Virus record (IMG/VR): IMGVR_UViG_3300047446_000183
Coordinates: 1-39,018 of that record
Direction: 5' to 3' (one strand)
DNA: 39,018 nucleotides
From: a virus
Position numbers and translations under genes: made by a program. Within the stretch, counting starts at the first letter, position 1. Each line of letters opens with the position of its first letter. Below the pieces are notes generated by a model. The model worked only from the letters and a program-made list of their open reading frames with translations, searched no databases and was not told where the DNA came from. Below are positions 1 to 39,018 of this stretch, in pieces.

Positions 1-399
1 CTTCACACAATCAGCCACCAACTGCGGATGCCCCATCAAGCAGGCGCCGATCATATTGTTCTGCACCCGATCACTTGGGCAGCCGACGTTCAGATTCACC
101 TCGTCGTACCCGTGCTCCTGAGCCATGCGAGCGCAGGCGGCCAGGTCCAGCGGGACGCTGCCACCCAGTTGCAACGCGAGCGGGTGCTCGGCTTCGTTGT
201 GGCGGAGGAAACGTTCGTGATCGCCGTTGAGGAGAGCGCCGGTGGTGACCATTTCGGTGTAGAGCAGGGCGTTTTTCGACAACAGGCGTAGGAAGAACCG
301 GCAGTGGCGGTCAGTCCAGTCCATCATAGGTGCAACGGAGAACCGCCGAGACAGCGTAGAGCTTGAATTTGCTGGGGATGTAGCTGATTTCTGTACCAT
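1..399 (-). CDS. dusA: tRNA-dihydrouridine(20/20a) synthase DusA, N-terminal part, restored by the prophage end
   Basis: FMN-dependent enzyme that reduces uridine 20/20a in the tRNA D-loop. The 133 codons present show [10 protein letters not shown] (21-30), the TEMVTTGAL segment (48-56), the QLGG motif and NLNVGCPSD with the catalytic Cys107. The gene runs off the left window edge. The start is ATG at 399, preceded by an in-frame TAG. The first 14 or so codons are phage DNA. From [13 protein letters not shown] onward the sequence is the attL repeat, and past it the native gene. The prophage therefore interrupts dusA but rebuilds an open frame with a new N-terminus. No strong ribosome binding site is visible, so expression of the hybrid gene is uncertain. 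Identity is confident; activity of the hybrid enzyme is inferred. Confidence 0.93.
315..356. other. attL, dusA-type attachment repeat
   Basis: This 42-bp stretch matches 37610-37651 at 34 of 42 positions in direct orientation. All eight differences fall on third codon positions of the dusA frame, so both copies encode [13 protein letters not shown]. The exact crossover point cannot be fixed; the longest identical run is eight bases (TCCATCAT, 320-327). dusA is a known target of tyrosine-recombinase prophages and islands. Confidence 0.9.
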
Positions 400-494
400 T
401 TTACTCTACGTGTTTTAGGCCGGTTTTCGGGGGTAAATGGGCGTTTTTGAAGGGTCATTGGTACAATGTACCAACCCCTTTCACAATTGTACCA
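393..494. promoter_or_regulatory. Candidate integrase arm-type sites, left end
   Basis: The motif TTGGTAC or its complement recurs between dusA and int: GTACCA at 393-398, an inverted pair TTGGTAC (458-464) and GTACCAA (468-474), and GTACCA at 489-494. The same TTGGTAC occurs twice near attR (37536-37542 and 37547-37553). Placement at both prophage ends fits arm-type binding sites of the integrase N-terminal domain. The pair at 458-474 could also be an operator for int. Confidence 0.5.
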
Positions 495-501
495 GTTGAC
501 C

Positions 502-1626
502 ATGGCCACGATCAGAGCACGGAAACGCACCGACGGCAGCATCAGTTACACGGCACAGATACGCCTGTTTCGCGATGGGGCGCAAGTTTACCAAGAGAGC
601 CAGACCTTCGCCCGAAAACAGGCCGCCCAGGCGTGGGTTCGAAAGCGTGAGGCCGAACTGGATCAACCCGGCGCCATTGAGCGGGCAAATCGCCAAGGCG
701 CCACGGTCAAGGAAATGATCGACCGTTACCTGGTCGAAATGGAAAAGGTCCGCCCATTGGGCAAAACGAAACTGGCAACGCTCAAAGCTATCAGCGAATC
801 GTACCTGGGCAAACTCAACGACCAGGACGTCAATAGTCAGCAGTTGGTTGAGTATGCGCTGTGGCGCATGGGCAAAGAGGGCGGAAGCGTCCAACCTCAG
901 ACGGCCGGTAACGATCTGGCTCATCTCGGGGCAGTGCTTTCGATTGCCCGGCCAGCATGGGGCTACGAAGTCGACCCGCACGCCATGGCGGATGCCCGAA
1001 AGGTTCTGAAGAAGCTCGGTTACAACATGAAAAGTCGGGAGCGCGACCGACGGCCCACTCTGGAGGAGTTGGACAAACTCCTGACGCATTTTCGTGGGAT
1101 CCAATCTCGACGACCAACGTCGATTAACATGCTCAAGCTAACCGGGTTTGCGTTGTTCTCCACCCGACGCCAGGAAGAAATTACTCGCATTCTGTGGACT
1201 GATCTGGATGAAGACAGCCGACGGGTGCTGGTGCGCGACATGAAGAATCCTGGTCAAAAAATCGGTAACGATGTTTGGTGTCATTTACCACCAGAGGCAT
1301 GGGACATCCTTCAAACAATGCCGAAATCACTACCCGAGATTTTTCCGTACAGTGCTGAGTCGGTGTCCACGTCCTGGACCAGGGCTTGCAAGATCCTCGG
1401 TATCGAGGATCTGCACTTCCATGACCTGCGCCATGACGGTGTCAGCCGGCTGTTTGAGATGGACTGGGATATTCCGCGAGTCGCCAGCGTATCAGGGCAC
1501 AGGGATTGGAATTCCATGCGTCGTTATACCCATCTACGTGGTCGTGGCGACGTTTATGCGAAATGGAAGTGGTTGGAGCAAATCCTACAGGCGCCCGTAA
1601 AACTGGGCGCCAGGACATTGAAATAA
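502..1626 (+). CDS. int: Tyrosine-family site-specific integrase
   Basis: Catalyses integration and excision at the dusA attachment site. 374 residues. The N-terminal part (about 1-65) is an arm-binding region, followed by a SAM-like core-binding domain and the catalytic domain from about 185. Catalytic residues visible: Arg223 (in STRRQEEI), probable Lys248, His307 and Arg310 (HDLR), His333 (SGHRDWNS) and nucleophile Tyr342 (RRYTHL). I chose ATG 502 rather than the upstream ATG at 466, because 466 lies inside the TTGGTAC inverted repeat and MATIRARKR is a typical N-terminus for this family. It is transcribed away from dusA and converges on the early operon. No separate excisionase is obvious; the Cro-like or PrtN-like protein could serve. 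Confident. Confidence 0.95.
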   Translation: MATIRARKRTDGSISYTAQIRLFRDGAQVYQESQTFARKQAAQAWVRKREAELDQPGAIERANRQGATVKEMIDRYLVEMEKVRPLGKTKLATLKAISESYLGKLNDQDVNSQQLVEYALWRMGKEGGSVQPQTAGNDLAHLGAVLSIARPAWGYEVDPHAMADARKVLKKLGYNMKSRERDRRPTLEELDKLLTHFRGIQSRRPTSINMLKLTGFALFSTRRQEEITRILWTDLDEDSRRVLVRDMKNPGQKIGNDVWCHLPPEAWDILQTMPKSLPEIFPYSAESVSTSWTRACKILGIEDLHFHDLRHDGVSRLFEMDWDIPRVASVSGHRDWNSMRRYTHLRGRGDVYAKWKWLEQILQAPVKLGARTLK

Positions 1627-1627
1627 T

Positions 1628-1903
1628 TCAGCTGCCTCGCGGCGCGCTGTTCAGTTGATTGGTTTCTTTAATGGCAGCTGCACGCTGCGCATCAAGGTAG
1701 TCAGCGAGGTCTGAGACGTGAATTCCCTTTGCACTCTTTTGACTGGGTTCCAATCGAGTAATTGGGATTTTTATCTGTCCAGCTAACACTTTGCGTTGAA
1801 ACATATCGGTGGTCAGGTGTGTGAAGTAATCATCACAAACACGCGCCAATGGAATGATGACCTGACCATCGTATTGGGCCAGCAGCACAAAAAGGGTTTT
1901 CAT
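1628..1903 (-). CDS. PrtN-like pyocin activator family protein
   Basis: 91 residues beginning MKTLFVLLAQYDGQVIIPL, with the motif PSQKSAKGIHVSDLADYLDA near residues 61-80. This is the pattern of the PrtN family, small DNA-binding activators named after the regulator that turns on pyocin genes in P. aeruginosa. A Shine-Dalgarno-like AAAGGA precedes ATG 1903, and the start overlaps the upstream gene by ATGA. It is the last gene of the early leftward operon, next to int. In phages of this type such proteins sit where an excisionase or early regulator would be expected; that role is inference. Family assignment is confident, the target is unknown. Confidence 0.85.
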   Translation of the reverse strand: MKTLFVLLAQYDGQVIIPLARVCDDYFTHLTTDMFQRKVLAGQIKIPITRLEPSQKSAKGIHVSDLADYLDAQRAAAIKETNQLNSAPRGS

Positions 1904-2031
1904 TGCGCTGTCCTTTGATTGGTGCTTTCCGCCTGGCGCGCGGCTGGGCATGGTTGCAGGGTCCATTTGCCAACAGAAAACGTGATCGTGATAGCCTCGG
2001 CGATGCCATCGGTGAGGGTTCGAGCTTGCAT
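1900..2031 (-). CDS. Small early-operon protein, 43 aa, unknown
   Basis: An ORF of 44 codons including the stop, with a good ribosome site (AAAGGAGAG, 8 bases from ATG 2031) and an ATGA overlap with the prtN-like start. The peptide begins MQARTLTDGIAEAITITFS and has no recognised motif. Its leader is a 23-bp exact copy of the leader of the next small gene upstream (2235-2257). Translation signals and tight coupling make it real; function unknown. Confidence 0.6.
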   Translation of the reverse strand: MQARTLTDGIAEAITITFSVGKWTLQPCPAARQAESTNQRTAQ

Positions 2032-2276
2032 GGTTCTCTCCTTTCAGTGGTGGTCGGTGTCGAGGGGTTGCAGCCCCTCGGCACCACTTCCCGTTATTGC
2101 GTTACTTCGCGAGCCAGATCAGGACGTCAGGTACCTGAATGGACGTGACGGCGATCAGAGCGACGGTTGCGATCGTGCTGAGCAGGTTGATCAATAACTC
2201 CCTGCTGCCCCGTTGGGCTGTTTCGTTGGTGCGCTGCATGGTTCTCTCCTTTCAGTGTTGGCCGGTTGCAGCCGGC
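2027..2276. repeat. Duplicated leader cassette: hairpin plus ribosome site
   Basis: An exact 23-bp repeat at 2027-2049 and 2235-2257 covers the start codon and ribosome site of the two small genes. Each is preceded (on the minus strand) by a hairpin with the same TTGCAG loop as read on the plus strand: CGAGGGG/CCCCTCG at 2061-2080 and GCCGG/CCGGC at 2261-2276. The arms differ but the loop is kept. No T-run follows, so these are not classic terminators. Confidence 0.7.
2102..2239 (-). CDS. Small single-span membrane protein, 45 aa
   Basis: ATG 2239 is preceded by AAAGGAGAG at ideal spacing. The peptide starts MQRTNETAQRGSRELLINLL and continues through a hydrophobic stretch (about residues 15-43) ending WLAK, so one transmembrane helix with a basic N-terminus is likely. 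It lies between the 100-aa protein gene and the 43-aa gene in the early operon. It could be a lysogeny or exclusion micro-protein, but nothing in the sequence decides this. Confidence 0.6.
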   Translation of the reverse strand: MQRTNETAQRGSRELLINLLSTIATVALIAVTSIQVPDVLIWLAK

Positions 2277-2277
2277 G

Positions 2278-2580
2278 TTACATGTCGCTGTCTGGCTTTC
2301 TCACCAGGTGCAGCTCCAAGCCTTCAAATTCGTCGCTGTCTTCACTGCTCGATTGCCATTCCAGTACCGCCTGGATCTGCTGTCGTGAGCAGTTCAGGAC
2401 CAAAATCTCGCGCTGACCGTCAGTGGCTCGAACCTCAAGGATGTCAACGAGACCATCAGCACCGTAGGCGTCCGCCTGTACGTTTTTCCGGTGATCGTTT
2501 CCCATTTGGCGCATCAGTTCGGTGACGCGATCCTGCAGGCATGTCGATGTGTCACTGTCGGCGAGTATTTGAATTTGCAT
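2278..2580 (-). CDS. Hypothetical phage protein, 100 aa
   Basis: Starts at ATG 2580 with GAGG eight bases upstream; an overlapping ATG four bases earlier is out of frame. The product (MQIQILADSDTSTCLQDRV...) is acidic and soluble, with no recognised domain. It sits 26 bp after the primase-helicase gene in the same operon, so it is probably an accessory early protein. Function not recognised. Confidence 0.75.
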   Translation of the reverse strand: MQIQILADSDTSTCLQDRVTELMRQMGNDHRKNVQADAYGADGLVDILEVRATDGQREILVLNCSRQQIQAVLEWQSSSEDSDEFEGLELHLVRKPDSDM

Positions 2581-2606
2581 TCATTTTTCCTCTCGGTGAT
2601 TGGCGG

Positions 2607-5414
2607 TCACGCTTGGAAAATCCAGCACTTCACGATGGGTTGCTTGGTGACTACGGCGTTGGAATGCTTGGCCTGGTGAGCACGTACGGCGCTGTCGGTT
2701 GCCTTGTTTGTGTCGAGCAGCTTTCGAGAGCGGGAATCCTTCAGGCGGTCCCGCAATTCGCTTATGTCGGCGACCTTCTGGCGGTGCTCGGCAGCGCACT
2801 TGACGAAGTCGTTGAGGTTGATGGCGATGGTGTTGTCTTTTTTGCTGTGATTGACCACCGGCCCGTCAGCGTCCAGACCCTCAAGGTATTCGTAGACCTC
2901 CCAAAATTCAGCCACTACCGGATGATCCGAACTGATCGAGGATTGACGCTCGATCGCCATGCGGATGATTTGGGTCCGGGTGTGGCTGATTTGTGGCTCG
3001 CTCAGGGGCACGATCAGGCGCAGGCAGTCGAGCAGGGCGAGCAGCTGGGCGTGGTTCTTGTTGATCCGCTCCACACGGATGTAGCCGCGCAGTTTGTTGC
3101 CGCAATGGCCACAGTGATCGTGCTCGTCTTTGAACGGCGTTTCACAGGCAAAGCAATGGCTGTGAAGGGTGCGCAGTTTTGCTTCATAGCCAGGCACGCG
3201 ACTGGCAAACAGCTCCATTACTTCCGACTCTTTGCGTACCGCCTGCAGCAGGAAGTTGCTGAGCTTGGCGCCTTCCAGAGAGTTGAGCAGGTCCGCCGCC
3301 GCGCGGCTTTCAGCCGTGACCGTGGGCCGTACAAAGTGCAGTTTCACGATCCTGGTCATGATCGCCTCGGACGCCACAACCGGGGCGTTCTGGCTGATGG
3401 CGATGGTGGCGCGGAAGGGCGGTTCGTAAGTCTCGTTGCCCGCGGTTTTGACACCCTTGGTCGCGAGCGTGCCGCCGCCGAAGTAGTCCTTCAGTTCGTC
3501 CCATTCGAACGTTTTGGCATGGGCCTTATCGTCGCCACTGCGATCCGATTCCAGCAGTACGACGGGCATGCCGGAGATTTGCCCCATCAGGCGACTGCGG
3601 CCAGCCTTGGTGGATTTGGACGGGTCGAAACCTTCGTATCCCTCGCGGCCCAGCAGTTTCCACAGCAGGGTCAGCAGGGTGGTCTTACCGGCACCGGCCT
3701 CGCCGGTGGCCTCTAGGAATGGGAACGACTGGTAACGGGCGCGGATCTGCTCGGCGAACAGCGAACCGAACCAGAAGGTGAGCGCCACGGTGCCCTGGGC
3801 GCCAAAGCACTGCCAGAGCAAATCCAGCCACTGCGTGTTGTAGTCCTTGGCGTCCTTCTGCAGGGCAATCTTTACGCCTTTCTGCAGGCTCTTGAGCTTC
3901 AGCTTGCCCATCTCGAAGAATTCCTCTTCGTTGATGGTGATGAGCTGGCCGTCGCGGATCGCAATGTCGTTGAACACGTAGCAGCCGTACTCCCGGCTGT
4001 AGCCCACGTAGTCGATGGTCTGAACGGTTTTGATACCGAAAAGCTGGTCTTTCATGATTTTGTCCAACTGTTGCCCACTACCGGTGAACACGGCTCCGGC
4101 ACCCATGCCGAGAAGTCTTTTTTTGAATTCGCTGGCCGCTGCGACCTGGCCACCGGTGAAGGTGTTTTTCACAGAGCCGCCGTCATGGGGGAAGTCGACC
4201 CGGAAGAAGTACCAGGACTCGTCGGTGATTTCGTTGCGCTGGAAATACAGCGCCTTGGGGTAGCAGTTGGCGATCTCGACCACGCAACCGGACATGCGTA
4301 GCGCCTTGGCGCGACGTGCTTTGTCATTCAGTTGCTGGTCTTCGTGGTTGTCGCTGGCATCCAGCGCCTGCATGGCGCTGTTGAATTTCGAGATGTCCAA
4401 CTTCCACCAGTACAGGCGGGAGTCGAAGCCGAAGTGAAACTCTTCGCGCTCGCGCCACTGGTACATGAGCAAGGCTTTTTCCACCGCGCTTTCAGCAATC
4501 AGCAGCGCGCCGTGGTGCTTGGCCTCGTCCAGCTCTTTGTCGATCCGCTGGGTGCGGGCTTCAACGTCGTCCATGAATGCCCAACGCTGATGCAGATCGT
4601 TCCAATCGACCTTGCGCGAATCAGGCTGTGGGATCTGTGCTGCGTCACAGGTGAAGCCAAGGTCTCGTGCCTGGCGGACCCACATGCGGGTGTATTTGTG
4701 CGCACCTGGTTCGTTGTCCAGTGCCCAAACCAGCTTGGGTGTTTTGCCGCCACGCGCAGTGATCAGGGCTTTCAACGACTCTTCTGGATAGGCATTCGAG
4801 GACAGCGCGGCGACAGCGGGTATGCCGTTTTGCACCAAGGCGATGGCATCGAAAATGCCCTCGACGATCCACAGTTCGTTCACCTGCAGCAGATCCACAC
4901 ACGGCGGCACCCACCAGTGGCCCTTGTAACTTTCGCCGGGTTTGAAGCGTGCTTTCTTCTTCCCGAAGCGGTTCGGCTTGTCGATGAGCCGCTCCCAGTA
5001 GCCGCCCTTATCGAGTGGGAAGCGGACGGTGGCCGAGCCAATGTTCAGCTCTCGGTCAAAGTAGTTTTCCTGGGTGTACCAGCCTTCGATCATCCCCACG
5101 TCGAACCCGCGAGCGAAGCTCAGGTAGGCCCTGGCACTCGCTGCAGGTTGATCGTCGGTGGCCGGCGCGCGCTTGCTCCAGTCGTCGAACAGGTCGCTGT
5201 ACAGCTCCTTGACCGGCTCCACGTAGCGGCATTTCTGCTCGCGGCCGCAGCGGATGAACCATGGCTCGTCATACCGCGAGAATAGCCGGCGCTGATTGCA
5301 CTGAGGGCACGTTCCCTTGCGCATGTATTGGGTGCCGGCCATATGTTGCAGACCGTAGTCAGCCTCAAGCCGTTGCAACACATCGGCACGCAGTTGGTGG
5401 TCCATGGTCTTCAC
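2607..5414 (-). CDS. Phage replication protein: zinc-finger/toprim primase fused to a helicase-type ATPase
   Basis: 935 residues, probably the phage primase-helicase. Domains in order: a primase-type zinc finger (Cys36, Cys39, Cys56, Cys62); a toprim fold with VEG (Glu185) and ALDNEPGA (about 231-238) for metal binding; and a P-loop ATPase with GEAGAGKTT near residue 575 followed by VVLLESDR as a Walker B-like strand. Near 750-775 there is a second Cys/His cluster (CFAC, then HDHCGHC) that could bind DNA. The GTG start at 5414 overlaps the upstream stop as GTGA and has GGAG eight bases before it; ATG 5405 is the alternative. P2 uses a rolling-circle protein (gpA) in this role, so the replication module here is of another kind, closer in logic to the P4 alpha protein. 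Confidence 0.88.
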   Translation of the reverse strand: MKTMDHQLRADVLQRLEADYGLQHMAGTQYMRKGTCPQCNQRRLFSRYDEPWFIRCGREQKCRYVEPVKELYSDLFDDWSKRAPATDDQPAASARAYLSFARGFDVGMIEGWYTQENYFDRELNIGSATVRFPLDKGGYWERLIDKPNRFGKKKARFKPGESYKGHWWVPPCVDLLQVNELWIVEGIFDAIALVQNGIPAVAALSSNAYPEESLKALITARGGKTPKLVWALDNEPGAHKYTRMWVRQARDLGFTCDAAQIPQPDSRKVDWNDLHQRWAFMDDVEARTQRIDKELDEAKHHGALLIAESAVEKALLMYQWREREEFHFGFDSRLYWWKLDISKFNSAMQALDASDNHEDQQLNDKARRAKALRMSGCVVEIANCYPKALYFQRNEITDESWYFFRVDFPHDGGSVKNTFTGGQVAAASEFKKRLLGMGAGAVFTGSGQQLDKIMKDQLFGIKTVQTIDYVGYSREYGCYVFNDIAIRDGQLITINEEEFFEMGKLKLKSLQKGVKIALQKDAKDYNTQWLDLLWQCFGAQGTVALTFWFGSLFAEQIRARYQSFPFLEATGEAGAGKTTLLTLLWKLLGREGYEGFDPSKSTKAGRSRLMGQISGMPVVLLESDRSGDDKAHAKTFEWDELKDYFGGGTLATKGVKTAGNETYEPPFRATIAISQNAPVVASEAIMTRIVKLHFVRPTVTAESRAAADLLNSLEGAKLSNFLLQAVRKESEVMELFASRVPGYEAKLRTLHSHCFACETPFKDEHDHCGHCGNKLRGYIRVERINKNHAQLLALLDCLRLIVPLSEPQISHTRTQIIRMAIERQSSISSDHPVVAEFWEVYEYLEGLDADGPVVNHSKKDNTIAINLNDFVKCAAEHRQKVADISELRDRLKDSRSRKLLDTNKATDSAVRAHQAKHSNAVVTKQPIVKCWIFQA

Positions 5415-5656
5415 TGCGCACGCTCCGCAGTGTTTGCGCCGAGCTGCTTTTTCAGCTCATTGCGGGTCCGGCAAATGCCCGCCAGGTGCGGGATGTCCTT
5501 GAGTACTTTCGGCGCTCGCTGACCGCGCGGAACATTCCGATAACGGTCGGAATACCAAACGTCAGCCATGGTGGTGTCGTACTGGCTGTTGAGCCACTGC
5601 AGGTATTGCTCTGCCTGCTGCTGGTTCAGCTCCAGTTGGATGGTGATATTGCTCAT
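5411..5656 (-). CDS. Hypothetical early phage protein, 81 aa
   Basis: The product begins MSNITIQLELNQQQAEQYLQ and is hydrophilic, with basic stretches in its second half (RNVPRGQRAPK). No known domain is recognised. Start ATG 5656 was chosen over an upstream TTG at 5668. The stop overlaps the primase-helicase start, so the two are translationally coupled, and a replication accessory role is plausible but unproven. Confidence 0.7.
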   Translation of the reverse strand: MSNITIQLELNQQQAEQYLQWLNSQYDTTMADVWYSDRYRNVPRGQRAPKVLKDIPHLAGICRTRNELKKQLGANTAERAQ

Positions 5657-5726
5657 TTCGGCCACCAATAAAGTGCAGTTTCCCCTTACCCACGCAAGGC
5701 GGGCATGTATCAGGGGCGGTTCAGAT

Positions 5727-6101
5727 TTAGTTCGAGGTGTCGCAGGAGGTCAGCAAGCGCGCTGGTAAGAAGCGGGCCGGGACGGGATAGCGCTTTTGGG
5801 TTTGGGTATCCAGCAACCAGACCAGGTAGCGATAGGCACTGCTCGCCGGATAGATGCCCAACCGAGCCACACGCTTGGTGGTCATGCTTTCAAATTCGGT
5901 GACAGCTAGTTCTGCAATGCGCTGCACCAGGTGCTCAGGTACTTCGAGCGACTGGCTGAGGTAGCGCTTGCAGTTTTCAATCAGCTGGCAATCGCCGGAC
6001 AGGTGTTGTCCTTGTTGGCGGTACAGGTAGGCCACGGCCGCTTGCTGCATGGCGGCGCGATAGTCATTGGTGGGATTGATCGTCAAGGTGATGGCGTTCA
6101 T
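5727..6101 (-). CDS. Hypothetical early phage protein, 124 aa
   Basis: Begins MNAITLTINPTNDYRAAMQQ. It is mainly helical in character, with one Cys-containing stretch (GDCQLIENCKRYL) and no recognised domain. ATG 6101 overlaps the stop of the Ogr-like gene (ATGA). The operon position between the late activator and the replication protein is its only functional clue. Confidence 0.75.
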   Translation of the reverse strand: MNAITLTINPTNDYRAAMQQAAVAYLYRQQGQHLSGDCQLIENCKRYLSQSLEVPEHLVQRIAELAVTEFESMTTKRVARLGIYPASSAYRYLVWLLDTQTQKRYPVPARFLPARLLTSCDTSN

Positions 6102-6391
6102 GCGTATTCAACCTCCATATCGAGTGAGTCCAGCAAATCAGGCTGATCGTCCTGGGATTTCATCGCCAGGCGGCGCAATGCAACAGGGGCTACGGGGAGC
6201 TTGACGCTCGGGTTGGGCATACCGCTTGGGCTCATTTCATGAGTCATTTCAAACTCGGCCCGCACGGACCAACCACAAGCCTCGTTTGCGCATTGCAGGT
6301 AGGCCACGCGGAGGAAAATGTGTGTGCCTTCACTGGTGCGGATACGCATGCGGCCCATGCAGTGTGGGCAGACCATTTTGTAAACACTCAC
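6098..6391 (-). CDS. ogr: Ogr/Delta-type zinc-finger activator of late transcription
   Basis: 97 residues. A Cys4 cluster, CPHC (8-11) and CANEAC (34-39), separated by a TSEGTHIFLRVAYLQ stretch, matches the P2 Ogr/P4 Delta family. These proteins bind a TGT...ACA palindrome upstream of late promoters and contact RNA polymerase. The 40-residue C-terminal tail after the finger is variable in the family. The GTG start at 6391 has AAGGAGG seven bases upstream and overlaps the preceding stop as GTGA. Three matching palindromes occur upstream of the late operons (15009, 20077, 26497). In P2, ogr is a separate gene beyond D; here it lies inside the early operon, so late activation follows directly from early transcription. 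Confidence 0.88.
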   Translation of the reverse strand: MSVYKMVCPHCMGRMRIRTSEGTHIFLRVAYLQCANEACGWSVRAEFEMTHEMSPSGMPNPSVKLPVAPVALRRLAMKSQDDQPDLLDSLDMEVEYA

Positions 6392-6861
6392 TGGTCGGCC
6401 TCCTTGCTGTGCAGCGAAATCGTGGCGAGTACCTCGGCATGACGAGCGCTTAGGTATTTGCTGTGGGCAGCGAGGATTGCAGCCGCCTCACCCTTCTCAA
6501 TGACGCCATCGGCAAGCGCTTTTTCGATGATCTGATCGACCACCCCTCGCTTGGCAGCAGTGCTGACCGAGCGGCTGTACAACTCGATGTTGTCCAGGGT
6601 TTCAGGGGTGGCGATCGGTACGAACATGCCGCTGTAAAGGGACGCCACATACTCCGGGAAAAAGCTGGTGCCTGCGTCTTGTTCGAGCATATGAATCTGG
6701 TCATCGCTCAATGGACGGCTGCCGGCGTTTTCGTAGGCATGGTTGTCGAACTTCTTGAGTTCATAGCCGAGGCGCGCTGCTGCGCATTCGCGACCACCTG
6801 GATAAGCGCAAACAACTGCTCTCACTACTTGGCGTCTGGTTTCTAGCACTGGGCGTTTCAT
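6388..6861 (-). CDS. YmfL-like phage regulatory protein
   Basis: 157 residues beginning MKRPVLETRRQVVRAVVCAYPGGRECAAARLG, which resembles the YmfL/CII-like regulatory proteins of lambdoid and P2-like prophages. The segment around residues 15-45 is compatible with a helix-turn-helix, and RPLSDDQIHMLEQ follows. ATG 6861 has AAGGAGGG about ten bases upstream; the GTG at 6891 is less likely because it overlaps the preceding gene. It is the second gene after the Cro-like gene, which is where P2-like and lambda-like phages carry a CII-type regulator. Family call from memory of the motif; regulatory role inferred. Confidence 0.72.
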   Translation of the reverse strand: MKRPVLETRRQVVRAVVCAYPGGRECAAARLGYELKKFDNHAYENAGSRPLSDDQIHMLEQDAGTSFFPEYVASLYSGMFVPIATPETLDNIELYSRSVSTAAKRGVVDQIIEKALADGVIEKGEAAAILAAHSKYLSARHAEVLATISLHSKEADQ

Positions 6862-6890
6862 GTTCTCGTTTCCCTCCTTGGCTAGCCGCA

Positions 6891-7091
6891 CTACTGTGCA
6901 ACTTCGCCGTCTTTGATCCCGAGCAACACTGCTGCCCGGTGTGCCTCGCCTCGACGACCTTTCTTGCGTCCATTGAGTAGATCACTGACCAAATTTTTGT
7001 TCAGACCATGTTCGCGGCTGAACTCCGCAATGCTTTTTCCCCGGCGGTCTAGAGCTGCACGGGCTTGCTCGGGGGTTAGAAGGACATGCAT
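6891..7091 (-). CDS. Cro-like HTH DNA-binding protein (BcepMu gp16-type)
   Basis: 66 residues. A helix-turn-helix is visible as KSIAEFSREHGLNKNLVSDLLNGRKKGRRG, followed by EAHRAAVLLGIKDGEV, the pattern of short phage-associated regulators of the BcepMu gp16 family. It is the first gene of the early leftward operon, divergent from the repressor gene, so it most likely acts as Cro/Cox. ATG 7091 is used; a TTG at 7100 would put the first codons inside the operator repeats. Three tandem 10-bp repeats (7093-7122) lie immediately upstream and are the probable operator. Confidence 0.82.
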   Translation of the reverse strand: MHVLLTPEQARAALDRRGKSIAEFSREHGLNKNLVSDLLNGRKKGRRGEAHRAAVLLGIKDGEVAQ

Positions 7092-7092
7092 A

Positions 7093-7122
7093 GTGTTCAA
7101 CCGTGTTTAATCGTGTTCGACG
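7093..7122. promoter_or_regulatory. Operator candidate: three tandem 10-bp repeats
   Basis: GTGTTCAACC, GTGTTTAATC and GTGTTCGACG follow each other without spacing, directly upstream of the Cro-like start and inside the divergent control region. One repeat per helical turn would place bound proteins on the same face of the DNA. Likely binding site of the repressor, the Cro-like protein, or both. Confidence 0.6.
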
Positions 7123-7175
7123 GTGAGGATTCTTGGGCAGAAAACTGTTCAAGTCAACTGGTATTGATCAAAAAA

Positions 7176-7520
7176 GTGCTCATATTATCTGGAGTAGGTG
7201 AACGCCTACGAGAAGAGAGGGATCGGTTGGGTTTGAACCAGACCGATTTTGGTATCGCTGCGGGCGTTAGCCGAGGAACTCAGAAGGCGTATGAGCTCGA
7301 ATCAAGCTCGCCCGATGTGCGCTACTTGGCGGCGTTGCAGGGCATGGCTGTGGATGTTCATTTTGTGCTCACTGGTAGTCGGCACTCGATTGATTCCGCG
7401 AACCTCAGTGAGGAAGAATCACTGGTGCTCGACCAGTTTCGTTCACTGCCCGAGCACGACCGTGCTTCCGTAAAACGGCTTACGGGCGCACTCGCAGCCA
7501 CTGTGCGAGTGAAGCAATAA
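7176..7520 (+). CDS. Prophage repressor, XRE-type HTH, no peptidase domain
   Basis: Keeps the early operon silent during lysogeny. About 114 residues. HTH: GERLREERDRLGLNQTDFGIAAGVSRGTQKAYELESSSP, then a short linker and a C-terminal helical segment beginning SEEESLVLDQFRSLPEHDRA that is probably the dimerisation part. There is no S24/LexA-like peptidase domain, so RecA-promoted self-cleavage is not possible in the usual way. The start is uncertain: GTG 7176 is used although no good ribosome site precedes it; the long frame back to ATG 7086 would run across the operator and the Cro-like gene. The gene ends before a strong terminator (7601-7625). The LexA-controlled gene downstream shares its C-terminal pattern. 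Confidence 0.85.
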   Translation: MLILSGVGERLREERDRLGLNQTDFGIAAGVSRGTQKAYELESSSPDVRYLAALQGMAVDVHFVLTGSRHSIDSANLSEEESLVLDQFRSLPEHDRASVKRLTGALAATVRVKQ

Positions 7521-7600
7521 CCGGAATAACCAACACGGCGCAGAGCGCCGGCAATGGATGCGATAGTCGTCTCATCGTTCATGCAGAGAAGCAAACAGAA

Positions 7601-7625
7601 GCCCGGCCATTCAGCCGGGCTTTTT
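7601..7625 (+). terminator. Rho-independent terminator after the repressor gene
   Basis: Perfect 7-bp GC stem (GCCCGGC, 7601-7607; GCCGGGC, 7614-7620) with a 6-base loop and five T's. It separates repressor transcription from the LexA-controlled unit. Confidence 0.9.
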
Positions 7626-7654
7626 GATTGCTGCGCCAAGAGAACGTGACTTTG

Positions 7655-7697
7655 TTGGCAAATTTCGCGCCCCCGTGTACTGTATGCGCATACAGTA
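7655..7697 (+). promoter_or_regulatory. SOS promoter with a perfect LexA box
   Basis: TACTGTATGCGCATACAGTA (7678-7697) is a perfect 20-bp palindrome matching the CTGT-N8-ACAG LexA consensus. TTGGCA (7655-7660) lies exactly 17 bp before TACTGT (7678-7683), which can serve as a -10 element as in the E. coli sulA promoter. LexA would then sit on the -10 region. The next ribosome site and start codon are those of the 59-aa gene at 7718. Confidence 0.88.
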
Positions 7698-7717
7698 CTT
7701 GCGTATGGAGTTTGCGC

Positions 7718-7897
7718 ATGTTGTCGATACGGAAGGCGGAACGCAGTCCCGCCCAAGAACAGCCACATTCACGCCGATACACGTCTCGAAAAGAGCGTGT
7801 GCTGCTGCGATGGTTTCGCCGCTTAGGGAAGGAGGATCGTGCTCATGTCCTTCGTTTTGTGTCGGCAATGGCCATAACAAAACAGCCAACCAAGTGA
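7718..7897 (+). CDS. LexA-controlled small basic protein, candidate antirepressor (Tum-like role)
   Basis: 59 residues, strongly basic, beginning MLSIRKAERSPAQEQPHSRR. GGAG lies seven bases before ATG 7718, 20 bp after a perfect LexA box. Residues 23-55 line up without gaps to the C-terminal part of the repressor (from SEEESLVLDQ): I count 14 identities in 33, including Phe-Arg-x-Leu and Asp-Arg-Ala-x-Val-x-Arg. It has no HTH. I infer that it pairs with the C-terminal segment of the repressor and inactivates it after DNA damage, the job done by Tum in phage 186, though no sequence relation to Tum is claimed. A terminator follows at 7915-7937. The gene is well supported; its function is inference. 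Confidence 0.75.
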   Translation: MLSIRKAERSPAQEQPHSRRYTSRKERVLLRWFRRLGKEDRAHVLRFVSAMAITKQPTK

Positions 7898-7914
7898 CTT
7901 TTCAAAGATGAATG

Positions 7915-7937
7915 AAGGCGCTCGAGGGCGTCTTTTT
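7915..7937 (+). terminator. Terminator after the LexA-controlled gene
   Basis: Stem AAGGCGC (7915-7921) with GCGTCTT (7928-7934, one G-T pair), six-base loop, T-run to 7937. It faces the converging late operon, whose stop codon begins at 7937. Confidence 0.6.
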
Positions 7938-9205
7938 CATGCCTGCGCGTTTTGCATTTTCTTCCATTCTCTGTCGGTCGCACGCTTTGCCGTCTTCTCG
8001 CTGGCGTACAACCACTGAAGCCTCTTGGGCTTGGATTGATCGCCTGCAGTAACCGTTTTCTCTGTCCCAGATTTTTCGTCTCGGTAGTGAGCAACGATGC
8101 CGGTGTAATCGCCTTTGTTTTCTTCCGCCAGTTCGTCCAGCGTGTCCTCCGGCAATTTGCTCTCCAGGTCGAGGCTCATGGTGTAGCCGCTGTCGGCGCT
8201 GAGGCTGTGCTGCACGTTACCGCCATACCAGATGATTTCGTCAATTTCGGCCTTCACGCCCTGGAGCGTATAGGTCAGTTCCGGGATCAGATCCGGCCGC
8301 CCTCGAGCGAGGGTATAGCTCAGTGTGGCGCTGCCGCGTTGCAGGCGGTTGAACTCGGCCCGGGCGGCGCGTAGCGCAGACTGCTGATCGCTGTAGGTAT
8401 GGCGCAGGTCCTTGAGATTTTCCCCGCCGCCGGCAATGGCCTCCTGCTTTTTTGCACTGTTCACATCGTAGTAATAGGCACGCACACCGTCGTAGCTATC
8501 GCGATCGGCTTGCAGGTAGCGGTGTTGGTCGCCATCGATGCGGGTCAGGGTGATATGGGGCAGCTCCATGCCGCTGGCCGTCTTGCCACCGCCGGCCGGC
8601 ATGCACAGCAAGCATCCAGCCTTGACCGTTGCCACCGCATCAAACTCTTCGCCAAGTCGACTGATCAGGTTGGCATCCGACTCATTGGCCTGGTCGAGCT
8701 GCAGAATGGGTAGGCCATCCAGGGCACCGGCAATCGTTGCGGTGAGGCCATTGCTGCTGGCGATGGCGCCAAGCACTTCGCCCAGGGTGGTGTTGCTCCA
8801 GCTGCGTTCGCGTTTGGCCTTGAGTCCTTTGCGCAGATCCGCCGATCGCGCGCGAATGCTGAGCACGTCTGGGGCTCCACTGTGCTCGGTTTCGTCCACC
8901 GTGTAGGTGCCTTTGTCGACCAGACCGGTGTCACTCCAACCCAGCCACAACCGCAGGATCGCGCCCTTTGGAGGAATGGCCAGCAGCCCATCATGGTCAC
9001 TGAGCCTGATGCTGAGTTGGTCGGCCTCAATCCCGCGATTGTCGGTCAGCTCCAGGCTCATCAGCCGCGGACTGATCATCTGCGCTATGTCATTGCCATC
9101 GACGGTCAGACGAAACGCCGGCACCGGATACGTGGCATCACGACGACTCTGCTCCAGGGTGCTTTTCACGTAGCCCGTAACGCGGGCGATCGCGGCATCG
9201 ATCAC
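7937..9205 (-). CDS. D: Late control gene D protein, tail hub (P2 gpD-like)
   Basis: Hub protein of the baseplate-tail junction in contractile tails; P2 gpD has 387 residues, this one 422. The product starts MIDAAIARVTGYVKSTLEQS (GTG start at 9205, overlapping the gpU stop as GTGA) and contains the family segment LMSLELTDNRGIEADQLSIRLSD near residues 45-70. The Lys/Glu-rich end (SEKTAKRATDREWKKMQNAQA) contains a LysM-like KRLQWLYASEKTAKRA piece. An upstream continuous frame to 9568 is an artefact overlapping gpU. Last gene of the FI operon, ending at the converging terminator. Confidence 0.92.
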   Translation of the reverse strand: MIDAAIARVTGYVKSTLEQSRRDATYPVPAFRLTVDGNDIAQMISPRLMSLELTDNRGIEADQLSIRLSDHDGLLAIPPKGAILRLWLGWSDTGLVDKGTYTVDETEHSGAPDVLSIRARSADLRKGLKAKRERSWSNTTLGEVLGAIASSNGLTATIAGALDGLPILQLDQANESDANLISRLGEEFDAVATVKAGCLLCMPAGGGKTASGMELPHITLTRIDGDQHRYLQADRDSYDGVRAYYYDVNSAKKQEAIAGGGENLKDLRHTYSDQQSALRAARAEFNRLQRGSATLSYTLARGRPDLIPELTYTLQGVKAEIDEIIWYGGNVQHSLSADSGYTMSLDLESKLPEDTLDELAEENKGDYTGIVAHYRDEKSGTEKTVTAGDQSKPKRLQWLYASEKTAKRATDREWKKMQNAQA

Positions 9206-9642
9206 AGCAGCCCCCTCAGAATGTTCAGTCCGGCGCCGGTGCTGGCGCCGAGCAGATCCACCCGACCATCGTCGACACGTTTCAGGCTCAGGTTGAATTC
9301 GATGCGCCGCGCGGCGCCGTTGGAAAAGAAAATGGTCCGGGTTTCGGTCAGGTTTTCGATCACCCACAGCCCGCACAACCGGCCCGTGCCCTCGACCATG
9401 GGCCAGGCCTTGCCGGTGTCTGCCATCTGGCGCAACGCGTCCAGGCTCAAGACTGAGCCGGCCAACTCCGGGAGGATGATGCCGGGGAGGGTGATGGCGT
9501 CTTCCCCACGTCCCAGGAACTGGCGGGCTGGTTGAGCGCCGATGCGGTTGCTGCTGGGATGGCGCCAATCGGTCTGGCGCTGCATCTCTTGGTATGCAGC
9601 CGTGTGCAGGCTGAAAACGAACATGCCGAGGGCAAGCATCAT
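9202..9642 (-). CDS. U: Tail terminator/assembly protein (P2 gpU-like)
   Basis: 146 residues against about 159 in P2. The protein caps or finishes the tail tube in P2-type tails. It begins MMLALGMFVFSLHTAAYQEMQ and carries GEDAITLPGIILPELAG (about 46-62), FFSNGAARRIEFNLSLKRVDD (about 104-124) and an end of NILRGLL. These are typical gpU features. It lies six bases after the tape measure stop and overlaps D by four bases. Confidence 0.92.
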   Translation of the reverse strand: MMLALGMFVFSLHTAAYQEMQRQTDWRHPSSNRIGAQPARQFLGRGEDAITLPGIILPELAGSVLSLDALRQMADTGKAWPMVEGTGRLCGLWVIENLTETRTIFFSNGAARRIEFNLSLKRVDDGRVDLLGASTGAGLNILRGLL

Positions 9643-9648
9643 ACGGGG

Positions 9649-12600
9649 TTACTCCTGGTCTGACAGTCGGCTGCGATTGCGCGCAGACTTTTCGCTGTCG
9701 ATACGGGCCAGCTCGGCGCGGACTGCACGCGCAACGGCTTGCGCATCCATCCCCGGCGTAGGGTGGATGTTGATTTCATAGTGGTCATGACTGTCATAGG
9801 TTGAGGCGGCCGGAGGCGTGATAGGCGCTCGACTGTCGATTTCAATGGCCGGCGTTGCGGCAGTCCCCATGGCCATGGCGGGCGCCGCGATGCTGCCCAA
9901 TGCCAGCGCGCCGGCAGCGGTGACCTGTTTGCCAAGACTGGCCAACATCCCAAGCACACCGGAATTCGCTCCAGAAGGGGAGGCCAACGGCGTTTGCGCA
10001 GCGGCTTGCGCGGCCTTGAGCGGTTGAGCCACGCCGGCCGCTTCGGCTGGGGTGCGCTGTTCGCCGGCCGGCGCCGGTCCGCTGATCGCATTCATGACAG
10101 ACGCGCCGGCGGCGGTGAGCTGTTTGCCGAGGCTAGCCAGCATCCCCTGAACGCCCGAATCGACGCTGGTGGATTCGGTCGCAGGTAACTGCGTAACGGC
10201 TTGCGCGGCCTTGAGTGGTTGGGCCACACCAGCCGCCTCAGCCGGGGTGCGTGGGGTTTCCATCGCGGATGGTCCGGCGATGGCATTCATCACGAACGAC
10301 CCCGCGCTGGTGAGTTGCTTGCTGATACCGGCGACGGCATCAAGCGGCCCCTGTTCACCGGATTGCAGGCCTTTCGTCAGACCCGCCATGGTGAATCCGC
10401 CCAATTCGGCAAAGACCCGCGACGGGCTGTGGATGCCGAGCTTTTCCTTGAACCAATCGATGGTCGAGCCGCCGATCGAGGTGATGGCATCCTTAATCTG
10501 TCCGGCGCCGGCCATCAAGCCGTTGACCAGGCCGTTGACGATCATGTTGCCGAACTCGGTGAAGCGCGTCGGCAGGTCCACTCCCAGGTAGCTGAGCACG
10601 CCGGCGAAGGCCTGGTAGATCAGGCCGATTGGGCTGAAGTTGGCCAGGGTGGTGAGAATGCCGCCGATACCACCGCTGAAGCCGGCCTTGATCTCGGTCC
10701 AGGCATTGGCGAAGTACAGCTTCACCTGGTCCCAGTTCTGATAGATGAGGTAACCGGCGCCGGCCAGTGTGGCCACCACGGCGGCGATCGCCAGTGCTAC
10801 GGGGTTGGCCGTCAAGCCCCACAGCGCGATGCTGACGGCGCGGATGGCGGTTACCAACCCGCTGCTGAAAGCCACGGCGAGTACTCTCAGCAGGCCCAGC
10901 AGCGTGGGGATTTTCAAACCCAGCATGGACAGGGCGAAACGCACGGCGAGGAATGGGCCAAGCACACCGGCAATGCCGAGCGCGACGACCCCGAAGCCAG
11001 CAGAGAGGGCGGCAATCCCCGCCGCGACTTTCAGCAGGCTGGCGACCAGAGTGGGGTTTTCAGTGGCCCATGTGTTCACCCGCTCGATGATGCGGTTGAA
11101 ACCGTCGACCAGCTCGATGATGGTCGGTCGCAATGTTTCGCCCAGGGCGCTGCTGAGATTGAACAGGCGGTTCTGTGTCATCTGCCAACGGGCTGACAAT
11201 TGTTGGCCTTTGATGTCGCCCTCGCGCTGCATCGACCCGCTGCCCTTGGTGCTGTTCACCAGCTCCAGCTGGCGCCGGTATTCGCCGATGTTGGCAGCGA
11301 GCTTCGCGGCATCGTCGCCGTATTCCTTGCCGAACAGCTCCGTCATAACGCCGAGCTGGTCGGCCTTGGGTAATTTACTCACGGCATCCAGTACCTTCTG
11401 GATGGTGCCGGTAGCATCCTTGGCCATGCCCTCTTGCACGGCCTTCGCTTCGAGTCCTACAGCAGCCAGCCCCTTCTGAAACCGCTTCGGCTGCTGCGTG
11501 GCGATCGCCAGTTCGCGGATCATGGCATTGGTGGCCGTCCCCGCGACTTCCGCCGAGGCGCCCAAGGTCAGGAACGTCGAGCCCAAGGCTGCTGCATCCT
11601 TGAACGACATGCCCACGGAAGCCGTGATGCCCGCCGTGCGCTGCATCACTTCGATGATGTCGGAGCCTTTCGACATGGCGTTGTCGTCGAGGAAGTTGAT
11701 GGCGTCGCCCAGCTGGCTGACGTTCTTGATCGGCAGTTTGTAGAGCTGGGCAATTCGCGCCAGGCTCTCGCCGACCTGGTCGGCAGGCAATTCGAAAGCC
11801 GTAGCCGCCGTGGCGGCGACACGGGCGAATTCGAGAAGGTTGTCTTTGCCCTGAATGCCCATGCGAGCGCCGCCCTCGACGAGCGCGGCGATGTCCGTGG
11901 TGGCCATGGGGATGCTTTCGCCCATCTTCTTGATGGCCGCGCCCATGTCGTAATAGGTCTGGGTGAGTTTGCCGTTGTCATCGCGGGCACCCTCGACCTG
12001 CTTGGCGACGCCGGCCATGGCGTCCTCGAAGCTCGAGTAGTTCTTCACCATCGCCAGTATTGGCAGCCCGGCCGCCGCACCGGTGGCGGCCGCACTGGCG
12101 CCGGCGGTGGCGGTGACTCCCACCATCTCCCGACTCTTGCCGAAGTTGCTGCGCAGTTTCGCAGCCCGGGCCTGTCGCGCATTCAGGGCGGCAAGGCGTT
12201 CGCTTTGCGTATTGATGCTGGCCGTGGTCGCGCCGATCTGCTCACGCAGCTGGCGTTCGTGACCACTGAGGGATTTGGTGCTGATGCCGGCGTCATTGAG
12301 CCGGGTGCGCAGGCTCTGGAGCTTTTCGCTTTGTTGCTGGTGGGCCTGTTTCAGCGCCTGGGCTTCCCGCACCGCCGCACGGAATTCCTTGGCCATCGCT
12401 TTGGTTGGCACGCCGGTGGCCGCGAATTGCTGACTAAGCCCTTTGACCTTGGCTTGCGCGGCTTCCAGCGCCTGGCTGGTCTCTTGAGCGGCTGCCCGCT
12501 GGGAGCGCCAGGCACTGATGTCATTTTGTTGGGTGTTGAGTTCCTTGAGACGGTCGCGGGCGCTCTTCAGCGCCCGTGCCGTTTCGAGGCTGCCCTGGCT

Positions 12601-12672
12601 GATTTGCCGCAGCGGCGCGGAGGCTTTGTCGATGGCATTGAGCAATACCTGAAGTCGTAGATCATTGGCCAT
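9649..12672 (-). CDS. T: Tail tape measure protein (P2 gpT-like)
   Basis: 1007 residues, compared with about 815 in P2; length should set tail length. The N-terminal 190 residues form a coiled coil (QQNDISAWRSQRAAAQETSQ, EKLQSLRTRLNDAGIS). A TP901-type tape measure core follows (SSFEDAMAGVAKQVEGARDD, IKKMGESIPMATTDIAALVEGG, about 215-420). A hydrophobic centre (about 535-640) has several potential membrane-active helices (TLVASLLKVAAGIAALSAG, LAIAAVVATLAGAGYLIY). Near the C-terminus is a tandem repeat of 65 residues, two full copies plus part of a third. ATG 12672 overlaps the E' stop. Confidence 0.95.
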   Translation of the reverse strand: MANDLRLQVLLNAIDKASAPLRQISQGSLETARALKSARDRLKELNTQQNDISAWRSQRAAAQETSQALEAAQAKVKGLSQQFAATGVPTKAMAKEFRAAVREAQALKQAHQQQSEKLQSLRTRLNDAGISTKSLSGHERQLREQIGATTASINTQSERLAALNARQARAAKLRSNFGKSREMVGVTATAGASAAATGAAAGLPILAMVKNYSSFEDAMAGVAKQVEGARDDNGKLTQTYYDMGAAIKKMGESIPMATTDIAALVEGGARMGIQGKDNLLEFARVAATAATAFELPADQVGESLARIAQLYKLPIKNVSQLGDAINFLDDNAMSKGSDIIEVMQRTAGITASVGMSFKDAAALGSTFLTLGASAEVAGTATNAMIRELAIATQQPKRFQKGLAAVGLEAKAVQEGMAKDATGTIQKVLDAVSKLPKADQLGVMTELFGKEYGDDAAKLAANIGEYRRQLELVNSTKGSGSMQREGDIKGQQLSARWQMTQNRLFNLSSALGETLRPTIIELVDGFNRIIERVNTWATENPTLVASLLKVAAGIAALSAGFGVVALGIAGVLGPFLAVRFALSMLGLKIPTLLGLLRVLAVAFSSGLVTAIRAVSIALWGLTANPVALAIAAVVATLAGAGYLIYQNWDQVKLYFANAWTEIKAGFSGGIGGILTTLANFSPIGLIYQAFAGVLSYLGVDLPTRFTEFGNMIVNGLVNGLMAGAGQIKDAITSIGGSTIDWFKEKLGIHSPSRVFAELGGFTMAGLTKGLQSGEQGPLDAVAGISKQLTSAGSFVMNAIAGPSAMETPRTPAEAAGVAQPLKAAQAVTQLPATESTSVDSGVQGMLASLGKQLTAAGASVMNAISGPAPAGEQRTPAEAAGVAQPLKAAQAAAQTPLASPSGANSGVLGMLASLGKQVTAAGALALGSIAAPAMAMGTAATPAIEIDSRAPITPPAASTYDSHDHYEINIHPTPGMDAQAVARAVRAELARIDSEKSARNRSRLSDQE
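9931..10320 (-). repeat. Two tandem 195-bp repeats within the tape measure gene
   Basis: Unit 1 (10320-10126) and unit 2 (10125-9931) each encode 65 residues starting KQLT(S/A)AGS or KQLTAAGA and containing RTPAEAAGVAQPLKAAQA and GMLASLGKQ. A partial third unit (KQVTAAGALALGSIAAP) follows from 9930. The exact codon spacing of 195 bp keeps the frame. The extra repeats account for part of the length excess over P2 gpT. Confidence 0.85.
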
Positions 12673-12781
12673 CGGCGCTACTCCTGACCCGCGCCCTCTC
12701 GCGCCAGTCCATCAGTTCCTGTAGGCCCAGCCGATCCATGTCGGCCGGTGCCCAGTGAAAGACCACGGCCAGATCGGCCAT
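12662..12781 (-). CDS. Tail protein E', made as a -1 frameshift extension of E (P2 GpE family)
   Basis: The reading frame gives MADLAVVFHWAPADMDRLGL followed by QELMDWRERARVRSS, the GpE-family signature (VFHW, ELMxWRERAR). In P2, E' is translated only as an E+E' fusion by -1 slippage at T TTT TTG. The same heptamer occurs here in the correct register at 12838-12832, and the -1 frame is open from there to the stop at 12662. An internal ATG exists at 12781, but no good ribosome site precedes it. The fusion acts as a tape measure chaperone. Confidence 0.85.
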   Translation of the reverse strand: MADLAVVFHWAPADMDRLGLQELMDWRERARVRSSADGQ

Positions 12782-12789
12782 GGCGTCCT

Positions 12790-13137
12790 CTACGCAACGA
12801 GGGATGCATCCGTCTTCGCCTGCTTCTGCAGCAAAAAACCGACGACCTTGCCGCCGATGGCCAGCAGGTCGGCAGGGTCCATGCCGGCCGCTTCGGGGGC
12901 GGTGATGCCAGGTGAGCTGATGCGCGGGATGACCTTGATCAGGCTGGCCACGTCGAGGTTCAGCAGCTCGGCCAGGTGAATGCCACGCAACTCACCGGCG
13001 CACGGTTTGCGCAGGGTGACGGCGCTGATGAGTTGCTTGCCGCGCTGGATAGGGGTGTCGAGTTCTACGGTGTTCTCGTCGTGCTTGTTTTCTTCAGGCG
13101 CGATAACGGTGGATTCTGCGTTGTCAGGTGTGGACAT
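12790..13137 (-). CDS. E: Tail assembly protein E (P2 gpE-like)
   Basis: 115 residues against about 91 in P2. The family core is VELDTPIQRGKQLISAVTLRKP and CAGELRGIHLAELLNLDVASL, then ITAPEAAGMDPADLLAIGGKVVGFLLQ. ATG 13137 has GGAG eight bases before it; the longer frame to 13281 would overlap the tail tube gene. The protein is a short assembly chaperone made together with its frameshifted form E+E', which help the tape measure fold. Confident. Confidence 0.9.
   Translation of the reverse strand: MSTPDNAESTVIAPEENKHDENTVELDTPIQRGKQLISAVTLRKPCAGELRGIHLAELLNLDVASLIKVIPRISSPGITAPEAAGMDPADLLAIGGKVVGFLLQKQAKTDASLVA
12832..12838 (-). promoter_or_regulatory. Programmed -1 frameshift site in gene E
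   Basis: Minus-strand heptamer TTTTTTG, in frame as GGT TTT TTG (Gly-Phe-Leu) of gene E. This is the slippery sequence known for the P2 E/E' pair. Confidence 0.8.
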
Positions 13138-13186
13138 GGGTTTGCTCCAGGAGGTGGGGTGCGCCCTCGATCGAGGGCGATTTGAG

Positions 13187-13702
13187 TTAGATGCCGATGG
13201 CCTTGCGCTGGGCTTCGAGCATGTCTTTGCCGTCGACCATCTCAACAAAGTTGAGCAGGTCGATTTCAATGATGACTTCACCGTCGACGATCAGTTTGTA
13301 GTAGCTGCAGGTGGTGGTCATGCTGTGCTCGGTGTCTTCACCGGGTTGGGCATCACCCATTTCGATGGTCTCGTGACGGCCACGCACAACGACTTCCACG
13401 CTGCTCATTTCTTCGGTGTCGTCCTGCTGGAAAGCACCGGTAAAGCGCAGCAGCACACCGGACGCCTTGACCATGCCGAACTGGCGCAGGGAGATCAGAT
13501 CAAGGCCGCCGGTTTTCCACTCCAGCTGAATGCCGTCATCGGAGAAGCCCAGGTCAGCCTTGACTGGGCCGTTCATGCCGCCGCCGCGATAGGACTCCAT
13601 CTTGCGGCCGAGGGCGGGCAAGGTGACGGACTTGGCGACGGCCAGATAGCTGCTGCCGTCGTTGAAAAGGTTCATGTTCTTGAGTTTGCGGGGCAGGGCC
13701 AT
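13187..13702 (-). CDS. FII: Major tail tube protein (P2 gpFII-like)
   Basis: 171 residues, the same size as P2 FII (about 172). It begins MALPRKLKNMNLFNDGSSYL and has the tube motif TLPALGRKMESYRGGGMNGP (28-47) and YYKLIVDGEVIIEIDLLNFV near 134-153. It polymerises as the inner tube of the contractile tail. It is the second gene of the late FI operon, 57 bp after the sheath gene. Confidence 0.95.
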   Translation of the reverse strand: MALPRKLKNMNLFNDGSSYLAVAKSVTLPALGRKMESYRGGGMNGPVKADLGFSDDGIQLEWKTGGLDLISLRQFGMVKASGVLLRFTGAFQQDDTEEMSSVEVVVRGRHETIEMGDAQPGEDTEHSMTTTCSYYKLIVDGEVIIEIDLLNFVEMVDGKDMLEAQRKAIGI

Positions 13703-13759
13703 GGCGGTGTTCTCCGATCGGCAGGCGCAGGGTTTCCTCCCCGTGAGGGGAGGCCCGGG

Positions 13760-14932
13760 TTAGCTGTTGAGGCGGCTGGCAAAGTCGACCAGGTAGCGGT
13801 CGGTGATGCGCTGACGCAGGGTGAGGTCTTCCAGCGGCGGCACAGGGGTGTAGTCGTAGTCGATGTACAACTTGCCGGCCTTGAGCGTGGTCTCGTCGTT
13901 GATGTCGTCGGGGTACCAGGCGCTGCCGCCGATCAGATAGCCGCCGGCGATCATTTCGCGGAACTTGTCGTTGATGCTTTCGAGCATGTCGCGCACTAGC
14001 GAGGGGTGCATGGGTTTATCCATGGCCCACATCTGCGCGTTGGCCATGGTGTCGGCCAGTACCTGGGCGGTGCGCGTGTAGTTCTCAAAAGCGAACAGCG
14101 GATCGTCACTGCAGGTGCGGCTGCCCCAGAAGCGATAGCCGCCCTCGTTGATCAGGGTGGTGACCTCGTTGCCGTTGAGGTAGTTGGCATCGGTAGCCGG
14201 GTTTTGCAGATCCCAGAACACGTCAGCACTGATACCGGTCACGCCATTGACGGCGACGTTGGACAGGGTTTTGTGCCAGCCCACCTCCTGGTCAATCTTG
14301 GCGCGCAGACCCAGTGCCCGGGCAACGGCCGGAGCGTTGACGGTAGCGCTGGTGACGGTGTCCCAGTTCTGGAAGTCGGGCCAGATGACCATGACTTCGC
14401 GGGCGCCGAAGTTCTCGCGGTAGGCGGTCGCTTCTTCCTTGGTCTGGCAGTCCCAGGCATTGACGTAGGCGAAGGCTCGCAGCTGTTGAGCTATCGCCAC
14501 CAGCGCAGTAGCCACAGGCTGAGTATCGAGACCTGGCACGCCGAGAATGCGCGGCGTGACTTTCAGACGGGACTTCGCCGCGAGCAGCGCTTTCATGCCG
14601 GTGTATTTGCCGGCAGCGGTGGTGGTGCCGATCAGGTTGCTGGTGGTCGCGGCTTCGTCGGCGCCTTTGGCGACACGAACGACGACAGTCACTGGCTTGG
14701 TCTGGTCGGCGATGGCCTGCAAGCTGGCAGCCAGCGTGCCTTGGGTACCGGCCTTGCCGATCGCGGCTTGAACGTTGGTGATCAGGACAGGGGTGTCCAG
14801 AGGAAACATCGTGGCATCGGCATCTTCGGCAGTACAGACCAGGCCGATGACAGCGGTGGAAACAGTGCGAATGGGGCGCGTGCCCTCGTTGATTTCGAGG
14901 ACTCGCACGCCGTGATGGTATTCGTCGGCCAT
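13760..14932 (-). CDS. FI: Tail sheath protein (P2 gpFI-like)
   Basis: 390 residues, close to P2 FI (about 396). It begins MADEYHHGVRVLEINEGTRP, with the sheath motif PVLITNVQAAIGKAG and a C-terminal YTPVPPLEDLTLRQRITDRYL stretch split here by position, typical for phage sheath subunits. ATG 14932 is used; a frame back to 14968 exists but adds an unlikely leader. It is the first gene of its operon. An Ogr-type palindrome lies 77-95 bp upstream (15009-15027). Confidence 0.95.
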   Translation of the reverse strand: MADEYHHGVRVLEINEGTRPIRTVSTAVIGLVCTAEDADATMFPLDTPVLITNVQAAIGKAGTQGTLAASLQAIADQTKPVTVVVRVAKGADEAATTSNLIGTTTAAGKYTGMKALLAAKSRLKVTPRILGVPGLDTQPVATALVAIAQQLRAFAYVNAWDCQTKEEATAYRENFGAREVMVIWPDFQNWDTVTSATVNAPAVARALGLRAKIDQEVGWHKTLSNVAVNGVTGISADVFWDLQNPATDANYLNGNEVTTLINEGGYRFWGSRTCSDDPLFAFENYTRTAQVLADTMANAQMWAMDKPMHPSLVRDMLESINDKFREMIAGGYLIGGSAWYPDDINDETTLKAGKLYIDYDYTPVPPLEDLTLRQRITDRYLVDFASRLNS

Positions 14933-15008
14933 GGGGTTTGCCTGCGCAGTGATGGAAAGACGCTGCACAGGCTGCCGCGCGCGCGCCGGATGTTCGAGCG
15001 CTGCAAGT

Positions 15009-15027
15009 TGTAGCGACGGGCGCTACA
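15009..15027 (-). promoter_or_regulatory. Late activator (Ogr) binding site upstream of FI
   Basis: TGTAGC (15009-15014) and GCTACA (15022-15027) form a palindrome with a 7-base centre, TGT-N13-ACA overall. P2-type activators bind TGT...ACA dyads about 55 bp before late starts. It overlaps the stop codon of the upstream gene. Confidence 0.75.
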
Positions 15028-15649
15028 GGTCTGCGGACCCTTCTTGCTCAGCCAGCCAGGCCGGTGCTTCCGGGCGGTGTTCTGCCAGGGGGAATTCCGT
15101 ACCTTGCGGCCAGTTGCGTAATTGCCGGCGGAAGTTTTGCAGATCGATGTATTGCTGGGCCGAGAGGGTGGTCTCGATACCTTCCTCCAACTCATCTCGG
15201 TGTCGGGTCACGACGCCATCCGTAGTCGCCAGCAGGGCGTTGCGCCACGCACGTTCTACCGCTGCAAGTTCCTCCGGTGAGGGCGGTGGGGGATCGGTTA
15301 GAAACGGATAACCGTCATCCCCCCAGGCAATAACCTTGCCTTGCGACGGCCCCGCCACTAGTTCGGCATGGTAGGCAGGCGTGATTTCCAGCGCATCCTC
15401 AGGGATCAGGCAGGCCGGGTTGGGTACCTCCAGCATGTCCGGGGTCACGCTCATATCAGGAACATCATGGAGCGTCAGCGGCTCATCCCCTGAATTCGTC
15501 ATCAGCTCTGTACCGATCCAAACAGACTCGCCCGGCGCTAAGACGACATCCACCCTCGGCCAGGTCCATGCCGGATCCTGAATAGTGATAAGACGCGGCC
15601 CGTGAATAGCGGGATGATAGAAACAACCCGTTGCTTTTGAAGCGAACAT
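15023..15649 (-). CDS. Tail fibre assembly chaperone
   Basis: 208 residues. The N-terminal half (MFASKATGCFYHPAIHG) has no clear domain. The C-terminal half (about 130-200) reads AVERAWRNALLATTDGVVTR, LSAQQYIDLQNFRRQLRNWP and PEAPAWL. This matches the phage tail assembly chaperone family, which helps fibres fold, and replaces P2 gpG. It follows the fibre gene within 11 bp. ATG 15649 has GGGGGAG just upstream. The stop lies inside the Ogr site of the next operon. Confidence 0.82.
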   Translation of the reverse strand: MFASKATGCFYHPAIHGPRLITIQDPAWTWPRVDVVLAPGESVWIGTELMTNSGDEPLTLHDVPDMSVTPDMLEVPNPACLIPEDALEITPAYHAELVAGPSQGKVIAWGDDGYPFLTDPPPPSPEELAAVERAWRNALLATTDGVVTRHRDELEEGIETTLSAQQYIDLQNFRRQLRNWPQGTEFPLAEHRPEAPAWLAEQEGSADL

Positions 15650-15659
15650 AAACTCCCCC

Positions 15660-17594
15660 TTACCAGCCAATGGCGGTCCAGCTAAAAATGGAAGCCACGG
15701 TCGACTTGTTCCGTAGCGTAAATGTGCCGGCGTTGATCGCGTTCCACGCGCCAGAGATAGGCGTCGTGTCGTTTGTTGACGATTGAGCGGTCACTTCTAC
15801 TGTCAGGATATTGGCCGGCATTGCAAATGGGAGCGTGACGACTGCAGAGCCGCCGGCGGGAATTGCGACGGTTGCCCCCCACTGCTCAATCTTGCCGCTC
15901 GGCAGCTTTTGCCAGCCGTTCGCCAGTAGAGACGTTTGGAAGCCCGCGCCGTATTTAAGCGCGGCCGATCCCGAGCCAATCCAGTTGTTACCAACCTGGA
16001 CTAACTTCAGGTCTTCACCCGTGCCGACCACGATGCTGGTCAGGTTTGAGCCATCACAGGAAATAATGTCGGTCCCTGCACGATTCAGCGTGTGACTTCC
16101 AATCCCCGTATTTTTGTAATTCAGGGTCGCGCCATCCGGGACACTTGCGGCGGCTGGCAGATTCGAACTACCGGCACCAATGTTTAGATTTTTCCCCACA
16201 TGGCCAGCATTTGCAGACGCGCCATTTCCAATGTCTGCCACGCCCGACAAACTGCCGAGCGCCCGCTGTACAAATTCCGTAGTCGCAAGTGACTTCGTAT
16301 TGTCGAATTGCGGCCGTGTTGTCCAGTTTGGGCCTGACATCACGGATGAGCCAATTAGCTGCGCGGACCCTCCAGTTACATACCATCCAGACGAGGCCGT
16401 TAATGTAAGTTGGATGGTGTCGAACGGCCCAAGAACAATTGAGGAAACACCAACTCCGTTTGAGGTAATAACACCAGAGGCTGGCACGATAGTGGCCCCT
16501 ACTGAGTTGCCGTACAGCGTTACCACTGAACCCGCCGCAATACCTGCTGCCGGTGGTAGCGTGAACGTCAGCCCGCCGGCGGTTGGGAGAACGATGTTCC
16601 CCACATGCACAGCGGATAGCGCAGCGCTGGCGTTTGTCACCGCATATGCCGAGTAACTACCGAGCGCCCGCTGCACAAAGCCGGCCGTTGCCAGCAACAG
16701 GCTGTTATCGAACTGAGGCGGGTTACTCGTCGCCGTGGGGCTGATCAATGCCGGCGAGATGATAGGCGCAAAGCCTTGGGTCACGTTCTGAAACGTCAGC
16801 GCCGTAGTGCCCACGACAATCAGCCCATCCGTGATCAGTTGCCAACGCGTGTCGGCCAGGGTGGCGCCCTGTTCGACGGATGTCAGCAGCGCCGATGTGA
16901 CCTCGGCATTGGTGTCGGCATCCGGCGCCCGTGTCCAGACAGCCGCGGCCGCCAGGTAAATGCCGTTGTCCTTGGGCACGGTCTGATTTTTCACCAGGAC
17001 TCTCGCGCCCGCTGGCACTGCCACGCCGTCAATCGTCTGCAGGCCGGCCAACGCGATGTTGGCCGTGGTGGCCACCAGCACCGACTGCTTGCTGTCGAGC
17101 TTGTTCAGTTCCTCCAGGACTTTCGCATCGACGTACGAGCGGGTTGCGAGCACCACGCTGGGATCGATCCTCAGTTCAACATTGCTGGAGTTGCTCACGA
17201 TCAGGTTCATTCGCACGACCTGCGTACGGCCGGAGCCTTGCGTCAGCAGTGGCTTGAACGACGGAGCGCAGTTGGCGATAGCGACCAGGTCGCCGTCAGC
17301 GTCATACAGTCCGATTTCACGAATCCACCAGCCGCCCACGTCTTCAGGGATGACCTGTTCGGCAACGATGATCGCGCTGTTGTTAGGGTCAACCTTGAGC
17401 TGATTGAGCGGCGCACGACGACGCTCATTGATCAGTGTCGTCTGGGTTGCCGACGGAATAGGGTCCGTTCCATTGGCATCGCCGACGCCCATTTGGGTGA
17501 TCTTCCAAGCGACGCCCAGGGCGTCGGCGTTGGCCTGTTTGGCGGTGCCGATGTTGGTCAGGATGGCAAAAAACTGAGAGGTCTGGTCGATCAT
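15660..17594 (-). CDS. H: Tail fibre protein (P2 gpH-like)
   Basis: 644 residues. The N-terminal 160 residues are the conserved P2-type baseplate attachment region: QFFAILTNIGTAKQANADAL, QTTLINERRRAPLNQL and EDVGGWWIREIGLYDADGDL. A shaft follows with two copies of a motif PQFDN(S/T)xxLAT..FVQRALGS. The C-terminus is a gp53-like receptor-binding domain (GWQKLPSGKIEQWG ... FSWTAIGW) of the kind that decides host range. ATG 17594 overlaps gene I by ATGA. Codon use and base composition in the shaft differ from the flanks, as often in fibre genes. Confidence 0.92.
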   Translation of the reverse strand: MIDQTSQFFAILTNIGTAKQANADALGVAWKITQMGVGDANGTDPIPSATQTTLINERRRAPLNQLKVDPNNSAIIVAEQVIPEDVGGWWIREIGLYDADGDLVAIANCAPSFKPLLTQGSGRTQVVRMNLIVSNSSNVELRIDPSVVLATRSYVDAKVLEELNKLDSKQSVLVATTANIALAGLQTIDGVAVPAGARVLVKNQTVPKDNGIYLAAAAVWTRAPDADTNAEVTSALLTSVEQGATLADTRWQLITDGLIVVGTTALTFQNVTQGFAPIISPALISPTATSNPPQFDNSLLLATAGFVQRALGSYSAYAVTNASAALSAVHVGNIVLPTAGGLTFTLPPAAGIAAGSVVTLYGNSVGATIVPASGVITSNGVGVSSIVLGPFDTIQLTLTASSGWYVTGGSAQLIGSSVMSGPNWTTRPQFDNTKSLATTEFVQRALGSLSGVADIGNGASANAGHVGKNLNIGAGSSNLPAAASVPDGATLNYKNTGIGSHTLNRAGTDIISCDGSNLTSIVVGTGEDLKLVQVGNNWIGSGSAALKYGAGFQTSLLANGWQKLPSGKIEQWGATVAIPAGGSAVVTLPFAMPANILTVEVTAQSSTNDTTPISGAWNAINAGTFTLRNKSTVASIFSWTAIGW

Positions 17595-18208
17595 GGGAAA
17601 ACATCCAGAGTGTCGATGGTGTGGTCGCGGCCGCCCCGGCCAATGACGCCGATGACTTCAATGTCGCGCTGTATGGGCGGGTACACGGTGATTTCGTCGC
17701 CGTCGTAGATCGTGGCGCCCATGTAAAGGCGGCCAGTGGATTCAAGGCTGATGGCCAGGCCGGTGAGGTGTCGGCTGCGGGGTTTGGCGTCATCAATGAG
17801 GAACGTCAGCTCCTGGTACATCTCATCGGTGATGCCGGTCTCCAGCACGCCGACCTTCAGCGCGAAAGTGCCAGGCACCCCCTCCGGCACCACATCGAAC
17901 CACTCGATAATCTCGATCAAGTAACCCAACGGCTCGACGACGCGGCGCAGGGAGCCGATGGTGCCTTTGCGGGAATGGATGTAGTACGCCGAGCGGATGG
18001 CGGCGCGCTTGGTGGCTTCCGACCAGGTGCTGTCCCAGCGATCGACCGAGAAGGCCCAGGCCAAGTAAGGCAGCAGGTCGACAGGGCACTCCATTGGGTT
18101 CCAGAGCTGACGCAGCGGAATGGGCGTGCGTTGAATTTGCGCCAACGCTTCGGCTGCCAAGCGTTCCAGCTGGTTGGCATTGCGGGGCAACAGCGAGACC
18201 GCGCCCAT
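17591..18208 (-). CDS. I: Baseplate/tail protein I (P2 gpI-like)
   Basis: 205 residues against about 176 in P2. Motifs of the family: NANQLERLAAEALAQIQRTP, LRQLWNPMECPVDLLPYLAW (32-51), FSVDRWDSTWSEATKRAAI and HSRKGTIGSLRRVVEPLG. It connects the baseplate wedge to the tail fibre. It overlaps J by a TAATG junction and H by four bases. Translation is therefore coupled through J-I-H. Confidence 0.93.
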   Translation of the reverse strand: MGAVSLLPRNANQLERLAAEALAQIQRTPIPLRQLWNPMECPVDLLPYLAWAFSVDRWDSTWSEATKRAAIRSAYYIHSRKGTIGSLRRVVEPLGYLIEIIEWFDVVPEGVPGTFALKVGVLETGITDEMYQELTFLIDDAKPRSRHLTGLAISLESTGRLYMGATIYDGDEITVYPPIQRDIEVIGVIGRGGRDHTIDTLDVFP

Positions 18209-19119
18209 TACTCCACCCCTTGCGTGAGCGTGATGGCAGTGCAGTAGGGGGCCTGGTAGGGCGTGGCGACGATGTCGATCCAGTTCACCAGCTCGACCTT
18301 GCGCACACCCTCAACATGCAGCGCCGCGTGGATGGCTGATTCGGAGACTTCCATGGCCAGACGACGACGCTGATGCACGTAGTCCTGCAGGCGTTGGTAG
18401 GCAGCGGCAAGGATCGGCTCGGATTCGGGGCCGTTGGTTTTCAGGTACAGACGAGCGTTGACCTGGTACGGCAGGACAATTGCCCCTTGTACCGTCAGGC
18501 GATCGGCCACGGGGCGGCGGTCGTCGTCGCTCAAGTAAGCGTTAACGATGCTGAGCAAGCTCGCATCAGCGCTACCGTCGCCCAACAAGGATTGCACGGT
18601 CACAACCACCACGGCGGGGCTCGGGCTCTCCGCTGTGGCATCGGCCACGCGGCCGTCAGCGGCGCGGGCATGAAAGATATAGCTGTTGCGTGGGCCGGCG
18701 GTGCTGAGGCCTTCCCAGGCCATTTGCGCGCGCTCGCGCAAGCTGTCGTAGCTCTCCAAAATCTCTGGAATCGGTGGCACAGCCTTCGGATTGCCGATTT
18801 GCACCACCAGCCGTTTGACGTTGTAGTTGGCCGCCAGATTCTCCAGGTCAGCGCCTTGGGCGAGGGCAAGCATATTGGCCACCGCACCTTCGTTGACGCG
18901 CTGACGCCAGATCGTTTCGCGGTAGGCATTCTCCTCGAGCAACTTGGTCAGGGGCTCTGATTCCAGTTCGAGGCGGGCGGCAATCGCCGCCTGTTCTTCA
19001 GGCGGCCACAGACTGACGGCATAGGCCTTGCGTTCGGCCAGGATCAATTCGAAGTCGATCTGCTCAACGATCTGTGGTGCCGGTAACTGGCTGAGGTCGA
19101 TTGGGACAAAGGTGTTCAT
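18208..19119 (-). CDS. J: Baseplate wedge protein J (P2 gpJ-like)
   Basis: 303 residues, the same as P2 gpJ (about 302). Begins MNTFVPIDLSQLPAPQIVEQ and contains the baseplate_J segment ADLENLAANYNVKRLVVQIG and VVTVQSLLGDGSADASLLSI. It forms the wedge part of the baseplate next to gpI and gpW. It overlaps W by ATGA at 19119-19116. Confidence 0.94.
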   Translation of the reverse strand: MNTFVPIDLSQLPAPQIVEQIDFELILAERKAYAVSLWPPEEQAAIAARLELESEPLTKLLEENAYRETIWRQRVNEGAVANMLALAQGADLENLAANYNVKRLVVQIGNPKAVPPIPEILESYDSLRERAQMAWEGLSTAGPRNSYIFHARAADGRVADATAESPSPAVVVVTVQSLLGDGSADASLLSIVNAYLSDDDRRPVADRLTVQGAIVLPYQVNARLYLKTNGPESEPILAAAYQRLQDYVHQRRRLAMEVSESAIHAALHVEGVRKVELVNWIDIVATPYQAPYCTAITLTQGVE

Positions 19120-19460
19120 ACGCTGGCCCCCAGTTGCAGCGGGATGCTCAAGTTGTGCTGCTGATTGCTGTCGACTTCGGCGCCTTCCAGCTCGAGGATG
19201 ACCTCGCCCTGCAGGCTGACGCCGCTGAACTGAACGCGGCTGAGGCTGATGCGTGGTTCCCAGCGCAACAGGGCCATGGCGGTGGCGGCATACACACGCA
19301 ACCGGGTGGCGTCATTGAAGGGCTGGTCGACCAGTTCGGGCAGCAAGCTGCCGTAGTCGCGACGCATGACCCGAGTGCCGATGCGGGTGGTCAGGATGTC
19401 GGCGATCGACTGGCGAATGTGCTCCAGGTAGCCGATGGCGCTGCCGGTTTCTCGGTTCAT
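19116..19460 (-). CDS. W: Baseplate wedge protein W (P2 gpW / T4 gp25-like)
   Basis: 114 residues, the size of P2 gpW. Core motif LEHIRQSIADILTTRIGTRV followed by MRRDYGSLLPELVDQPFND is the gp25-like signature (iR.DYGs). It is the inner baseplate wedge component that starts sheath assembly. It overlaps V by ATGA. Confidence 0.95.
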   Translation of the reverse strand: MNRETGSAIGYLEHIRQSIADILTTRIGTRVMRRDYGSLLPELVDQPFNDATRLRVYAATAMALLRWEPRISLSRVQFSGVSLQGEVILELEGAEVDSNQQHNLSIPLQLGASV

Positions 19461-20029
19461 AGAGGTTTTCCCGACTGATCAGAACCGGCCTTCACCCCGC
19501 CATGCGGGTGATTGACGAGGCTGATGCCGGCTGCGACGACATCTTCCGAGACGGTGACCTTTCCGGTGACGTGCTGATTGCCGGTCTGGGTGTAGTCACC
19601 CTCATGGGTGATCGGGCCGACGATGTGAATGCCGCCCTGGCTGATCAGTTCGCTGGTGCCATCTTCGGGCAGCACCGCGCGCAGGTGATGGGCAATGCAG
19701 TCGTATTCGATAACGGCACCGTCACGGTAGGTGCGGCGATGAAGACCGATGCGATCACCGTTGGCGGCATGCGCGTCGCTGAACATGCCGGTGAGGGCCA
19801 CGCCATTGGCCAGTTGTCCTGACGGACTGAGCAGCACGACTTGCTCGTCTACAGTCGGCGGGTCCCACTCTTGATCCAGGCCAGCACGCAGGGCAATCCA
19901 CGGCAGCCAAGCGGTGAGCAGTTCGCCGGTTTTGACGCGCACGCGCGGCGGTTGCATCTGAACTTCGGCAACGGTGCCGAAGCGGATGAGGTTTTCCAGC
20001 AGGCGGGAGAGGGCGGCGATATTGGTCAT
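19457..20029 (-). CDS. V: Baseplate spike protein V (P2 gpV-like)
   Basis: 190 residues against about 211 in P2. N-terminal OB-like domain (FGTVAEVQMQPPRVRVKTGE), then a beta-helical stem (GDYTQTGNQHVTGKVTVSED) and, near the C-terminus, NHPHGG (about 173-178). In P2 gpV an H-x-H pair at the tip binds iron, and the pair is conserved here. It is the membrane-piercing tip. First gene of the V-W-J-I-H operon, with an Ogr-type palindrome 48-66 bp upstream. Confidence 0.94.
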   Translation of the reverse strand: MTNIAALSRLLENLIRFGTVAEVQMQPPRVRVKTGELLTAWLPWIALRAGLDQEWDPPTVDEQVVLLSPSGQLANGVALTGMFSDAHAANGDRIGLHRRTYRDGAVIEYDCIAHHLRAVLPEDGTSELISQGGIHIVGPITHEGDYTQTGNQHVTGKVTVSEDVVAAGISLVNHPHGGVKAGSDQSGKPL

Positions 20030-20076
20030 GCCGCCGATGGTGGCGCCACGCGCACGCGAGCGCAGCCGGGGGGACT

Positions 20077-20095
20077 TGTAGCGCGGACGGCTACA
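20077..20095 (-). promoter_or_regulatory. Late activator (Ogr) binding site upstream of V
   Basis: TGTAGC ... GCTACA with TGT at 20077-20079 and ACA at 20093-20095, 13 bases between. It overlaps the stop codon of gene S, as the site before FI overlaps a stop codon, and is spaced correctly for the V promoter. Confidence 0.75.
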
Positions 20096-20546
20096 GGGTC
20101 AGGTGGGCCAGCAGGGTGTCCCGGATCAATTCAAGATCGGCCTCGGTAAAGCCCAGCACTTCCCGCTGGTCATAGCGCACATCCGGGGCGCCCCGTTCGG
20201 CGCGGTCCTTCAGACCGTATTGGTGTACGCGGGCGATGCGTGCAATTCGCCCGGTAAAGCCGACGCTGACCAGGCTGCTATCGCCCTTGGCCTTCAGGTA
20301 ACTGGCGGTGCGCAGCTTGCGGAACATCTTCAATTTGCGCTGGATGCGGCCTTGTTTGCCGCGCAAGTCGCGTGCCTTGCGCGGCGTGTACGGACTGCTG
20401 TCGGGATTGCGCTGGGCAGTCACCCGCTGTTGCTGGCTGCGGCGCAGTTGTTGGGCGATCGTCCGGGCCAATTGGGTCCGGGCGGGTGGTTCCAGCCGCT
20501 GCAGTAGCAGGCCGGCCCAATCCTCCAGTGCTTGCAGGTCACTCAT
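20091..20546 (-). CDS. S: Tail completion protein S (P2 gpS-like)
   Basis: 151 residues, as in P2 (about 150). Motifs: LQRLEPPARTQLARTIAQQL, RNPDSSPYTPRKARD, KMFRKLRTASYLKA and a final RYDQREVLGFTEADLELIRD stretch, the latter a family signature. It completes the tail-to-head joining end. Last gene of the O operon. It starts eight bases before the end of R. Confidence 0.93.
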   Translation of the reverse strand: MSDLQALEDWAGLLLQRLEPPARTQLARTIAQQLRRSQQQRVTAQRNPDSSPYTPRKARDLRGKQGRIQRKLKMFRKLRTASYLKAKGDSSLVSVGFTGRIARIARVHQYGLKDRAERGAPDVRYDQREVLGFTEADLELIRDTLLAHLTL

Positions 20547-21075
20547 TGTTAGGGCGCTGCGGGTGCGGGGTGGCCAGCGCTACGGCATCGGTCGGCTGTG
20601 GTGACGTCCACTCGGCCAGTAGCACACCGTCGGCGAATATTTGGATAGGGCCATCGATCTGTTCGTAGGGCGTGTACTGCGGTTCGGCAGCGTGTTTGAG
20701 GGTGAAGGTGCCGTTGTCCTGTTTCTTCACGATGACTCGCTCGGTCAATGGCAAGCTCAGGCTCATGTCGACCTTGCTGTGGTCGATGACGTCGGCTTCG
20801 AACTTGATGCCCTCGGCGGACTTGTCCAGGTTGACCAGTAGTTCCGATTGGTTCACGCGCAGCCAGCCCAACAGCGGCAGCATTACGCTGTCGGGGTGGC
20901 CGGCGAAGTCGGTAAGAATGATCTGCAGGTCGTAGGCATATTCGAAGGACAGGCCGGCAGCCCCGGTGCAGCGGATCTTGCCGTTGTCGATGAAGACCAG
21001 CAGGCGGTCGGGGTTGTGCTTCAGTTCGGGTATGGCAGCCAGCAGGTGGGCTCGGAGACTATCGGGCTTGTTCAT
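20539..21075 (-). CDS. R: Tail completion protein R (P2 gpR-like)
   Basis: 178 residues against about 155 in P2. Begins MNKPDSLRAHLLAAIPELKH and contains NGKIRCTGAAGLSFEYAYDL and LLPLLGWLRVNQSELLVN, as in P2 tail completion R proteins. The C-terminus has a YTPYEQIDGPIQIFADGVLL extension. ATG 21075 was chosen; the frame to 21222 only overlaps the outer spanin gene. R overlaps the outer spanin gene by 17 bp. Confidence 0.92.
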   Translation of the reverse strand: MNKPDSLRAHLLAAIPELKHNPDRLLVFIDNGKIRCTGAAGLSFEYAYDLQIILTDFAGHPDSVMLPLLGWLRVNQSELLVNLDKSAEGIKFEADVIDHSKVDMSLSLPLTERVIVKKQDNGTFTLKHAAEPQYTPYEQIDGPIQIFADGVLLAEWTSPQPTDAVALATPHPQRPNNE

Positions 21076-21325
21076 GTTGCACCTGGTGTTGGTAAACCAA
21101 ATCGACCTGGGCGGCACAGTCGGCCCATGCAGCCTCGGTGCGATCCTGATCGGTGAGCAGTGCGCCGTTATCGTCCGGTTCCGTTGCTGGCAGCCGGCAC
21201 GGCACCACGGCCGGACAACCACTGACGATAAGCGTCGGCGCCGGTGAGGGCGGGGCGCTGGCGCAACCGGCGAGCAGCATCAGGCAGAGGCTCATCAGCC
21301 CACGTCCGTAGTTCTGAATTTTCAC
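21059..21325 (-). CDS. lysC: Outer-membrane spanin lipoprotein (LysC/Rz1-like), nested in the inner spanin gene
   Basis: 88 residues in the alternative frame of the inner spanin gene. The GTG start at 21325 has GAGG nine bases upstream and gives KIQNYGRGLMSLCLMLLAGCAS: a basic n-region, hydrophobic core and lipobox LAGC. Pro-rich stretch APPSPAP follows, typical of Rz1. The spanin pair joins inner and outer membranes for the final lysis step. An ATG at 21295 would lose the basic residues. Confidence 0.87.
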   Translation of the reverse strand: MKIQNYGRGLMSLCLMLLAGCASAPPSPAPTLIVSGCPAVVPCRLPATEPDDNGALLTDQDRTEAAWADCAAQVDLVYQHQVQHEQAR

Positions 21326-21611
21326 GTTTGAGTGCCTCGATCGTTCGTTCACGGTTGGCCAGGCCCTGGCGCAATTGATCCTGTTGGCTGCGCAGACTGG
21401 CCTGAGCAGTGCGCTCCTGTTGCAGCGAGTCACGCAGGCTGTTTGCGGTAGCCAGATTACGGTCAGCATCGTCACGGGCCGTCTTGGCGTCTTTCCCTGC
21501 CAGCTCGGTGTTCTTGTCGGCGATCGCGATGCGCTGTTCCTGCCCCCAAATCAACAACGCCAAGGCGCCGAGCAAGGCGAGGCCGTACAGCACCTGGCGC
21601 AGGGTGCTCAT
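21168..21611 (-). CDS. lysB: Inner-membrane spanin (LysB/Rz-like)
   Basis: 147 residues: an N-terminal signal anchor (LRQVLYGLALLGALALLIWG, 4-23) and then a long coiled coil (KDAKTARDDADRNLATANSL, DQLRQGLANRERTIEALKRE), ending LPDAARRLRQRPALTGADAY. This is the classic i-spanin layout. The nested outer spanin lies in its 3' half. ATG 21611 overlaps the upstream gene by four bases. Confidence 0.9.
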   Translation of the reverse strand: MSTLRQVLYGLALLGALALLIWGQEQRIAIADKNTELAGKDAKTARDDADRNLATANSLRDSLQQERTAQASLRSQQDQLRQGLANRERTIEALKRENSELRTWADEPLPDAARRLRQRPALTGADAYRQWLSGRGAVPAASNGTGR

Positions 21612-21814
21612 GCGCGGTACCAGCCGAGTTTGTTCATGTCGCCGACGTCCAGCTTGGCGAGGGGGCCGCGAACGATCACGACTTTGCAGCCTGGGGTCAT
21701 GATGTGAAGGGCTTCACCCAGTAATGCCATGTCCTCATGTTCGGTGGACTCAGGCACCACCAGCAGATCGCCATCCTTTACGTTCAGTCGTTGTACAGCT
21801 TCGAAATCGATCAT
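21608..21814 (-). CDS. Small lysis-cassette protein, 68 aa, unknown
   Basis: Begins MIDFEAVQRLNVKDGDLLVV and continues without a membrane segment to GDMNKLGWYRA. It lies where P2 has lysA, between endolysin and lysB, and overlaps both neighbours by four bases, but lacks the membrane helices of LysA. The VKDGDLLVVPES and KVVIVRGPLAKL stretches suggest a small beta-rich fold. Gene well supported, role unknown. Confidence 0.75.
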   Translation of the reverse strand: MIDFEAVQRLNVKDGDLLVVPESTEHEDMALLGEALHIMTPGCKVVIVRGPLAKLDVGDMNKLGWYRA

Positions 21815-22650
21815 GCGGCCTCCGGCACAGGACAGCCGGTGGCGTGCCGTAGGTAGGCACGCTCCAGCTTGATGTCGTACAGATTGCGTTGGTAATCGGG
21901 GCCGTTGAAACCCTTGGCAAACACGGCCCATTTCTTAGCCTTGAGCGCTTTCAGCAATGCCGGATCGGCCTCGAGGAAGCGCACGAATGCTTCAAACTGT
22001 TCGTTTTCGTCCTTGGCCATACGCGCGGCGAAGTCCTGCACGCTGACATAGCCCAGGCGTACCGCGTGATAACCCATGATCTGAAAGGCGCCCCAACTGG
22101 CCGACTCCAGCGCGCAGGTGTCATCGATGAGCCGCGCGTTGGCCAGCCGTTGGTGTTCGGCGCTTCCACCGGCATATCCCCCGGCACGCGGATTTACCAG
22201 GTTGGGTTTGCAGGTGGTCAGTTCATCGGCGTGGGCCTGCAGCGCAGCCGCGTCATCTTCCGGGGTGCGCGGCTTGGCCAACTGGCGATACATGATGTGC
22301 CGCTCGTAGAGAATCTTGGGCTTGCCGTTTTCGAGGAAACCCGCACCCAGGCTTTCGACTTCGTTCACGGCGAGGATGGCCGCCAGCTCGACGCCCAGCC
22401 GTGTGGCCGCTGCCATCAGCGAGGCATTGCGCAGCAGCGCAGAACAATCACTACCAGTCAACGCGGCGAGGGTTTTGGGGCCGGTGATGCCGTCAGCGAC
22501 CAACCCTATCTTGGCTTGATAGGCGCGCACCGCGTTCTCGGTAGCATCGCCAAACAAGCCGTCCACGAACAGAGAGGCTCCGCTCAGGTTGAGGCGCTGC
22601 TGCAGCACGCGAACATCCTGGTTGCGATCGCCATGGCGAAGGGTCGTCAT
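21811..22650 (-). CDS. Endolysin: peptidoglycan-binding domain plus N-acetylmuramidase
   Basis: 279 residues. Residues about 8-66 form a PG_binding_1 domain (DVRVLQQRLNLSGASLFVDG, GLVADGITGPKTLAAL). Residues about 85-270 are an N-acetylmuramidase of the DUF3380 type, with the probable catalytic Glu97 in LAVNEVESLG, then SASWGAFQIMGYHAVRLGY. It cuts the glycan strands after release by the holin. No signal peptide is seen. ATG 22650 overlaps the holin stop. The longer frame to 22806 only overlaps the holin gene. Confidence 0.92.
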   Translation of the reverse strand: MTTLRHGDRNQDVRVLQQRLNLSGASLFVDGLFGDATENAVRAYQAKIGLVADGITGPKTLAALTGSDCSALLRNASLMAAATRLGVELAAILAVNEVESLGAGFLENGKPKILYERHIMYRQLAKPRTPEDDAAALQAHADELTTCKPNLVNPRAGGYAGGSAEHQRLANARLIDDTCALESASWGAFQIMGYHAVRLGYVSVQDFAARMAKDENEQFEAFVRFLEADPALLKALKAKKWAVFAKGFNGPDYQRNLYDIKLERAYLRHATGCPVPEAA

Positions 22651-22970
22651 ATCTGGTCCACCTTGCGCTTGAAGAATTGTTTGGCCAGGGCGCGAGTACC
22701 CTCGACGCCGAGCAGCCCGATAACCCCGCCGAAGAACGGTCCAGTGGTCGCCGGGATTCCCAGCAGAGACAGTCCGTGGCAACAAGCCAAGGCGAGCAAC
22801 CCGCACAACGGTGCTTCCAGCGCAACGCGGCGCAGGGTGCCGCCGCCGTACATGATTCGCAGTGCGGCGATGATGGCGGCCAGGCCGCCGGCGTAGAGGG
22901 CGGGCCAGTTTTGTTCGAGCCAGGCCGCGAGCCAGGCCCAGGTGTCCGGTTTATCAGGCATGCGCTTCAT
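22647..22970 (-). CDS. Holin, lambda-family type
   Basis: 107 residues with three likely membrane helices: YAGGLAAIIAALRIMYGG (about 26-43), LCGLLALACCHGLSLLGI and GPFFGGVIGLLGVEGTRAL. A basic C-terminus (KQFFKRKVDQ) follows. The helices would open the inner membrane for the endolysin. Start at ATG 22970 or, equally possible, ATG 22961 (MPDKPDTWAW); two starts close together recall the dual-start holin/antiholin arrangement of lambda S. Takes the place of P2 gene Y. Confidence 0.87.
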   Translation of the reverse strand: MKRMPDKPDTWAWLAAWLEQNWPALYAGGLAAIIAALRIMYGGGTLRRVALEAPLCGLLALACCHGLSLLGIPATTGPFFGGVIGLLGVEGTRALAKQFFKRKVDQI

Positions 22971-23030
22971 TCCGCTGTCCGAGGTTGAGGGTGGGAAGCT
23001 GGTGTGCGTCCTGGGGGCAAAAGCGTTGGG

Positions 23031-23240
23031 TCAGTCCCATAGATTCACCATCTGTCGTTGTTCTGCTTGTGGGGCTACTTCCGGCAACTGCACCAGGGTG
23101 CCGTGCGGCAGGACCGTGCCGAGATCGGCCAGCCCGGGATTGGCATCAAGCACGGCCTCGGTGACACCTGCGGTGCGGCCGTAGATTCGCCAGCAGATGG
23201 CATCGACGGTTTCGCCTTGATGAGCGATCACGGTGGGCAT
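23031..23240 (-). CDS. X: Tail protein X (P2 gpX-like, LysM-type)
   Basis: 69 residues, about the size of P2 gpX. Starts MPTVIAHQGETVDAICWRIY, which is a LysM-like fold, and ends LPEVAPQAEQRQMVNLWD. It is needed for tail assembly. ATG 23240 overlaps the L stop as TGATG; a GTG one codon earlier is possible. Confidence 0.92.
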   Translation of the reverse strand: MPTVIAHQGETVDAICWRIYGRTAGVTEAVLDANPGLADLGTVLPHGTLVQLPEVAPQAEQRQMVNLWD

Positions 23241-23704
23241 CACAGCAACTCCACGGTGGTGTGGCTGATACCCAGGAGGCTGCGTAGCGCCTTGCGCGAG
23301 TCTCGACGCAACTGGTCGGCGCTGCTTTCATCCTCGGTGACCTTTTTCTCGCCGCTATTGGTGGCGTCGAAACTGCTGTAGCGCTCCACCAGCTCGGCCA
23401 GCGCGGCGCAGTAAATGACGCGGCGATAGAGGTGCAGCAGCTGACTTTCGCCTTTGATTTGCTCGGCAGGCACGTCGGACAAAATGGAAAAGCCAAGGGC
23501 CTGTTGGGCGGTCCGGTAGCCTGCAAGCTCCCGGTTTGCCTCGATCATGGCGTTGACCGTCGCGACCTCGAGGCGATCGTCAGTGACGACATCGGTGATA
23601 CGCATAGCGGCGCGCAAATGCTGGCCGTCGATCTTCGGCCAGAAGGTGCTGTTGCCGATCGGGAAGGCAGTCGATGGGATACCGCCGGCGATGAATCCGC
23701 TCAT
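23240..23704 (-). CDS. L: Head completion/stabilisation protein L (P2 gpL-like)
   Basis: 154 residues. Begins MSGFIAGGIPSTAFPIGNST and has the family segment FWPKIDGQHLRAAMRITDVV, then LHLYRRVIYCAALAELVERY. It finishes the DNA-filled head so that the tail can join. P2 L has about 169 residues. Confidence 0.93.
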   Translation of the reverse strand: MSGFIAGGIPSTAFPIGNSTFWPKIDGQHLRAAMRITDVVTDDRLEVATVNAMIEANRELAGYRTAQQALGFSILSDVPAEQIKGESQLLHLYRRVIYCAALAELVERYSSFDATNSGEKKVTEDESSADQLRRDSRKALRSLLGISHTTVELL

Positions 23705-23806
23705 GCTTGTCGCTCGAATAGGTCGGCGGTGGTCGGGACTTCACAGCTGGGCAAGGAGCAAACCCGCTGATCCGCCCCGAGCCGCCGGGTGCGTGGGGAC
23801 GCTCGG

Positions 23807-24508
23807 TTAACTGGCAGGGCCAGTGTGTTTCTTGAGGAGGCGCTCAGCGCGCTCCAGGTCTTTCTTGCCCCCGCAGCTGCTGTGCAGCTCGATGGCTCGT
23901 TTGAGTAGGTTGATACCGGCTTCCAGTTGACCAGGTCGCCCGGGTTTCACCTCGTCGATGTCTTCCAGAGTGGCGCGGCCGAGGGCGAGCACCAGCTTGG
24001 CGCGGGCCTCGTCCGGCATGTCTTGCTCTTCGGTCAATACAGCGGTGTCGGTGAGGATCTCCAGCGGGAAAGTGCCGCCGGCCTTTTGAGCCTTGAGCGC
24101 GGCCGTGGCCACTTCTTCGGCCACCAGGCAACCTGTGGTGCGGTTGAAACGGTCCGGCATCATCAGGCCGTGCTTCAGGACGTACTCGGCGACCTGCAAT
24201 CCGCCGGCAAAGTCGCCGGCATCGAAGCGCCAGACCATCAGGGTGGTGATCACGTCGTCCTGGGCGCCCTGACCAGCCGAGAGCACGCCGTCAACGTAAG
24301 GCACGTAGTCAGGCAGCATCTCGATCTTGAGCCTCGCCTTGCCCTCTTGAGACTGCACCTGCTTCAGACGGAATTGGTCCTGCTGCAGTTTGGCCAGCGT
24401 GACCTCGTAACCGGTGGCACCTTCCATCATGGCGGCGGGAGCAACTGCTGCGGCCTCCAGCGCTGCGCGTTTGCGCAGCTGGTTGCGTTGGGCAAGGGTG
24501 AGCGACAT
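23807..24508 (-). CDS. M: Small terminase subunit with endonuclease (P2 gpM-like)
   Basis: 233 residues against about 247 in P2. Begins MSLTLAQRNQLRKRAALEAA. Middle part DGVLSAGQGAQDDVITTLMV and WRFDAGDFAGGLQVAEYVL is the family signature, and the end KKDLERAERLLKKHTGPAS is basic. It recognises and cuts cos together with gpP. The 102 bp before L hold no gene. Confidence 0.93.
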   Translation of the reverse strand: MSLTLAQRNQLRKRAALEAAAVAPAAMMEGATGYEVTLAKLQQDQFRLKQVQSQEGKARLKIEMLPDYVPYVDGVLSAGQGAQDDVITTLMVWRFDAGDFAGGLQVAEYVLKHGLMMPDRFNRTTGCLVAEEVATAALKAQKAGGTFPLEILTDTAVLTEEQDMPDEARAKLVLALGRATLEDIDEVKPGRPGQLEAGINLLKRAIELHSSCGGKKDLERAERLLKKHTGPAS

Positions 24509-24511
24509 GGG

Positions 24512-25519
24512 TTACACCCTCTCGATGTTTTCGACCAGGGCGACCAGGCCGAGGTCTTCGATGACATAGGCCTCGTTCGAGGACTGGTAGTCGGCGACGC
24601 GGTCGTATTCCGGTTCGTCCTTGAGGTGACGACGGCGAGCACTGGCCTGGTAGTAGATGGACAGGTTGCTCAGCGTGGTGATGAGCACGCCGCCCGAGAT
24701 GAAGAACGGCGCGTCCTCGATCGGCAGTCCGCCCAGGCGCCCCTTGTTAACGACTTCGTCGGCGGCGTTTTCTTCCTGGTTGGACGCGGCGCCTTTTTCC
24801 ACGGCCTTGAGCTGCTTCTCGTGCAGCAGAGCGCGGTCCACGATCACCACTAGATCCGGGCGTTTGCGATGCCATGGGTCCAGCATCTGGATGGCATCGA
24901 AGACCAGTCCGTCGAGAGTCTTGTAGTCGCCGGTTGGGCCTACAGTGACCTTGTCTGGAGTGGCGCCTTCATCGAGTACGCGTTCAGGTGCCGCAACACG
25001 GACTTTCTGCAACCAGCCGATGTTGACGTCCTGCAGCAGTGGGTTGGTCGACAGATTGGTGTCGACAGCGACGCTGGTGCCGTTGAAGCCGATCATGATG
25101 CGATCCAACCCTTGGCGTTCAGCGATCGAGCCAGACAACCGCGGTTGGAAGTCGGGGAATTTGGCCCAGGCATCCAGTTTTGCGTATGGGAACGCGGTGT
25201 CGAAGTTGGTTTTTTTGCAGCTGTAGGTGTCTTTGCTCAGGCCGCTGACATCACGCGGCTGACGTGGATTGTTCGCGCTGGTGTTGGTGCGGCCGGCGGT
25301 TGGTCCATTCACGCCCAGCAGGATCGCTTCACCTTCTGCGTCATCGACCGGGATGATGTTGATCTTTTTCAGGAAGCCGCTGGATTCCTGAATCGCGCTT
25401 TCCAGTTTCTGCTGTGGTGTCGGCGCGACGGTGAATTTCACTTCAACCGAGTCGACACCGTTGATCTTGGCTTGCTGGGACAGGTAGCCGTTGAAGGCGA
25501 TTCGAGTTTCTTTACGCAT
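24512..25519 (-). CDS. N: Major capsid protein (P2 gpN-like)
   Basis: 335 residues against about 357 in P2. Begins MRKETRIAFNGYLSQQAKIN and contains SGFLKKINIIPVDDAEGEAI (46-65), YSCKKTNFDTAFPYAKLDAW and GFNGTSVAVDTNLSTNPLLQ, all typical of this HK97-like subunit. It is cleaved at its N-terminus in P2 during head maturation. Three bases separate it from M. Confidence 0.95.
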   Translation of the reverse strand: MRKETRIAFNGYLSQQAKINGVDSVEVKFTVAPTPQQKLESAIQESSGFLKKINIIPVDDAEGEAILLGVNGPTAGRTNTSANNPRQPRDVSGLSKDTYSCKKTNFDTAFPYAKLDAWAKFPDFQPRLSGSIAERQGLDRIMIGFNGTSVAVDTNLSTNPLLQDVNIGWLQKVRVAAPERVLDEGATPDKVTVGPTGDYKTLDGLVFDAIQMLDPWHRKRPDLVVIVDRALLHEKQLKAVEKGAASNQEENAADEVVNKGRLGGLPIEDAPFFISGGVLITTLSNLSIYYQASARRRHLKDEPEYDRVADYQSSNEAYVIEDLGLVALVENIERV

Positions 25520-25556
25520 GGTGCTCTCCGAACTGGTTTAGGTCTGCGTCAGGGGA

Positions 25557-26411
25557 TCAGTAGTCAGCGAGCGCTTGCCCATTACCGCCGGAAAGCGGCG
25601 GGCGGGGCTGTTGACTGTGGTCCTCGGTGGCGCCGAGGCGCTTGACCAGGTCGGCGAAGTCGGTCTCGAGCTTCTCGAACTTGGTTTGCAATCCCTGGCG
25701 GGCTTTCTGTTCAGCAGCGAAGGCTTCGGCCTGCTCGCTGCCATGGGTGGCCAGGCTTTCGATCAGTTCGCCCAGGGCGGCGAAGCTGGTGGCGTCCTTG
25801 CCTTCCTTTTCCTTGCTCTTGCCGAGGAGCTCGCCAACCTTCTCTTTCAGAGAGGCGAACATGCCGGTTGGGTCGGCGACTTCCTCGAATTCCAAGGGCG
25901 TCTCTTCCGCCGCCGAGAACAGGTTGTCCTTGTCCTGTTTGCGTTTGGTGAGGATGCCGTGCTGTGCGCTGAAAGACAGCGCCTCGGTACCCAGACTCGC
26001 AGGGGTGTCGGTGATGGCGAGGCCCACCAGATAAGCTTTGCCGCTGTCGGCGAACTTTGGCTGGACCTCGATCGAGGTGTAGATCTTCTGGCCTGCTTTA
26101 TTCAGGGCCAGCAGCGCGTCATTGGGTTGAAGTTGGGCGAACAGGGCCAGCTTCTTGACCCCGGCAATCTCGACGTCTTCGGCCTTCAACGCGAGAACGT
26201 CGCCATAAGCACCGAACTCACCGCCGGGCATGTAGCCCTTGATGTGCTCGCAGTTCATCCGCGCGCCGTAGGTGTTCGGGCTGTAGGTGCTGGCCATGTC
26301 CTCGATCCAGCTGCGCTCGATATTGCGGCCATCAGTGGTGGCGCCTTCAACGGCGATGCGGGTCCATTTGGAGCGGTATTTCTTGGCTGGGGTATCGGTC
26401 TTGCCGGCCAT
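25557..26411 (-). CDS. O: Capsid scaffold and maturation protease (P2 gpO-like)
   Basis: 284 residues, equal to P2 gpO. The N-terminal domain (KKYRSKWTRIAVEGATTDGR, TYGARMNCEHIKGYMPGGEF, AYLVGLAITDTPASLGTEAL) is the serine protease; the C-terminus (SATED-rich helices, ASLKEKVGELLGKSKEKEGK and a later coiled coil KFEKLETDFADLVKRLGA) is the scaffold. ATG 26411 has GAGGACT upstream; ATG 26426 is an alternative. First gene of the O operon. Confidence 0.94.
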   Translation of the reverse strand: MAGKTDTPAKKYRSKWTRIAVEGATTDGRNIERSWIEDMASTYSPNTYGARMNCEHIKGYMPGGEFGAYGDVLALKAEDVEIAGVKKLALFAQLQPNDALLALNKAGQKIYTSIEVQPKFADSGKAYLVGLAITDTPASLGTEALSFSAQHGILTKRKQDKDNLFSAAEETPLEFEEVADPTGMFASLKEKVGELLGKSKEKEGKDATSFAALGELIESLATHGSEQAEAFAAEQKARQGLQTKFEKLETDFADLVKRLGATEDHSQQPRPPLSGGNGQALADY

Positions 26412-26496
26412 GCTGGGAGTCCTCATTGCGGTGGCGTTGTGCCTGGCGATGAGGGCATGGTCGGCATCGCGCGATGGCGCGGCAATGTGGGGGACT

Positions 26497-26515
26497 TGTA
26501 GCGGGGCACCTTACA
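26497..26515. promoter_or_regulatory. Shared late activator (Ogr) site between O and P
   Basis: TGTAGC (26497-26502) pairs with CTTACA (26510-26515), TGT-N13-ACA as in the two other sites. The inner bases are less perfect than at FI and V. It lies 86 bp before the O start (leftward) and 48 bp before the P start (rightward), and no second site is seen in the 150-bp gap. In P2 the two promoters have separate sites. The stretch GGGGGACTTGTAGCG around it is almost the same at V (20070). Confidence 0.72.
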
Positions 26516-26562
26516 GGGCGCGGAGATAGGGCCACGCGCGCGCGAACGGCAGCATCTGCGCC

Positions 26563-28317
26563 ATGAACTCAATCGTCGAACTACCTACTGATCACCGCCG
26601 GCATGCCAAGCACCTGTATTGGCAGGGATACCGTGTGTGCGAGATTGCCGAGCTGATCGGCGAGAAGGAAAAGACCCTTCACAGTTGGAAAGCGCGCGAC
26701 GAATGGGACCGGGCCACGCCGCTCGAGCGTATCCAGGCGGCCACCGAGGCCCGTCTGGTGCAACTGATCCTCAAGGATCCCAAGTCCGGTGCGGACTACA
26801 AGGAAATCGACCTGCTCCACCGGCAACTGGAGCGGCAATCCCGAATTCAGCGCTACCAGGGCGGCGGTACCGAGACAGACCTCAACCCGGAACTGGCCAA
26901 ACGCAACGCCGGGGAGAAGCGTAAGCCCAAGCGCAACGACATCCCAGAGGAAGCGGTCGAGAAATTGATCGAGGCGTTTCTTGATGGCTGCTTCGATTAC
27001 CAGAAAGACTGGTACCGCGCGGGCAACCAGCGCACCCGCGCCATCCTGAAAAGTCGCCAGATCGGCGCGACCTATTATTTCGCCCGGGAGGCGCTGATCG
27101 ATGCGTTGACCACCGGGCGCAACCAGATTTTTCTGTCAGCCAGCAAGGCGCAGGCGCACATTTTCAAAGCCTACATCCAAGCCTTTGCCCGAGAGGTGGT
27201 GGAGGTTGATCTCACTGGTGACCCGATCATTCTGCCGAACGGCGCCGAGTTGCATTTCCTCGGTACCAACGCCCGGACAGCTCAGGGCTATCACGGCAAT
27301 TTCTACTTCGACGAATTTTTCTGGACCTTCAAGTTCAACGAACTGAACAAAGTCGCGTCCGGCATGGCGATGCAGAAGCAATACCGCCGGACGTACTTCT
27401 CGACGCCAAGTTCGATGGCGCATGAGGCGTACACCTTCTGGACCGGGGAGCGTTTCAACAAGGGCAAGCCGACCGCCCAGCAATTGAAACTGGACGTCGG
27501 CCACGATGCTCTGCAGCAGGGCAAGCTCTGCGACGATCGGATCTGGCGTCAGATCGTCACCATCCTGGACGCGGAGGAACGGGGCTGCGACCTGTTCGAC
27601 ATCGACGAGCTGCGACTCGAGTACGACGCGGCGGCGTTCCAGAACCTGCTGATGTGCCAGTTCGTCGACGACGGCGCGAGCATCTTCCCCCTGAACATGT
27701 TGCAGCCATGCATGGTGGACAGCTGGTCGATCTGGACCGACTACCAACCTTTCGCTGCCAGACCCTTCGCTGACCGGCAGGTGTGGGTTGGCTATGACCC
27801 GGCAGAGTCAGGCGATACCGCCGGCCTGATCGTGGTGGCGCCACCGCTGGTACCGGGCGGCAAATTCCGCGTGCTGGAGCGACACCAGTTCCGTGGCATG
27901 GACTTCGCCGCACAGGCCGAGACGATTCGCCAGGTAACGCGTCGCTACTGGGTTACCTACATCGGCATCGACACCACCGGTCTTGGCAGCGCCGTGGCGC
28001 AGCTGGTGCGCCAATTCTTCCCCGCGTTGCGCACGTTCTCCTACAGCCCCGAGGTCAAGACCCGTCTGGTGATGAAAGCCTGGGACGTGATCAGCAAGGG
28101 ACGGCTGGAGTTTGATGCCGGCTGGACGGACTTGGCCCAGTCGCTGATGGCCATTCGCAAGACGGTCACCGCAGGTGGGCGTCAGTTCACCTACACCGCC
28201 GGACGGACTGACAACACCGGCCACGCCGATCTGGCGTGGGCACTCTTTCACGCACTACACAACGAACCGCTGGAGGGCCAGACCGTGGCCAACACCGGTT
28301 TCATGGAGATTTACTGA
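26563..28317 (+). CDS. P: Large terminase subunit, ATPase (P2 gpP-like)
   Basis: 584 residues against about 590 in P2. N-terminal HTH (AKHLYWQGYRVCEIAELIGE) for DNA recognition, a Walker A-like SRQIGATYYFAREAL (about 164-178), Walker B FYFDEFFW near 247-254, and a C-terminal RNase H-like nuclease fold (VWVGYDPAESGDTAGLIVVA, YIGIDTTGLGSAVAQL). It packages DNA into the head with gpM. It opens the rightward P-Q operon. ATGA overlap with Q. Confidence 0.95.
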   Translation: MNSIVELPTDHRRHAKHLYWQGYRVCEIAELIGEKEKTLHSWKARDEWDRATPLERIQAATEARLVQLILKDPKSGADYKEIDLLHRQLERQSRIQRYQGGGTETDLNPELAKRNAGEKRKPKRNDIPEEAVEKLIEAFLDGCFDYQKDWYRAGNQRTRAILKSRQIGATYYFAREALIDALTTGRNQIFLSASKAQAHIFKAYIQAFAREVVEVDLTGDPIILPNGAELHFLGTNARTAQGYHGNFYFDEFFWTFKFNELNKVASGMAMQKQYRRTYFSTPSSMAHEAYTFWTGERFNKGKPTAQQLKLDVGHDALQQGKLCDDRIWRQIVTILDAEERGCDLFDIDELRLEYDAAAFQNLLMCQFVDDGASIFPLNMLQPCMVDSWSIWTDYQPFAARPFADRQVWVGYDPAESGDTAGLIVVAPPLVPGGKFRVLERHQFRGMDFAAQAETIRQVTRRYWVTYIGIDTTGLGSAVAQLVRQFFPALRTFSYSPEVKTRLVMKAWDVISKGRLEFDAGWTDLAQSLMAIRKTVTAGGRQFTYTAGRTDNTGHADLAWALFHALHNEPLEGQTVANTGFMEIY

Positions 28318-29366
28318 TGAGCAGCCCCCAGGCACAGCCGGCCACGTCGCAATCAACCGAAAGTGAACACTTGGTCAAATCCGGGAGTGGTCAGTCGATG
28401 GCTTTCACCTTCGGCGATCCGGTACCGGTGCTTGATGGCCGGGAGGTTCTCGATTACCTGGAGTGCTGGTCCAACGGCCGCTGGTACGAGCCACCGGTCT
28501 CGCTGGATGGCTTGGCGAAAGCCTCGAAGGCGAGCGTGTATCTGCAGTCGGGTTTGATCTTCAAGCGCAACGCTTTGGCTCGCACGTTCATTCCACACCG
28601 ACTGCTGAGCCGGCAGGCTTTTGAGCAAATCGTCATGGATTGGGGATGGTCGGGAAACCTCTACCTGGAGAAGCGCGACAACATGCTGCGGCAGGCACTG
28701 GGCTTGATGCCTTGCCTGTCGAAGTACATCCGCCGAGGCATCGACCAGGATACCTACTACCAGGTGCAGGGCTGGAAGGACGAACACGAATTCAAGCCCG
28801 GGAGCGTGTGTCACCTGCGGGTAGCGGACATCAATCAGGAAATCTACGGGCTGCCCGAGTGGTTACCGGCGCTGCAGAGCGCACTACTCAATGAGAGCGC
28901 CACGTTGTTTCGCCGTAAGTATTACCAGAACGGCAGCCATGCGGGTTTCATTATGTATATGACCGATGCCGCGCAGAACGAGGACTTCGTCAACGATTTG
29001 CGAACGGCGATGAAGAACAGCAAAGGCCCGGGCAACTTTCGCAACCTGTTCATGTACGCACCTGGTGGCAAGAAGGACGGCCTGCAGTTGATCCCCATCA
29101 GCGAGGTGGCGGCGAAGGATGATTTCGGCGCGATCAAGAACATCAGCCGCGATGATCAGCTCGCCATGCTGCGGATTCCGCCGCAACTGATGGGCGTGGT
29201 TCCGCAAAACGCTGGCGGCTTTGGATCGATTCGCGACGCGGCGCAGGTCTGGGCCGTCAATGAGTTGGAGCCGGAACAGGCTAGGTTGCTGCAGATTAAC
29301 GAATGGCTGGGAGAGGAGGTTGTGCGCTTCCGGTCGTATGAGGTACCAAGCGACTCAACAACCTGA
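28317..29366 (+). CDS. Q: Portal protein (P2 gpQ-like)
   Basis: 349 residues, close to P2 (about 344). Motifs: SMAFTFGDPVPVLDGREVLD, YLECWSNGRWYEPPVSLDGL, QEIYGLPEWLPALQSALLNE, and LRIPPQLMGVVPQNAGGFGS near the C-terminus. It forms the dodecameric gate through which DNA is packaged. The start overlaps the P stop; the longer frame to 28236 is an overlap artefact. Confidence 0.95.
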   Translation: MSSPQAQPATSQSTESEHLVKSGSGQSMAFTFGDPVPVLDGREVLDYLECWSNGRWYEPPVSLDGLAKASKASVYLQSGLIFKRNALARTFIPHRLLSRQAFEQIVMDWGWSGNLYLEKRDNMLRQALGLMPCLSKYIRRGIDQDTYYQVQGWKDEHEFKPGSVCHLRVADINQEIYGLPEWLPALQSALLNESATLFRRKYYQNGSHAGFIMYMTDAAQNEDFVNDLRTAMKNSKGPGNFRNLFMYAPGGKKDGLQLIPISEVAAKDDFGAIKNISRDDQLAMLRIPPQLMGVVPQNAGGFGSIRDAAQVWAVNELEPEQARLLQINEWLGEEVVRFRSYEVPSDSTT

Positions 29367-29380
29367 TCGTCTCAGGTCAA

Positions 29381-29397
29381 GCCGCCTTCGAGGCGGC
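29381..29397. terminator. Hairpin between Q and the cargo genes
   Basis: GCCGCCT (29381-29387) and AGGCGGC (29391-29397) pair perfectly around a 3-base loop. There is no T-run on the plus strand. It lies between converging genes and may end transcription in both directions. Confidence 0.4.
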
Positions 29398-29399
29398 CT

Positions 29400-29786
29400 T
29401 CAAATTTCGATGCCAGTATGGTCAGAGATTTTTTTTCTGATCAGCCCTTTGGCTAAGTCTTTGAGCAGTTCGATGCTGAATCCCCCAGCTGCAGTAGCTC
29501 CTTGGCGGGTCTTCCTCCAAATTTCATTATCGCGAACGGCATCAACAAAATCGTGACCTGACCAAGTCAAGCGGCGGAACATTATCCCCTCCATTGCTCC
29601 GCGACCACCTTGATCGACCATTCCCGCTTCGGCTGCTAGGTCATAGTGGTATACGACTTGTTCCCAGGTGAAACCGTCGATCTCAAGCCGCTCACTATCG
29701 TCGAAGAAATACGTGCTCTGTCCATCCTCATCGAGCTCTTCTAGCTTCAATAGCATCAACCGCAGAAGGTCCATGTCCCGTTTCAT
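29400..29786 (-). CDS. DUF2513 domain protein
   Basis: 128 residues. MKRDMDLLRLMLLKLEELDE at the start, IDGFTWEQVVYHYDLAAEAG in the middle, then FRRLTWSGHDFVDAVRDNEI and WRKTRQ: the DUF2513 pattern, a small winged-helix-like family common in phages and mobile elements. It is the first cargo gene after the portal. No function is established. Convergent with Q. Confidence 0.8.
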   Translation of the reverse strand: MKRDMDLLRLMLLKLEELDEDGQSTYFFDDSERLEIDGFTWEQVVYHYDLAAEAGMVDQGGRGAMEGIMFRRLTWSGHDFVDAVRDNEIWRKTRQGATAAGGFSIELLKDLAKGLIRKKISDHTGIEI

Positions 29787-29877
29787 CGTGCCCCCAATTA
29801 TTAAGCGAACGCCAACAGTTTACGTCAGGTCCAGGCGACCAAGGTGCTCAACACTTATTATTGAATGCCTTCGGCAA

Positions 29878-30105
29878 TCATTGTTCCAGCGCCTCTAGGC
29901 GCGCTGTCTCGGCGTGCTCGAAGGCCAGGTACAGCGCCTCAATGCTCGCGGCATTCAGCGCCTTGACCGTTTCCAGTCCTAGTACAAAGCCCTCGGCGCG
30001 ATCCGCCGCGCGTTCGCAGTCGTGCGCCGTGTGACCCGTGGCGATGCGCGTCAGTAGCTTCAGCGTCTGTGCCTGCACCGCATGCGGCAGGTTCAGAGCG
30101 GCCAA
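29878..30105 (-). CDS. Small hypothetical protein, about 75 aa, start unclear
   Basis: The open frame gives GIWDDALAALNLPHAVQAQT and then KLLTRIATGHTAHDCERAAD, a helical sequence that reads like a real protein. However, upstream of Leu-Ala-Ala-Leu there is no ATG or GTG before an in-frame TGA. TTG 30105 is the only usual start codon; its ribosome site (GGGAGG) is too far. Either a rare start is used or the gene has lost its beginning. Confidence 0.5.
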   Translation of the reverse strand: MAALNLPHAVQAQTLKLLTRIATGHTAHDCERAADRAEGFVLGLETVKALNAASIEALYLAFEHAETARLEALEQ

Positions 30106-30109
30106 TGCG

Positions 30110-30235
30110 TCATCCCATATTCCCTCCCACTTTCAGCCGTTTAGGTTCGCCGGGCAGTTCGTGCTGTTCGACATTGATCAGTATCCATCCGCGAGCCGGC
30201 TCGTTGCTGCCATCGACAATGGGACCTTGCTGCAC
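30110..30235 (-). CDS. Short ORF, possible remnant of a phage gene
   Basis: The frame reads IIGRWVQQGPIVDGSNEPA and GWILINVEQHELPGEPKRL, protein-like throughout, but begins right after a TAG and has only a GTG (30235) inside, without ribosome site. It ends MG-stop at the beginning of the next frame. At its left end base composition changes sharply to AT-rich DNA. I take it as the 3' part of a gene whose beginning was replaced by the AT-rich insert. Confidence 0.4.
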   Translation of the reverse strand: MQQGPIVDGSNEPARGWILINVEQHELPGEPKRLKVGGNMG

Positions 30236-30287
30236 CCATCGGCCAATGATCGAAAAATTTAGCCCCTAATTCAGCTTAGATATTTAT

Positions 30288-31217
30288 TTAATTTAGCTTT
30301 TTTTGGTTGCGTCTATTCCTTTTGACCATTTTTAGGTAGGAATACCACGTATAGAGTCGGCCAAAAATATAGTAATAGGAAGCACTCCATCGCTCTGATT
30401 CTATTGTGGTCTCGCTATATTGTTTACTTATTTTATTTTTGTGTTCTTCAAAATCATAAACTTTTATCGTTGAGCCCGCAGTTATAAGCTCCTGCTCGAG
30501 CATTGCATCTAAATACGATTCAAGAGATTTTTTAGACAGCAGGCACTCCTCGGTAAGTAAAAAATTTTTAAATATGACAAGTTGATAGTCTGTCTTCATC
30601 AAAGGTATTGTTTCTATATTTCCGTCTTTATTGATGATATCGACTATAAATCGAACGTTTCCTCCAATATCTTCGCCGTTATGGCTAACCCTCACAGGTC
30701 GTATTATGCCCGTAAGATGGTTCTTAAAGAACTCCGTGAGCGGCGACCAGTGCTTGACATGTCTCGGGACTTTATATTTTCCCTCGCTGGTCGAGAGAAC
30801 AAGCCGTTTTTTTGCTTTTTTATCGTTAAGCAAATTTTGCATTTTTATTATATTGGTGTTGACGGAATAGAAAAGTATTTCGCCCATTGTTTTGTGGTAC
30901 GTCTCATACGGTTTCAGTAAGAGCGGTTTTTCATCATGGTCTTCAAGTTCTATATAAAAGTTATGACCGACTTTTAAGAATATACCGTAAATCGTTACCG
31001 ACCTATCTTTGAGGTTCTCAAGAACTAAGCTGGATACGTAGCTTTCTTCGCATTTTGAACTCGATGCGATACCCCATCCCCCGCGTATAGCTATGCCAGA
31101 TTTGCGCGCATAGTTTTTTAATGCAACGATCAAGGCAAGAGTAGCTATAGGGGCAGTTATCAATAAAGTCCCCCAGTTTTTAGGGTCGGAAAACCAGTTA
31201 TTTAGTATTGTGAGCAT
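30288..31217 (-). CDS. AT-rich cargo gene: N-terminal membrane-anchored protein of unknown function
   Basis: 309 residues. One N-terminal membrane helix (NWGTLLITAPIATLALIVAL, about 14-33) is followed by a basic KNYARKSG and a cytoplasmic domain of about 265 residues, with GGWGIASSSKCEESYVSSLV, LVLENLKDRSVTIYGIFLKV and FYIELEDHDEKPLLLKPYET. No family is recognised. Base composition is far more AT-rich than the phage core, which marks it as acquired. Position between portal and attR corresponds to the place where P2 relatives carry exclusion genes such as old and tin. A defence or superinfection-exclusion role is possible, but the sequence gives no direct proof. Confidence 0.75.
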   Translation of the reverse strand: MLTILNNWFSDPKNWGTLLITAPIATLALIVALKNYARKSGIAIRGGWGIASSSKCEESYVSSLVLENLKDRSVTIYGIFLKVGHNFYIELEDHDEKPLLLKPYETYHKTMGEILFYSVNTNIIKMQNLLNDKKAKKRLVLSTSEGKYKVPRHVKHWSPLTEFFKNHLTGIIRPVRVSHNGEDIGGNVRFIVDIINKDGNIETIPLMKTDYQLVIFKNFLLTEECLLSKKSLESYLDAMLEQELITAGSTIKVYDFEEHKNKISKQYSETTIESERWSASYYYIFGRLYTWYSYLKMVKRNRRNQKKLN

Positions 31218-31292
31218 GCTTACTTCTTGTTGAGTAGTAGTGGTTTTTATGTACAGTCAATAGTCCGTCTTATCGATTAATTAAGGCGTCCT

Positions 31293-32123
31293 CTAAGGTT
31301 CTGAGTATCGTTCAAACACCCAGCATTTCATGCTCTTGCCGGACAAGCGACTGTGAACTGTACGGTTTTTATGCAGACAGCGCGGCGAATGGCTTTGCCA
31401 GAGGGCCTGTCGCAGTGCGCTATCGAAGCGCAGAGGCTGACCATGATCGAGCAGTTGGCTGGCTAATTCCCGCAGATTGAGGGCCAGCAAGTTGCTGGCT
31501 GTCGCGTGGTTGTATGCAACGCCCTTACCGTCGAGGAAAGCTAGCGCTTCCCAAAATACTTTCAATATATCCGGAGCCTTGGCGGCCGAGCGTCCAAGGC
31601 TTTCGAGTTCCGGTGTAGGCAGCCCCATCGCACGCGACACCTCATCGAGCTGCTGATAAATGACCTCGCGCAGACCAGCGTCGCGGGTGCGGTGTAGCTC
31701 TTTGGCCAGAGCTAGTCGATGGCGTGATTGGGCGATGCGCTGTGTGACGGGCGGAGCTGCAAGGCGCTGCCCCTCAAAGTAACTATCCACGAGCATGTCC
31801 TGCACCTGCCAAGACAGTTCATCGGTGAAAGATTTCACCAACAGCAGATATCCGCGTTGGGTCAACAGCAACACGTCTTCATGAGACTTATTAGAAATGG
31901 CATCTGGTTTGTGCGTCCGGAAATCGGACGCACAAATTTTAAAAAAGTGCTTTCCCTCAATGAATCGCTCACGGTTCGCATTCAAGTTGCGGCGTGCAGT
32001 ACCGTCAGGTCGTCGGTGCACCTGGTCCACCATGGTAAGAGTCACTACACGCTCGCCTTGGTGCTCGATGATCGTTAGATCGCTGTCGGCGATGCTGATC
32101 ACCTGACGAATTGCTGAAATCAT
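31293..32123 (-). CDS. ORF6N-domain protein, putative phage antirepressor type
   Basis: 276 residues. The N-terminal domain (about 5-95) has the ORF6N pattern: VISIADSDLTIIEHQGERVV, DGTARRNLNANRERFIEGKH, FFKICASDFRTHKPDA and a later VLLLTQRGYLLLVKSFTDEL. ORF6N domains are found in phage regulators and antirepressors (KilA-N-like). The C-terminal part (RTRDAGLREVIYQQLDEVSR...) is helical and unlike known C-terminal domains. ATG 32123 has GGGAG upstream and overlaps the preceding gene. A perfect inverted repeat (31908-31936) lies within the coding region. Target unknown. Confidence 0.8.
   Translation of the reverse strand: MISAIRQVISIADSDLTIIEHQGERVVTLTMVDQVHRRPDGTARRNLNANRERFIEGKHFFKICASDFRTHKPDAISNKSHEDVLLLTQRGYLLLVKSFTDELSWQVQDMLVDSYFEGQRLAAPPVTQRIAQSRHRLALAKELHRTRDAGLREVIYQQLDEVSRAMGLPTPELESLGRSAAKAPDILKVFWEALAFLDGKGVAYNHATASNLLALNLRELASQLLDHGQPLRFDSALRQALWQSHSPRCLHKNRTVHSRLSGKSMKCWVFERYSEP
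31908..31936. repeat. 29-bp palindrome, copy 1 (within the ORF6N gene)
   Basis: TTTGTGCGTCCG (31908-31919) and CGGACGCACAAA (31925-31936) pair perfectly around five bases. The outer ends are shared with a second 29-bp palindrome at 32624-32652. Confidence 0.75.
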
Positions 32124-32305
32124 AATTTTGCTCCCTGCTCCATGGCTGAGCACAGGGCAAGTGCCTGCGCCGCACGGCGGATAAAGCCCTGGTCGATCTG
32201 GTTGAGCTGGCGATAGTACTGCAACAACGCCTGTTCATCAGCGGTATGCAGCAACGTGGACGGGGAAAAATTAACGAGCGGTCTACCAGTGGTGCGCTTT
32301 GACAT
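32120..32305 (-). CDS. Small hypothetical protein upstream of the ORF6N gene, 61 aa
   Basis: Begins MSKRTTGRPLVNFSPSTLLH; then ADEQALLQYYRQLNQIDQGF and IRRAAQALALCSAMEQGAKL, helical. No known family. ATGA overlap with the ORF6N start makes them a two-gene operon. ATG 32305 has only a weak ribosome site. A terminator for leftward transcripts (32461-32483) lies upstream, so a promoter should be between 32306 and 32460. Confidence 0.65.
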   Translation of the reverse strand: MSKRTTGRPLVNFSPSTLLHTADEQALLQYYRQLNQIDQGFIRRAAQALALCSAMEQGAKL

Positions 32306-32460
32306 ATCAGTAGTTACTACGAAGCGGTGTGTTTTCCGCAACGCAAACGCCAATTTGGGTGAGCGGAACCGTGCGGGTTGGCGTACCGGTCGTAGGGCCG
32401 GCGTGCCCGTAGGCACCCACACACGGCCCGCCCATTACAGGCTTGCCATGTTGCGGACAC

Positions 32461-32483
32461 AAAAAAACCGCACTACTGGCGGT
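32461..32483 (-). terminator. Rho-independent terminator, leftward
   Basis: On the minus strand ACCGC (32483-32479) and GCGGT (32471-32467) pair and are followed by seven T's (32467-32461). It would stop transcription coming from the non-coding segment towards the ORF6N operon. Confidence 0.6.
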
Positions 32484-32623
32484 CGTTTCCACCTACGAAT
32501 TATGGGGCGCCAATCCCATGCCGCTGGACTTACAACGACAGGCGAGCGATATCGGCAGGGACCTAGGCCGTCAACTGTCGATGACACTACCGCTCAGGCG
32601 CCATTGCGGGATTCTGATCAAAT

Positions 32624-32652
32624 TTTGTGCGGACGAAATTCGTCTGCACAAA
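32624..32652. repeat. 29-bp palindrome, copy 2
   Basis: TTTGTGCGGACGAA (32624-32637) and TTCGTCTGCACAAA (32639-32652) form an inverted repeat with one mismatch around a single base. The end bases TTTGTGCG and GCACAAA and the 29-bp length are the same as in copy 1 at 31908. Confidence 0.7.
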
Positions 32653-32969
32653 CATTGGCCGGCGCTGCGCCCCATCGCTACCGACAATGCTGCCCGCCTG
32701 TGCCCTTCATCCGATACGGCAAGGCCGGACGATGGCCCATTCAATACCGACATCTCACCTGGCGCGCGCAGTCGTCCCCCCGCCACGCCTGCGGGCTAAA
32801 TGTGTCGTTTTTTCCGCACTTCTGCAGGTGCTGCGGCGCGGGCCTGGCTGGGCTTGCTCTGGCGGTGTTGGTAGGGGAAAAGCCTGCGAATCCCTGCGAG
32901 GGTGGGCCGTTTTGCAGAAGGTGACTGGAGCGCAGCCTGGGACGATTTTGAGAGGTGGCTCGGGAAAAG

Positions 32970-33240
32970 GGTTAGTTTTTAGAAACGGGGGGAGAGGTGA
33001 TCTGCAAGCCCCGTATTTACTGGGGTTGAAAGCTAACTTTGAAGGGTTAGTTATGGTTAGGTTTGAGGTTAGAAAATCACAAGCTATTGATTTATAGAGG
33101 TTTTATTTATTGTTTTTTTAACAGTTATAAAGGTTAGGAAATTACCTCTCATAACCCTAAAGCTAACCCATGGCACCGACCGCAAAGCCGCCAACGACAA
33201 GGCTTTCAGGGCGGTCAGTGAAAAACTAACTTTCCTAACC
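32970..33240. other. Origin-like cluster: nine GGTTAG/CTAAC repeats around an AT-rich stretch
   Basis: GGTTAG occurs at 32970, 33045, 33055, 33067 and 33132; the complement CTAAC(C) at 33033, 33163, 33226 and 33235. Between 33075 and 33131 the DNA is very AT-rich (for instance GATTTATAGAGG and TTATTTATTG runs). Iterons flanking an unwinding element are typical for origins of plasmids and of P4-type phages. There is no gene within. The phage primase-helicase would be the candidate binder. Confidence 0.5.
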
Positions 33241-33401
33241 GTTTTCCGATGGGTCAACATGAAAAGCCGAAAGCACCTAGGGGGAGGGTGCTGGCCAGGT
33301 CCCTCTGCTGTTTTGTGTGTACAAACACACAAACGGACCCCAATACAGCCCCCAACTGATTGCAGTCACGTACATGCACCGCTGGAGGCCTTGAAAATAG
33401 A

Positions 33402-33456
33402 GGAGCGGGTGAAGGGAATCGAACCCTCGTTATCAGCTTGGGAAACTGATAACGAG
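33402..33456 (-). pseudogene. tRNA-Gly(CCC) 3' fragment with an extended anticodon hairpin
   Basis: On the minus strand this segment carries a tRNA-Gly-like 3' half: anticodon loop TTCCCAA (anticodon CCC), variable part TAACG, T-arm with GGGTTCGATTCCC, and acceptor CACCCGC followed by TCC. D-arm and 5' acceptor half are missing. The anticodon stem is continued by six more perfect pairs: CTCGTTATCAG (33426-33436) and CTGATAACGAG (33446-33456). It cannot fold as a functional tRNA. tRNA 3' pieces of this kind are usually left by, or carried as attP in, tRNA-integrating elements. Confidence 0.7.
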
Positions 33457-33593
33457 AGTGGCTGTGTGGATGAAGGGATTTCTAGAGGGAAATGATCACT
33501 TGATTCGGAAACTTAGAGATTCATAAGAATCAAAAATAGTCGCAACTATTTTCTGGTTATTAGCACCAAAATTGCTGCTTGTTTTACCGAATG

Positions 33594-34010
33594 TTAATTC
33601 GATGTTAAACGTTTATCGTGTGCCTGTGGCTGCGGGATCTCAGGCATTGCAACACCACTTATCTGACAAAGCATCGGTACGAGTCCACCATTCTGAAATA
33701 TAGTGTGATCTTTTCCCCAGTGGATGCTGTGCAATTTTGAATTTGTACCTTCAATTGGCTGGATAGTGGTTGTTCCAGGAGCAGTATATACAAAGATCCA
33801 GTCTCCTTTATTTAGTTCGGCAACACCAAACCAAAGCATATTGTCTTTAATTGGCGTGGCTGAACCATCTATATTTCTATGTCCAATCAATAAAATATAG
33901 TCTCGTAGATCGCAATTTTCTTTTACATAAATGGCGATTCTTTCAAGGTTTGGCGAGCCTTTGTCAAGCACGTCTATGATGTCAAGATGTTCAACGCCAA
34001 AGAGACTCAT
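33594..34010 (-). CDS. Hypothetical protein, 138 aa, second gene of a two-gene cargo operon
   Basis: Begins MSLFGVEHLDIIDVLDKGSP and continues with IAIYVKENCDLRDYILLIGH, MLWFGVAELNKGDWIFVYTA and PGTTTIQPIEGTNSKLHSIH. It is soluble, with a beta-rich character, and I recognise no family. ATGA overlap with the upstream membrane protein gene (34010-34007) couples their translation, so the two products likely work together. AT-rich compared with the phage core. The CDS ends with an HDKRLTSN tail. Confidence 0.75.
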   Translation of the reverse strand: MSLFGVEHLDIIDVLDKGSPNLERIAIYVKENCDLRDYILLIGHRNIDGSATPIKDNMLWFGVAELNKGDWIFVYTAPGTTTIQPIEGTNSKLHSIHWGKDHTIFQNGGLVPMLCQISGVAMPEIPQPQAHDKRLTSN

Positions 34011-34513
34011 TGTTTTTCCTTCCTATCTATAAACAGCGTCATGGCAATCAGTACCGCTCCACTAACTCCAACTAGATAAGAAATGGTGAAGTTGTTTTTG
34101 TAAAGATCAACAGCTATCCCAAGAACGGCAGTGCCTATAAAGGTGCAGGTTTGTTTTACTCGTGAGAGACCTGCAGCGGCACCTAGCTTTTCTCTCAGTG
34201 TGGCAAGCTCAATCTTGGCCGCCGACAGCTCGTCAATTGTGTCTCTGAGTTCTTGGTTTTTCTGTTTTAGTGACTGTTTGGCATCTATAGACTCTTGAGA
34301 AAAGTGATCTACCATACTTCCAATCAAAGCTGCGTTAAAGTCTCCCCCGAAATTCCTAGGGCGCGTCGCAGTAAGTCCGATAAAAGCATCGTGGAGGGCA
34401 GGCCTGGTCAGTGGAGGAAGCGTTTCCAATACACCTTGAGGTTCCTCACCTTTCTCCTGCGTACCTGAGACCCCGCTGTCTCTTGGTTTTGGAGTTTCAT
34501 TTCGTTGATCCAT
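34007..34513 (-). CDS. Coiled-coil protein with two C-terminal membrane helices, first gene of the cargo operon
   Basis: 168 residues. The first 60 residues are polar (MDQRNETPKPRDSGVSGTQE), followed by GLTATRPRNFGGDFNAALIG, then a coiled coil of about 45 residues (SIDAKQSLKQKNQELRDTID, ELSAAKIELATLREKLG) and two membrane spans near the end (TCTFIGTAVLGIAVDLY and ISYLVGVSGAVLIAMTLFI). ATG 34513 is used; the frame begins at a TTG (34552) with no support. A membrane effector fed by a partner protein would look like this, but no known defence system is recognised. Confidence 0.75.
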   Translation of the reverse strand: MDQRNETPKPRDSGVSGTQEKGEEPQGVLETLPPLTRPALHDAFIGLTATRPRNFGGDFNAALIGSMVDHFSQESIDAKQSLKQKNQELRDTIDELSAAKIELATLREKLGAAAGLSRVKQTCTFIGTAVLGIAVDLYKNNFTISYLVGVSGAVLIAMTLFIDRKEKQ

Positions 34514-34586
34514 TTCGAAACATCGCCATAGCAAAAAAGGCACTATATTCAAAAATAGCCGATCAGACTAGCTAAGCTTGTAAGCC

Positions 34587-34609
34587 AAAGCTCCTATGAC
34601 GGGAGCTTT
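34587..34609. terminator. Hairpin after the Fic gene
   Basis: AAAGCTCC (34587-34594) and GGAGCTTT (34602-34609) form a perfect 8-bp stem with seven loop bases; a short T-run is part of the stem. It lies between the Fic stop and the next leftward gene and may end Fic transcription. Confidence 0.4.
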
Positions 34610-34769
34610 CCGTGATCGCTCAATTTTGAAAAGGTCGCTGATAGAAGCAGAGACAAGCGGGAGGAATGGTCGCGTGAAACTCCATGCAGCCCTTAAAGTC
34701 TTTTTAAAGACGATCGGTCCAGGGTTCACTCCATCAACGACAAACACCATGCGACAATGATGTTGATAT

Positions 34770-36131
34770 CTATTTTTTCCATCCACTTATGATTTTACTG
34801 GTGTCGATCATACTAAAAACCCATTCGTTTCCGATTTTTGTTTTTTCAAAAAGTTTAAGGTCGACGAGGCCATTAAGTACGTTTGCGGCAGTGTTATACG
34901 CGCAGCCTAAGTTTTCCTTTACGTTTGTGATGGTAAATTCCTGCGCGTTTCCAGAACGGGCTACATTAAAGACTACTCTCTGTTTCTCTGAGAGTTTTCC
35001 GTATAGACCGGATTGGTACAGAAAAGCGTTAAATTTTTCCATTCCTTCAACGGTTGCTTGGTATGTGGCCCTGAATTGGCCTATTGCTCTGGCGATTACC
35101 CTGCACTGGTAATCGATAAAATATGTGAGGTCCATGTCGTCGGTTTCAGTGTAGAGGTAACTCTTTCCGTACTGAATTGGCGCTATCTTAAGTAGCGTAC
35201 TGATAGCGATATATCTGAATGCGCCGAACCCGCTTTTGAATAAATACCAGTAAAACAATGATCTAGCGACCCTTCCATTTCCATCATTAAATGGGTGTTC
35301 ATATCCTATAATAAAATGGATTATGATTGCTTTCACCAAGGGGTGAATATAGCTTTGACTTTTTATGTCTGTATGGTTGGTGTTGACCCAATCGATTATT
35401 AGTTTCAGCCGGTTCTCTAGGTTTTTAGCAGGTGGCGGCTGATGAACTATTTCGCCATTACCATCTACAACAACGACCTTGTCATCATTTCTAAAATCTC
35501 CAGGCCGATATACTTCATCATTAATGCCTTCTACTCCTACTTGATGTAGGTCAGAAATTATATCCAAAGTAAGATCGTGATCCCTGAAATCCCAAGCATG
35601 ATTCATCATTTTGAAATTGCCGATGATCATTTTTTCATCAGGTGTTCTTGGTCCCTTCTTTCTTTTCAAAAGGTCCTTTGCAGCTTTGGTGGTAGTAGCA
35701 GCTCCTTCAAGTTGACTGCTGCTAATGGCCTCATCTTCAATCAAGTCGTTCAATAGGTACTGTAAATGCTTCGATTCCCCTATCTTAGAACACATCCATT
35801 CAAGGGCGGCCGTAGTCGTATGCTGGTCACAGGCTGAAATGGCGATGTGCATGGTTGGGGTATACAGAAAGCTGCATGGTTTCGAAGGCTCGCCTAGCCG
35901 CAAAACGTGCGTGAGCTGTCTCAATCTTGCTTGCTTCACTACAGACCAAGCGAGGGCCGGATCCAAGTCGCTTGGGATCCTAAATCTAAGCTTGTCGAAA
36001 TGAAGATAACGGCCTTTCGAGTCAACGCAGTGGTTCAGCGCCAGGTATGCGCCGGCTTTCTCAGGGTATTTTTCAATGATGTCTTTGAAAACATTCAGAT
36101 TGGTAGGGGGTGGAGACTTAATAATGCTCAT
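34770..36131 (-). CDS. Fic-family AMP-transferase with its own inhibitory motif
   Basis: 453 residues. Fic enzymes transfer AMP from ATP to hydroxyl groups of target proteins. Here: an N-terminal Fic_N-type domain (GRYLHFDKLRFRIPSDLDPA, 40-59), the inhibitory helix motif SSSQLEG (137-143, S-x-x-x-E-G with Glu142), and the catalytic motif HPFNDGNGRVAR (279-290, His279). The C-terminal part (RVVFNVARSGNAQEFTITNV...) is a winged helix. This is the class II layout, in which the inhibitory helix lies before the Fic core. ATG 36131 has AGGA eight bases upstream. Two 27-bp palindromes cover the start region, pointing to autoregulation by the winged helix (inference). The gene is AT-rich and probably acquired. 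Confidence 0.92.
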   Translation of the reverse strand: MSIIKSPPPTNLNVFKDIIEKYPEKAGAYLALNHCVDSKGRYLHFDKLRFRIPSDLDPALAWSVVKQARLRQLTHVLRLGEPSKPCSFLYTPTMHIAISACDQHTTTAALEWMCSKIGESKHLQYLLNDLIEDEAISSSQLEGAATTTKAAKDLLKRKKGPRTPDEKMIIGNFKMMNHAWDFRDHDLTLDIISDLHQVGVEGINDEVYRPGDFRNDDKVVVVDGNGEIVHQPPPAKNLENRLKLIIDWVNTNHTDIKSQSYIHPLVKAIIIHFIIGYEHPFNDGNGRVARSLFYWYLFKSGFGAFRYIAISTLLKIAPIQYGKSYLYTETDDMDLTYFIDYQCRVIARAIGQFRATYQATVEGMEKFNAFLYQSGLYGKLSEKQRVVFNVARSGNAQEFTITNVKENLGCAYNTAANVLNGLVDLKLFEKTKIGNEWVFSMIDTSKIISGWKK

Positions 36132-36196
36132 TTCAAAATTCCTAAAATTGAAATGAGCATAGAGCATTCCATTTCAAAATTCCACAAAATGAAATG
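36129..36196. promoter_or_regulatory. Two tandem 27-bp palindromic operators upstream of fic
   Basis: CATTTCA-N13-TGAAATG occurs at 36129-36155 and again at 36170-36196, centres 41 bp (about four helical turns) apart. The first includes the start codon. The inner bases are also alike (AAAATTCC). Probable binding sites of the Fic C-terminal winged helix or of a phage regulator. Confidence 0.7.
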
Positions 36197-36316
36197 GCTG
36201 ATTCGAGTCCCCTTGATGGACCTAGATTTCGGGTTGAATTCTTCTTCAATGCTCAAAATTCACTCGCTGGTGCTGCCTTCACTGTCCGATGGTGTGGCGG
36301 TGTTGGGTCGCATTGT

Positions 36317-36535
36317 CTAGCACTGCCGTACTCGCATGATCGCATCCGTGATCGCTTGTGCATTTGCGTCGAGTGTCTCCATGGCAGTCGTTGCGTTAAG
36401 TGCAACACTCCCTACGCCATTCTCTGATAGCCATTTGGTGAGTTCTTCGATTGCTGCGGCTAACGCATGTTGATTGTGTAAGAGCAATGTCAATGCGTCA
36501 GCCGTGGCGATTTTTGATGCTGGAGTACCCGACAT
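36317..36535 (-). CDS. Small hypothetical protein, 72 aa
   Basis: Begins MSGTPASKIATADALTLLLH, then NQHALAAAIEELTKWLSENG and VALNATTAMETLDANAQAIT: helical, four-helix-like repeats, no known family. AGGA lies eight bases before ATG 36535. Not overlapping its neighbours. Role unknown. Confidence 0.7.
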   Translation of the reverse strand: MSGTPASKIATADALTLLLHNQHALAAAIEELTKWLSENGVGSVALNATTAMETLDANAQAITDAIMRVRQC

Positions 36536-36884
36536 AGCTATCTTCCTAGAATGGAGGTTCGGGTAATCCTAGCTTATCTAGAAGCTGAGGCTGGATGAGG
36601 CTCAATCGGTAAGTCGGAGAGTAACGTCAGCAGAGGCGGTTTGTTGCTACAGAACTGGTACGAAGGCCCAATTAATGCGAGTCAAATAGACTGCGACCAT
36701 CCCATTGTTGACGCTGATGACAGGAAAAATCGGACAGTGGCCAGCGAGTTGGGCCACATCAGATGGAAGCTTTTGCAACCGTACGAACGAGTGCTGGTAA
36801 CAATATACTTAATCTGCGAGTACCCATGTTGTTACTGGAGAGCCTACCCCCGGCAGGTATGGAGGTAGGCACGATGGGTGGTAG
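36536..36884. other. Intergenic gap without a supported gene
   Basis: An open frame on the plus strand (36641-36868) has no ribosome site and non-protein-like composition. An isolated CTGGTAC occurs at 36651. A 7-bp inverted repeat (GCCTACC 36842-36848, GGTAGGC 36864-36870) close to the end of the following gene may be its terminator. Confidence 0.5.
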
Positions 36885-37256
36885 TTAGAACGGGTCCGGC
36901 TCATTTTTTTCTTCCGTGCGTTCGATATAACGCTCGGAATCAAGTTCGGCGCATAGTGTGACGGCCCGCGATGCTGCTTCCACACGTTCGCAGGCTACGT
37001 ACTTGGCTAAAAGAGCGATGCGTTGGTCCTCCGTCAGTGATTCCCAAAACGATTGGTCAGGAAAGAAATGATTCGCTATCTCGCTGCCGGTGATGCCTAC
37101 CATTTGATTTATTTCTTGCAGAGCGGCCTGCAGGTCATTAATGGTAGCAACATCGGCTAACACCTCTGGTGTCACGTAGTCGAACTCTGATGTGATGAAT
37201 TCGAAATCAGGGTCCAACTCTTCCGGGAAGTCTTGGGGCAAGGTTTGATTGGTCAT
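36885..37256 (-). CDS. Hypothetical acidic protein, 123 aa
   Basis: Begins MTNQTLPQDFPEELDPDFEF, with INDLQAALQEINQMVGITGS, SFWESLTEDQRIALLAKYVA and an acidic end (EEKNEPDPF). No known domain; strongly acidic, which would fit a DNA-mimic or antitoxin-like protein but is no proof. AAGG lies nine bases before ATG 37256. Last gene before attR. Confidence 0.65.
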   Translation of the reverse strand: MTNQTLPQDFPEELDPDFEFITSEFDYVTPEVLADVATINDLQAALQEINQMVGITGSEIANHFFPDQSFWESLTEDQRIALLAKYVACERVEAASRAVTLCAELDSERYIERTEEKNEPDPF

Positions 37257-37601
37257 TGATCTGGCCTTTTGCGGTTGAGGTCCTGCCCTGCAGGCCGAGT
37301 AGGATCGGTACAGAGGAACGGTTTACAGCTTTCTTGATGCAGTTTACTGAGTAATTTTTTTAACCAGGATTGCTCAATCAGTCATCTATGGTATCAACAG
37401 GCCATCTAGTTCGTCGACATACCGCTTCGAGTCAGCTTCAGCTTGTGGTGCAACAGTAAGTCAATACGAATGAACCCGAAGCGTGAAAATTTTACCAGTT
37501 GAAAGGTTAGAGAGGTGTAAGCGCAAAACGCACTATTGGTACAGAATTGGTACGGAAAAATAAAAAGGCTGTTGAAGCCCTTGTTTTATTGAGGATGAGT
37601 T
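37257..37601. other. Non-coding right end of the prophage with integrase arm-site candidates
   Basis: No gene is seen. TTGGTAC occurs twice in direct orientation, at 37536-37542 and 37547-37553, one helical turn apart, as in the left end. These are the probable arm sites of the attR side. A GGTTAG occurs singly at 37505. Confidence 0.5.
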
Positions 37602-37670
37602 TTAGTAGATCCAATCCATCATGGGTGCGACGGAAAAACGGCGGGAGAGCGAAGCAGTGGGTAGTGGCAT
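37602..37670 (-). pseudogene. dusA: Displaced original 5' end of dusA
   Basis: ATG 37670 starts [20 protein letters not shown], then Ile-Tyr and a TAA (37604-37602) provided by phage DNA: 22 codons in all. This is the native start, cut off by integration. The promoter of dusA stays here, so transcription from it now runs into the prophage right end. Confidence 0.85.
37610..37651. other. attR, dusA-type attachment repeat
   Basis: The right-hand copy of the 42-bp repeat (34 of 42 identical to 315-356), here with the original host codons of dusA for [13 protein letters not shown] read on the minus strand. Confidence 0.9.
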
Positions 37671-37693
37671 TGGGGAATCAGGATCGCGAAGGC

Positions 37694-37765
37694 TTAGGGC
37701 TGCAGTTTATCAGGGATGCGGTGGAGGTGTTCGAGGGCATATCGTTCCAGCCACTCAACCCGCAT
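37694..37765 (-). pseudogene. Truncated ParE-like toxin gene
   Basis: ATG 37765 overlaps the parD stop by 11 bases, as usual in parDE. The peptide reads MRVEWLERYALEHLHRIPDK and stops after 23 codons (stop 37696-37694), where a full ParE has about 95 residues. Only the first strand and helix remain. The rest is replaced by the dusA upstream region. Confidence 0.5.
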
Positions 37766-37997
37766 TCCGGCTCCAGCGCCGGGCACGCATCGCGGCGACC
37801 TGCTTTTCCGTAGCGAATTTGCCTTCGTCCGCCTCCTGTACCGCCAGTTCAATCTGAGCAGTCAGAGTTTTCTCGTGCTCGATGTAGTCGCGAAGAACAT
37901 CCATCGCCAGATAACTTGCGGTTTGGCCGCTTGTCTTGGCCAGATCGGCGAGTGAGTCCGACAGGTCTTCCGGCAGGTTCAGAGATATACCGGTCAT
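37755..37997 (-). CDS. parD: ParD-like antitoxin
   Basis: 80 residues with a ribbon-helix-helix N-terminus: MTGISLNLPEDLSDSLADLA, then TSGQTASYLAMDVLRDYIEH and a flexible tail with QIELAVQEADEGKFATEKQV for toxin binding. GAGGT five bases before ATG 37997 makes this start much better than the longer frame. Its toxin partner directly downstream is truncated, so this is an orphan antitoxin. A chromosomal gene, outside the prophage. Confidence 0.85.
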   Translation of the reverse strand: MTGISLNLPEDLSDSLADLAKTSGQTASYLAMDVLRDYIEHEKTLTAQIELAVQEADEGKFATEKQVAAMRARRWSRNAG

Positions 37998-38301
37998 GGT
38001 GACCTCAATGGTGGATGTGTGTTGGGGCATCTTACACCGACAAACGTCTGCCTGAATTGGCTGGTCGTCGCGAGCTGTATCTCGAAGTAAGTCATTTCTT
38101 TTCCATGCTGGCTGCATCGCAGTGAGACAGGCCAAAGGGGGCGTCTCTTTTTGACATCAGGTCGGCTCAGCATCCATCCGAAAAACACCCGACCTGAACC
38201 AACGCTGTCACCCCGCAAAATTTCATAATCCCCCACATCCCGTCAGCCTAGGATGAACCCAACACCAACCCCCGCGCACCCACCCCACAGGACCCAAAAA
38301 A
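37998..38301. other. Intergenic region between parD and the lipoprotein gene
   Basis: Divergent genes face away from each other. No supported ORF within 300 bp. It must contain both promoters; no convincing -35/-10 pair stands out. Confidence 0.5.
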
Positions 38302-38517
38302 ATGATCGCAAACCTCGTCAAAGTCTCGCTGATCGCCGGTGCCTTGCTGTTGAGCGCCTGTTCGGGGGTAACTACTGAGCACCGTTATTCGGATAACACC
38401 GTGCCGTCCGGATTCGGCCCGGGGCCTACCAATAGCGCAAGCAAGATGAATTTCCATGGCAGTGCGCTGGGCAATAGTTACGGTGAATACGGTTCCGGTT
38501 TGCTGCACGACGACTGA
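38302..38517 (+). CDS. Small outer-membrane-type lipoprotein
   Basis: 71 residues. Signal peptide MIANLVKVSLIAGALLLSAC with lipobox LSAC, Cys20 as the lipidated residue; the mature part is 52 residues, Gly/Ser/Asn-rich (GFGPGPTNSASKMNFHGSAL) and ends LLHDD. AGGA lies nine bases before ATG 38302. Function unknown. Probably an ordinary chromosomal gene. Confidence 0.8.
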   Translation: MIANLVKVSLIAGALLLSACSGVTTEHRYSDNTVPSGFGPGPTNSASKMNFHGSALGNSYGEYGSGLLHDD

Positions 38518-38524
38518 GCTGAAA

Positions 38525-38614
38525 CTGTAGGAGCCGGCTTGCTGGCGATAGCGATCTGGCAGGCGCCATCAATGTGACGACCCACCGCGATCGCCAGCAA
38601 GCCGGCTCCTACAG
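38525..38614. repeat. REP-type inverted pair (REPIN-like) between converging genes
   Basis: A 24-bp arm at 38525-38548 is repeated as its perfect reverse complement at 38591-38614, 42 bases apart. The arm has the GTAGGAGCCGGCTTGCTGGC form well known from Pseudomonas REP elements. It may act as a transcription barrier between the lipoprotein and pheC-like genes. Confidence 0.88.
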
Positions 38615-38621
38615 GTCTTTG

Positions 38622-39018
38622 TTACTTGGTTTCTGGCACCGCCAGCCATTCCCCCAAAACCTTCTGATAATTGCCCGTCACCTTGGCCAGGTGCAGCCAC
38701 TGATCGACGTACGACTTCCAGGTGACGTCGTCGCGCGGCAGCAGGTACGCCTTCTCGCCGTATTGCATGAACCTGGTTGGGTTGACCGCGCACAAACCGG
38801 GTTTGAGTTTCTGCTGATACAGCGCTTCCGAGGCGTCGGTGATCATCACGTCTGCCTTCTTATCCAGCAATTCCTGAAAAATCGTCACGTTGTCGTGCAG
38901 CTGCAGTTGCGCCTTGGGCAGGAAGGCGTGGACGAAGGCTTCGTTGGTGCCGCCGGCGGGTTCGACCAGGCGCACGTTTGGCTGGTTGATCTGCTCGACC
39001 GTCTGGTACTTGGATTGA
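38622..39018 (-). CDS. pheC: PheC-like periplasmic cyclohexadienyl dehydratase / solute-binding protein, C-terminal part
   Basis: About 132 codons; the start lies beyond the right edge. Motifs: VEPAGGTNEAFVHAFLPKAQ, NVTIFQELLDKKADVMITDA and EKAYLLPRDDVTWKSYVDQW, similar to the P. aeruginosa cyclohexadienyl dehydratase PheC, which converts prephenate or arogenate to phenylpyruvate or phenylalanine in the periplasm. The fold is that of amino-acid binding proteins, so a transport role is the alternative. Stop at 38622, just after the REP pair. Confidence 0.75.
   Translation of the reverse strand, partial: QSKYQTVEQINQPNVRLVEPAGGTNEAFVHAFLPKAQLQLHDNVTIFQELLDKKADVMITDASEALYQQKLKPGLCAVNPTRFMQYGEKAYLLPRDDVTWKSYVDQWLHLAKVTGNYQKVLGEWLAVPETK

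Follow-up and report, generated by a model that had tools for sequence, protein, structure and literature searches.

Both elements of the switch considered here are already known from other systems, namely antirepressors under LexA control (Tum, AntC, and GfoA/GftA; PMC3121763) and antirepression by a detached repressor tail (SinI). In the P2-like phage 186, the repressor is not cleaved, and the prophage has a LexA-controlled antirepressor, Tum (PMC7708051, PMC3121763); GfoA/GftA of the Gifsy phages and AntC of N15 are small antirepressors, likewise under LexA control, directed at repressors that cannot be cleaved (PMC3121763). SinI, 57 aa long and in effect SinR without the DNA-binding part, breaks the SinR tetramer (PMC5864091, PMC6123443). 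In phage 186, artificial overexpression of the C-terminal domain of the repressor (CI-CTD) leads to sequestration of the repressor and to prophage induction (PMC7708051). A further group comprises the TF-smORF modules and Qtip (phages VP882, 72, 63, and Apop), in which a small protein encoded close to the switch acts as a non-proteolytic inactivator of the repressor (PMC10432266).

The window, i.e., the whole stretch of DNA that was analyzed, is the 39,018-base IMG/VR virus record IMGVR_UViG_3300047446_000183. It encodes an integrase, a Toprim primase, Ogr, a CII-like protein, a cox-like HTH protein, and P2-type late genes. Among annotated phages, it is closest to Pseudomonas phages such as Sirocco and Dobby (Peduoviridae, Citexvirus), which are ~68% identical to it in DNA sequence across the early region. 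A Fic/DOC-family protein is encoded on the minus strand toward the right end of the record (34770-36167). In the switch region, a 114-aa prophage repressor of the XRE/HTH type with a GTG start (7176-7520, plus strand) is divergent from an early operon whose first gene encodes the cox-like HTH protein (6891-7100, minus). A family-model search matched the repressor to HTH models only, in agreement with the preliminary description that it lacks a peptidase domain; it is therefore incapable of RecA-driven self-cleavage. A terminator hairpin followed by a T-run lies 3' of the repressor gene (7597-7624, plus; -19.7 kcal/mol, z -5.35). Behind it, the sequence contains a promoter with the -35 hexamer TTGGCA (7655-7660, plus) and, 17 bp further on, the -10 hexamer TACTGT (7678-7683, plus), both kept in relatives. 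The -10 hexamer falls within a LexA box that is a perfect 20-bp palindrome, TACTGTATGCGCATACAGTA (7678-7697, not assigned to a strand). A GGAG ribosome-binding site (7707-7710, plus) stands 7 nt ahead of the ATG of a 59-codon gene (7718-7897, plus), the product of which (P0001, 59 aa) is the candidate SOS-controlled antirepressor. This gene is followed by a terminator-like hairpin that is convergent with gpD (7908-7940, plus; -14.8 kcal/mol, z -2.58). Upon re-examination of the sequence, all of the coordinates and motifs given for 7655-7897 in the preliminary description were correct, including the promoter with the palindrome over its -10 region, the ribosome-binding site, and the 59-codon gene. 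Its terminator behind the repressor was likewise borne out, and the evidence for the small gene's own terminator is weaker.

The window thus shares with the LexA-controlled antirepressor class (Tum, AntC, GfoA/GftA) a LexA box over the promoter and a repressor without a self-cleaving peptidase (114 aa, HTH plus hairpin). Tum differs in being a 146-aa protein with a DinI-like half, and no description presents it as a copy of its own repressor. GfoA/GftA and AntC, as presented in the available part of PMC3121763, show no sign of copying their own repressors either, and the Gifsy antirepressor genes lie outside the immunity region, whereas the window gene is beside its repressor.

The small protein resembles the C-terminal tail of the neighboring repressor. 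Its residues 23-55 align ungapped to repressor residues 78-110 with exactly the 14 identities in 33 positions that had been counted in the preliminary description. The stretches taken as homologous, each predicted to form a hairpin, are residues 78-109 of the repressor (7407-7502, plus), a two-helix hairpin that is the part copied by the small protein, and residues 23-54 of the small protein (7784-7879, plus). The best ungapped segment score of 59 was reached by 0 of 2000 shuffled sequences, and 14 identities in 33 were reached by none of 500. A BLASTP comparison of the small protein with the repressor as single sequences gave no match, and the proof of homology consequently rests on the shuffles and on profiles. 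Profile-profile alignment of 14 repressors with 15 tail-only proteins using hhalign gave E=1.6e-10 with a probability of 96.9% over 45 columns, a value that is somewhat favorable because the tail-only set was partly picked by likeness to P0001. Free of this bias is a profile made from repressors only, which, when run through whole records, additionally picked out the tail-only ORF in 12/16 and 18/20 other records (30/36 in total), as well as in the window (7778-7882, E=3.7e-5). By these profile methods, the alignment lies beyond chance. MAFFT placed the small proteins onto the repressor tail, and the motif positions E, R, and R common to the tails are invariant or nearly so.

Among existing families, phrog_23693, a 59-aa phage family, covers the small protein (E=7.9e-5, residues 21-56 of 59) and, with a weak score, also the tail of the repressor (E=0.033, residues 76-108), and it is matched by 9 of the 15 tail-only proteins. 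The Pfam model for SinI was not matched, and no Pfam family was matched by more than one of the 15 members. An identity of the small protein as a Tum/DinI relative or a toxin was dropped, as it had no Pfam or NCBIfam match and only that to phrog_23693. The small gene is real, given a pN/pS of 0.18 in nine relatives; the value for the tail is about 0.09, and the tail is more conserved than the N-terminus. At helix 1 of the hairpin, the two partners are oppositely charged in 20 SOS pairs, with the repressor acidic (mean -2.5) and the small protein basic (mean +2.65). The small protein is the more basic partner in 43 of the 44 distinct pairs, with L024 as the one exception, and at several positions a polar or acidic residue in the repressor stands against a hydrophobic or basic one in the small protein. 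Judged from sequence, this opposition would fit a preferred mixed pairing. Cognate tails are slightly more alike than non-cognate tails (permutation p=0.019, not corrected for relatedness), a weak sign that cognate tails match best.

The promoter offers an independent route to the same genes. The LexA box at 7678-7697 is the only match in the window with fewer than three mismatches to CTGTATNNNNATACAG. When 2.9 million viral contigs from IMG/VR were scanned for TTGGCA-N15-19-ACTGTATNNNNATACAGT without any protein information, 38 sites were returned, 28 of which are immediately followed by a gene that has a ribosome-binding site, and all but one of these 28 genes encode the tail-only type (57-60 aa). 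Three of the 27 are cut by a contig or locus end or are frame-broken; the 24 complete proteins match an HMM of repressor tails only with E-values from 2e-12 to 4e-8 (Z=1000). The promoter-linked tail-only proteins fall into five sequence clusters (window-like, L053-like, L192-like, L220, and L024). A LexA box is located at the tail gene in 13/13 SOS-type records checked, as the sole box in five and as one of two in eight. The second box, found in the L053 and L192 lineages, sits some 570 bp ahead of the tail gene and precedes another gene (MMKRYKPAAHYEVHKPGHPAPIGYVRRG...), as at about 1150-1690 of L053 (reverse strand) and 25467-25482 of G001. LexA boxes were also present in two non-SOS records, in one before a umuD-like gene followed by umuC and in the other before a 90-aa ORF, and neither box serves the tail gene. 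As to the co-occurrence of LexA box and repressor raised in the preliminary description, the box is kept at the same place in 8/8 close relatives and is present across the five clusters, and a repressor of the same type is encoded upstream of the tail gene in every record where this could be checked; a LexA box at every tail-only gene, in contrast, did not hold, as several relatives have no box or a different promoter. A general LexA-promoter scan also returned other recurrent SOS-controlled phage proteins of 58-86 aa without the tail motif (e.g., MVGEHFRRTQQKWACVQFIAEVSL... and MQDLFFETIALQRIALFTKLV...), which are possibly further antirepressors.

Tail-only relatives of the small protein were found in IMG/VR records, across many P2-like phages. 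Searching annotated phages with the small protein by tblastn gave chance matches only, and two scans of bacterial genomes identified no relatives. The distance from the repressor to the tail gene is about 0.2-0.9 kb in the window lineage and about 0.1-4.1 kb overall. In some relatives of the window lineage, the gap is widened from ~0.2 to ~0.9 kb by an extra gene between the repressor and the LexA promoter, encoding a ~170-aa predicted membrane-type protein (L012, from 5456). In the L028, L025, L026, and L050 types, the tail-only gene lies about 80-110 nt behind the repressor without a LexA box. Its product may therefore accompany the repressor in the lysogen, an arrangement that would not fit a simple off/on antirepressor in these types. 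In the L016, L017, and L019-L023 types, the tail-only gene is served by a different promoter and is frequently preceded by an HTH-only paralogue of the repressor. As LexA control of tail-only genes is not universal, the tail protein may tune rather than only switch, and in both groups of non-SOS types the protein may be present in the lysogen and may have a modulatory role.

The HTH-only paralogue, which has no tail, is encoded between the repressor and the tail-only gene in L016, L017, L020-L022, G001, G021-G028, and G031-G034, and such phages hold a whole repressor, a head alone, and a tail alone; in L015 and L018 the paralogue is present and a tail-only gene was not found. At the non-SOS tail-only genes, a conserved promoter-like stretch without a LexA box, TTGGGATTCTGAAA...TTATGGTCAG, is located at 5910-6040 of L017 and at the same place in L020-L023. 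The L017-type relatives with an HTH-only gene could fit the TF-smORF modules. Those modules and Qtip differ from the SOS-type switch in being SOS-independent and driven by a transcription factor, with small proteins that have no homologues, and the window itself has a LexA promoter and no HTH-only neighbor gene. In the Citexvirus phages, a 38-aa hypothetical protein is annotated behind the repressor (L048, Sirocco, 6652-6768; L188, Dobby, 3444-3560). It ends like the second helix of the tail (...MSEQDQLDLLRLACALRGH), and on this resemblance it may be a shortened member of the tail-only family.

The repressor has 41 relatives in IMG/VR, and an AlphaFold2 model built on 28 aligned repressors predicts five HTH helices and a C-terminal hairpin with helices at 79-90 and 93-113 (mean pLDDT 86). 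The small protein was modeled in a linked chain in which it was joined to the L010 repressor through natural intergenic DNA, with an alignment of three natural in-frame loci in which stops were read as Gly. In this chain it is predicted to adopt the same hairpin as the repressor tail (pLDDT about 80); the overall pTM was 0.37, and the output carried no contact data. The top Foldseek matches of the repressor model include P22 c2 and SinR of the SinR/SinI complex (1b0n, 105 columns), as well as 9iaq and 9sf2, phage repressor structures that come from studies of the small antirepressor AimX. These matches of a predicted model to SinR and phage repressors, which have E-values between 0.003 and 0.06 and a TM of about 0.5 over the full length, are suggestive, not decisive. 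No solved structure was found that matches a profile of the tail-only proteins.

The resemblance to SinI/SinR of Bacillus subtilis (PDB 1b0n) extends from architecture to placement. There, a hairpin-only protein is encoded beside an XRE repressor of ~111-113 aa (PMC5864091, PMC6123443); in the window, the small protein is, by its predicted fold, the C-terminal helical hairpin of the repressor without a DNA-binding domain, and its gene lies near that of the repressor. The two systems differ in their control, as the window switch is that of LexA and a prophage and not that of the regulators of sporulation and biofilm formation. The 186 CI-CTD is similarly a repressor fragment that has no DNA-binding domain and induces the prophage (PMC7708051); it is a laboratory construct, whereas the window phage would encode a separate, diverged fragment gene under LexA.

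We consider it reasonably likely that the 59-aa protein is an SOS-switched, SinI-like antirepressor, a decoy dimerization tail that pairs with the repressor. In the lysogen, LexA would keep the small gene off. Upon DNA damage, LexA would be removed and the small protein made, which would then pair with the repressor by way of the hairpin that ordinarily joins two repressors. Such mixed pairs would have at most one DNA-binding head, cooperative operator binding would be lost, and the divergent early operon, beginning with the cox-like gene, would be released. Decoy pairing would in this way replace RecA-driven self-cleavage. The mixed-dimer mechanism is plausible in light of the predicted hairpin, the opposite charge at helix 1, and the precedents of SinI/SinR and of induction by the 186 CI-CTD. 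Alternatively, the hairpin might mediate self-pairing or engage a different partner.

The genes that lack a LexA box bear on whether the protein antagonizes the repressor or assists it. As a modulator or co-repressor, the tail-only protein would bind and tune the repressor, for example by stabilizing mixed assemblies or limiting repressor excess, with SOS control in this lineage adjusting only when lysogeny is re-established or left. In relatives without a box, the gene that immediately follows the repressor is probably on one transcript with it, and small co-repressors or modulators are known, such as Lxc of P1 and MOR of TP901-1 (PMC11323111). A repressor helper induced by DNA damage would, however, oppose induction, and in the SOS clusters the tail gene has a promoter of its own and is set apart from the repressor by a terminator or by intervening genes. 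Furthermore, SinI shares an operon with its repressor and is yet its antagonist, so that the placement of the non-SOS genes does not contradict an antagonistic role. We regard a modulator as unlikely.

The pairing of each repressor with its own tail-only gene nearby, within about 0.1-4.1 kb, together with the slightly greater similarity of cognate tails, argues that the neighboring repressor is the target. The protein might instead act mainly on another tail-bearing target, either the repressor of another phage, co-resident or superinfecting, or an HTH-only or tail protein of the same family, since the tail motif is common to many repressors of the same type, antirepressors can act across phages (PMC3121763), and the window has a second tail-only ORF (32120-32305). 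This seems to us quite improbable. A still different account would have an SOS gene unrelated to the repressor, such as a cell-division, repair, or host-takeover factor, with the likeness of the hairpins reflecting a generic helical pairing module. Short helical hairpins are indeed common, and single-sequence BLASTP finds no match; the profile evidence obtained from repressors alone, the shared motif positions, the constant location by the repressor, and the conservation of the tail over the N-terminus nevertheless render such an account highly improbable.

The second ORF encodes 61 aa on the minus strand and scores E=4.4e-5 with the repressor profile and E=1.3e-10 with the tail profile. Its stop codon overlaps with the start of a gene (31293-32123) whose product has an ORF6N domain and is matched by PHROG anti-repressor families. 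The window may even have, ahead of this anti-repressor-like ORF6N gene, a second tail of this kind. No close relative of this ORF was found in IMG/VR; its counterpart is a degenerate tail-like stretch in L254 and a fusion in L253.

Returning to the tail family as a whole, we tentatively entertain that these widespread detached tails serve P2-like phages as an exchangeable output of their lysogeny switch, wired to LexA, to an HTH-only factor with its own promoter, or to the repressor operon, such that the induction cue would be changed by the promoter alone. Induction by a mimic of the repressor tail had been put forward as new in the preliminary description. As a principle it is not, given SinI and the artificial 186 CI-CTD; for SOS induction it is, within the literature searched (mostly outside subscription journals), in which no natural repressor-tail fragment was found as the SOS trigger of P2-like prophages. 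If the small protein is indeed a decoy of the repressor tail, SOS induction of many P2-like prophages would depend on a naturally occurring dominant-negative repressor fragment instead of repressor cleavage or an unrelated antirepressor, and the logic of SinI/SinR would be linked to prophage induction in Gram-negative phages. The signature of a repressor-tail microprotein and its promoter would then predict the induction cue of a prophage, and the protein would provide a small, specific inducer for lysogens.
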